Shown here: piece by piece, positions 1-39,672 of the stretch
Position numbering within the stretch: the first letter of the stretch is position 1
How the letters are laid out: each line of letters opens with the position of its first letter
Source of the DNA: a virus
DNA: 39,672 nucleotides
Reading direction: 5' to 3' (one strand)
IMG/VR virus record: IMGVR_UViG_3300003691_000024
Coordinates: 1 to 39,672 of that record
Made by a program: the position numbers and the translations under genes
Notes under the pieces: generated by a model
What the model saw: the letters and a program-made list of their open reading frames with translations, nothing else
What the model was told of the DNA's origin: nothing
The model's database searches: none

Positions 1-25
1 TGGTGTATATTAGTAATTACTGAAG
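1..25. repeat. Terminal direct repeat (same 25 bases at 39648-39672)
   Basis: The first 25 bases equal the last 25 bases, the signature of a circular or end-overlapping contig. The same 25-mer also occurs internally at 27951-27975, because it lies inside a 56-bp promoter/leader repeat. Closing the circle joins the promoter at the window end to the gene at 59. Confidence 0.95.
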
Positions 26-58
26 CGAAACAAATAAATAATCAAACGGAGAAAGATT

Positions 59-403
59 ATGACTAAGAGAGAGCAAATAAAAACAGCTGAGAGAATTCAA
101 GACGTACTTGTTCAGATTGGTGATACTTCAGATCTGAACAAGACAGAAGAGAAGAAGATTGAAGACGGAAGCATACCGGAAGGCCAGTTTTACAACGTAA
201 CGCTGTTAATGACTGACTCTGTAACAGGAAAGAAAGTAGAAAGAGTTATCGACAAGAACAACGCATTTTCAAACGGAAAAGTATGCTGGGAGTTGAAGGG
301 GGTCGAGGAGCAGAGGACGAATATTGAAAGGTGGATACGTGAGCGCGGAAACGACCAACACGAAATGAAACTTGTTCTCGACAGCTGGTTTTTCTGTCCG
401 TGA
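59..403 (+). CDS. Hypothetical early protein, 114 aa
   Basis: No family recognised. The protein is charged and soluble with no membrane segment. Start supported by the phage's extended Shine-Dalgarno AAACGGAGA, 6 bases upstream of the ATG. If the genome is circular its promoter is the TTGTGT/TATATT pair at 39631-39658, which carries a long inverted repeat and is therefore probably repressor-controlled; an early regulatory or host-takeover role is a guess from position only. An otherwise unrelated gene at 28006 uses an almost identical promoter and leader. Confidence 0.75.
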   Translation: MTKREQIKTAERIQDVLVQIGDTSDLNKTEEKKIEDGSIPEGQFYNVTLLMTDSVTGKKVERVIDKNNAFSNGKVCWELKGVEEQRTNIERWIRERGNDQHEMKLVLDSWFFCP

Positions 404-471
404 AACTGAATTCCTCCACCCTCTACAGTAGCAACCGTTCCTGATTGAGGTTATAGAGTAATCAAACAAAA

Positions 472-498
472 CTTCCCCGGAAAGAATTTTCCGGGGAG
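472..498. terminator. GC-rich hairpin between the first two genes
   Basis: CCCCGGAAA (475-483) pairs with TTTCCGGGG (488-496) around a 4-base loop. There is no U-tract after it, so it may be a processing or stability hairpin rather than a true intrinsic terminator. It lies just before the ribosome binding site of the next gene. Confidence 0.4.
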
Positions 499-520
499 CA
501 ATAGGCAAACGGAGAAACGA

Positions 521-781
521 ATGAATCTTTTGAAGGCGGCACTGATCACCATCGGTATTATATTCCTGACTGTTTCAGCTCAAGCAGCCGTGAGCGAGCA
601 AGATAAAATAAAAACCTATGCTGAATGTTTGCAATGGGTTAATGATTATTTCAGGGTCACCGAAGAGCAAACCGGTAGAAACCTTTCCGAGGAGCACAAG
701 AAAAGAAACAGGATACTGAACTGCGGGAAAAATAAGGAAGATTGGGAGAAAAATATCTTTCCTTATTATACCTATCAATAA
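521..781 (+). CDS. Small exported protein, 86 aa, signal peptide
   Basis: N-terminal Lys and a hydrophobic stretch (residues about 5-22) end at a good signal-peptidase I site (VSAQA-A), so the protein should be periplasmic. The mature part is about 64 residues, charged, with two cysteines (AECL and LNCG) that could form one disulfide. Start fixed by AAACGGAGAAA 5 bases upstream. A phage-encoded periplasmic protein next to the early promoter could act in superinfection exclusion or envelope modification, but no family is recognised and this is inference. It converges on the primase gene with no clear terminator between them. Confidence 0.75.
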   Translation: MNLLKAALITIGIIFLTVSAQAAVSEQDKIKTYAECLQWVNDYFRVTEEQTGRNLSEEHKKRNRILNCGKNKEDWEKNIFPYYTYQ

Positions 782-793
782 TTAACGAACAAA

Positions 794-3139
794 TCAATCC
801 TCATCGCCGCCTTGATCCTCACTCAGGAAATAGGCGGTTTTTCTTTTTGAATCATCAAGGGCAATCTCTCCGCGTTTTTGCAGAACCTCTATAACTCTTC
901 TTGAGTGCTCAGGTTGCCAATCCTTCAGGGTAGGCCTACAATTCAAGAGGGTTCTGAATGTGGGCCTTCTCTTTCTCTGCATTGCCGCCTTAATCGCATC
1001 CTTGAAAACTCTGCATGATTTATGAAAATCACCCGTTGTTATATTTTTCAACAGTACGTTTATTTTCCACTGTGCAAGCATGTCGGCAACCTCTGAGCCC
1101 CATTGTATGGAATCCTCATGTAATGGCTCGAACAGTCCACTGTGCCCGTTTTTTGACGCATGGTGGATCATGGCGTACTTCATGCTTGCCTCATACCTCC
1201 GGCCTAAAACCCCCCCGATTGCATCCGTTTCCGCCTCAAAATCATCATCCTGCACCTGATAAGACCAATTCTCAATAAATTTTTCTGCCCCTGCGGTAAC
1301 ATCAAGAGGAGCGGGGACGCTAAAATATGACGATAAGTCATTGGTTTGCTGTTTTGCCTGGAAGAGCTCTATTATCGGATTGATGAAAAAATCAATATCG
1401 ACTTGTTTCTTTATTGGCTTCTTGCTTCTCCTTAATTTCTTTGAATTTGCCCACACGTCTATTCGTTGCATCATGCCGGTTTCAAAATCTTCTTCCGAAA
1501 ATGAATCGTAAATCTTTGGGGTTGCGTTACCCGTTACTGACACGCAAGGGTTTTTAATGACTATTGATTTTTTTGCATCTGCGTATGGTTTATCATAAAT
1601 ATCACCGGTTAAAGAAAAAAGCTCCATCAAGGTGTCTTTCCTCCCGTCGTTGATAGGATCGAATTTTTGCGTTGAACGGAACCAGGATGTCATCTCGTCA
1701 ATGACGACTAGCATCGTGGGGTTATCGCCTCTTTCGGCAAGGCTCCTCAATAATGCCGGGCCGCTTGCTATATTCGATGGTCCGTAAAAACCTTGCGCTC
1801 TATCGTAAAGTTGTTTCTTTATCGCGGCATCAGAGGCTGATTTCCCGCCGTTGTTGGGGCCGATCTTGAGCATGTATAAATTAGGCCAATATCCATAGAG
1901 TGTTATTTTTCCAGATATCGCCCTTGCTATTGTACTGAGCACGACAGGTAAATTATAATGCGCAATATCCGGACAACCTGAATCTCTCAGCGCCTGCATT
2001 CCTGTGCTGATCAGCCCCCCCGGATCACTAATACTTTCAGATATTATCAAGGAAAGATTATCATTAGACAATTCTTCTCTTGATAATATCTTTATTTCGC
2101 TGCTTATTTCTAAACCTGAATTGAAAGGGCATCCTGAACACTCAAAACCGGGAAACCGTAAAGCCTTGATGGCTCCGCAGGAGAAACCATACCCGTTAGC
2201 GGCCATTGTTCGGAAGCGAGCGGATATGTTTTCAGCTCGCTTTTCCGAGTTATTTAAAGATGTCGAAGGGTAGCCGTAAATAAAGGTTTCGCATCCACGA
2301 AACAAATCAGCCTCTGACCGCTGGCTTGAAACCGCATATGCCGTTAGTTGTATTGCAACATCGTTGTATGTTGATGACGTGCCAAGGGGGCTTGTGATTG
2401 TTGATAGGAACTTTATGCAATCCGGCATTGAGATTGCAAGGCGGTCTATCTCGTCCGGGCTCAACGGCTGCTGGTTTTCCAGGATTTTCTGATTCTCTTC
2501 GGCTTCTTGCAAGTAGTATTCCAGCTTGTCAGCAAGCCATTCATTTTTATTCGTGCTTTCGGGGGCCCATAGAGGGCCGGGGCCGGAGCATGCTTCCGTG
2601 TATTCCTCTTTGGTGAATATCTCCGAAAGGTCATCAAGAGATACTTGTCTTTTGCAAGTTCCGCATTCCCTCATTATATTTGGTTGTCTCCACGGTTTAC
2701 CTGTGCCCCTGTTATACATAGATAAATCTAACTTCACCTGCAATACGCCTTCTATGTCCTTGGCAAGCCTCTTGTACGCAAGAGGGAGGAGCCTGTGACC
2801 ACTACTTGTTCCGCAAATCTCAGCTGACAATTCAAGGTGAACCCCCTTTTTTCCAGAAAGAAAAATGCTGAAAGAGCCCTGTAACCCGTACACATCCCCG
2901 AAAAAATTAATAATCTTCAAGGCAGATTCGCAAGCCAGCTCTTGAGAGTCAATATCAATAACAAAATCTCCGTATCGAATCGGGTCATTTTTCCCTGTTA
3001 TTGGAATTTCAGAAAAAAACGGGTAGCTCAGAAACATCTTTTCGGGTGCATTTGAGACAGTTACCCATGATTCAGGCTTGTCTTTTCGTAAGAATTTCGG
3101 ACTGCTACAGCTATAAGTGAAAAGATTACTATTATCCAT
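794..3139 (-). CDS. Primase-helicase: AEP primase fused to a DUF3987-like ATPase
   Basis: A 781-residue replication protein. Residues about 55-190 show archaeo-eukaryotic primase motifs: acidic DIDS after a beta strand (catalytic DxD), SGKKGVH (the SxH motif), and an arginine-rich segment with RGTGKPWRQ. A CGTC pair and later CSGC may bind zinc. The C-terminal half is a P-loop NTPase with Walker A GPNNGGKS and Walker B MLVVIDE, resembling DUF3987 primase-associated helicases. It should synthesise primers and unwind DNA at the replication fork. It is transcribed alone, divergently from the operon at 3374, from a promoter at 3182-3210, with extended Shine-Dalgarno ACGGAGGA before the ATG. Domain calls are by motif only. 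Confidence 0.88.
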   Translation of the reverse strand: MDNSNLFTYSCSSPKFLRKDKPESWVTVSNAPEKMFLSYPFFSEIPITGKNDPIRYGDFVIDIDSQELACESALKIINFFGDVYGLQGSFSIFLSGKKGVHLELSAEICGTSSGHRLLPLAYKRLAKDIEGVLQVKLDLSMYNRGTGKPWRQPNIMRECGTCKRQVSLDDLSEIFTKEEYTEACSGPGPLWAPESTNKNEWLADKLEYYLQEAEENQKILENQQPLSPDEIDRLAISMPDCIKFLSTITSPLGTSSTYNDVAIQLTAYAVSSQRSEADLFRGCETFIYGYPSTSLNNSEKRAENISARFRTMAANGYGFSCGAIKALRFPGFECSGCPFNSGLEISSEIKILSREELSNDNLSLIISESISDPGGLISTGMQALRDSGCPDIAHYNLPVVLSTIARAISGKITLYGYWPNLYMLKIGPNNGGKSASDAAIKKQLYDRAQGFYGPSNIASGPALLRSLAERGDNPTMLVVIDEMTSWFRSTQKFDPINDGRKDTLMELFSLTGDIYDKPYADAKKSIVIKNPCVSVTGNATPKIYDSFSEEDFETGMMQRIDVWANSKKLRRSKKPIKKQVDIDFFINPIIELFQAKQQTNDLSSYFSVPAPLDVTAGAEKFIENWSYQVQDDDFEAETDAIGGVLGRRYEASMKYAMIHHASKNGHSGLFEPLHEDSIQWGSEVADMLAQWKINVLLKNITTGDFHKSCRVFKDAIKAAMQRKRRPTFRTLLNCRPTLKDWQPEHSRRVIEVLQKRGEIALDDSKRKTAYFLSEDQGGDED

Positions 3140-3181
3140 TTGTATTATTCCTCCGTTTTAATTTAAAGATATGCTGTCCCT

Positions 3182-3210
3182 ATAGTATATTGATAACGAT
3201 TTTTAATCAA
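3182..3210 (-). promoter_or_regulatory. Sigma70-type promoter for the primase gene
   Basis: On the minus strand TTGATT and TACTAT are separated by 17 bases, about 45 bases upstream of the primase start. It lies back to back with two plus-strand promoters at 3227 and 3303, making a divergent early control region. Confidence 0.55.
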
Positions 3211-3226
3211 GATCAAAAAAAAAACG

Positions 3227-3256
3227 TTGACAGTAAAAAAGAAATCGTGCTATAAA
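3227..3256 (+). promoter_or_regulatory. Promoter P1 of the replication operon
   Basis: Perfect -35 TTGACA with an 18-base spacer to TATAAA. A small hairpin (CAAGAAA, 3-base loop, TTTCTTG, 268-284 after position 3000) follows it, between P1 and P2. Confidence 0.7.
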
Positions 3257-3302
3257 TAAAAGGTCAGCAAGAAACTTTTTCTTGAATGCGAAAAAAAAAT
3301 TG

Positions 3303-3331
3303 TTGACGATTTATTTTTTAGATGTTAGAGT
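3303..3331 (+). promoter_or_regulatory. Promoter P2 of the replication operon
   Basis: TTGACG, a 17-base spacer and TAGAGT, about 45 bases upstream of the first gene of the operon. Tandem with P1. Confidence 0.6.
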
Positions 3332-3373
3332 TTTTTTATCATCAGTTGAGAATAAAAACAAACGGAGAAAAAA

Positions 3374-3721
3374 ATGTTATCAGGTAGAATTTCAAAAACT
3401 GCAAACGGTATACGCCGGGCAATATCAAATCAGTTTAAAGTGAAGGCCGGTTCTATTAGTTTTAAATTATGTTGCGCAATCGCAATGAAAGGCGGCAATG
3501 AAACAACAGTTATAAACGCAATGAATTACAACGAAGCATTTAAAAATAAAGTGCTCTCTATAAAAACTATTGTAACAAATCTTTTTAAGTATTATATTAA
3601 TGACAAATTCATATCATTGATATTTGGTGATAATGAAACCCAGATAAGAAAAAGCATCATGTCTCGCTTGGCTATCCATAATGTTTTTTCAATTGCAGTT
3701 GAGCCGGTAAGTGCAAAATGA
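3374..3721 (+). CDS. Hypothetical protein, 115 aa, first gene of the replication operon
   Basis: No family recognised. Basic, mostly helical-looking protein with no signal peptide. Start follows AAACGGAGAAA. The stop overlaps the next start (ATGA), so the two genes are translationally coupled. Position directly after two tandem promoters marks it as the first early product of this operon. Confidence 0.7.
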   Translation: MLSGRISKTANGIRRAISNQFKVKAGSISFKLCCAIAMKGGNETTVINAMNYNEAFKNKVLSIKTIVTNLFKYYINDKFISLIFGDNETQIRKSIMSRLAIHNVFSIAVEPVSAK

Positions 3722-4089
3722 AAGAAACAGAAGATTACTTGAGACAGAAGATATCATTTTCTGTACACAAGATTAAGATGCTTGAAAGAGATTTATCCCT
3801 AGAGAGGAAAATTTACAAAGGTTCCACCGACAAACTTGCAGTGCTTAAATGTCCTTTCAGTGTCGGGCAAACCATAAAGAATAAAAGAACAGGTGAGAAA
3901 GTATTCATCGAATCAATAAAATTCGGTTGGCTCTTACCCAACACTGCGTGTTTTAAGTTTGCGGGAAGGATAATATATAGAAAGCTCAAGAAGAACGGAG
4001 GGCTTTACAAGATCGCCTCGTTTGGTCATGGAAATATATATCACCACCCGGAAAGGTGGGAAATAATAGAGGGTAAACGCAATGCTTAG
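3718..4089 (+). CDS. Hypothetical protein, 123 aa, coiled coil plus SH3-like region
   Basis: Residues 1-40 look like a helical coiled coil (KMLERDLSLERK); residues 45-115 are beta-rich with FSVGQTIKNKRTGEK, which resembles a small SH3/KOW-type fold. It overlaps the preceding gene by 4 bases and the next gene by 8 bases, a tightly coupled cluster. Function unknown; binding of nucleic acid or a partner protein is only suggested by the fold impression. Confidence 0.7.
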   Translation: MKETEDYLRQKISFSVHKIKMLERDLSLERKIYKGSTDKLAVLKCPFSVGQTIKNKRTGEKVFIESIKFGWLLPNTACFKFAGRIIYRKLKKNGGLYKIASFGHGNIYHHPERWEIIEGKRNA

Positions 4090-4480
4090 CAACCTGCTTT
4101 ATGATATTATTGCATATCACCTCTTGCATATCGAGACCCGTGGAAAGCAAGGAGCGTTGGCAAGCCTGAGAGGGGCAGACCTTGACGGCGTGTCCTTGGC
4201 GGGGGAAAATCTTTCGGGGGCTGACTTGACTCTAGCAAGCCTGAAAGGGGCCAATATGGAGGGCGTAGATTTAACCGGTGCGCATTTAAACCGCGCCGAC
4301 TTAACAGGTGCAAACCTTAGAGATTCAAATCTTGTTTTGGTTAATTTTTCCGGTGCGCGTATGGTTGGGACTGACATCAAAGGATCAAAAACAAGGGGAG
4401 CAAGTTTCGTTGGCATAAAAACACAGTCGATAGCTATGCGTAAAATGAGCGCCAAAACTCACGGGTTTTATAAATCATAA
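4082..4480 (+). CDS. Pentapeptide-repeat protein, 132 aa
   Basis: Residues about 25-105 are consecutive A(D/N)LxG-type pentapeptides (ASLRGADLDG, ADLTLASLKG, ADLTGANL), which fold as a right-handed quadrilateral beta helix. In known members (MfpA, Qnr) such a helix mimics DNA and binds gyrase; other members are scaffolds, so gyrase control is only one option here. A short N-terminal helix and a basic C-terminal tail flank the repeats. It starts 8 bases inside the upstream gene and precedes the recombination genes. A second, unrelated five-residue repeat protein lies at 35860. Confidence 0.9.
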   Translation: MLSNLLYDIIAYHLLHIETRGKQGALASLRGADLDGVSLAGENLSGADLTLASLKGANMEGVDLTGAHLNRADLTGANLRDSNLVLVNFSGARMVGTDIKGSKTRGASFVGIKTQSIAMRKMSAKTHGFYKS

Positions 4481-4500
4481 GCAATTAATACAGTAATAAT

Positions 4501-5208
4501 ATGAATCTTGAGATAAAAAAAATAAGAGAGTTGTCAGCGACGGGCGCAATGTGTTTGATTTACGGTTATTCAGGATGCGGAAAAACCCATTCTGTCAGCA
4601 CTCTCCCCCATGGGGAAACCCTGATTATAAACTCTGACAGGGGAACAAGAACCCTTGATTCAATAGCGCCTGAAATTGACGTTTGCCACGTCGCCACAAT
4701 TGAGGAATCGTACTGTATACCGGCGATACTTGAGCCGTATAGATACGTAGTTTTTGATTCCTTGACAGCTTTCGGAGAATTGCTCTTGATACAGTTCAAG
4801 AGCGGAAAAACAAAAGACGGTAACAAGATGCATGGTCAGGCTGCCTATGGACGGATGGGTGATTCTGTCATGAAAATGCTCTATCATTTTTCTACTATGC
4901 CGCATATCTTCATTATCTTGGCGCAAGATCAGCGAGTTAACTTTGAAGATGCTGGTATTTTTGATTACTGCTACTGTCCCGAGATACCGGGGAAATCATA
5001 CGCCAGAGGTTTACCTTTTCGTTTCGATTTTGTTTGGCCGATCAGAACAAAATTAATTGAAGACGGAAGCGGGAATGAGATCCAGAGCAGGAGGTTCCAA
5101 ACAAATATGACCGGAGACGGTCAGTATTTGGCAAAAACAAGAGGGAACGAGCTTGACCTTTACGAGGAAGTTAATTTAACTAATGTTTTCAAGAAGTTAG
5201 GATTATAA
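4501..5208 (+). CDS. Sak4-like RecA-fold ATPase (AAA_24 type)
   Basis: 235 aa. Walker A YGYSGCGKTHS at residues 21-31 and Walker B YVVFDSLTAFG near residue 80 define a RecA-like P-loop ATPase of the phage nucleotide-binding AAA_24/Sak4 type. Characterised Sak4 proteins are single-strand annealing recombinases that work with a phage SSB, and here the next gene encodes an SSB-like protein followed by a Cas4-like nuclease fold, the usual recombination set. Cytoplasmic. The ATG is preceded by AT-rich sequence with a weak ribosome binding site. Confidence 0.85.
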   Translation: MNLEIKKIRELSATGAMCLIYGYSGCGKTHSVSTLPHGETLIINSDRGTRTLDSIAPEIDVCHVATIEESYCIPAILEPYRYVVFDSLTAFGELLLIQFKSGKTKDGNKMHGQAAYGRMGDSVMKMLYHFSTMPHIFIILAQDQRVNFEDAGIFDYCYCPEIPGKSYARGLPFRFDFVWPIRTKLIEDGSGNEIQSRRFQTNMTGDGQYLAKTRGNELDLYEEVNLTNVFKKLGL

Positions 5209-5239
5209 CGATAATCAATATCAAAAAGGAATAAATATT

Positions 5240-5764
5240 ATGAGTTTAGGATCTAGCCATGGACTGGGTGATTTCGTTGCAGGTGTTGACACAGAAGAGG
5301 AATCTAAAAAAGATGCCGCCTTTGTTCTTGTTCCTCCTGGCTGGGAGAAAGTGATGTTCAGCGCGGCCACCTTCGCTCCCACGGCCAATAATGACGGAAC
5401 AAACTTCAGATACCGCCTTGAGCAAACCGGCCAGAAGGAATTTGTACAGAATACGTTCTCGTCGAATGGTGAAAACAAAATTGGAAAGGTTGTAGTGTCG
5501 AAAATTGTTCAAGCTATTTTCAAGCCTGCCGAGTTGCAAGACAAGGCCCTTATGGATAGAGGTGCTGCTATTCTTTTTCCTGGAAGAGAGATTGATGCAA
5601 AATTCGAGGTTGAAGATTATACTAATGATCAAGGGAAAACATACCCGACAAACAAAATAACTGACTTTGCTCCAGCTGGAACGAAAAGCAAGAAAAAGCA
5701 ACAACAACCAGCACAGCAACAGCAACAGCCAAATACAGCAGCGAGTAACGCGCAGCCGTGGTAA
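5240..5764 (+). CDS. SSB-like DNA-binding protein with Gln-rich tail
   Basis: 174 aa. The body (residues about 25-145) is beta-rich and ends in KFEVEDYTNDQGKTYPTNKI, resembling phage SSB/DUF669-like proteins that accompany Sak4. The last 30 residues are low complexity (lysine run, then Q-rich PAQQQQQP) encoded by a CAA/CAG microsatellite near 5698-5732. It ends in QPW and lacks the acidic DDDIPF-type tip of canonical SSB; such a tip is instead found on the helicase at 6952. Assignment rests on context and general character rather than a strong motif. Confidence 0.6.
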   Translation: MSLGSSHGLGDFVAGVDTEEESKKDAAFVLVPPGWEKVMFSAATFAPTANNDGTNFRYRLEQTGQKEFVQNTFSSNGENKIGKVVVSKIVQAIFKPAELQDKALMDRGAAILFPGREIDAKFEVEDYTNDQGKTYPTNKITDFAPAGTKSKKKQQQPAQQQQQPNTAASNAQPW

Positions 5765-6465
5765 GCGACCTTGAAAGCTTCCTCCCTATGGCTTCGGCCA
5801 TAGGGAGGGCTATTGACCTCTTGCATGAAAACAAGGAGAAAATAAGGCCTTTCGGGATAAATGATTTATGGCTCGTGCGTGACTGCCCCCGCAAGGCGTG
5901 GTATAAAATGCAATCCTCAAGGGCTATTACTAACTATTCTCAATTAAAAAGAATAGGCAATATCAACAATGAGATAAAGAGGAATGTAAAGACAGATCTT
6001 TTTGGAATTGGCCTGACAGTGAAAAACCAAGGGAAAGAAGTCATTGCTCTTGATCCTGAAACGGGCCTGATGATTTCCGGGCGGGCCGATGGGATCCTTG
6101 ATAATCTGGAAGCCTTGAACATGGGCAGCAAGGATCATCTTCTTTCGATTTCCTCATGCGGAGAAAGGAACGAGTTTACCTCTTTAAAAGAGAAAGGCTT
6201 TGAACACTGGCATCTAAAGCACAGGATACAGGTAAGCATTATCGCTCACCTGTTAAAGTTGACGAGAATAATCGTTATTGTTGAGAGTAGGAACGATTCA
6301 CAAAGATATTACGAGCGGGTCAAAATTGACAAAATCCTTGCAAGAAGAACATTAGAACGATGCTTCACGATCATGAAAATGTCATGTGCCCCGGAGAAAA
6401 GAAAGTGTCAGAGCTGTCATCAGTGGGAAGTTAAATGTTGTGAATATAGAGAGGAGTGTTGGTAA
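5758..6465 (+). CDS. Cas4-like PD-(D/E)XK fold protein with cysteine cluster, catalytic ExK not visible
   Basis: 235 aa from a GTG that overlaps the SSB-like stop. Cas4/AddB hallmarks are visible: an N-terminal DCPRKAWY cysteine, GRADGILDN (the GxxD part of the nuclease motif), a glutamine in HRIQVSIIAHLL, and a C-terminal cluster with CQSC and CCEYREECW, a probable Fe-S or zinc site. The expected E-x-K strand after the GxxD is replaced by LLSISSCG, so catalysis may be lost or rearranged. A very stable UUCG hairpin covers codons 9-17; with no ribosome binding site before the GTG, a downstream start is possible. Likely role is exonuclease or recombination partner of the Sak4-like ATPase. Confidence 0.7.
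   Translation: MVSDLESFLPMASAIGRAIDLLHENKEKIRPFGINDLWLVRDCPRKAWYKMQSSRAITNYSQLKRIGNINNEIKRNVKTDLFGIGLTVKNQGKEVIALDPETGLMISGRADGILDNLEALNMGSKDHLLSISSCGERNEFTSLKEKGFEHWHLKHRIQVSIIAHLLKLTRIIVIVESRNDSQRYYERVKIDKILARRTLERCFTIMKMSCAPEKRKCQSCHQWEVKCCEYREECW
5781..5808 (+). promoter_or_regulatory. Perfect 12-bp RNA hairpin with UUCG tetraloop
   Basis: CCTCCCTATGGC pairs perfectly with GCCATAGGGAGG around TTCG. C(UUCG)G loops are exceptionally stable. No U-tract follows, so it is not a normal terminator. It sits in the 5' end of the Cas4-like frame and could protect the upstream mRNA, limit translation, or be a processing boundary. Confidence 0.8.
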
Positions 6466-6466
6466 A

Positions 6467-6685
6467 ATGGGCACGCGAAAATTTTATCTCAATATTGAAG
6501 ATATAAGGAAAACAAAGACTGGGATATCTATAGGATATAAACCCGAAGGCATCCCAACCCGTGAATTTATATATCTCGGAAGGCCCCCGAGTGATGATGA
6601 CATTTCTTTTATTAAAAAAGTATATCAGGCAGGAGCTCTGGACAACAAGGAAGCCGTTAGAAACTTGCTTGAGATTGAATTATGA
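6467..6685 (+). CDS. Hypothetical protein, 72 aa
   Basis: Small protein with alternating basic and hydrophobic residues and a C-terminal helix; no family recognised. The ATG at 6467 is preferred over longer in-frame starts because GAGGAG lies 10 bases before it and it follows the upstream stop by one base. Its stop overlaps the next start (ATGA). Located between the Cas4-like gene and the helicase, so presumably part of DNA metabolism. Confidence 0.7.
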   Translation: MGTRKFYLNIEDIRKTKTGISIGYKPEGIPTREFIYLGRPPSDDDISFIKKVYQAGALDNKEAVRNLLEIEL

Positions 6686-6933
6686 CAACCTGCGTTCATC
6701 TTGACGGTACCTTGTGCCGTCATTACAATAAACACAACCCGCCGCAAGCTGTTTGCTCATCTTGTGAGTTTAAGAAGGAAATAGCTGATTGCGGTGGGTT
6801 GTATACCTTTGATGACGAATACTGCATGAGGGGGGATCATCCTGATTACAAGTTCTCATGGCGTAAAAAAAAATGTGAAGGTTGCCCCTGGAAGGAAAAA
6901 TCTTTTCGTTGGCCAGTTTGGATAATCTTTTAA
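6682..6933 (+). CDS. Cys-rich small protein, probable zinc binder, 83 aa
   Basis: Cysteines occur in the pattern C-x7-C, CSSC, C, C, CEGC, with histidines near the first pair, typical of a compact zinc-binding domain. Trp/Phe-rich C terminus (WRKKKCEGCPW). Four-base overlap with the preceding gene. No family recognised; small zinc proteins in replication operons often bind DNA or act as adaptors, but nothing specific can be said. Confidence 0.7.
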   Translation: MTTCVHLDGTLCRHYNKHNPPQAVCSSCEFKKEIADCGGLYTFDDEYCMRGDHPDYKFSWRKKKCEGCPWKEKSFRWPVWIIF

Positions 6934-6951
6934 AAATGAGGAGTTGCTGTT

Positions 6952-8877
6952 GTGCAAATAGAGGAGAGAGAATATCAGGTTGAGGCTCATGAAAAAACCA
7001 TGCCAGCCCTAATGCAAGGCCTCCCTGTACTGATCCAGAGCCCTACCCGTTCCGGTAAGTCCATAATGATGGCCAAGGTCGTTAGGGACTTAATGAGAAT
7101 GATTCCCAATTTCAGATGTGTAATCTTGATTGACCGGGAACTCTTAGTTAGACAGTTAGCGCAAACGGTGGCGACGGTTTGCGGGTTCATTCCTGGTATC
7201 GCATGCGGTTCTGTGAGCAGTCGAAAAGATTATGGTCAATACTGCACAGTAGCATCAAGACAGACCATAATTAATGATCTTGGCAGGGTTGAGCCTTTCA
7301 ACTTGATCATCCTTGATGAGGCCCATTTATTAGGTTGTCAGGATGTCGCAAAAAAGCAAACTCAATACGAGACGATAATAACAACGCTTATAGGGTACAA
7401 TAAGAACACCCGCATGCTTGGGTATACCGCAACCCCTTGGGGCCTCTCATACGGGTTTCTCTATGGCGATAACAACAAAGAAACATGCACCCCATGGTTT
7501 TCTGAGTTGACGCATAAAATAACCTATAAAGAATTACTCGACAATAAAAGACTGGCCCCCATGGGCGGAGTAATAATTGAAGATGGAACAGACCTATCTC
7601 AAGTGAGTATAACGGCTGGAGAGTTCAATCTCTCCGAGCTTTCAGCTGAAAAATGCAAGCATGTCAAAACTGTTCCGCTGGCAGTTGAAGAGTACGCGGT
7701 AGATCATAGTTTTATTATTATTTTTTGCATTGACGTAAAACATATAAACGAGGTTGTTGAAGCTCTGAATGATAAAGGTATACCGGCAACGGCATATCAC
7801 AGCAAGCAAAAAAAAGCAGCGCAAAAAAAAGCTCTTAACGGGTACAAATCAGGGCTATATCGTTGCATCGTTACCGCTTTAATGTTGGCCATAGGATTTG
7901 ACCATGCAGCTACCTCCTGTGTTATCTGGCTGAGAGACACGCTTTCTTCTGCTTTTTTCTTACAGGGAATCTGTCGTTGCATGACTTTCCTTCCCGGAAA
8001 GAAAGCGTTATTGATAGATATTACCAAGAGCAGCAGAAAGCATTTAAGGTATAAGAACGGTATCTTTGACCTTGACGACCCTATTGTCAAGATTCCGCAA
8101 GTCAAGAAAAAAGATAAGGACAGAGGAGACGAAAAGCCAAGAGAGGCACCGTTTAAAATTTGCGAGGGATCAACGAGCCGTGCCCATTCTTGTCAGGAAT
8201 GCGGAAAGCCTTTTTCTGTAGCTCAGTATAGGCAAGCTATTGATGATAACGAGTCTCAATGCCCTTTCTGTTCTTCCAGGTTGCTGGAAGAACTCACGCT
8301 GCTGAGCCTTGCTGACCCCGTGCCATGCAAGTCGAGAATGCACCCCGTGACGATGATCTGTCCTGACTGTGGCTTTGAGTACGAGCAGTTGATTGCAAAG
8401 GAATTACCTGCAATGAGGGAAGTCAGTTTTGACGAAATAGCGCCAGACCCTCCTGAGTGGCTTGACGTGGTCGAATTTGAGATTGATATTTACGAAGGGC
8501 GCAAGGGAAAGAGGATGCTCAGATTAACGCTCACTCTGAACGAGGAGCGACTGGCCACGGCAAAGAGCAGTAACGCATGGGAGTATATCTGTATTCCTCC
8601 TGAGTACGAAGGGAAAGCCGCCTGGTATGGCGAACAAAAATGGGAAAAATATTGCCCTGATTGTGGCTTTCACCCTGAAGATTTAAACTTGTCTCTCTGG
8701 ACAGCGCAAGAGAGCTTTGACCGACCCATAAAAGTTCTTGCAAGTATAAATAAAAACGGATACTACGAGATTTCAGATATTGAATTTGATAGAGTCGAAG
8801 AGACCTTCGAAGACGATTTTGAAGATTTTCAATCATTGTCAGGGGAAGAGTCTTGCGGCGAAGATGTTCCGTTCTGA
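6952..8877 (+). CDS. SF2 (DEAH-type) helicase with zinc ribbons and SSB-like C-terminal tip
   Basis: 641 aa from a GTG with GAGGAG upstream. Motif I PTRSGKS (about residues 31-37), motif II LDEAH, motif III YTATPWG, and a second RecA domain (residues about 240-370) with QGICRC as motif VI area. Residues about 400-490 hold CQECGKPF...CPFC and CPDCGFEYE, and a further CPDCGF lies near 575, all zinc-ribbon-like. This is the usual phage ResIII/UvsW-like helicase layout, used for fork remodelling or branch migration. The extreme C terminus, CGEDVPF after an acidic stretch, closely resembles the SSB tail DDDIPF that recruits partner proteins. It closes the replication operon. Confidence 0.9.
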   Translation: MQIEEREYQVEAHEKTMPALMQGLPVLIQSPTRSGKSIMMAKVVRDLMRMIPNFRCVILIDRELLVRQLAQTVATVCGFIPGIACGSVSSRKDYGQYCTVASRQTIINDLGRVEPFNLIILDEAHLLGCQDVAKKQTQYETIITTLIGYNKNTRMLGYTATPWGLSYGFLYGDNNKETCTPWFSELTHKITYKELLDNKRLAPMGGVIIEDGTDLSQVSITAGEFNLSELSAEKCKHVKTVPLAVEEYAVDHSFIIIFCIDVKHINEVVEALNDKGIPATAYHSKQKKAAQKKALNGYKSGLYRCIVTALMLAIGFDHAATSCVIWLRDTLSSAFFLQGICRCMTFLPGKKALLIDITKSSRKHLRYKNGIFDLDDPIVKIPQVKKKDKDRGDEKPREAPFKICEGSTSRAHSCQECGKPFSVAQYRQAIDDNESQCPFCSSRLLEELTLLSLADPVPCKSRMHPVTMICPDCGFEYEQLIAKELPAMREVSFDEIAPDPPEWLDVVEFEIDIYEGRKGKRMLRLTLTLNEERLATAKSSNAWEYICIPPEYEGKAAWYGEQKWEKYCPDCGFHPEDLNLSLWTAQESFDRPIKVLASINKNGYYEISDIEFDRVEETFEDDFEDFQSLSGEESCGEDVPF

Positions 8878-8957
8878 TTTTTTTCTGTGCAAAATTACTT
8901 TTTCTGTGCTATAAAAAATAATCGTTAACTGCAAAAAAAAAGAGGAGATAATAACAT

Positions 8958-9428
8958 ATGCCTAGAAAAACAGCACTCCAAACAGCCCTTGAGGCTGATG
9001 AAAAATCCCTCCTGAGTGAGATAAAAACGCTAACTGATGAAATTCATGTTGTCGAGAGCGACGACATGATCGTAAACAATAAAATGGTCACGTCATCAAG
9101 GAAGCGACGACTTAAAACGCTTGTGGAGGCAGCGAAACAGCGAAGAATACGCATTAACAACAATGAAGAACCGGAAATTGTTTTATTGACAGGCAATGAC
9201 CTTACATTGCAAAAATTTCATACTTTTGCAAAAAGATTTTGCATGATATGTAAAAAACATAAGACAACGAAAAAATCATTACCCTGTTATATAAGGGGCG
9301 GGTTGCAGAGGATTTCTGCATACCCACAAGGGCTAGAGAGCGGACGTTTCAAGCAGCCAGCAGAAATAATTAAATATAGAGACGGTGGAATCATATGCAC
9401 CGCCCTGGTTGAGAAAAAGAAAATATAG
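8958..9428 (+). CDS. Basic hypothetical protein, 156 aa
   Basis: Strongly basic, with an N-terminal helical region (residues 1-55) and a basic RKRRLKTL segment, then MICKKHK near residue 95. May bind nucleic acid. AGAGGAGA lies about 10 bases upstream of the ATG. A near-perfect 10-bp hairpin (9045-9054 with 9059-9068, loop AGAG) lies in the coding sequence. The intergenic stretch before it has TATAAA at 8911-8916 in the same GTGCTATAAA context as the operon promoter at 3227, which suggests a separate promoter, though no good -35 is seen. Confidence 0.65.
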   Translation: MPRKTALQTALEADEKSLLSEIKTLTDEIHVVESDDMIVNNKMVTSSRKRRLKTLVEAAKQRRIRINNNEEPEIVLLTGNDLTLQKFHTFAKRFCMICKKHKTTKKSLPCYIRGGLQRISAYPQGLESGRFKQPAEIIKYRDGGIICTALVEKKKI

Positions 9429-9451
9429 ACATCTCCACCCGTTGGTGATAT

Positions 9452-9518
9452 AAATACATTTGCAGTAGCTCCGGCGGTTCCGAATCCGCGACCTGGGAAC
9501 AGGTATCGATTTGTATTT
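9452..9518 (+). ncRNA. Candidate structured RNA with pseudoknot, upstream of the lipoprotein gene
   Basis: Outer stem AAATACA (9452-9458) with TGTATTT (9512-9518). Inside are two hairpins: GCGG/CCGC (9474-9477, 9486-9489) with an 8-base loop, and ACCTG/CAGGT (9491-9495, 9500-9504) with a GGAA tetraloop. GTTCC (9477-9481) is fully complementary to GGAAC (9496-9500), so the two loops could form a pseudoknot. It lies 46 bases before the lipoprotein start. It looks like a cis-regulatory element or small ribozyme-like fold but matches no class I recognise. Confidence 0.55.
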
Positions 9519-9564
9519 TTTATAAATAATCGGTGCTACCATTTTTTTTAAACGGAGAAAGGTT

Positions 9565-10239
9565 ATGAATAAAAAACAATTCTGCGGCATGGTCACGGTG
9601 TGGTCGGTCTCGTTCTTGCTCGGAGGACAGTTTCTTTTTGGTTGCGCCCCCATGAAGGCAGCGCAAGAGCAATGGGGAGCCTCTTCCGTTGCTACCATTC
9701 AAGAACAGGGAAAAACAGATAGGGAGTTCCTAGTCCAGCAAGGAAAGTGTAATGATTGCTCGGAAAAAGAAACAACCACCATTGAGGCTCCGGCATCTCT
9801 GAATATTCCAACAAAAAAAACAGTCATACAGAAACATACAAGGTTTATTCTCGGGGAAGGGGAAACTACGATTCCAGAGAAAACCATAGAGGAGACAGAC
9901 CACGCCGCCCTCTCTGTCTTGGTAATGGGAGAAGCGTTAAAAGTCCTTGCTGGGGCACTGAACAAAAACAATAACCTACAGTCTAATAATAATAGTTCTC
10001 AACAGCAAAAGAGAATCGTTTATAAAACCGTGCCTCAGCCAAAAGTTGACACCATTTCAGGCATTATCGGGGCAGGCGGTGACGCTGTCGCTAAACAGAG
10101 CTGGGTAGGAAATATTTTTCAATGGGGCCTAGTGATGAGCGGCATGAAAGATATTGCCCGCGCTCCGAACTATATCGTGAACAATAGCAATAATCCAGAA
10201 ACAATCACAGTAAAAACCACAACAGGAGTTGAACAGTAA
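9565..10239 (+). CDS. Putative phage lipoprotein, 224 aa
   Basis: Lys-rich start, hydrophobic segment and lipobox LFGC at residues about 24-27 indicate lipid attachment and export. The mature part has CNDCSE near residue 63, a helical alanine/leucine segment (about 115-135), Asn/Gln-rich low complexity (NNNLQSNNNSSQQQ), then a Gly-rich region. Start follows AAACGGAGAAAGG. It overlaps the next gene (TAATG). Candidate roles are superinfection exclusion or an outer-membrane lysis component; neither is shown. The structured RNA just upstream may regulate it. Confidence 0.7.
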   Translation: MNKKQFCGMVTVWSVSFLLGGQFLFGCAPMKAAQEQWGASSVATIQEQGKTDREFLVQQGKCNDCSEKETTTIEAPASLNIPTKKTVIQKHTRFILGEGETTIPEKTIEETDHAALSVLVMGEALKVLAGALNKNNNLQSNNNSSQQQKRIVYKTVPQPKVDTISGIIGAGGDAVAKQSWVGNIFQWGLVMSGMKDIARAPNYIVNNSNNPETITVKTTTGVEQ

Positions 10240-10508
10240 TGGAAATCACGGAAACATCAATCAAGGAGCAGTCTAAAGTTGTTGCAAATTTAGGTGTCGA
10301 ACTGCAACAACTCGAACAGCAAGGGGTTGCGGGATATCAGAAGCAGCTAAAAAGAATGGAGGATATTGCTTTGTTACGAATAAAGCATGTTGAAGAAACA
10401 ACAATTTTCAACTACATGGTTACGGCACTAGGGGAAGCGCGGGCAGGGGTAAGGATAAAGGGATTGGTTGTTTCGGATAATACAGGGCAAGCTCCACCGG
10501 AAAGCTAA
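10239..10508 (+). CDS. Small helical hypothetical protein, 89 aa
   Basis: Predicted long amphipathic helix (residues 5-65: VELQQLEQQGVAGYQKQLKR and following) then a short tail; no signal peptide. Start overlaps the lipoprotein stop (TAATG), so it is translationally coupled and probably works with it. Its stop codon lies in the loop of a bidirectional hairpin shared with the convergent gene at 10505. Confidence 0.65.
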   Translation: MEITETSIKEQSKVVANLGVELQQLEQQGVAGYQKQLKRMEDIALLRIKHVEETTIFNYMVTALGEARAGVRIKGLVVSDNTGQAPPES

Positions 10509-10516
10509 AGCTTTCC
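10499..10516. terminator. Bidirectional hairpin holding both convergent stop codons
   Basis: GGAAAGCT, two-base loop, AGCTTTCC: a perfect inverted repeat. The TAA of the plus gene (10506-10508) and the TAG of the minus gene (10505-10507) lie in and beside its loop. On the plus side ATCTTTTTTC follows, so it can act as an intrinsic terminator at the meeting point of the early and late transcripts. Confidence 0.75.
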
Positions 10517-10729
10517 ATCTTTTTTCTTCTGCCAGAATTCAATGGTTTCATTTATATATAGAATTATTAATTCTGGCGGGACATCCGCCTCGCACGATCT
10601 TGTGATAACTTCAAACCAAAGACGCAGAAAGCGCGGCAATTTCCCTGTAAAGTGCTGCGTAGCGTATTCTGATATTTTTCTTTTCTGCGCCGGAGGAATT
10701 GTTGTTCCAGTATAATTTTTTGCGCTCAC
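10505..10729 (-). CDS. Hypothetical protein, 74 aa, last late gene
   Basis: Starts at a GTG that overlaps the upstream ferritin-like stop (GTGA), so it is translationally coupled. Basic N-terminal part and amphipathic helices (LPRFLRLWFEVITR); no family recognised. As partner of the ferritin-like gene, and last gene of the minus-strand block, it may be an accessory of that protein. Confidence 0.65.
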   Translation of the reverse strand: MSAKNYTGTTIPPAQKRKISEYATQHFTGKLPRFLRLWFEVITRSCEADVPPELIILYINETIEFWQKKKDGKL

Positions 10730-11217
10730 TTTTTACTGTAATCTCTGTAAAGCCGTTCGTTCACCATTTCTAGCATGGTATTTTTCGTCTGTACATGGTC
10801 GTCAACTGCTCGAATCTCTCTGATATCATCTTGAAAATGATTCTGAACACCTGCAAGAAATACCCCTGCCGCTCCCACACCTTGACTGATTAACTGTTTT
10901 ACCATCCCGTCAATAACAATACAAGTTGATTCGTCGTGTTTCTTGAGCACACCCACAACGCTGTCAACTCCTGCCCACCCGTTGCTTTGGATAGCTGGAG
11001 CCGCCTGGATAATCGGCTGAAAACCCCTGTCGGATACATACCTGTAAAGCTTCCCGGAGTAATGCCAACGCTCTTTTGCTTCGTTCTCTGCAAATAATTC
11101 AAAACCATTGGCGTCCTTTGAGCGGAACCAATAACAAGCGGCCATATAATGGCGACCTGTCGAGTCAAACTTCCCCGCAACCGAACAGATTAAACCTGCT
11201 ATTTTTTCATCAATCAT
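10726..11217 (-). CDS. Ferritin-like protein, 163 aa
   Basis: The four-helix ferritin pattern is visible against E. coli FtnA by eye: ENEAKERWHYSGKLYRYVSD matches the helix with the ferroxidase E-x-x-H (E50/H53), GFQPII matches GNLPRI after it, KKHDES matches KHEQ, and FLAGVQNHFQDDIREI matches the last helix. Length is that of bacterial ferritin. The first-helix Glu (E17) appears replaced by Arg and Gln127 by Phe, so the diiron site may be weakened; it could bind iron without fast oxidation, or be a structural relative. Follows the terminator at 11248, so expression may be separate from the upstream genes. Ferritin in a phage is rare. Confidence 0.65.
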   Translation of the reverse strand: MIDEKIAGLICSVAGKFDSTGRHYMAACYWFRSKDANGFELFAENEAKERWHYSGKLYRYVSDRGFQPIIQAAPAIQSNGWAGVDSVVGVLKKHDESTCIVIDGMVKQLISQGVGAAGVFLAGVQNHFQDDIREIRAVDDHVQTKNTMLEMVNERLYRDYSKK

Positions 11218-11247
11218 CTTGTTGTATATTTTAATTTTTTATGAAAA

Positions 11248-11277
11248 ATAGCGACCTAAAAAACAATAGGCCGCTAT
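11248..11277 (-). terminator. Intrinsic terminator after the readthrough gene
   Basis: Minus-strand stem ATAGCGGCCTA with TAGGTCGCTAT (one G-U pair) followed by TTTTTC. It closes the transcript just after the TAG that ends the readthrough extension, which supports that extension being part of the gene. Confidence 0.85.
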
Positions 11278-11291
11278 AGTAGAAAATAATA

Positions 11292-11501
11292 CTAACTTGC
11301 CGCCGCTCCTTCTGTGGTCTCAGTTGCCGCCGGTTCTTCTGCTGCTTCCGCTGGCTGAGCAATCGTATCGACTACAGGTCGAGGGCATGGGCCTAAAGTG
11401 TCCCCTGGATGCTCCCGAAGGTGGGCTATTGCGGCTTGAGGCGGTAAGAATAAAGACTGTCCATTATGACATATCTCAACAAGCTCACCACCTCCGCCCG
11501 G
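11292..11501 (-). CDS. In-frame readthrough extension: Gly linker plus CH...HPGD.LG.C domain, 69 aa
   Basis: Directly after the TGA (11502-11504) of the upstream gene, the same frame stays open for 69 codons to a TAG at 11292. It has no ATG, GTG or TTG in frame at its beginning, so it can only be made by reading through the TGA. It starts PGGGG, a flexible linker, then LVEICHNGQS, AIAHLREHPGDTLGPC, and a Glu/Ala-rich tail. CH-x(n)-AHL..H.GD.LG.C is a small cysteine domain seen in bacterial surface proteins. An intrinsic terminator follows the TAG. A base-call error or nonsense mutation is the main alternative. Confidence 0.75.
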   Translation of the reverse strand, partial: PGGGGELVEICHNGQSLFLPPQAAIAHLREHPGDTLGPCPRPVVDTIAQPAEAAEEPAATETTEGAAAS

Positions 11502-12002
11502 TCAGGCGGGGCGACAAGCAGCCATTGCGGCAGCTACGGCCTGAGCGATCATAGGTGCCATTGCGGCAGCGGTTCCGGCCACGGTAGCGGTAATGTTGTT
11601 TGAATCAACAGCGCGGTCTCGCTCGTCCTTCAGGCGGGAAATCTCGTTATCTTTGATCAGTATTTTTGTTTCGCAGCAACACTCCTTCTGCTCCGCCCGA
11701 ACAGCAGCGATTTCGCGCGTCATTTCAAGGTGCTGCTGTCCTCCGGCTGTTTGCTGCTGAAAGATCATGCCGATCATGTTGGAATTGTTGAACTCTGATC
11801 GTAACTGTGCGTTTCCGCCCCGGATACAATCCTTTGCATCGTCAACAGAATGCTGAATAGTAGCGAGACCAGCAAAAGGAGCCCCGGCGATTCCACCATT
11901 ATTCCAGGCACCACCAACACCAACACCACCACCTACACCACCGTTACCAGCCAGCAAAGACCCTACAGCAATTTCCGTTGCATTCAATGAACTGTCAGAC
12001 AT
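11502..12002 (-). CDS. Gly-rich coiled-coil structural-type protein, 166 aa, with leaky UGA
   Basis: Start at 12000-12002 chosen because CAGGAG lies 8 bases upstream. Residues about 18-40 are Gly/Val-rich (GGVGGGVGVGGAWNNGG), 60-130 helical with a Cys triplet (KECCCETK) and charged coiled coil, and the C-terminal 35 residues Ala/Met-rich. No family recognised. It ends at a TGA followed by C and lying in a possible CCGCC/GGCGG hairpin loop; the frame continues for 69 codons after it. The protein resembles a virion decoration or host-range accessory: a core protein plus a minority readthrough form carrying a surface domain, as in Q-beta A1. That role is inference. Confidence 0.7.
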   Translation of the reverse strand: MSDSSLNATEIAVGSLLAGNGGVGGGVGVGGAWNNGGIAGAPFAGLATIQHSVDDAKDCIRGGNAQLRSEFNNSNMIGMIFQQQTAGGQQHLEMTREIAAVRAEQKECCCETKILIKDNEISRLKDERDRAVDSNNITATVAGTAAAMAPMIAQAVAAAMAACRPA

Positions 12003-12094
12003 TTTTTCTTCTCCTGAATTTTCCATTATTAAAATAACTCCTTAAGTTAAAAAGAATAGCTATCGTCTAGCTCCTTTAACTGTAAGCGCAATCC

Positions 12095-12105
12095 AGGAGG
12101 TGATC
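12095..12105 (-). promoter_or_regulatory. 16S 3'-end mimic in the leader of the readthrough gene
   Basis: On the minus strand the leader contains GATCACCTCCT, an 11-base copy of the 16S rRNA anti-Shine-Dalgarno tail. It could pair with the AAGGAG sequences further down the same leader and sequester a ribosome binding site. No plus-strand start codon is placed to use the complementary perfect Shine-Dalgarno. Confidence 0.35.
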
Positions 12106-12136
12106 AATCTATATTACTGTTATGACTGTGCATTTT

Positions 12137-12167
12137 ATCGACAGTTACGGAAGATTGTCGATTTTTT
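12137..12167 (+). terminator. Plus-strand intrinsic terminator-like hairpin
   Basis: ATCGACA (12137-12143) pairs with TGTCGAT (12156-12162) around a 12-base loop, followed by a T run to 12167. No plus gene ends here, so it may stop antisense transcription or end a small RNA. Confidence 0.5.
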
Positions 12168-12218
12168 CCCCAAGTGCCTATGTATTCAGGCATGGCAATT
12201 GCAGTATGAAAAGCACAA

Positions 12219-12251
12219 AAAAAACCTACTCAATCAAATGAGTAGGTTTTT
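12219..12251. terminator. Bidirectional intrinsic terminator
   Basis: CCTACTCA/TGAGTAGG stem with a 6-base loop, extended by A and T runs on both sides. On the minus strand it follows the gene ending at 12276, so the readthrough gene at 12002 probably has its own promoter or depends on readthrough. No convincing -35/-10 pair was found in 12027-12218. Confidence 0.85.
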
Positions 12252-12275
12252 GCAAAACAGGAGAAAAAACAATTA

Positions 12276-12824
12276 TTATCTTTCTCTTTTCTCCTGTCTT
12301 TTCAACGTGGTATTCAGGCCAGAAATTCGAGCCCCAACAGAATTGAAGGAAGTTGCTGAATTTTTCAATTGCTCGACAACTTCCGTGACCAACCGAACGG
12401 CAATTTCCTGGTGATCATTAGTCGGCAATTCTTGCGGCCAGTCGTCCCCGGCATCTTCTACCCTGGTGGCCTGCTCTGGAGACAGTGGCCAGATATTTTC
12501 AATATTATCTTCCCACTTGTTTAACCTCCAACGGTGCGGCTCTTCCTCTCCTCTGAAATTCAAGGAATAAAAAATAACCATTCCGGTTCCAGGGCCATTA
12601 CTTGGAGGAATATATCTTGTGATCTTGATAAGTGATACCTCACCGTTTGCCGGGTCCCTCTTATTCGCCCAGTCAAAACCCCCTCCTCGACCGTCCCCGA
12701 AGCGGCCCGACCTGCGATAAGCCTTCCACTCCTTAAACCAAAGAGATAGCCAGCCAAGCGTTGGATTCACACAAAGTGTCATCCATGCCAATACAGCAAT
12801 CCCTGTAAAGTCTATTCCATTCAT
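12276..12824 (-). CDS. Hypothetical protein with N-terminal membrane segment, 182 aa
   Basis: Residues about 6-32 are hydrophobic (TGIAVLAWMTL...LGWLSLWF), followed by a basic juxtamembrane stretch (KEWKAYRRSGR), consistent with an N-out or signal-anchor protein with a cytoplasmic or periplasmic domain of about 145 residues containing several Trp. Start at the ATG 12822-12824 is preferred over GTG 12830 because GGGGGA lies 8 bases before it. It directly follows the frameshifted membrane gene at 12840. In a lysis-type cluster; no endolysin motif is seen and no family is recognised. Confidence 0.65.
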   Translation of the reverse strand: MNGIDFTGIAVLAWMTLCVNPTLGWLSLWFKEWKAYRRSGRFGDGRGGGFDWANKRDPANGEVSLIKITRYIPPSNGPGTGMVIFYSLNFRGEEEPHRWRLNKWEDNIENIWPLSPEQATRVEDAGDDWPQELPTNDHQEIAVRLVTEVVEQLKNSATSFNSVGARISGLNTTLKRQEKRER

Positions 12825-12839
12825 ACTCACAATCCCCCG

Positions 12840-13243
12840 TTATCCTGGAGAAACATCCAAGGTAACATTTTCTCTTGGTCCAAATATTGCTGTAAATTTA
12901 GCGGCAAGAAGAAGCAATAATACTGCCCATGCTCCCCCTCCTGCTATCCAGAGAACAAAGATTTTTTTTTTAATTCTTCAATATCTTCTTCAGCTTCTTT
13001 TTTAAATTCAAGTAATCCATCTATATCCTTGCCTGACTCCGCCATATACTTGACAACAATCAAGTTCATCTTCTGCACTTCTGCCCGAAATTCCTTTATC
13101 TCTTCCAGGACTTCAGTCCCGTGCGCTTTGTTACCTGCCGACTCGGAAGGATAGAGGAGGGGCGGGAATAACAATATAAGGGAAAATAAAATTATGACAC
13201 TTGGTAATATTCTCTTTCTACCGGTTCGAATTCTGGCCCACAT
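12840..13243 (-). CDS. Signal peptide + coiled coil + C-terminal membrane segment; needs -1 shift at A10
   Basis: Frame 0 (13243 to 12944, 99 aa) has an N-terminal hydrophobic segment (VIILFSLILLFPPLLYPS), then a coiled coil (VLEEIKEFRAEVQK to EEDIEELKKK) and stops soon after A10 (12962-12971). The -1 frame from that run, within TT-A-AAA-AAA, continues as FVLWIAGGGAWAVLLLLAAKF, a clear membrane helix, to a TAA at 12840, 15 bases before the next start. A slip at A-AAA-AAA (or an undercalled homopolymer) gives a 130-residue-range protein anchored at both ends, of the kind found in holin/spanin clusters. Starts inside the lipoprotein gene at 13298 in another frame. Confidence 0.6.
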
Positions 13244-13298
13244 GAAGTTATAAGAGTGCTAATAATGATTATTGAGAATAAAAAAAAATCTTCTTCAT
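13192..13298 (-). CDS. Hidden small lipoprotein (o-spanin-like), needs -1 shift in T9
   Basis: ATG at 13296-13298 lies 9 bases after the phage's extended Shine-Dalgarno ACGGAGA. Frame 0 gives only nine codons (MKKIFFYSQ, stop). A -1 shift in the T9 run (13280-13288) gives MKKIFFLFSIIIISTLITSC, a textbook lipoprotein signal with lipobox ITSC, then GPEFEPVEREYYQVS and TAA at 13192. The reading frame overlaps the start of the coiled-coil membrane gene at 13243. A short lipoprotein nested with a coiled-coil membrane protein is the architecture of Rz/Rz1 spanins, so an outer-membrane spanin is likely. Either T10 is undercalled or the run slips. Confidence 0.6.
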
Positions 13299-13325
13299 TA
13301 TACTTTTCTCCGTTTTTTCTTCTTG

Positions 13326-13670
13326 TTACGCGTTACTGTACGTGTTTTGGATCGTGACTATACATCCTACATTCTGTAGGATTGTCTGTGCTGCCTGAAC
13401 ATTACGAGACAGCATAGCGCCGCCAGCCGCAAAGCACCCGACCTCCGTTACTTCTGCCGACGCTGGCATATTCTGGGAAAAACCCTGAATAGTCGCCACC
13501 GGTCCAACGGCACTCGCTCCGACAACAGCAAAGCGGCCCACCGTTGCCACTTCAGCTTCCATAGCAGTATCCCCCAATGCCGCCGCCGTGGTCCCTGTTC
13601 CGATTCCTATCTCCGCAGCAGATGCCGCGTCGTCTGCTGCCATCTGGGCAAGCCCACCATTAGTCTTCAT
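13326..13670 (-). CDS. Ala/Gly-rich hypothetical protein, 114 aa
   Basis: Low-complexity, small-residue-rich protein (ADDAASAAEIGIGTGTTAAA, VGASAVGPVATIQG) with two cysteines in VGC contexts. Composition and the ATIQ motif recall the N-terminal part of the protein at 12002, suggesting virion-associated proteins of similar type. Overlaps the upstream gene by 11 bases. No family recognised. Confidence 0.6.
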   Translation of the reverse strand: MKTNGGLAQMAADDAASAAEIGIGTGTTAAALGDTAMEAEVATVGRFAVVGASAVGPVATIQGFSQNMPASAEVTEVGCFAAGGAMLSRNVQAAQTILQNVGCIVTIQNTYSNA

Positions 13671-13851
13671 TCTTCCCTGCCTCCCTGCATTTATTTAACA
13701 ACTCTTTAGGCACTAGGCCAAGCGAAACCCCTTTCTTGTCCACATATACCCCTTTTTCGATATCAACAAGATCAATCGTTATTTTTTGCTTCATGTTAGA
13801 TTTTGACTTAACAACAGCCCCTTTCCCTCTTGCTCCTACAGCTTGCTTCAT
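13660..13851 (-). CDS. Small hypothetical protein, 63 aa
   Basis: Basic N terminus (RGKGAVVKSKSN), then TIDLVDIEKGVYVDKKGVSLG, probably a small beta domain, and a helical tail. A GGATGAG-type ribosome binding site precedes the ATG at 13849-13851. Lies directly after the tail hub gene and overlaps the Ala/Gly-rich gene. Function unknown. Confidence 0.6.
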   Translation of the reverse strand: MKQAVGARGKGAVVKSKSNMKQKITIDLVDIEKGVYVDKKGVSLGLVPKELLNKCREAGKNED

Positions 13852-13905
13852 GGAGAACTCATCCTTTATGTTAATAAATATTATTCAATAAATAATACTA
13901 CCTAA

Positions 13906-16695
13906 TTATGATATTTTCAAGCACTTTAAAGTAACTCTTGTTACTAGGTTGTTTTTTCCGCGACCATATTCGCAATAACTTGATATCACTTTGCAAAACT
14001 TAGATGTCTCACCGTCCAGGAAATCCGGCAAAGTGAGCACGTCCCCCTTTTCAGGTTCGATCATCCAGATAATACCCTCAAACGTGAGCACGGTTAAATT
14101 TTTATTTTTATACGAAAGAATAAAATTACCAGCCTCACTAACTGCCGCCCCCGATGATACAAGGTCAAGGTTTAATTCGGGCTCGTCGTATCCGGTCCCG
14201 GCCTTGAAAGTTCCTTCGTAAATTCCTGTTTTGTTATTTTTATCATAATTTATAACTATGTTTTTTATTATATTTTCAGATCCTGTTGTTTCATAGCCAC
14301 GTTTTTTTATTATCAGCGAGCTATTATCATAAGTCGCTTTATTAGTTAAGTCTTGGTCAGTTATGTAATTGAGTAGTTTTATTTTCCCCTGATTATATTT
14401 CGGACGCGCAAAACCTTCTTTCAAAATGACCCGGTACGCCTCTTGCAATGAGAGATTACCACTTAATAGCCCGTTTAAAAAATGACCCCTTGCTGAATAT
14501 TCAGCCGACCTGTCAATGAAATCTTGAGCGTGGATAAAGTCAGAATATGACGTGTAACCCTGGATCAGATACTTTATCTGATCGGCTGGAGTGGGATTGG
14601 CCCCATTGATAGAGGTAGCGTTACAGGTTAAATCAGAAGTGTATGAAACATTTATATTGTCAAGATTACTACCAGTATACGAGAGAGGCCACTGAAGACC
14701 ACCGGAAAATTCAAAACCCGCCGACCCACTTGATATTTCACCATCAAGCCCGGTCAGTTTGACTTCTATTTTTATCTCTGCATTCATCAATTCCAGCCAA
14801 GACGAGGGAGAAATGTTGATATCTTCGTCTAACTCTTCACCGTCAACGAGCTGATAACTTGCTATCTCTACGTTATTCTCGTAAACCTTCAGTGCCCCAT
14901 CAGCCTTGTTTCCGGTGTTGCGAATCGTTCCTTTTAGGTTAATTTTTGCAGAGGTGAAAATTCCCTTGCTGGAAAGGTTTTTACCGAACTTGCTTGATAT
15001 CCAGGCGGACGGCTCTGATACTTTGTATCGATAAAATATAACCCCGCCGTAGTAGGTGTTTTTCCCAGTGTAACCACCGAGTCGCACGAATGCATACGGG
15101 TCCGACCCGCTGCCCTTTTCAAGGCAAGTTATAACGAGCTTCATTCTTTCGTTTGGTTCAAAAAGTGGCAACTCATCCCCAAGGAACCAGTCTGTTATCC
15201 CTTCGTCTATCTTTTTTCCCTGGATCGACGACCCCCCATCGTGAGACATCCATAGTATTTCAACCTCCATCCCCGTAGAGAAAACTTTAAAAAACTGCAA
15301 CTTGTATCTCATGTAAGATGTCTCGGCAAGGGGGCAATAAAACGACAGCCATGTATTAACGTAATCGTAATACTCCCCCGACTCATCAGGAAGCGCAGGC
15401 TCTATCATTACCCACGCCTTGTCACCTGCTTCTGCGGTTGAATTTATCCTTATCTCTCTCCATGCTTCACGCTCTATAGGGTCGCCATGGTTTTGTGATA
15501 CTGAAAAGTTCCCTGTCTCTGTTAAATTTTTACTGCCAGCATAGGTTGGGCCGTCTCCGGGCATTGAAGGCAGGTATAAGGGGGCCTCATTCGATTTTGT
15601 TTCTGTTCCGGTAGCCTGGGAAAACGAGCGGAATTCTATTTTTATCTCTGCTTTTCCGTCCTTTTTGTTTATATCTGGATACCAATAAGTGCTGGTATCA
15701 ATTGATTTGTTCGGAATGGCACCATAAAACACATTGTCAGTAATACTAAGATCCTGATCTTCAAAGAGATATGGAAGCCGGTCAGGGAATCCCACTCGGG
15801 CCGGATTCCCCTCCGGCATAAAGATTGCGTTTTGGCCGCTGTATTCCTCCCCCCCGGAAGACAGCCCCGAAAGTGACGATACAGGGCCAGCGCATACACC
15901 GTACCAGTAAACAGCGCCCAAGGGGAATACGCCGCTTCCTGAACGGTGATCCTGTCCATCTGTAAGGGCAACTGCTCTCGCAGATATGTAAAAAGATGTA
16001 GCAGATTTTGAACTATATTGAAGTTTTTCACCGTTAATGGTAACTATTCCTGAAGGTGAGAAACCACTTGTGTTTTCCGCCCCGATTACACCTGTGTAAT
16101 CCTCTTTAAGTTCTTCGGTCAGTACCGTATGCGGCGGGTTGCTGTCCAGGTAGACAAGAGGTACGCCTTCCGCTTTCCCAACCGGAATAGGAAAAACCTG
16201 CTCACCCACTGCTTTGTTCCAGAGCTTAGGATTTTCTGTAACCAGACAGGAAACACAATCAAAAGAGAATAACATCGAATCCTCTTTTAACTGTATAGGA
16301 TCTTGGCAAAAAAGAGTATCAATAAGAACGGGCTGGCTCGTCATTCCTATGAACCAGCGATAGAATTCAATCCTCTTGTTATGGACTCCCTCCCTGATAA
16401 GAGGATCTATTATTGATTTACTTTCGTCCGATCTTACCAGGGTGATTCTTTGTGTTTTCGTTTCCAGGTTTCCGGGATTTAAAAAAGAATTGACATCCCC
16501 GCCCGGTTTCTCCTCCCCGAATGATTCAACGAAAGGAAAATATTCCCGCCCGAGTTGAGATTCTATCCCGCTTGGTAACCTGAAATCAGATAGATAAATA
16601 TCTCCAAGGTCCATCTTTAAAACAGCAAGAATTACCTCTTGCACATTATTCTTATTAAGCTCTGTTATAAAATCAGCCGGTAGGTTTTCAAGCAT
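13906..16695 (-). CDS. Tail tip/hub protein, 929 aa
   Basis: A large beta-rich protein directly downstream of the tape measure and a 127-aa tail protein, the normal place of the central tail hub (lambda gpJ/Dit-Tal region). The N-terminal 150 residues look like a baseplate-type beta fold (LSDFRLPSG, EFYRWFIGMTSQPVLIDTLFCQDP), the middle is rich in Gly/Ser and aromatic beta strands as in receptor-binding regions, and the C-terminal 250 residues (YLIQGYTSYSDF onward) resemble a late hub domain. Overlaps the upstream gene by 8 bases. Assignment rests mainly on size, position and composition. Confidence 0.7.
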   Translation of the reverse strand: MLENLPADFITELNKNNVQEVILAVLKMDLGDIYLSDFRLPSGIESQLGREYFPFVESFGEEKPGGDVNSFLNPGNLETKTQRITLVRSDESKSIIDPLIREGVHNKRIEFYRWFIGMTSQPVLIDTLFCQDPIQLKEDSMLFSFDCVSCLVTENPKLWNKAVGEQVFPIPVGKAEGVPLVYLDSNPPHTVLTEELKEDYTGVIGAENTSGFSPSGIVTINGEKLQYSSKSATSFYISARAVALTDGQDHRSGSGVFPLGAVYWYGVCAGPVSSLSGLSSGGEEYSGQNAIFMPEGNPARVGFPDRLPYLFEDQDLSITDNVFYGAIPNKSIDTSTYWYPDINKKDGKAEIKIEFRSFSQATGTETKSNEAPLYLPSMPGDGPTYAGSKNLTETGNFSVSQNHGDPIEREAWREIRINSTAEAGDKAWVMIEPALPDESGEYYDYVNTWLSFYCPLAETSYMRYKLQFFKVFSTGMEVEILWMSHDGGSSIQGKKIDEGITDWFLGDELPLFEPNERMKLVITCLEKGSGSDPYAFVRLGGYTGKNTYYGGVIFYRYKVSEPSAWISSKFGKNLSSKGIFTSAKINLKGTIRNTGNKADGALKVYENNVEIASYQLVDGEELDEDINISPSSWLELMNAEIKIEVKLTGLDGEISSGSAGFEFSGGLQWPLSYTGSNLDNINVSYTSDLTCNATSINGANPTPADQIKYLIQGYTSYSDFIHAQDFIDRSAEYSARGHFLNGLLSGNLSLQEAYRVILKEGFARPKYNQGKIKLLNYITDQDLTNKATYDNSSLIIKKRGYETTGSENIIKNIVINYDKNNKTGIYEGTFKAGTGYDEPELNLDLVSSGAAVSEAGNFILSYKNKNLTVLTFEGIIWMIEPEKGDVLTLPDFLDGETSKFCKVISSYCEYGRGKNNLVTRVTLKCLKIS

Positions 16696-17071
16696 TTTCT
16701 TTTTTTATTGAAAATGATACGTTATATGTTTGTGCTTCCTGGCCTTTTACTATCTTGATCGTATCTTCGCTATCGTAGTTTATTCTTTTGTCGGTGAATC
16801 TGCACAGGTAGCTCGTCCCGTCATCCTCTTCAATGAGGAAACTTTCGGAAATTCCATTAACTTGATTTAAATGGAAATCAAGCAACAAGGCAAGCCTTTC
16901 TTCTATTATCCCCGAAAATTTAAACGTCCTTGAGTCTGTAGCTACTGGCCATGTTTGAGAGAAAGTGGAACCGTTGCCGGTCATAACAGAGGCCTGAATT
17001 TTCCCTGTTACTCCTGAAAAACTTGTAGTATTTCCAATGTCAATGACTGTTTGATCTTTTGTTAATATCAT
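16688..17071 (-). CDS. Minor tail protein next to the tape measure, 127 aa
   Basis: Beta-rich protein of the size of lambda gpM or DUF2460-like distal tail proteins: VTGKIQASVMTG, SRTFKFSGIIEERLALLLDFH, DGTSYLCRFTDKRINYD. It overlaps the tape measure stop (ATGA) and the hub start, so the three are translated together. It should join the end of the tail tube to the hub. Exact family not certain. Confidence 0.65.
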   Translation of the reverse strand: MILTKDQTVIDIGNTTSFSGVTGKIQASVMTGNGSTFSQTWPVATDSRTFKFSGIIEERLALLLDFHLNQVNGISESFLIEEDDGTSYLCRFTDKRINYDSEDTIKIVKGQEAQTYNVSFSIKKENA

Positions 17072-20000
17072 TTTCTCAATGTCATCCTTTCGAGGTCGCT
17101 CTGGATATCAACAACATCATCACGGCCCATGCCTTTAAAAGACATGTTAAAATTGTTATTGACAGTTCCCATCTGCTCCCCTCTTGCCGAACCTCTTCCC
17201 CCTTCTTCGAGTTGAGATGTATTCTTATTAAGGGCGGCGCGGTTGGCTTCGGTTGAATTCATGAAATTATTGATAGTCTTTTCCATCTGTAAAGCAAACT
17301 TTTTAGACTCAAGGTCCTGGATTTGCTCCTGACCCATCGTCTTATCTCTCGCTTGCCTGTTTACTCCGGTAAAATCAGATTGTTTTCCAAAAATAATATC
17401 ATTCATCCTTGATATTATTTCCTCTTCTTCTTTTAACTTCTCAATTTTACGATCAATTGACGCTATGTCATTGGTTGCAGTTGCCTCAAAAGTTTTAGAG
17501 GCTGACCAAGCAGCGCGGGCAATATCTCCCTGTGTTTTCTCTAATTCTTGAGCAGAAGAGGAAACAGCCTCGTTTGCTTCGGCGATTTTTCCAATGGATG
17601 CCGCCGCCGCCTCTGCTGCTTTTGGGATTTTTTTTATTTTTTTCGCTGTTTTCTCTGCGGTTTTCCCGGTTTTATCAATTTCCTCTTCGAGTTCTTTTAC
17701 TTCTTTTTTTAAGGTTTTTTCAGCGGCTTCAGCGGTCATTAAAGACGCGATAGCCTTCGCCGCTGCTTCTGATGCCGGGTCAAGGCTCTTCATTAATTTT
17801 TTGAGCCCGGATATCTCCCGTTTAAGTATTTCGAGTGCAGCTTTCGAATCAACAAGCTTTTCAAATTTTCCCGAAACATCAGGAATGCTTGTCATACTAT
17901 TATATATGTCATCAAGTATTTTTTGAGCGTCTGAAATACCTTCGTTACTCTCTCCAATCGTGGCCACAGAAGCAGCGTACTGTATTGCTGCCTGCTGCCC
18001 GGTTATCAATTCGCCGTTGACATCCCGTAACAAGTCGGCCCCGTTTGAGAGGGCCTGAGTCCATACGCCATCAAGAGAGACCACCACCTGTTCGAGCTGG
18101 CCCGTGCTTGCCGTGGCTTGGTCTGTAGCGTTCGCCACGCCCTGAGCGCCTTGCTCTACAGTCTCTTTTATGTTCCTCCAAACCCCATTGACCAGCTCAA
18201 GCTGTGGAACAGTTTCAACTATTTCAGCTCTCTGTTGCTTTAATAGCCATATCTGGGATTCCAAAGCCGCCGCCGCCTCTGGATCAGCGTTAATGGTTAT
18301 TTTTCCATCAAGAGTCGTTTGCTTTATTTCTTTTAATGCGCCGTCAAGATCTTTTATTTGTTGCTCGGTGGAAACTATTGATTTCTGTTTTACAAGTTGC
18401 TTTTCAAGCTCAATGAATTCAATACCAAGAGCCTTTACAGCTTCCGGGTTAGTATCTATATTTAATACATACTCCTTATTGATATCTTGTATTCTTCTTT
18501 CTATTTCATCTATCTTTTTTAGAGCTGGCTTATTTTCCGCGTTTATATCAACAGCAATTCTAGTACTGTTGATTTCCTCCATTTTGGATATGAAGTTTTC
18601 AGCTTTTTCTTTTGCCTTATCAAGTTCTTCAGATGTTTTTTCAATACCTTCTGGCGGCTCAATTTCTTTGTTTGCCGCACCGGCTGCCAGAATACTTGCT
18701 CTGTATCCAGCGAATTTTGTTGTTACAGAGTCAAGGCGTTTTTCACTCCTGCCTAATGATCCATCGGCTTCCTTTGCAAATTGCTCTATGTCTTTTCGCC
18801 AATCCTTAAGAGGATTACTGTCTATCGCTCCAATTGCTTCCAGCCCCCCGGCCACAAGCTCTATGCCTCTATATAGTGGTGTAAATTTTGCGCCGAAAGC
18901 AACGAGTCCACTTAGCCCATCGATAGCAATGTCGGCAGCATTCGCCACGCTAGTTAACGAGATCGCTATAAAAGAAACGGGATCAATGATGTTGAGTGCA
19001 AATGTTTTCGATTGCGATAATTCACGGTTAAAAGCCGTAATGTCTTCGGCAATATCTTGTATCACCGGGGCCAGGCTTTCCCCGATTGCAATGGAAACTG
19101 CTTCGGTCGCCGAACCTAAAGACCTGAGAGCACCGCCTAAACCTTCCTCTTGAAATTCAGCTGTTTTTCTGGTTACATCATCAAGGCTCTTCAGCTCCCC
19201 GTAAAGAGTCCTTATCCTGTCCGCAGAAGAGGAAGCGGCAAGGCCTGCGGTTGCGGTATAAGCGCCAAAAAGTCTATAAGAGTCTACGAGATCAATGTTT
19301 TTCTTCTGGAGCTGCTCAAGAATTGGAATGAGCCCGACAAAGTTCCCGAGAGAATCATGAACAGTTAGGTTTAACCGGTCCTGTGCTGCTGCCTGCGAGG
19401 CCGTAGGGGCCTGCAAGGCGATAAGCATGCGCTTGTAGGCGTTGCCAGCTTCTCCACCCGCGAAGGCGTTATCCGCAAGGGCACCGATAACAGCAGATGC
19501 AGATTCAAGTTCCTCTCGGCTCCCCTTGGCAGCCGGGGCGGCATACTTGAAAGCATCTCCAAGGTAAATGACGTTCGCGCCTGACTTTTGAGAGGTCGCG
19601 GTGAGAACATCGTTTATATCATTTAGATCCTTAACTTCTTTACCGAAGCCCCTTAGAACTCCAGTTGCCACGCTAGTGGCATCGGCAAGGGCGATTTGAT
19701 TCGCAGCTGCAAGACTGAGAACTTCCGGCATTGCTGCAATTGCCTGAGTGACATCAAAGCCACGTTGAGCAAGAAGGGTGAGCGCTTCCGCAGATTCGGA
19801 AGCAGCATATCTCGTGCTTGCGCCTGCTTCTTTTGCGGCATCGGCAAGAGCAATAAATTCTGATGCTGTCGCCCCTGCCGTTGCCGCTGCCATTCTGACT
19901 TGATCGTCAAAATCAGCAAAAGTTTTCACCGAAACAGTTGCAATTGCAGCAATCGCGGCACTTGCAACTGCGGAAGCCGCCGTGGCAGCTTTAGCAATTC

Positions 20001-20130
20001 CGCTGAAGCCTTTTTTTGCTGATTTAGTCAGCTTTCCGGTAGCTTTTGCCCCGCGATCGGTAGCATCCTCGTACTGCCTTATCCCTTTTACGCTACCGGT
20101 TGCATCTATGTCGAGATAGATCTGTGGCAT
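17068..20130 (-). CDS. Tail tape measure protein, 1020 aa
   Basis: Residues about 70-340 carry the TP901-type tape-measure core, recognisable from GASTRYAASESAEALTLLAQ, VLRGFGKEVKDLND and GNAYKRMLIALQAPTASQAA. The rest is long alpha helix and coiled coil (residues about 500-950) with little aromatic content, ending NNNFNMSFKGMGRDD. Tape length is proportional to tail length at about 1.5 angstrom per residue, so a tail near 150 nm is expected. Upstream neighbour is the tail tube, but the tail chaperones that normally lie between them are absent here and found at 29367-30076. The intergenic gap holds a parS palindrome. Confidence 0.95.
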   Translation of the reverse strand: MPQIYLDIDATGSVKGIRQYEDATDRGAKATGKLTKSAKKGFSGIAKAATAASAVASAAIAAIATVSVKTFADFDDQVRMAAATAGATASEFIALADAAKEAGASTRYAASESAEALTLLAQRGFDVTQAIAAMPEVLSLAAANQIALADATSVATGVLRGFGKEVKDLNDINDVLTATSQKSGANVIYLGDAFKYAAPAAKGSREELESASAVIGALADNAFAGGEAGNAYKRMLIALQAPTASQAAAQDRLNLTVHDSLGNFVGLIPILEQLQKKNIDLVDSYRLFGAYTATAGLAASSSADRIRTLYGELKSLDDVTRKTAEFQEEGLGGALRSLGSATEAVSIAIGESLAPVIQDIAEDITAFNRELSQSKTFALNIIDPVSFIAISLTSVANAADIAIDGLSGLVAFGAKFTPLYRGIELVAGGLEAIGAIDSNPLKDWRKDIEQFAKEADGSLGRSEKRLDSVTTKFAGYRASILAAGAANKEIEPPEGIEKTSEELDKAKEKAENFISKMEEINSTRIAVDINAENKPALKKIDEIERRIQDINKEYVLNIDTNPEAVKALGIEFIELEKQLVKQKSIVSTEQQIKDLDGALKEIKQTTLDGKITINADPEAAAALESQIWLLKQQRAEIVETVPQLELVNGVWRNIKETVEQGAQGVANATDQATASTGQLEQVVVSLDGVWTQALSNGADLLRDVNGELITGQQAAIQYAASVATIGESNEGISDAQKILDDIYNSMTSIPDVSGKFEKLVDSKAALEILKREISGLKKLMKSLDPASEAAAKAIASLMTAEAAEKTLKKEVKELEEEIDKTGKTAEKTAKKIKKIPKAAEAAAASIGKIAEANEAVSSSAQELEKTQGDIARAAWSASKTFEATATNDIASIDRKIEKLKEEEEIISRMNDIIFGKQSDFTGVNRQARDKTMGQEQIQDLESKKFALQMEKTINNFMNSTEANRAALNKNTSQLEEGGRGSARGEQMGTVNNNFNMSFKGMGRDDVVDIQSDLERMTLRK

Positions 20131-20175
20131 TAGGTTTCCGAGTCGTGACTTATTGAGGTTTTATTTATAATAAAA

Positions 20176-20191
20176 TGTTTCACGTGAAACA
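20176..20191. promoter_or_regulatory. parS: Perfect ParB-binding site parS (copy 1)
   Basis: TGTTTCACGTGAAACA matches the 16-bp chromosomal parS consensus TGTTNCACGTGAAACA at every position. It is the centre of a 28-bp perfect palindrome (20170-20197). It lies between tail tube and tape measure genes, touching the tube stop codon. The palindrome can also form an RNA hairpin. No ParB gene is in the window, so host ParB would be the ligand. Confidence 0.85.
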
Positions 20192-20193
20192 TT

Positions 20194-21396
20194 TTATCTT
20201 TCGTCGAAGCGGTCAACCTGGAAACGACATTTATAATCATCGTTATACGATCCGGTAAAATTTGCCGTCTGGATGATTGACCCTGTTTTTCTCGGGGCGT
20301 CATTGTCGGTCAGCAGTGCCCTGGGAATACAAAAAGCGTAACTTAATCCCTCATCTCCAGGGATAGCCAAGTCGAGAGAGAACGGCGTTGAGTCTCGTAA
20401 CCACTCATAAAACTGACTATCTTCAAACCCGATAGAAATGGTTCCGGTTAATCCAGCTTTACCAGGATCGAGGCCGCAAGCTCCGAGGACGAACACACCT
20501 TTTCTCTCGGTGAGTTCGCGGGTCATTGACCAAGAAACAGACTGAACAAGACACCCGGCCACCTGTCCGACTCCATTGATACTGATCGTCCCGGCGTCGG
20601 TAGCGGTGGTGAAAACTTTGTACTGCGTAGGCGTTACCAGTGATTCGCCTGAGTATTGTTCATTGTTCGTTTTTAGCTCTCCGCCCATCCCCTGAATGTT
20701 ATATGTATATTTCATCTCGCTCTCAACTTCAAACGAGTAATCGACAGAGTTCGGCTTGCACCCTATGAAATAATCACGCAAATCAATGTCATCCTGATGC
20801 GCCTGGAAAACTACAGGTGTTTCTGTTTTTCCATTCCTGATCATCTCGCCGCAAATCGTACCGGCAGCTATTGATTCCGCAAGGGCCGGTTTCGGGTTCA
20901 AGACAAAAGACGAGCCGTCATCAGGGCCGGTCAAAGTGAAAATCCCGTCTGTGCTGGTTGTTCCTGTAATCTTTACTTTTTGCTTATTTTTTATTTGATC
21001 CGGTGTGGTAGCCATTCCGGACAAGTCAAGAGCCCCTGTAGACTGGTTATAGGTTGCCCCTGAAAGGTCGAGCTTCTTGTTTGCTGAATGGATCTTGTTC
21101 CATTCAGCCGCATACATTCCCGCCTTAATCAGGGGATCCTCTGGCCCTGAGAACAGAGGGCTGAACGGGATAGGAATGCCGCCCGTAACATCCAGGCCTA
21201 TTACAGACGGGTCGCCGACGCCACCGTCTGGTTTTGGAACGGTTGACTCTTTTGTTTTGAGAGCAGATTTCAGGGAATCACCCGCCTCAAGGTCAAAGGG
21301 GATTACGGTAAAAACAGGATTTTCCGGCACCAACTTTGGCGTCTCCGCATCCTGAATACAAAAGCTTATTTGTGCATTTTCGCCAGTCGCGCCCAT
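20194..21396 (-). CDS. Major tail tube protein, 400 aa
   Basis: Beta-rich protein with N-terminal GENAQISFCIQDAETPKLVPE, typical of phage tail tube subunits of the lambda gpV/TP901 type (Phage_TTP-like). The middle repeats a barrel-like pattern, and residues about 240-300 show SVDYSFEVESEMKY and TDAGTISINGVGQV. Larger than many tube proteins, suggesting an extra Ig-like domain. Located between tail terminator and tape measure as expected. The stop codon lies against the parS palindrome. Confidence 0.8.
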   Translation of the reverse strand: MGATGENAQISFCIQDAETPKLVPENPVFTVIPFDLEAGDSLKSALKTKESTVPKPDGGVGDPSVIGLDVTGGIPIPFSPLFSGPEDPLIKAGMYAAEWNKIHSANKKLDLSGATYNQSTGALDLSGMATTPDQIKNKQKVKITGTTSTDGIFTLTGPDDGSSFVLNPKPALAESIAAGTICGEMIRNGKTETPVVFQAHQDDIDLRDYFIGCKPNSVDYSFEVESEMKYTYNIQGMGGELKTNNEQYSGESLVTPTQYKVFTTATDAGTISINGVGQVAGCLVQSVSWSMTRELTERKGVFVLGACGLDPGKAGLTGTISIGFEDSQFYEWLRDSTPFSLDLAIPGDEGLSYAFCIPRALLTDNDAPRKTGSIIQTANFTGSYNDDYKCRFQVDRFDER

Positions 21397-21398
21397 AG

Positions 21399-21809
21399 TT
21401 AAACCTCTTCACATCCTTGATAATTAAAATCAATAACAACGTTTCTTTGATACCATTCTGGTCGTTTCCCGATCCTCTTAGTTATACCTTTCCCGCATTC
21501 AAGTGGGCCATTTGTCCAGAACGACATGATATTTTTTAACTCTTCACAAAATCTTGAAATTCTCGCTGTCCCTTCTTTAAGGGGGACAAAAACAGAAATG
21601 AGAATAAAACCTGTTGCGTTTACTTTCCTTCTTGATACTCCTTCCTGTTTAAAAATTCCAGCTGATTGAGTTGAGGATATTTCAATCTGCGGTCGAATGT
21701 ACGCGACACCGCTTTTTCTTGTAAAAAGTTCATTCTCAAATTCAACAGGCGTTTCAGTCCATTTTTTCTTGAGTCTATCCTTTATAGAGTTTTCAATAAA
21801 AATATCCAT
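21399..21809 (-). CDS. Tail terminator / head-tail joining protein (DUF4128-like), 136 aa
   Basis: Pattern IRPQIEISSTQSAGIF, a central FILISVFVPLKEGTARISRF and a C-terminal YQRNVVIDFNY match the small alpha/beta tail terminators that cap the tail tube and join it to the head. Length is as expected. ATG at 21807-21809 is chosen over an in-frame TTG two codons earlier; the ribosome binding site is weak, so translation probably couples to the upstream stop 4 bases away. Confidence 0.75.
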   Translation of the reverse strand: MDIFIENSIKDRLKKKWTETPVEFENELFTRKSGVAYIRPQIEISSTQSAGIFKQEGVSRRKVNATGFILISVFVPLKEGTARISRFCEELKNIMSFWTNGPLECGKGITKRIGKRPEWYQRNVVIDFNYQGCEEV

Positions 21810-21815
21810 TATCAA

Positions 21816-22250
21816 CTAAATGTCATATTTTTTCTTGTTTAATGCTTTATATAATTCTTCCGCTTGCTTATATAATTTTTGCTGAGTCGGTTTTACCATT
21901 GGTTGCGCTTCCATATCAGGAGTGCCCTCTTCAAGAAATTTTATATATGCAGTATTATTGAACAGTATTATTTTTGAATTATATTTTGCTTTTTTTATTA
22001 ACGGGGGCGGTTTTGGATCTTCATATTTATTTTTACCTGGATCTGTCAGGCTCCCGTCTGGCGCTGGAGAATCAACCGCAACCCCCCAATTGTTCCTTGC
22101 GTATCCGTAATCTTTTGCGGTCAACTGGACAACTGATCCGTAAGCGTCAAGAGCGAGTTTTCTGATGATGATACTTGCGTCTCTTTTCGCCAGGGCAGCG
22201 CATTCATTCATTGCTGCCCTGAATTCATCCTCGTTGGTAACTTTTCTCAT
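21816..22250 (-). CDS. HK97 gp10-like head-tail connector, 144 aa
   Basis: The C-terminal segment NTAYIKFLEEGTPDMEAQPM followed by VKPTQQ is the characteristic HK97 gp10/neck signature (Y...LE.GT....A.PM..P). N-terminal helices carry the usual pattern. Starts in a TAATG overlap with the PPC-domain protein upstream. Functions at the head-tail joint. Confidence 0.85.
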   Translation of the reverse strand: MRKVTNEDEFRAAMNECAALAKRDASIIIRKLALDAYGSVVQLTAKDYGYARNNWGVAVDSPAPDGSLTDPGKNKYEDPKPPPLIKKAKYNSKIILFNNTAYIKFLEEGTPDMEAQPMVKPTQQKLYKQAEELYKALNKKKYDI

Positions 22251-24199
22251 TAGGTAATCATTGCAGTTATCGTGAAAGTTTCATCTGCATAACAGTCCAC
22301 CATTATATACCAACAAGAACTTTCTGTGTTCGGTAACGTTAGGCTTCCGGGATCTGAATATTCATCATACTCCTCGTAAGTCGGCCAGTTGCCTTTGCGC
22401 ATATAAAGATCAAGATCTCCAGAAAAGTCTGTTAAATTTACACTAACCTGTGTTGCGTTGTTGTCTGTAACAATAGCGTAATATTTCTGCTTTCCATCTT
22501 CCGCCACCTCACCAGTTAATGAAACACCGCTTGCAAGCTCAGTAAAAAGAATATCGTAATTTTGATTAGCTGTTAAATACCTAGCGCCTTCCAACGGGAA
22601 ATTAACATTCCCGTTGTCACCATAATTAAAAATTAGCGATTGCCCGTCATTGCCCGTAAGGATCGTGTCGATCGGAGAGTTTCCAGGTAACGTATAGATC
22701 CTGTTGAAACCTCCAAGAAAATCATATGAATATATCCCTGTCCCGTCTGCGATTATTGGTACTGGCACCTGGACGTTATTTACAAAATCTTGGAAAACGA
22801 CTTGAAAGCGATCATCACCGAACGACAAAGCGGCACCATACGGCAGAGGAAAGCCCGTTTCGGCTGACATATAGTCTATTGCGTCCCCAAAAGTAACGGC
22901 TTCTGCGGCTACCTTGCCAGTTCTTAATCTTATTTTGCTGTCTGTGGTCAGGTATCCAAAAACAAAAACCCCACTTGCAGTGTCGCAAGCAATGGCGAAC
23001 GGATAGCCGTCAAGGTCCGAGCACTGGACGATAACCCTTGACAGGGAGGTGGCGCTTGCCAGTATCAGTTCCATTCTCGGGTTACTTGCCTCATCACTAG
23101 AGTCCGCTGTCCTTGCCACGTACAGGACCCCACCAGGGGCGGCGCACCCGTCTATAACATCACCTGGGTTGTAAAATACAGTTCTATTGGCCCCGAAAAA
23201 GGCAGTTATTTCTTGTTCATTTGATGCAATCCCGGTGGATGATTGCATATCGTAGACCATCAAGGCGCAGTCCTCGTATGCAGGGGACCGGGGCAAGGTT
23301 AATAATGATATCTTCCCGGAAGAAAACATTACGGAGCCTTTCCACCCTCCCGGCAAGTAGGTACACAGATTGTCGTTAGTTTCTTCCAATATAGGAACGG
23401 TTCCACTTTCCCCACAGTCCCACACGGCAAACCCCATGCCCGTGCCGGTATGGAATCGTGCAATTTTGTTAGAACCTATGGATATGACACCGTAAGTATT
23501 AGACGAAAAACTACTTGCTCCGAACGTATCCTCCGCCAATATTCCAAAAGAGACCCCTCCGTCTACGTCAACCGTGCCAACCAGTGTTTGTGCAATATTG
23601 GTTGATTCCCTGCTAACTATCGCGAACCTACCCGTCGAGACCGTAACTATCTGTTTATTTGTATTATTCTCTCCAAACAATACACCAATAGTTCCCACTG
23701 GCGGGTTGGTCGTTTGGATGGACTTGAAAGCATTAGAAATAATACTCACCGGAATCTCTCCCTCGAAGAAATACTGTTTCCAGATACTGCCAGTAGGGAC
23801 GCAATCACCAGGGTTTATCAAGGAGTCGTGCAGGGTTATTTGATCGCTTGCGCCTGCCTGAGCAACTATGACCCTATGCTGAACGATAACGTTTGTCGGT
23901 ATGCCTGTATAATGCGGATAATGAAATTTAAAAGAATAACGGTCCTCTCCATCAGGCTTAACGGTGAGTGATCCTGTTTGCCCATCGGTCCAGTCTCCAT
24001 CGCCTATTCTTTGTTGGCCTTTAACCTTGAGTACCCCGCCGCTTGCGCCTCCGAGAACATGGATAGAATAATCGCATCCAATCATTACTTTCGGATGCCC
24101 TCCGATAGAAGCCGGGAAAGACGATTCCGTACCGTTGCACACCTTGTACTCTTGACTTAATACCTGAGCGTATGCATTCTTATTTGGAATTAATTTCAT
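22250..24199 (-). CDS. Virion decoration/adhesin-type protein with PPC domain, 649 aa
   Basis: N-terminal residues 1-130 carry a beta module (GVLKVKGQQRIGDGDWTD, HYTGIPTNVIVQHR, TLHDSLINPGD) that recurs twice in the next upstream gene. The middle (150-550) is a run of beta strands with repeated FAV/GVLF-type blades, probably a propeller. Residues about 555-649 are a bacterial pre-peptidase C-terminal (PPC) domain: GEVAEDGKQKYYAIV, LYMRKGNWPT, SSCWYIMVDCY. Such domains bind matrices or cell surfaces. Lying among the connector genes rather than after the tail hub, it may decorate the head or neck. Role is inference. Confidence 0.7.
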   Translation of the reverse strand: MKLIPNKNAYAQVLSQEYKVCNGTESSFPASIGGHPKVMIGCDYSIHVLGGASGGVLKVKGQQRIGDGDWTDGQTGSLTVKPDGEDRYSFKFHYPHYTGIPTNVIVQHRVIVAQAGASDQITLHDSLINPGDCVPTGSIWKQYFFEGEIPVSIISNAFKSIQTTNPPVGTIGVLFGENNTNKQIVTVSTGRFAIVSRESTNIAQTLVGTVDVDGGVSFGILAEDTFGASSFSSNTYGVISIGSNKIARFHTGTGMGFAVWDCGESGTVPILEETNDNLCTYLPGGWKGSVMFSSGKISLLTLPRSPAYEDCALMVYDMQSSTGIASNEQEITAFFGANRTVFYNPGDVIDGCAAPGGVLYVARTADSSDEASNPRMELILASATSLSRVIVQCSDLDGYPFAIACDTASGVFVFGYLTTDSKIRLRTGKVAAEAVTFGDAIDYMSAETGFPLPYGAALSFGDDRFQVVFQDFVNNVQVPVPIIADGTGIYSYDFLGGFNRIYTLPGNSPIDTILTGNDGQSLIFNYGDNGNVNFPLEGARYLTANQNYDILFTELASGVSLTGEVAEDGKQKYYAIVTDNNATQVSVNLTDFSGDLDLYMRKGNWPTYEEYDEYSDPGSLTLPNTESSCWYIMVDCYADETFTITAMIT

Positions 24200-24255
24200 T
24201 ATCTTTGCGCTGTCATGTTTTTATCTTTATGCTGGTTAAACCCCATGCTGGTGAA

Positions 24256-25842
24256 TTAACCGGGAGAGTAATCAGCAACTATGTAAGCAACTGGTCCAGT
24301 GTTGTTTGGGTTTACAAGGCTATAATGTACCGATACCTCGTAACCAACTGTAACTGACTGCCCAGCTATGCGATACCTTACTCCCGTATCCGCTGGAATA
24401 CCTCCTGCGTAAGTATCAGTAAAGGCCAGAGCTGCCCGTTCTTCGTCGTTACTGTTTTCCGATACCATTCCAAACTCTTGACCTGGAACATCAAACCAAG
24501 ACCCTTCGTTTTCTGATTTCTGGAGCTTCAGGAGGGCCTCGCCGCCTTGATCCCCGATTGCGAGCAAGTAAATAGCAGCATTAAAAGCAAAGCTTACACC
24601 GGGGTATCCAGCTGGTTCAGGCGGGATTGTCACCGTAGTTCCCTCAATCTCCTCGTAAACTCCAACGTTAAGCGGGTTATCTTCCGGCGTGGCAGGCGGT
24701 GCGAACCAAATCGCATCAGGTATCAATATTTCAACTAATTGAGATACTTGAGAGCTATTCTCGGTAACTGGATTAACTACCCCCTCTTCAAGTGTAATCG
24801 CTTGTGATAGTTTGGATTCATTATCAATTAGCGGGATATTAGCCCCGACCCGAACGGTAACAACCTCTGTTATTTGCAAATCATTACCAACAGATACCCC
24901 TTCCTGTGGCAGTTCGGGGTAGTTTGATTCTATTGAAATTTTTATGGTTGGGGGCGGGTTCCCGGCGATATTGACAGAATCATGAATAACCATCGTTTTT
25001 AACGGATCGGTTATTTTTCCAACAAGACGATATTTCACCTCAATTCCCGCCTGGATTCCAGAAGAATATTCTTGGTGAAAAGCAATGGTGTATCTTTTCT
25101 CCTCTCCGGTCGTGAGCGTGAGAGGACCGGCCATTTTCGACACATCTTGCCAATCCTCCTCAAGTCCTTCAGGCTGCATGGAGCGTTGCAAAACTATATC
25201 GGCCTCGCCGACACTGGCTCCGGTGGCTTGAACCTGAAAAGATGCAGCGTATTCAAGGCGAATTTTGGGCCGCAAAGAATCAAGGACAGGAATTCCGTGA
25301 TCGGTTCCGGTAATAAATCCGTAATCCTGCGTTAGTGGTTGCGCCGTTACTGTTGCGGTATTCCGTATATAAATCATATCACTAAATAATAGTTCTGATT
25401 CGTTTTTAGTATTTATTACGTTAAAACAATTAATACTAACTGCAAAAATATCCTGCTCACTCTCGAACAGAGGTTTTATACCAAGCTCTATGTACCCTTT
25501 TATGGGGTCATCAGATAATAAGCCGACTACAACCCATTTTTTAAAATTCTCATCGATAAAAATCGAGTCGATAACGGGACTCTTTCCGATATCACACCAC
25601 GGGAACCCTAACAACTTGTCTATCTGATGATATTTTTCATTGTCTATATTTTTTGGATCAACCTCATAAAATATACAGTCAATCTCTTCTGTATATTTTA
25701 TGTCGAGTATTCTTTTTTCTTCCCTATATGTTGCTTCAACTTCATGATATTTACATAAAATTAAAGCATCCCCTTCTGATCTTACAAGGGGCCAGTTTTC
25801 GCTTATTAATTCTGCGTATTCTGTGCCGTTGCGTTTTTTCAT
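24256..25842 (-). CDS. Virion-associated protein with two beta modules, 528 aa
   Basis: N-terminal 165 residues are a separate domain with no recognised family. Residues about 190-305 and 400-528 are two copies of the beta module also found at the N terminus of the gene at 22250: shared features are a W.D tryptophan, Y..GI(P/Q)A, VKYR/VRYR and VIHDSVN/VHYSLVN-P. The copies are divergent, indicating old duplication. Probably a structural partner of the PPC protein on the virion. The MKKRNG start follows only a weak ribosome binding site. Confidence 0.65.
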   Translation of the reverse strand: MKKRNGTEYAELISENWPLVRSEGDALILCKYHEVEATYREEKRILDIKYTEEIDCIFYEVDPKNIDNEKYHQIDKLLGFPWCDIGKSPVIDSIFIDENFKKWVVVGLLSDDPIKGYIELGIKPLFESEQDIFAVSINCFNVINTKNESELLFSDMIYIRNTATVTAQPLTQDYGFITGTDHGIPVLDSLRPKIRLEYAASFQVQATGASVGEADIVLQRSMQPEGLEEDWQDVSKMAGPLTLTTGEEKRYTIAFHQEYSSGIQAGIEVKYRLVGKITDPLKTMVIHDSVNIAGNPPPTIKISIESNYPELPQEGVSVGNDLQITEVVTVRVGANIPLIDNESKLSQAITLEEGVVNPVTENSSQVSQLVEILIPDAIWFAPPATPEDNPLNVGVYEEIEGTTVTIPPEPAGYPGVSFAFNAAIYLLAIGDQGGEALLKLQKSENEGSWFDVPGQEFGMVSENSNDEERAALAFTDTYAGGIPADTGVRYRIAGQSVTVGYEVSVHYSLVNPNNTGPVAYIVADYSPG

Positions 25843-25852
25843 TTTTCATTTT

Positions 25853-26272
25853 TTAAAACTCAACGGTTCCTAAATAAAAATTACTTTCAAAAGTACAGCT
25901 GCAATCTTCAGATAATAGTTTTTTTATATAATCAGAAAACGGCTCGCTATTGTCTTCTTTGATTTCCTCTTCGAAGAAATCAAATTTAACCGGCCCAGCC
26001 TTGAGCGCCTTGAGAGGTTTGCTCTTTTTTACTGTTCCGCTCTGTATTTTCGCAAGGTTGTATGCAAGTTCACACTGAGCGATTTTTACTTTCTCAGAAG
26101 CTTCTCCGGCTTCAAAATCCCATGTGCAAAATGTGCTTATTTGGGAATAGCTACTATTTAGTGACTTTTCCTTTAAGTCAATACCATATGTTGACCACTC
26201 TTCACCGTCCAGCTGGGAGGAATGGTACTCGTCCGCATATTCTACTGTTGCAAAAGAATTCTCGCTTAACAT
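25853..26272 (-). CDS. Head-tail adaptor, DnaT-like connector family, 139 aa
   Basis: Helical protein with FATVEYADEYHSSQ at its start, an aromatic WDFEAGEAS turn and KVKIAQCELAYNLAK, the layout of the putative DnaT-like/gp6-type adaptors that follow capsid genes (T..EAD.Y, ... W, ... A..ELA). It should sit on the portal ring as the first connector. The terminator at 26287 lies between it and the cement gene. Confidence 0.65.
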   Translation of the reverse strand: MLSENSFATVEYADEYHSSQLDGEEWSTYGIDLKEKSLNSSYSQISTFCTWDFEAGEASEKVKIAQCELAYNLAKIQSGTVKKSKPLKALKAGPVKFDFFEEEIKEDNSEPFSDYIKKLLSEDCSCTFESNFYLGTVEF

Positions 26273-26286
26273 TGATAACCTTTATT

Positions 26287-26334
26287 AAAAAAAACACCGT
26301 TCTAACGGAAAAAGGAGGAAACGAAAGAACGGTG
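26287..26334 (-). terminator. Intrinsic terminator after the capsid-cement pair
   Basis: Perfect 9-bp stem CACCGTTCT/AGAACGGTG with a 22-base loop, followed on the minus strand by T8. It should lower expression of connectors relative to capsid and cement, a stoichiometry control. Confidence 0.85.
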
Positions 26335-26346
26335 CGTGGTACTTTG

Positions 26347-26763
26347 TTAACCGAGGCTTACAGGGTACGCGGTTATTTCCTGACCGGTTGCATCGTAATC
26401 GCTAGTAATTAAAAGCTTCGTATATATCTCTTCCAGGTCACGCGGTGGAGAAAAAGAGGCCACCCTGTCTCCAGCTGCAAAGGTCTTGGAAGCCGGGATA
26501 ACTTTTGAAAAAGCTTCATTGGCGAAAGTTCCCCCTGATGTCGGTGAAGTCATAACCTTTATGGTCAACGTCTCTCCGGCACCGGTAGCGCATCCGCCAG
26601 CCCCGGCGACAAGATTTAACTGTGACCCGCCGATAGTTTGAGCCAGCATGAATTCATCGGAGGTGGTGGTCCCTGAGCTTTCCAGTGCTTGATTCTCAAA
26701 CACAAGATCCATTGCAGAATACAGGTCGCCGCCGATTTTATTTGTTGCAATTTCCCTACCCAT
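26347..26763 (-). CDS. Bbp16-like capsid cement protein, 138 aa
   Basis: Jelly-roll-like beta protein: FENQALESSGTTTSDEF near the N terminus, GETLTIKVMTSPTSGG in the middle and LEEIYTKLLITSDYDATGQE near the end, the layout of Bordetella phage BPP-1 Bbp16 cement proteins. It lies directly downstream of a Bbp17-like capsid gene, as in that family. Expected to trimerise on the capsid surface and stabilise it. Start is an ATG 11 bases after the capsid stop. Confidence 0.8.
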   Translation of the reverse strand: MGREIATNKIGGDLYSAMDLVFENQALESSGTTTSDEFMLAQTIGGSQLNLVAGAGGCATGAGETLTIKVMTSPTSGGTFANEAFSKVIPASKTFAAGDRVASFSPPRDLEEIYTKLLITSDYDATGQEITAYPVSLG

Positions 26764-26774
26764 CTTTTTGCACC

Positions 26775-27710
26775 TTACGAGACAATAGCCTCTGTTTCAA
26801 TCATATTATAAGTTGATACCATTCTGATTTTGTTCCAGTATTCAACCATAGTGTTTATTTCCTTTTCATCCGTTCCGACTCGCACAATAGATGATTTGTA
26901 AACTTCCCCCATCGCATCCACAACAGCAGGGTTTGTATATATAAAAGTATTCCCAGAATTCCCGCGAACCATTCGGATTGCTTTGTTCATTTGCTGCTTT
27001 GTCGGCAGGGCGTTGTATTCGCCGCTTGTCGTTTCCAGCTCAATATTAGGGATCAGGGAAACATTGATCTTGTTAGCCATCAAGAAACCAAGGTATGTTT
27101 TTATCCTCATGCCATACCCGCCGACCATTTTACCTTTGCGCTCAAATTTATAGAGGTTACCGCCATTATAAGGTTTCAGATCAAACGCCTTGCCAGATCC
27201 CCATCCTTTAGGATCATACAGGCCACCTGTCTCTCCAGGGACATACCGAACAACAATAGCGCTGCTTTGCTTCGATGCGGTTGTCCCTCCGGCGTCCACA
27301 ACGTTTCCGTTCTTTATTGCGTAAGCTCTCAAAGTGTTGTAAAGGTAACTCTTTTCTATATTCTGTCCGGTTTCCTGAAGAATAGACGGAAGCATTTCTG
27401 CAAAATATGTCTGAGCCCCGCCAAATTCATTAGCCTGATCTTCCGTTACTTCAATGTCGCCGCCAATAGACGCAAGGTCCTCGTAACCTGCTGAAGTGGT
27501 TACGTTCATACTTGACAGCTGATCATCAAGATTGATAAGCTGCGCACCGGTTACGCTCTCAAGTCTCCGGAAAACATGCTTGAGCCCCTTGTTTGCTGGA
27601 TACATTGGCAAAGCCGAAAGAACTTCAGCACCCCTCAAGAGGTCTCCAGTAATAAGCCGTTGACCGCTAGACAGCTTATCAAGCGCCACCTTTCTAAACA
27701 GATTATCCAT
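26775..27710 (-). CDS. Major capsid protein, Bbp17-like, 311 aa
   Basis: HK97-fold capsid type without a delta domain: N-terminal helix, a long spine-like helix (ETGQNIEKSYLYNTLRAYAI), and a C-terminal half with NTFIYTNPAVVDAMGEVY and VGTDEKEINTMVEYW, as in BPP-1-like capsid proteins. Pairing with the Bbp16-like gene supports this. ATG 27708-27710 is chosen because AAAGGA lies 9 bases before it; a longer frame from a TTG lies inside the leader terminator. Has its own perfect TTGACA promoter and a structured leader. Confidence 0.85.
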   Translation of the reverse strand: MDNLFRKVALDKLSSGQRLITGDLLRGAEVLSALPMYPANKGLKHVFRRLESVTGAQLINLDDQLSSMNVTTSAGYEDLASIGGDIEVTEDQANEFGGAQTYFAEMLPSILQETGQNIEKSYLYNTLRAYAIKNGNVVDAGGTTASKQSSAIVVRYVPGETGGLYDPKGWGSGKAFDLKPYNGGNLYKFERKGKMVGGYGMRIKTYLGFLMANKINVSLIPNIELETTSGEYNALPTKQQMNKAIRMVRGNSGNTFIYTNPAVVDAMGEVYKSSIVRVGTDEKEINTMVEYWNKIRMVSTYNMIETEAIVS

Positions 27711-27744
27711 CTTCCTGCGTCCTTTGTTTATGTTATTTTTTTTC

Positions 27745-27786
27745 AAAAAAAAAACGGTGTCAAAAATGATTCAAATCAGCACCGTT
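27745..27786 (-). terminator. Leader terminator/attenuator before the capsid gene
   Basis: Minus-strand AACGGTG (27786-27780) pairs with CACCGTT (27759-27753), with an inner TGAT/ATCA stem, followed by T10. An earlier segment CGGTGTCAAA (27817-27808) can instead pair with TTTGACACCG (27764-27755). Both pairings end at the same U-tract. This is a strong terminator between promoter and capsid start. Confidence 0.8.
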
Positions 27787-27876
27787 AAGTACTTTCATTG
27801 TTTCAAATTTGACACCGCTTCAGCGATACGAGGTGGAAAACGGAGATAAACCACCCCTCATCAAGTTATAATGAAT

Positions 27877-27905
27877 ACTGTATAATAAAAATTCCTATGT
27901 GTCAA
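27877..27905 (-). promoter_or_regulatory. Strong sigma70-type promoter for capsid leader RNA
   Basis: Perfect -35 TTGACA (27905-27900), 17-base spacer, -10 TACAGT. Expected start near 27870, giving about 125 bases of RNA to the leader terminator. It is back to back with the plus-strand moron promoter at 27934. Confidence 0.75.
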
Positions 27906-27932
27906 TATTTTTTTATTTTCTTTGAAAAAGAG

Positions 27933-27988
27933 CTTGTGTTAAAATGTGCATGGTGTATATTAGTAATTACTGAAGCGAAACAAATAAA
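27933..27988 (+). promoter_or_regulatory. Duplicated promoter and leader (copy B)
   Basis: 56 bases identical to the promoter/leader that spans the window end and start (39630-39672 plus 26-38). Contains TTGTGT, 16-base spacer, TATATT and the leader up to AAACGGAGA. Flanks differ on both sides, so the duplicated block is sharply bounded. It drives the inverted gene at 28006. Confidence 0.85.
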
Positions 27989-28005
27989 ACAAACGGAGAA
28001 AGATT

Positions 28006-28485
28006 ATGAGCACAATGAAAAAAGCAGAAAGTTACAAATGGGAATACAGCGGGAAAAACATAGAAAAAGCATTCATCAAATATTCCTTTATCGAGCTACA
28101 GTATAAGGTTTTGGTAATGGGGGATTTTAGGCGCTCCGATGCTGAAAAAGATTTTGATAGCCTGAGCTATGCACAAGGATATATCCTTGATATGGATTAC
28201 AGGAACTTTCCAACACTACAGAGAGAAAGAGAGCTTATCAAAGAGACACAGGAAGCATTATCTGATGTTTTAGCATGTAAAGTTCATGTGACTTGTCGTG
28301 GATTAATTACATTTAGATCAAGAGGGGTAAGTGACAGTGTTAATGTAAATGAATTGTTTTGCTACGGGGGCTCATGGAGAGCCGCTGCTGTTGATGAGAT
28401 TTACAAAAGATTACAAGGTAGAGTCCTGCGTGAAGAAAAGCATTATTTATTTCTTGACAATCCTGTCCGCCCAAACGGAGAATAA
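28006..28485 (+). CDS. Moron gene, hypothetical protein, 159 aa
   Basis: Lies on the opposite strand inside the late operon, between scaffold and capsid, with its own promoter (27934-27961), ribosome binding site AAACGGAGA and a downstream terminator (28574-28606): the definition of a moron. Soluble alpha/beta protein, with FIELQYKVLVMGDFRRS, a long helix (LQRERELIKETQEALSD) and VHVTCRGLITFRSRG; no family recognised. Morons often alter host fitness or block other phages; nothing in the sequence shows which. Confidence 0.75.
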   Translation: MSTMKKAESYKWEYSGKNIEKAFIKYSFIELQYKVLVMGDFRRSDAEKDFDSLSYAQGYILDMDYRNFPTLQRERELIKETQEALSDVLACKVHVTCRGLITFRSRGVSDSVNVNELFCYGGSWRAAAVDEIYKRLQGRVLREEKHYLFLDNPVRPNGE

Positions 28486-28487
28486 AT

Positions 28488-28565
28488 ATGCTTTGGTATA
28501 TACTTTCGTTTATGCTTTTTGTTCCATCGGCCTATTTAATATTTCAAGCCATATTTTATACATGA
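28488..28565 (+). CDS. 25-residue membrane micropeptide
   Basis: ATG at 28488 follows AAACGGAGA (28474-28482) and lies 2 bases after the moron gene stop. The peptide MLWYILSFMLFVPSAYLIFQ plus AIFYT is almost wholly hydrophobic, a single membrane helix. The dedicated, phage-typical ribosome binding site makes it more than a random frame. Followed at once by the terminator. Could be a small toxin, holin-like or regulatory peptide. Confidence 0.6.
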   Translation: MLWYILSFMLFVPSAYLIFQAIFYT

Positions 28566-28573
28566 CATTAAAA

Positions 28574-28606
28574 AAGCCAGCTCTCAAAAGTATTGAGAGC
28601 TGGCTT
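28574..28606. terminator. Strong bidirectional terminator between moron and scaffold genes
   Basis: Perfect 14-bp stem AAGCCAGCTCTCAA/TTGAGAGCTGGCTT with a 5-base loop. The minus strand has six U after the stem; the plus side is weaker. It ends the late transcript coming from the scaffold gene and the moron transcript. Confidence 0.9.
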
Positions 28607-28632
28607 AAAACTACAATGAGCATGAAGGCTTT

Positions 28633-29361
28633 CTATTTGAACGCCTCCCCCACTATATCACCGTAAGTGGTGGCCTCTCCACCGTCTCCTTTGTTTCCGC
28701 CTTCTCCTTCGTTGCCACCACCTCCGCCCTTGTAGTCTGCCTTTAATATTGAATCTTTGTCAGGGTGTGTGCTTATCCAGGATTTCGCAGCCTCATCAAC
28801 TCCGGCTGGTTTTCCCGGATCGGTAACAGAGTTCAAAACGTTTCCGGCCCGGTCTGTAAATGTTCCGTCCGAGTTACAGTATTTCCCAAAAATAGCATGC
28901 AGATCATCTTTCCCGTAGATGGTCTTTCCAAGTTCGGCTGAGCTTAACAAATCGGCTTTGACCCCTTTCTCCTGCAACAGTCCAAGTTTTACTTTTAACG
29001 GATCAAGTTCTTTGTTGTGCTTCTCGGCTGCCGCAGTTAATGCCGCCTGAACAGCCTCGTCAACACCCTTCATTTTCCCGTCTTTATCAAGGAGGTTTTT
29101 AACGGTATCTACCGCCTTACCTGCTGCTTTCAAGTCCAGGTCTCCAACCTGAGCTTTCAGGGCCGCAAGGTTTGACTCTGCGGCCTTCATGGCTACCCGA
29201 TTATCTTTTGCTTCCTGTCGGACAACCGGGTTTTCTTTGAAGAAGCCTTCAGCATTAAAATCCGTTTCTTTCCCCGCGTCGTCAACTTGGGTAATCAGAA
29301 CCTTTCCGCCCTCTTCCTTGAAGGCGATCCCTTTCCCGTCCTCTGTTTTTTTTAATGGCAT
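28633..29361 (-). CDS. Capsid scaffolding protein (DUF6651-like), 242 aa
   Basis: Typical scaffold layout: short N-terminal beta part, a long charged coiled coil (residues about 45-150, with AAESNLAALKAQVGDLDLKA and a conserved HNKELDPLKVKL), then SWISTHPDKDSI and a Gly/Glu-rich flexible linker (GGGGGNEGEGG) leading to a C-terminal helix. Located just before the capsid gene apart from the inserted moron. Directs procapsid assembly and is expected to leave before packaging. Confidence 0.8.
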   Translation of the reverse strand: MPLKKTEDGKGIAFKEEGGKVLITQVDDAGKETDFNAEGFFKENPVVRQEAKDNRVAMKAAESNLAALKAQVGDLDLKAAGKAVDTVKNLLDKDGKMKGVDEAVQAALTAAAEKHNKELDPLKVKLGLLQEKGVKADLLSSAELGKTIYGKDDLHAIFGKYCNSDGTFTDRAGNVLNSVTDPGKPAGVDEAAKSWISTHPDKDSILKADYKGGGGGNEGEGGNKGDGGEATTYGDIVGEAFK

Positions 29362-29366
29362 TTACT

Positions 29367-29630
29367 TTACTCCTCTTTCATGAATTCACGCTTAAAAGCA
29401 TTGAATCCTTTTATCATTTGCAAACAAGTATCATTATCAAGGCTGTGCATTTTACACCAACACATAACGTCTGTGGTGCTGTGCGTGGTCTCGTTAAAAA
29501 TATCAACAAGGAAAATCATTGACTCAGAAAAAGTTGGAACGTAGACCTTCTTTCCTAGACTCTTTTCAATGATTTTCCTTGCCTTGATATCTTCAGCGTT
29601 CTCTATTTGATACTTTAGGTTTCTTGCAGC
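29367..29630 (-). CDS. Tail assembly chaperone T domain, reached by -1 frameshift, 87 codons
   Basis: The -1 frame from the slippery A-AAA-AAG (29636-29630) reads AARNLKYQIENAEDIKARKI and continues to a TAA at 29367, with VPTFSESMIFLVDIFNETTH and a short helical end. An ATG at 29651 in the same frame exists but sits inside the G frame with only a weak ribosome binding site. By analogy with lambda gpGT, this C-terminal part would bind the tube protein when fused to G, giving a 236-residue product. Confidence 0.75.
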   Translation of the reverse strand, partial: AARNLKYQIENAEDIKARKIIEKSLGKKVYVPTFSESMIFLVDIFNETTHSTTDVMCWCKMHSLDNDTCLQMIKGFNAFKREFMKEE

Positions 29631-30076
29631 TTTTTTCCGATTTCTTCCCATGCACCTTGGTCGGTAACAATAAAGGTGTCTAAATCGTTCGCGCAGGTAC
29701 AAACCCAAGAGTAAATAGAATCAAACTCAGGCATCGACATGAGTCTAAGTATATTCCCCTTGTTCGACTCTAATGGAGAAAATTTCCCCTCCCCTCCTGG
29801 AACAGGGATATCAAAACCAAAAATACTCACTATTACTGTGTCGGTAATAGCATGGGCAGTGATGAGCCTTGTTACTTTCTCAAGCTTTACGGCGTCTTTC
29901 TTGTAAAGATCTGTTTCTTTCTTGAAACGGGCGGCATGCTTTGCAAGGGCGGCGCGGTACGCGGCGCTGTGCATTTGCTTTAACACGGCTCCGCAAGTTT
30001 TTTCCTTGTCATAAAAGACTTGGACTCCTTGGTCCTTTGCCTTCCCTTGATCGATAGCAACTTCCATAATGTTCAT
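29615..30076 (-). CDS. Tail assembly chaperone G, 153 aa
   Basis: Residues about 65-140 follow the chaperone pattern seen upstream of many tape measures: LEKVTRLITAHAITD, GFDIPVPGGEGKFSPLESNK, LRLMSMPEFDSIY, then CANDLDTFI. Near the end, GGA-AAA-AAG contains the slippery heptamer A-AAA-AAG in the correct phase for -1 frameshifting into the frame ending at 29367. In lambda, G and GT hold the tape measure during tail assembly. Unusually, it lies between the head morphogenesis and scaffold genes rather than next to the tape measure, 9 kb away. Confidence 0.75.
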   Translation of the reverse strand: MNIMEVAIDQGKAKDQGVQVFYDKEKTCGAVLKQMHSAAYRAALAKHAARFKKETDLYKKDAVKLEKVTRLITAHAITDTVIVSIFGFDIPVPGGEGKFSPLESNKGNILRLMSMPEFDSIYSWVCTCANDLDTFIVTDQGAWEEIGKKLQET

Positions 30077-30094
30077 AGCAATTATTCCCCTTTT

Positions 30095-31132
30095 TCAATT
30101 AATAGGTATCTTGTATTTATTTTCAAGCTGTTTCAAAGTATACAACTTGCTCGTTCTTTTGTCAACAATATCATTAAAATCTATCAGTCCAGAACGCACA
30201 AGGTCAGCTCTTTTTTTTCCGACAACTGAATTTTGCCAGTCCTTACCTTTTCCGGCCCATCGTTCCTTATAAGATTTATCAGTTAATCCATATTCAATCC
30301 TTTCACGGGAATCAAGATCTCTCTCCGCATAACGGGAATACCTGTTGTCCATCTCCGGGACATCCAGTCCCAGGTCAGCCCATGTTTTTACAACAGGAGC
30401 ATAGACACAGCGTCAATTAGGATGGAAAGGAGTAAGCGCCCTCTGTTCTCCATGCGCCCACTGCTGAGAGTCCATAGCGGCGCACCGGGGGCACGTTCCT
30501 TGCCCGGTGTTCACGTTTCCATTCTCAAGAGTCGATAAGAGCTTGTAACCCTTGACCATGTCCTGATTTTGCGAATACGTCAACTCTCTTGCGTAACTGC
30601 TGGCCGTGGCCGTGTAAGTCCGGGCCTCGGTCTTGATGTTTCTCAGGGTCATTTCAGAGCCAAGAGATTTTTTAATCTCCCGGCTCATCTGAGCAATACC
30701 CTTTCCCTCGATCCGCTTTTCAGTAATGAGTCTCGTTAGGTCTTGACTGATTGCCCCCTCTAATGATCCGACTAAAACTTTTCCGTTTATTTTCTGAGTT
30801 AAAGCGAGCCCTTCAAGCTGATTCCTTGACATGGCTACCGGCTTAAAACCCTCTACGGCTCCATCCCAAGACAACACGGAATCAATGGAAACTTTCGAGG
30901 CCATGCCAGCGGCCCCAAAAGTTCTTGAAACAGGAACCGAAAGCTCAGAGGCAAGGCCAGTCACCACGGCCTCGACTTCCTCAATGGTTCCCAATGTCAC
31001 TTGAGAACTGATATTATTAACAAGTTTAGAATACTCTTTAACTATGACTCCGGCTACCTTGTCCGTGTAGCCGTTCAGCATTGCTTGAATTTCAAGTATT
31101 CGAATCTCTGTTATTTTTTGCTCTATGATCAT
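30095..31132 (-). CDS. Mu F-like minor head protein with in-frame UGA at a conserved Cys (selenoprotein candidate), 345 aa
   Basis: Residues 1-239 form the helical Mu gpF/SPP1 gp7-like domain ending TGQGTCPRCAAMDSQQWAHG and RALTPFHPN. The family motif is C..C ... HPNCRC. Here the first Cys of CRC is TGA (30413-30415), followed in frame by RCVYAPVVKTWADLG and 92 more residues to a TGA at 30095. A hairpin of bacterial-SECIS type lies 21 bases after the UGA. The downstream part has an ATG (30352) but no usable ribosome binding site. If UGA is not decoded, the product is 239 aa and lacks the metal-binding end. Follows the portal gene in a TAAATG overlap, as usual for this family. Confidence 0.75.
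30378..30400 (-). promoter_or_regulatory. Candidate bacterial SECIS hairpin downstream of UGA
   Basis: Minus strand GCTC-C-TGTT pairs with AACA-T-GGGC (one mismatch, one G-U), closing a 5-base loop GTAAA. The loop begins 21 bases after the UGA and its first base is G. Bacterial SECIS elements lie immediately 3' of the UGA, with a short apical loop starting with G (often GU) about 16-37 bases away. Confidence 0.5.
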
Positions 31133-32592
31133 TTATTATCCCCTTGCCCAAAAAGCTTTGAAATATCTGAAAGATCAGTTTCGCCTCCCCTTGAATCACT
31201 GAGAATCATCCCCTCTATGTCTTCCCACTTAACATCCTTGAACGCCTTGAAATTTGGCTTTATCACGTATTCGAAAACAGCTTGAGATGGAAGTTTTCTA
31301 GCGTCAACGAGAATCTTTATCAATTGGACTTGCTCACTAGTAAGAGAGCTGTATCCGAACTCCTTATTAACCGTAGCCCCGCCTTCCGGGAATTCTTGGT
31401 CTGTCTTGAAATCGCAGGCAATAGAAAGGGCAGAGTTACAAACACTTTCCAACTCTGCGGCCCATCCTTTCAGGTCGGCAAGTGTTTTCTCGGTGTCGAT
31501 TACTTTTGTCGTAGCAAGTTCTTTCCCGGTCGGCCTGGAAACTTCGACTCCATACTGTCTGATTGCCGCCTCTATATAGTCGATATGCTTGAAACCAGCC
31601 TCTGTTCCCTTTCCGTTGATCTCAACATATTTTACATCAGCTTCCGTTTTAGAAGCCCCAATACCGAGAAAGCTCGATATGTTGGCAACGACCTTTTTTA
31701 TATCTATCTTACTGCCGATGATCGTCAAGAAAGGAGTTCTTGCGGCAAGGAGGATCCACGTTTCGAGGCTCCAGGAATTCCAATGGGCCTTGGTCAGGTT
31801 GGCAAGGCCCCGCACCGGAGTATCACCGGTCAGTAATGTATCCTGTTTACCAGGGGTATAGGCGACAACCGGAATATATGACAGCGGTAATATAGTTTCG
31901 GATATCTTTTTTTCTTCGTTATCCGAAAATTCATAAACGGTACATTTGCAGGCTGAACCGTCGGACTCATAACACCTTGCTTTGTAAATCGTTTCCTTTT
32001 GATAACTATTATCAACTGTTCTTTCTTTTGTTTCAAGTATACGGAATTCCGTTAAAACCCCGCTCTTGCCAGAAAACCCCAACAAGTCTGTAGAGGGATC
32101 AATGAGCCGAAAATATGGCCTGAGTCCCTGTTCCTTGGCTTCCTTTTGAGAAAGGTTACCGTTAGGTTTTTTAGGACCATCGACAAGGATTATCCCGCTA
32201 CCGAGCCCAAGCCCAAACCCGGCAACATGGCCCATGAACACGTCAAGGCTGTTCCCCTCGGTGTCAGCCTTTGCCTTGATATCATTTACAACATCAAGCT
32301 TCAAGGCATTCTCCGAAAGCTCTATACCCTGCCCCGTGATCCTCCCGGCCCATCCTGAAACACCGATCTGGAAAGCGTTGACGAGATTTGAAATTTCAAT
32401 GCGATTTTTAAAAAGGTCATCACTTTCAACCTTTGCTCGCTTAACAAGATAGGTATCGCCCTTTAGTTTCAGAGCGTCCTCACCTTCCATAAGAGTTTTC
32501 GGAAGGTCTACCTTTTTCCGATAAGCCTTGATTCTTTCTTCAAGATAAAAGGGAGATTTCGGATTGTCAAAGTTTGGTTTCTGTGTGTTCAT
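31129..32592 (-). CDS. Portal protein (DUF4055-like), 487 aa
   Basis: Portal features of the DUF4055 type: YLVKRAKVESDDLFKNRIEI near residue 50, GVSGWAGRITGQG, VFMGHVAGFGLGLGSGIILV, RPYFRLIDPSTDLLGF, and the crown/stem region EAGFKHIDYIEAAIRQYGVE followed by a long helix. It is placed between small accessory genes/terminase and the Mu F-like gene, as expected. Forms the dodecameric DNA channel at the capsid vertex. Confidence 0.9.
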   Translation of the reverse strand: MNTQKPNFDNPKSPFYLEERIKAYRKKVDLPKTLMEGEDALKLKGDTYLVKRAKVESDDLFKNRIEISNLVNAFQIGVSGWAGRITGQGIELSENALKLDVVNDIKAKADTEGNSLDVFMGHVAGFGLGLGSGIILVDGPKKPNGNLSQKEAKEQGLRPYFRLIDPSTDLLGFSGKSGVLTEFRILETKERTVDNSYQKETIYKARCYESDGSACKCTVYEFSDNEEKKISETILPLSYIPVVAYTPGKQDTLLTGDTPVRGLANLTKAHWNSWSLETWILLAARTPFLTIIGSKIDIKKVVANISSFLGIGASKTEADVKYVEINGKGTEAGFKHIDYIEAAIRQYGVEVSRPTGKELATTKVIDTEKTLADLKGWAAELESVCNSALSIACDFKTDQEFPEGGATVNKEFGYSSLTSEQVQLIKILVDARKLPSQAVFEYVIKPNFKAFKDVKWEDIEGMILSDSRGGETDLSDISKLFGQGDNK

Positions 32593-32597
32593 GATTA

Positions 32598-32822
32598 TTA
32601 ACTGTTTAAGTAGTACTTACAATCAAACCTGTAAAGAAAGTCGCCGCCCATCTCGGTTATATGCGCCTGGTGTTCTTCCATTTCCTGGTTCTTCTTGCAC
32701 TTTGGCTTAGACTGAAGGCCAACTATAATATGACCATCTGGGAGAAAGGAACACGTTGAGCACTGAATTACATTAACCCCTCTTATCTCCACAATATCAA
32801 CCTTTCTTTTTTTCATTTGCAT
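32598..32822 (-). CDS. Small zinc-ribbon-like protein, 74 aa
   Basis: Contains CSTC and, further on, KCKKN and DCKYY: four or more cysteines typical of a zinc-binding fold. Overlaps the preceding Cys-rich gene by 26 bases. An alternative start two codons in (MKKRK) is possible. Function unknown; placed between terminase and portal. Confidence 0.6.
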   Translation of the reverse strand: MQMKKRKVDIVEIRGVNVIQCSTCSFLPDGHIIVGLQSKPKCKKNQEMEEHQAHITEMGGDFLYRFDCKYYLNS

Positions 32823-32979
32823 GGATATAGCTCACATACTTACCAATATAATTTATATGTGAACAATTAACACAAGGCACCTCGTTACTATTGACCACCG
32901 CGTAGTATTTGCAATTACGGCACCGCTCCAGGGGCGTTTTCCCGTCGTACTCGTAATTATCTCTTATGTCCTCGCTCAT
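32797..32979 (-). CDS. Small Cys4 zinc-binding protein, 60 aa
   Basis: CRNCKYYAV and CVNCSH form a clear C-x2-C ... C-x2-C zinc site. ATG at 32977-32979 is preferred over upstream in-frame TTG codons. Overlaps neighbours on both sides by short stretches, indicating coupled translation. Function unknown. Confidence 0.6.
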   Translation of the reverse strand: MSEDIRDNYEYDGKTPLERCRNCKYYAVVNSNEVPCVNCSHINYIGKYVSYIHANEKKKG

Positions 32980-32981
32980 AA

Positions 32982-33293
32982 TCAATGCCAATAGAGAACA
33001 ACTTTAAATCTCTCACCAAGAGACATCAACATATGGGCGATTGCTTTATTCCAATCTAACTCTGAATTAATATAGATGATTATTCCCAACCTTGCCGCCG
33101 AAACCTCTTTCAACTCCCAATTAGGATTGGTTCCGTACCCTTCTGCGGTCATGCTTTCAGGGGGAATGCTACTCCCAGGCATACCGTATATTTTTTTAAA
33201 GACTTTTTCCGATGGTGTTAATTTTAGCCTGCTCCAACCAACGAGCGGTTTTCCCGTATGTTCTTTATCAAATAAAATTGTTAGATCTGTCAT
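32982..33293 (-). CDS. Hypothetical protein, 103 aa
   Basis: No family recognised. Start supported by AAACGGAGAAG upstream. Mixed alpha/beta with a terminal helix (WNKAIAHMLMSLGERFKVVL). Lies in a run of small genes between terL and the portal gene, likely accessory. Confidence 0.65.
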   Translation of the reverse strand: MTDLTILFDKEHTGKPLVGWSRLKLTPSEKVFKKIYGMPGSSIPPESMTAEGYGTNPNWELKEVSAARLGIIIYINSELDWNKAIAHMLMSLGERFKVVLYWH

Positions 33294-33332
33294 GATTTTA
33301 TCTTCTCCGTTTTCTTGCTGTTTAAATAAAAA

Positions 33333-33602
33333 CTACATATCAGTTAATTGCTTTTTTAATCCTTCAGCTTCTCCTTCAAACTTACTTTTAACTAATTCGT
33401 ATATCTTGTCAAACTCTTCCTTGTTTAAATCGCTCTCGTAAATAACTATTCTTTTCTCTTGTCTTGGATTGCTTGCAGGGGTGTATCTTTCAAAGTTAAC
33501 AGGCCCTTCTTCATACAGCTCTTTTACCAGACTTAACCTTCTGTAGATTGTTTCTATTTTATCTTGCAATTCAACCGCAAACTTCAGTGTAGCGTTGTCC
33601 AT
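33333..33602 (-). CDS. Small coiled-coil protein, 89 aa
   Basis: Two helices: KFAVELQDKIETIYRRLSLV and KEEFDKIYELVKSKFEGEAE, separated by a proline-containing loop. AAACGGAGA precedes the ATG by 9 bases. No family recognised. Follows terL by 17 bases. Confidence 0.65.
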   Translation of the reverse strand: MDNATLKFAVELQDKIETIYRRLSLVKELYEEGPVNFERYTPASNPRQEKRIVIYESDLNKEEFDKIYELVKSKFEGEAEGLKKQLTDM

Positions 33603-33619
33603 TTATTAAATCTCCGTTT

Positions 33620-34954
33620 TTAAAAGAAACTATCATAAAATTCAACCTCGTCGTTACCTTCAACGGGAAATTCAGTCTCTGACCAATAACCAATGGCAGT
33701 GGTTATATGATGGTACTGGTTCTTTTCGTCCTCCTGAAAGGCTGAATCCTTTTTAACTTGCACCGTAGATAAACCTTTATAGCTCCACTTTGCTTTTTCT
33801 GGATTAACAAAGAATCTTCGTTCACTCAACATATTGCATATTAACGCACGTAAAGAGTTTTGTCTATCTTCAATTGAAGGGTGACTCTTTTTTACATTGT
33901 TAATAACTTCGAATCCGTGCGCCTGTAAGATATCTGTTACTATGTGATAATAACTCCTGTGTCCGTGCTTCGATCCTATGTTTCCGTACGGGTCACCATA
34001 AAGTTTCACTACTCTGTTTTTATGATTTTTATACCTATCAACAAATTCAAGCCCAACGTTTTTCGGTTGCGCAGACTCTAAAACAAGCTCATCAACAATA
34101 TGGTAAATCTCAGGCTCTTTTTCGGTTATTACGGCTGAACACATCGGGGTTTTGTTCTGATCATGTGTCCATATTATTTGGTCGTTTTCGTGTAATGTTG
34201 CACGTGAAACATTCTCGCTCGAAAAGTCTGGATAGATCCGGCCCGAAACAGTTTCAAAGCTCCCTTCATACTCTTGCCGATACTGCATTGGGGAAAGAGT
34301 CCGCTTTGCTTCGAGGATGTCACTTTCTTTTAATAGCTCAGCAGATAACCAATGATAATACCCCCAATCCAGATCTATTTCACTTTTTGCATACTCGGCC
34401 AAGTCGTAATAATGGTTGAGCCCTTCCGGCACCCCGCACAATGTAGCCCCGGCCTGATAACCACCGGGGAAAATGGTCGATAAAGCAGGCCTTAAATGCT
34501 CGGGCCACACGTCAGGCTTTAGGTTTCCAAACTCGTCAATCAGCGCATAAACCCACGGGATGCCTTCGATTCTCTCTGATGACTCTAGGCCGCACACATG
34601 CGCTTCAGAGCCATTCGGGAGAAAAATTATCTTTTCTGTTTCGTTCGGCTTTCTTGGATGGCTTGCAGAAAGAGTAAGCTGCTTGAGGTCTTCCCAAAAT
34701 ATCTTCTTCGCCTGCCCCTCGGTCGGTGCTCCAAACAGGTAGGGGCCTACTTGTCCATTACCCATCATCAATCTAGACAGCGCCCGTTTTGGCATCTCTG
34801 TTTTACCTGATCTCCGGCCAGACGGATTCACGATAAATCTATGAATCCTTGTCAGGATATCGAGATAGTAAGCCTGCTGCCCATCGTGATGAATCAGCGG
34901 GTACCAACGCTCCATCTGTTTTTCAAGGGCTTTTATTTTTCCTGAATTTTTCAT
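33620..34954 (-). CDS. terL: Terminase large subunit, 444 aa
   Basis: Walker A PSGRRSGKTE near residue 45, Walker B VYALIDEFGNL near residue 138 with the catalytic Glu, and a C-terminal RNase H-like nuclease region beginning about residue 255 (MCSAVITEKEPEIYHIVDEL ... VKLYGDPYGN), the usual acidic triad area. Powers DNA packaging through the portal and cuts concatemers. Small subunit lies 2 kb upstream at 36853. An intrinsic terminator (34961-34989) just before its start suggests independent or antiterminated expression. A perfect parS site is embedded in the codons for NVSRAT (34196-34211). Confidence 0.93.
   Translation of the reverse strand: MKNSGKIKALEKQMERWYPLIHHDGQQAYYLDILTRIHRFIVNPSGRRSGKTEMPKRALSRLMMGNGQVGPYLFGAPTEGQAKKIFWEDLKQLTLSASHPRKPNETEKIIFLPNGSEAHVCGLESSERIEGIPWVYALIDEFGNLKPDVWPEHLRPALSTIFPGGYQAGATLCGVPEGLNHYYDLAEYAKSEIDLDWGYYHWLSAELLKESDILEAKRTLSPMQYRQEYEGSFETVSGRIYPDFSSENVSRATLHENDQIIWTHDQNKTPMCSAVITEKEPEIYHIVDELVLESAQPKNVGLEFVDRYKNHKNRVVKLYGDPYGNIGSKHGHRSYYHIVTDILQAHGFEVINNVKKSHPSIEDRQNSLRALICNMLSERRFFVNPEKAKWSYKGLSTVQVKKDSAFQEDEKNQYHHITTAIGYWSETEFPVEGNDEVEFYDSFF
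34196..34211. promoter_or_regulatory. parS: Perfect ParB-binding site parS (copy 2), inside terL
   Basis: TGTTGCACGTGAAACA matches TGTTNCACGTGAAACA at every fixed position. It lies within the terminase coding sequence, so it has been kept compatible with the protein. About 14 kb from copy 1. Confidence 0.8.
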
Positions 34955-34960
34955 AAAAAG

Positions 34961-34989
34961 AAAGGGTATCGTTAAACACGATACCCTTT
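34961..34989 (-). terminator. Intrinsic terminator upstream of terL
   Basis: Perfect 11-bp stem AAAGGGTATCG/CGATACCCTTT with a 7-base loop; on the minus strand CTTTTTATG follows. It separates the accessory genes at 35015-36714 from terL. Confidence 0.85.
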
Positions 34990-35014
34990 ATGTTACATCA
35001 AATTGCTGTGCTGT

Positions 35015-35359
35015 TTAGAATAAATCAAAAGAGCCACCAAAATCAAAAGATGGCGGCTTATCCACATTCCTGATAAGACAATGGTCTTGCATGCTTTTTA
35101 ATTGCTCAACCATGCCTATGAAATTGGCGTCCCCAAGGTCATAAAACCGAACGTAGGCTTTTTTTCTGTAAACTCCAGTAAGCACAATGGTATTATTGCT
35201 CCTGAAACCTATATCTGCATCAACCCGCGTGTATTCCTTCAGCTCTGCTACTTTTCTAGCGACATATGCTTTATGATTGGTTATCTCATCCTTGAGCTTT
35301 TTATTTTCTTTTTCGAGCGCCAGTATCCCCAAGATCCCTTTAAGCCATTTGATAATCAT
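35015..35359 (-). CDS. Hypothetical protein, 114 aa, hydrophobic N terminus plus coiled coil
   Basis: N-terminal short hydrophobic stretch (IIKWLKGILGILAL) then a charged coiled coil (EKENKKLKDEITNHKAYVAR) and a beta-rich C-terminal half. Overlaps the upstream gene by 4 bases. May be peripherally membrane-bound. No family recognised. Confidence 0.6.
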   Translation of the reverse strand: MIIKWLKGILGILALEKENKKLKDEITNHKAYVARKVAELKEYTRVDADIGFRSNNTIVLTGVYRKKAYVRFYDLGDANFIGMVEQLKSMQDHCLIRNVDKPPSFDFGGSFDLF

Positions 35360-35571
35360 TCCTCTTCTCCATCTGTTGAATCATTACTTTGAAATACAGT
35401 TATCTCATTCCTGCTTTTTTGATATACTATGTTTTCCTGGCAAGCAATAAAAGGAATCCCTATATCTGATTCACAAAAAACTGTTTCAGTCTCGCATATC
35501 CTCTTTAAAACTTCAACCTTTTCCTCTAGAGAAAGACTATCAACATCAAGCATATTATCAAATCTCCTCAA
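35356..35571 (-). CDS. Small acidic hypothetical protein, 71 aa
   Basis: Acidic helical N-terminal part (DVDSLSLEEKVEVLKRI), three cysteines, and an acidic end (TDGEEE). Overlaps both neighbours by a few bases. No family recognised. Confidence 0.55.
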   Translation of the reverse strand: MRRFDNMLDVDSLSLEEKVEVLKRICETETVFCESDIGIPFIACQENIVYQKSRNEITVFQSNDSTDGEEE

Positions 35572-35863
35572 GCTGAATGGTAATCATTCCAGATTGTTCG
35601 TTTTCAAGAATCTGGTTGCTGACTAAAAGTTCTTCTCTGCCGTCACTTGTTGCGACATATAGCATACTCTCTTCAGTCATTTCTTTCAGGTTCACGACTC
35701 GAAACATGAAAGAACCTGTATCGGGAAAAAGCACATCTAAAAGATTATAGAATATAAGCATACAAAGAAAGCATAATGCGTCAAGGTATTCCTTCTCGTA
35801 AAAACAAGAGATAATTAAGAGAGATAAAATTATACCACAAACGATATTGATAATCGTTCTCAC
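35558..35863 (-). CDS. Small membrane protein, two membrane helices, 101 aa
   Basis: GTG start at 35861-35863 overlaps the upstream stop (GTGA), preferred over longer frames. Two hydrophobic helices (IINIVCGIILSLLIISCF and LDALCFLCMLIFYNLLDVLF) form a hairpin with an EKEY turn, then a soluble C-terminal half. Could be an anti-holin-like or superinfection-type membrane protein; unproven. Confidence 0.6.
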   Translation of the reverse strand: MRTIINIVCGIILSLLIISCFYEKEYLDALCFLCMLIFYNLLDVLFPDTGSFMFRVVNLKEMTEESMLYVATSDGREELLVSNQILENEQSGMITIQLEEI

Positions 35864-36714
35864 GCTTCTACCTCTTCGAGTAATTCGGGAAACTCCCAAC
35901 TTACAGGTGAAGGCTTGCCGCAGTAGCGCCATAGATGTTTATCAAAACGATACACATCTGTTTCCCAGTTACCAGGCCCAGAGAAAAATTCAAACCCATT
36001 CCTTACCAACCACGCCATGACTTCGACCGCACCTTTTACACGGGTCTCGGTTTTCTTTTTCTTGATTGGTTCGGCGTTTCTGTGAAAATCGCCCCCGGAA
36101 CGGTACGGATAATCACTTTCATCACATAGGGAATACGCTGTTATGAATGCTTTCTGATTTTCACCCCTTACCGCGCCCCACACTTCACACTCGATAGACA
36201 AACCATACTTAAGCGACTCACGGACAACAGGGTGACATCCGGTGTAATCAATAGGTTCTGTTTCGTAATCGTCAAGATTTATAATTGCTCCGCACGACGT
36301 TTCAACTTCCTCTTCAAATACAATATCACTGTCAAGGCAGAAATGTTTAGAAGTTTCCCGTCGCCCGGTCAATGCCTTGCATTTAAAAGATTCATATGCA
36401 AAACAGCATGCGTAATAGCTGATATTCCTGGCGTCGATATTCCCGGCCCTGATATTCCCGGCCCTGATATTCCTGGCGTCGATATTCCAGGCGTCGATAT
36501 TCCCGGCCCTGATATTCCCGGCCCTGATATTCCTGGCGTCGATATTCCAGGCCCTGATATTCCCGGCCCTGATATTCCCGGCCCTGATATTCCTGGCGTC
36601 GATTGAAGCCTCTATACAGATATCAAAGTTAACAGTCAAATCTCCATCAATTGTTAATGTTATACCCTCTATAGCAGCAACAAGCTCCTCGTGCGTTTCA
36701 AATGTAACACTCAT
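35860..36714 (-). CDS. Pentapeptide-type beta-helix protein with 12 tandem repeats, 284 aa
   Basis: After 38 residues, 12 five-residue repeats (DARNI, RAGNI, DAWNI) run to about residue 98, a likely beta-helix rod in which Ile and Ala point inward and Arg/Asp/Trp outward. A C-terminal globular domain (residues 110-284) follows with several Cys and Trp (YDFDK-like VYRFDKHLW); no family recognised. Start follows AAACGGAGAGG. The repeat is encoded by near-identical 15-bp units, so copy number may vary between relatives. Confidence 0.75.
   Translation of the reverse strand: MSVTFETHEELVAAIEGITLTIDGDLTVNFDICIEASIDARNIRAGNIRAGNIRAWNIDARNIRAGNIRAGNIDAWNIDARNIRAGNIRAGNIDARNISYYACCFAYESFKCKALTGRRETSKHFCLDSDIVFEEEVETSCGAIINLDDYETEPIDYTGCHPVVRESLKYGLSIECEVWGAVRGENQKAFITAYSLCDESDYPYRSGGDFHRNAEPIKKKKTETRVKGAVEVMAWLVRNGFEFFSGPGNWETDVYRFDKHLWRYCGKPSPVSWEFPELLEEVEA
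36421..36600. repeat. 12 x 15-bp tandem repeat with 60-bp higher order
   Basis: Twelve exact-length units of GATATTCC(T/C/A)GG(CGTC/CCCT). They are arranged as three tetrads (CGTC, CCCT, CCCT, CGTC) with small changes at tetrad starts, so the array grew by 60-bp duplications. Coding on the minus strand; the opposite strand is also open as an artefact of the repeat. Confidence 0.95.
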
Positions 36715-36742
36715 TTTTTACCTCTCCGTTTTATTTTAAATA

Positions 36743-36787
36743 AAAAAAAATCCTTACCATCAATAATAAATATAAACGATAAGGATT
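36743..36787 (-). terminator. Intrinsic terminator after terS
   Basis: Minus-strand AATCCTTA/TAAGGATT stem with a 23-base loop followed by a T8 run. It ends the terS transcript before the repeat-protein gene. Confidence 0.75.
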
Positions 36788-36852
36788 AAAAATACAACCT
36801 GAAAATAATATTCACTGTCTGTTTTTTTATTCGTACGCGGCATTACGCACTC

Positions 36853-37227
36853 TCATTTTAATTTATTCTTGGCAAGCTCCATCAAAACATCTGCAATATC
36901 TTCAGCGGTGTTAGTTTCCTCTTTTTCGGGTTTTACTTTCAACCCTACCTGATAAGCTGACAGGTAAATCAATCCATTATTTGCAGGGTTTCCTTCAGGG
37001 TCGAAGGCGCACTTGTCCACTTTTTCTAGGAACCTAGCCTTTCTGAGAACTTCTCCTATCTTGACAGCCTCGGAGAATTCAGGGTGAACCTTCCTCCATT
37101 CGTAAAAAGTATCCTCAGAGATTGGTATTGTTGCGCAGAAAGTAACGTTGTGCCCTCCCTCCTTCAGGCACTCTATAACTCTCTTGCAGTATACTTTTTT
37201 ATATTTTGTTGGCTGTCCTGGTGGCAT
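36853..37227 (-). CDS. terS: Terminase small subunit, 124 aa
   Basis: N-terminal GQPTKYKKVYCKRV with a helix-turn-helix-like segment (VTFCATIPISEDTFYEWRKV HPEF split across helices) is the usual form of phage small terminases (GRPTKY ... S..T...W...). The middle helices carry FSEAVKIGEVLRKARF, and the C terminus is acidic/helical. It should recognise the packaging site and load the large subunit. Non-coding palindromes just upstream (37461-37504) are candidates for that site. Confidence 0.8.
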   Translation of the reverse strand: MPPGQPTKYKKVYCKRVIECLKEGGHNVTFCATIPISEDTFYEWRKVHPEFSEAVKIGEVLRKARFLEKVDKCAFDPEGNPANNGLIYLSAYQVGLKVKPEKEETNTAEDIADVLMELAKNKLK

Positions 37228-37233
37228 TTGTTC

Positions 37234-37470
37234 CTAGAACCTTTTAAAATCTTTTCCAAACTCTTCTGGATATTTTTTTGACGAAGGAAAACAAAAACAG
37301 CAAGGATTTGAACCAAGCTTTGCAGTGACAAGAAAATCAAAAAAAGTGTACCTACAGTTTTTTCCGCACTTCTTCAGGATTCTTGTTTTAAATTGCAAAA
37401 GCCGATACTTTTCCCGGCAAGCCATTCCGCAATTATTCCGTATTTGTGAAACCCGCATATGTGTCGACAC
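37234..37470 (-). CDS. Possible small Cys-rich protein, 78 aa
   Basis: Open frame with CGMAC, KKCGKNC and PCCFC, suggesting a metal-binding fold, just upstream of terS. No good ribosome binding site before either ATG, so expression is uncertain. Could be an accessory to terS or non-coding. Confidence 0.35.
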   Translation of the reverse strand: MSTHMRVSQIRNNCGMACREKYRLLQFKTRILKKCGKNCRYTFFDFLVTAKLGSNPCCFCFPSSKKYPEEFGKDFKRF

Positions 37471-37535
37471 GTTGAGCCACGATCCGAATTATTCGGTCAC
37501 CGGTTCGGGGGCGGAAGGTCCCTTTAATTTCATTG

Positions 37536-37615
37536 TGGCAGCCTCCAGGTATTGAACCTGACACGTATCAGACATATCCTAGGTATCATCAACGCACTGA
37601 ACCTTCAGCACTACC
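37536..37615 (-). tRNA. Degenerate tRNA-like element, possibly Pro(AGG)
   Basis: A good T-arm is visible (TCAGG, loop TTCAATA, CCTGG), and GGTAGT can pair with GCTGCC as a weak acceptor stem. A loop CTAGGAT with U33 and A37 would give anticodon AGG, but the D-arm is unclear, there is an extra base before the acceptor, and no CCA is placed correctly. Likely a decayed or unusual tRNA. Confidence 0.3.
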
Positions 37616-37649
37616 ATGCTTTTTTAGAAAAATACAATCATATAAAACA

Positions 37650-37710
37650 GCAACCAGGACCCCCGGAGCGAAGTACTTTTTTATGATACGGGGTGGGTTC
37701 TCCTGGTTGC
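37650..37710. ncRNA. Long perfect-ended hairpin RNA candidate
   Basis: GCAACCAGGA (37650-37659) is fully complementary to TCCTGGTTGC (37701-37710). Inside, CCCC can pair with GGGG, leaving a structured 61-base element directly beside tRNA-Asn. Strand and function unknown; no known RNA class recognised. Confidence 0.5.
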
Positions 37711-37715
37711 TTACT

Positions 37716-37791
37716 TGGCTCCGAGATCAGGACTCGAACCTGAAATACTGGCGTTAACAGCGCCATGCCTTACCGATTAGGCTATCCCGGA
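37716..37791 (-). tRNA. tRNA-Asn(GTT), CCA encoded
   Basis: Full cloverleaf on the minus strand: acceptor TCCGGGA/TCTCGGA (one G-U), D-arm GCC...GGC with GG in the loop, anticodon arm TGGCG/CGCCA with loop CTGTTAA (anticodon GTT), T-arm TCAGG/CCTGA with loop TTCGAGT, discriminator G and encoded CCA. 76 bases. Canonical bases T33, A37 and TTCGA are all present. Confidence 0.97.
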
Positions 37792-37818
37792 ATGTTTTTT
37801 CTACTCACTCGAAAAGAA

Positions 37819-37893
37819 GCAAGGTGAACCGTACAGGCATAAAATGAGGACGCTTAAAGCGTATCCCGGACCCCGTCGTGTCTGCTACCTTGC
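37819..37893. ncRNA. Closed RNA fold with 7-bp terminal stem, tRNA-like size
   Basis: GCAAGGT and ACCTTGC pair perfectly across 75 bases, with an inner GGACGC/GCGTATCC hairpin of anticodon-arm size. No T-loop consensus is present, so it is not called a tRNA. It may be a decayed tRNA or another structured RNA; the strand is not certain. Confidence 0.4.
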
Positions 37894-38200
37894 CAATAAA
37901 TAAAAAGACCGGCCTTGCACCGGGTCGAGGCTCACCATTATTTTAGAGACTTGTGATTCATAGCCTTATTTCTCACAAGATGTTATTTTAATAAATTTAA
38001 AAAACCGGTTTTATTATCAGAGTCAAAAAACCGAAAAAACCTCAGTCGTATTTTTGTACGGACAGACACGACTAACAAAACTACGGTTTATTTTTCTATT
38101 GGTAAGAAGTTTTAAACCGACAAATAAACGACCAACAGCCTGTAATCTTTCCGGGCGTTACCCCCGCGCTCCGGCTGATACCGAGTTTCCGTTCCTTTTG

Positions 38201-38554
38201 TTACTCTTCAGGATCGCTTCCCGCGACTTCTTCACGATCATCAACGTGAATAGCAAATTCAATGCGAGAAACCAACCCGGTTGCCCCCTGCTTCTCAATG
38301 CGTATAAGGCCAACCTCTGCAAGAATTAAATCCCGCTGAAGCTCTACACCGGTTGTAAGCTCGTCAAACTTCTTCCCGGCCACAAACACTTCGATATCAT
38401 CATCCGCAACAAGCTGGAGGTCGTCCAGCTGATTCTTGAGCTTATTGCTCATTCTCTTCAGCGCTGCAAGATAATTTCCGGCCCCGAAATTCAGGAACAT
38501 CTGAATGGCTGCGCTTTTTTGTTCGATACTCAGTTCTTCTTTTTCTTTACTCAC
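38201..38554 (-). CDS. Hypothetical protein, 117 aa
   Basis: GTG at 38552-38554 chosen because GGGAG lies 7 bases before it, better than the longer frame. Mostly helical first half (SAAIQMFLNFGAGNYLAALK, SNKLKNQLDDLQLV) and an acidic end (DDREEVAGSDPEE). No family recognised. Follows the RusA-like gene, so it could be an early or DNA-metabolism gene. Confidence 0.65.
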   Translation of the reverse strand: MSKEKEELSIEQKSAAIQMFLNFGAGNYLAALKRMSNKLKNQLDDLQLVADDDIEVFVAGKKFDELTTGVELQRDLILAEVGLIRIEKQGATGLVSRIEFAIHVDDREEVAGSDPEE

Positions 38555-38670
38555 CTTGTTTCTCCCTTTTCCTTCTTTATAAAATATTTCTCTCTGCATC
38601 AGATATTATTTACTATATCCTGTATTAATTTAATACACAAGTTAAAAAAGCTTACTCAATCAAAAAAAAA

Positions 38671-39117
38671 CTAAAGAGGAGTAACTGTAATTTCAACCCG
38701 TGGGTTTTTTCGGTCTATTTTAGTATCAAGATAAATGGTCGGTGCAAGATATTCGTCGCAGTCATCAGGTAATTTATAGTCATAACGTGTTTTTATTACT
38801 TTTCCATTGTATTCCACCCGATAAGGATCACCAATAGAGAGGCAGTCACAGAAAAATTTCTCATGAATAGAAAGGACGTTTGATCTGTCTGTTCTTCCTT
38901 TTGTTTTCTTAAAAAGCTGCATGGTTAATTGTGCTCTCTGCATCAGGGGTAACTGCTCGACCTGTGCCCACATTAAAGCAGTATATCTCTTTTTCGCATT
39001 AGTTCGCGACCATCTCGAATTTGAATAAGTATTTAAATTAAGGGTGAACTTTTGATTTTTAGCCCTTGCGGTTTTTGCTATCTGTATAGACAGCGGCGAA
39101 TAAATAACGAGGTTCAT
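38671..39117 (-). CDS. RusA-like Holliday-junction resolvase, 148 aa
   Basis: The C-terminal half follows the RusA layout: RTDRSNVLSIHEKFFCDCL corresponds to the D.DN..K...DaL segment, followed by DDCDEYLAPTIYLDTK where RusA has its acidic DD and closing strand. The N-terminal half has a beta strand and an aromatic-rich region (SRWSRTNAKKRY). Size is as for RusA. It would resolve recombination intermediates before packaging. GGAG lies 9 bases upstream of the start. The first Asp positions differ from the standard D-x-D-N, so activity is not certain. Confidence 0.65.
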   Translation of the reverse strand: MNLVIYSPLSIQIAKTARAKNQKFTLNLNTYSNSRWSRTNAKKRYTALMWAQVEQLPLMQRAQLTMQLFKKTKGRTDRSNVLSIHEKFFCDCLSIGDPYRVEYNGKVIKTRYDYKLPDDCDEYLAPTIYLDTKIDRKNPRVEITVTPL

Positions 39118-39240
39118 TTTTTATTTTCTCCTTTTTTGTTTTTACCTGATGTTGAAAACATTACCACAATACGAAGAATAAAGAACTATTTTTTGTATGA
39201 AACCACTGATCATATTGAAATAACTAGCTTTTTACTACTT

Positions 39241-39568
39241 TGTAGGGCCAATGTATGGCTGAATGTATGGCAACTTTAACAATAAAAACAGCAGCTTGTA
39301 CCGAATGTATGGAATGTATGGAGGGTACGTAATGTTGAACAGGGGCCACCCGCTAAAAAAGAAAAATAAAAAATTTCTCACCCCCTCCCTACAATCATAC
39401 ATTCATCTCTCTAACCTCTACTCTCTACTATTCTATTACTATATATAATATACATATATATATATTATTACTATGTTTTTTTTAAAGATAAGTGTGGTAA
39501 TGATTATCATTCTCACGTATTTGAATGTATGATTGCTGCCATACATTCAAATACATTCAAATACATTC
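39241..39568. other. Candidate replication origin: GAATGTATG iterons flanking AT-rich DNA
   Basis: At least nine copies of GAATGTATG or its near-variants: direct at 249-257, 261-269, 303-311, 312-320 and 523-531, inverted (CATACATTC or ATACATTC) at 396-404, 540-548, 550-558 and 560-568 (add 39000). An alternating TA stretch (about 39441-39470) lies between the clusters. Direct and inverted iterons round an easily melted core are typical of initiator-dependent origins. No gene lies in 39118-39672. Confidence 0.7.
39496..39514. promoter_or_regulatory. Fur-box-like palindrome
   Basis: GGTAATGATTATCATTCTC matches 16 of 19 positions of the Fur consensus GATAATGATAATCATTATC. It lies in the origin region, about 115 bases upstream of the early promoter. 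Related half-sites occur nearby (GAGAATCATT at 39581-39590). Confidence 0.45.
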
Positions 39569-39608
39569 GCATCTAAATATCGAGAATCATTGCAATACAA
39601 AATAAAAA

Positions 39609-39658
39609 TACACCATGCACTCTTTTTCCCTTGTGTTAAAATGTGCATGGTGTATATT
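39609..39658 (+). promoter_or_regulatory. Early promoter with 12-bp operator-like inverted repeat (copy A)
   Basis: TTGTGT (39631-39636), 16-base spacer, TATATT (39653-39658). TACACCATGCAC (39609-39620) and its perfect complement GTGCATGGTGTA (39643-39654) bracket the -35 and overlap the -10, so a repressor bound to both arms would block it. The duplicated copy B at 27933 keeps only the right arm. Drives the gene at 59 if the genome is circular. Confidence 0.7.
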
Positions 39659-39672
39659 AGTAATTACTGAAG

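Follow-up and report, generated by a model that had tools for sequence, protein, structure and literature searches.

A MuF/SPP1-gp7-like phage head protein gene with UGA at a near-invariant cysteine codon: a probable selenoprotein

In the window analyzed here, an entire virus record (39,672 bases), a MuF/SPP1-gp7-like head morphogenesis gene (minus strand, 30095..31132) carries an in-frame UGA (minus strand, 30413..30415) at residue 240, where translation and alignment with homologues place the near-invariant Cys of an H-x-x-C-R motif. The best explanation, which comparative sequence evidence makes highly probable, is that its product is this minor (portal-associated) head protein in a selenoprotein form. 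On the minus strand, the ORF consists of 239 codons ending in H-P-N, the TGA, a continuation beginning with R-C that stays open for 105 codons, and a second TGA; the open frame and the 345-aa product claimed in an earlier sequence-only reading can be read directly.

The gene lies in a head module on the minus strand, in the order terminase large subunit (33620..34954, profile matches), portal protein (31129..32592; phrog_145, 9.5e-53) directly upstream of the MuF-like gene (345 aa through the UGA; phrog_241, 8.4e-34), scaffold-like protein (28633..29361; phrog_784 and phrog_206) and major capsid protein (26775..27746; PF20911, 3.7e-10). This is the gene order of the MuF/SPP1-gp7 family, and profile matches place the protein in that family. 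With TGA read as Cys, the match to phrog_241 (head morphogenesis) covered residues 104–341 and spanned both sides of the UGA; the matches to PF04233 (26.7 bits, 9.6e-6) and TIGR01641 (35.7 bits, 8.8e-9) scored slightly below the curated cut-offs. Family membership suggests that the protein would be present in virions. As to the record itself, its first and last 25 bases (1–25 and 39648–39672) are identical, and the element formed by joining them recurs at 27933–27988; this means either that the genome is circular or has terminal repeats, or that the assembly broke at a promoter-like element present in more than one copy. Within a gene at 35860–36714, 15-base repeats follow one another in tandem (NIRAG/NIDAR/NIDAW pentapeptides).

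The 105 codons beyond the UGA (minus strand, 30095..30412) matched the C-terminal profile of the homologues (54 bits, 7e-19), while the other five frames gave nothing. As the match occurs in one frame only, the stretch is coding now or was until recently, and by its homology the in-frame extension exceeds chance. About 11 other ORFs in the set of 44 from this genome end in UGA. UGA is therefore a normal stop of the phage, and a recoded genome, in which UGA would be a sense codon, was rejected; no other real gene in the window appears to be bridged by a UGA. The UGA, its position and the homology of the frame beyond it are thereby established for the window.

In an alignment of nine sequences (the window, with U treated as Cys, and eight phages), C217, H237, C240 and R241 were invariant in all nine. 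The TGA stands exactly in the column where phage homologues carry Cys, as the sequence-only reading had proposed, and the earlier CPRC pair that it described as intact is present as C214-P-R-C217 (minus strand, 30482..30493). An in-frame UGA aligned with the Cys of homologues is what is seen in bacterial selenoproteins. The alignment shows C217 and H237 (minus strand, 30422..30424) to be conserved with residue 240, C217 being its partner; among homologues, C242 (minus strand, 30407..30409) co-occurs with C214 (CxxC...HPxCxC). We further compared 80 homologues from viral and bacterial contigs, each adjoining a related terminase; the codon at the site was TGC or TGT in nearly all of them, and the exceptions had Glu or a degenerate motif.

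One rival to the selenoprotein reading is that TGY recently mutated to the nonsense codon TGA in a phage lineage that is defective or dying out, in which case the gene would be broken and the downstream frame a fossil. One substitution is enough to convert TGC or TGT to TGA, and of the accidents that could befall this codon a nonsense mutation is thus the easiest; no relative is near enough to show that the window's own UGA or the hairpin that follows it is conserved. Broken MuF fragments with stops also exist elsewhere (genomes G064, G331 and G1098). Against this, the 105 codons past the UGA match the family profile with no other lesion, the remaining head module is intact, and of all codons the change falls on that of the near-invariant Cys, as it does in a further three lineages, and one of these is under purifying selection past the UGA. 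We regard a nonsense mutation as unlikely.

These three further lineages, unlike one another and the window, are L039; L217, L229 and L252; and L258 and L263, all of which match PF04233. With the window, sequence comparison gives at least four unlike MuF lineages that carry UGA at this codon. L039, L229/L252 and L258/L263 were found in scans of viral contigs with patterns that demanded UGA (HPN/HxxUR) and that returned mostly random matches besides real MuF genes; since L039 and L258/L263 came from such patterns, their number gives no frequency. L217, in genome G158, surfaced independently when 297 genomes were searched with a profile that did not demand UGA. In such UGA-blind profile searches, UGA at the site was found once in the Deltaproteobacterial samples and in none of 398 genomes of the phylum of G004. 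In eight other genomes (G017, G288, G064, G303, G331, G059, G1098 and G1137), MuF matches contained stops, which were set aside because they were not at the site; these rows were mostly gene ends or broken fragments. L229 and L252 were identical over 9551 nt, and L217 was 99.98% identical to L229, so that the three represent one phage in three assemblies. In L217/L229, only 12 codons follow the UGA (RCCWLPREAAPK), and a Sec form would add a very short tail there, as in L039.

A base-call or assembly error, the true codon being TGC or TGT, would need only one wrong base in a record that comes as a sequence without reads. Such an error would, however, have to strike exactly this codon, and the same codon is TGA in the three assemblies of the L217 phage and in both L258 and L263, which shows that such genes are real elsewhere. 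An error of this kind is very improbable.

A switch between Sec and Cys could be followed in one of these lineages. The site codon is UGA in L258 and L263, TGT in their relative L293 and TGC in their relative L295. L258 and L263 agree at every one of 50 nt between codon −4 and codon +12, an identical run that reaches about 37 nt past the UGA and is the longest in the gene (the next is 32), and 14 of the 16 codons following the UGA are identical. Their dS was 0.16 in the post-UGA stretch as against 1.16, near saturation, upstream; same-residue codon identity in the stretch, though high, is a level that 22 of 245 windows reach and is thus not unique to it. The dN/dS after the UGA was about 0.15, the same as before it, indicating that protein-level selection continues past the UGA; for the window, continued coding is seen as homology of the frame. 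L293 is nearer to L258 overall (dS 0.88). In the 12 codons after the site, 7 of 8 comparable same-residue codons differ between L293 and L258, and no other 12-codon stretch of the gene has so low an identity; between L263 and L293, none of 8 same-residue codons is identical after the site. L293 folds weakly in this stretch. On this comparison, an RNA element after the UGA is kept with the UGA and dropped with Cys, which is the signature of a SECIS. The evidence for a Sec/Cys switch with an RNA element thus lies in this related lineage only.

Leaky or programmed readthrough, in which UGA would be decoded as an ordinary amino acid to give a short and a long product as for phage Q-beta A1, was also considered. 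A UGA followed by C, as here, is a leaky context. It was in phage Q-beta that the readthrough of stop codons was discovered (PMC8310308). The UGA, however, lies inside the conserved domain, and the short form would have neither the C-terminus nor the conserved Cys; at this site homologues carry Cys, and Trp was seen in none. Nor does readthrough fit the nucleotide constraint of about 36 nt downstream of the UGA in L258/L263, lost in the Cys sister L293 as for SECIS-driven insertion. The L258/L263/L293 pattern is predicted by Sec genes with Cys sisters and by neither leaky readthrough nor decay, and we consider readthrough to have very little likelihood in the window.

Past the window's UGA there is a SECIS-like hairpin (minus strand, 30378..30400) with the sequence GCUC-C-UGUU-GUAAA-AACA-U-GGGC, comprising eight pairs and one mismatch. 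The sequence-only reading correctly reported a hairpin with a 5-base loop starting with G, but its placement twenty-one bases after the UGA holds for the loop (GUAAA, 30391..30387) only, as the stem begins 12 nt past the UGA. The folding energy was about −9 kcal/mol (−9.1 to −9.6), which was better than that of most shuffled sequences but weakly so (z −1.8, 8/200). The hairpin satisfies the constraints of the bacterial SECIS (bSECIS) model given in PMC13188914 (GUAAA loop, eight pairs, 21 nt); L039 does so only with its weak closing G-U pair left open. Many Cys homologues satisfy the model too: of 59 put through a permissive scan, 44 had such a hairpin at this spacing past the Cys codon. The window hairpin could thus be a SECIS, but its presence alone is no proof of one; taken by itself, it is not beyond chance. 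Hairpin energy was likewise rejected as a discriminator. The support that the earlier reading drew from the hairpin does not, on its own, discriminate.

The closest MuF relatives of the window are L337 (34% identity over 265 aa, 7e-49), L331, L335 and L338. All four carry Cys at the site and share the window's LExGxxxTGxGTCxRCAA stretch, and near L337 there are a related portal (27%) and a scaffold protein (31% identical to the window's 28633..29361 product). A search of viral contigs with the MuF and portal proteins found no close relatives of the window; the nine-row MuF alignment was too diverse to serve as a search query. The four relatives occur in one bacterial class within the phylum of G001, a genome recorded as Deltaproteobacteria. 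Of the 345 genomes in that class, 282 had SelB above the cut-off, among them those carrying the four relatives. Deltaproteobacteria are among the selenoprotein-rich groups (PMC5029168). Genome G158, the host of L217, has both SelB (366 bits) and tRNA-Sec (52.6 bits) above the cut-off. In the phages themselves, no tRNA-Sec scored above the cut-off; the window does carry a tRNA-Asn (gtt) at 37716–37791.

Together with the three further UGA lineages and the L258/L263/L293 set, the Sec machinery of G158 and the Sec-rich class of the window's nearest relatives favor the selenoprotein that the sequence-only reading had proposed. In the proposed mechanism, the SECIS hairpin within the coding sequence just past the UGA would recruit the host Sec machinery, and host SelA, SelD, tRNA-Sec and SelB would decode the UGA. 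Decoding would rest on the host, with no phage-borne tRNA-Sec. Sec would be inserted at residue 240 to yield the full 345-aa protein, with selenium replacing sulphur in one member of the C217, H237 and C240 set. We infer Sec insertion in the window phage, and with it the role of residue 240. The L258/L263 lineage makes a strong case for Sec, L217 a good one and L039 a fair one; for the window itself, the case draws on the position of the UGA, conservation of the frame and kinship.

Known selenoproteins are mostly cellular oxidoreductases. The window gene resembles bacterial bSECIS selenoproteins, such as the formate dehydrogenase FdhF (PMC13188914), in having UGA where relatives have Cys and a coding-region hairpin just downstream with a loop that starts with G at a spacing of 21 nt; the MuF cases also share relatives in Sec-using hosts and Sec/Cys switching (L258/L263 versus L293). 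It differs from them in being a viral gene for a phage head protein, not a known redox enzyme, with host-dependent decoding. With Mu F-like/SPP1 gp7 proteins (PF04233, TIGR01641 and phrog_241), it shares the domain, the portal/terminase neighbourhood and the C...H-x-x-C-R motif, and differs in having UGA in place of the Cys codon. In the literature covered, the known selenoproteins of viruses are the glutathione peroxidases of poxviruses (molluscum contagiosum and fowlpox; PMC8310308), which are likewise virus-encoded and use host machinery, but these are acquired cellular enzymes of eukaryotic viruses, whereas the window gene belongs to a viral head protein family and has a putative SECIS of the bacterial type. 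Full-text literature searches returned no earlier report of a phage selenoprotein; subscription papers and preprints were outside their scope, and priority is not established. Phages and viruses are absent from the 2026 and 2022 reviews of prokaryotic selenoproteins and from a 2025 paper on new families. It seems reasonably likely that phages of Sec-using bacteria have placed Sec several times independently at a metal-binding or redox site of a virion head protein by borrowing the decoding machinery of the host. No selenoprotein of a bacterial virus would then have been known before, and these would be structural, not enzymatic. Selenium use would in that case extend to phage structure, phage assembly would depend on the selenium status of the host, and failure to decode the UGA could form a host-range barrier. 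The head genes of these phages would be mis-annotated, with the stop called at HPN, and the Sec forms would offer an entry point to the role of the conserved C...H-x-x-C site of MuF proteins.

With regard to that role, C217, H237 and residue 240 were the only invariant columns in a domain alignment over unlike MuF subtypes. A few relatives depart from the Cys pair: Glu occupies the site in L058, L128 and L170 (HFNERS/HYNERS), and His replaces C217 in L120. As C217 and C240 are swapped for His and Glu in these relatives, a metal site fits better than a disulphide, which suggests that the C217/H237/C240 set binds a metal, with Glu as a possible alternative ligand. A C217-U240 selenenylsulphide is the alternative role. 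Among solved structures, there was no relative by sequence and no significant Foldseek match, and the VIA-align rows were rejected as common helical bundles; because no known fold was matched, a metal site could not be read off one. Inteins favor key conserved residues. In L327 (genome G1137, C8:28500-32000), an intein-like insert splits a MuF relative immediately ahead of this Cys; NCBIfam gave no intein match for it. The gene also has a TAG upstream, and the insert junctions read HPR | CFTGDTEVF...YHVAGMYSSN | CRCMKLP.
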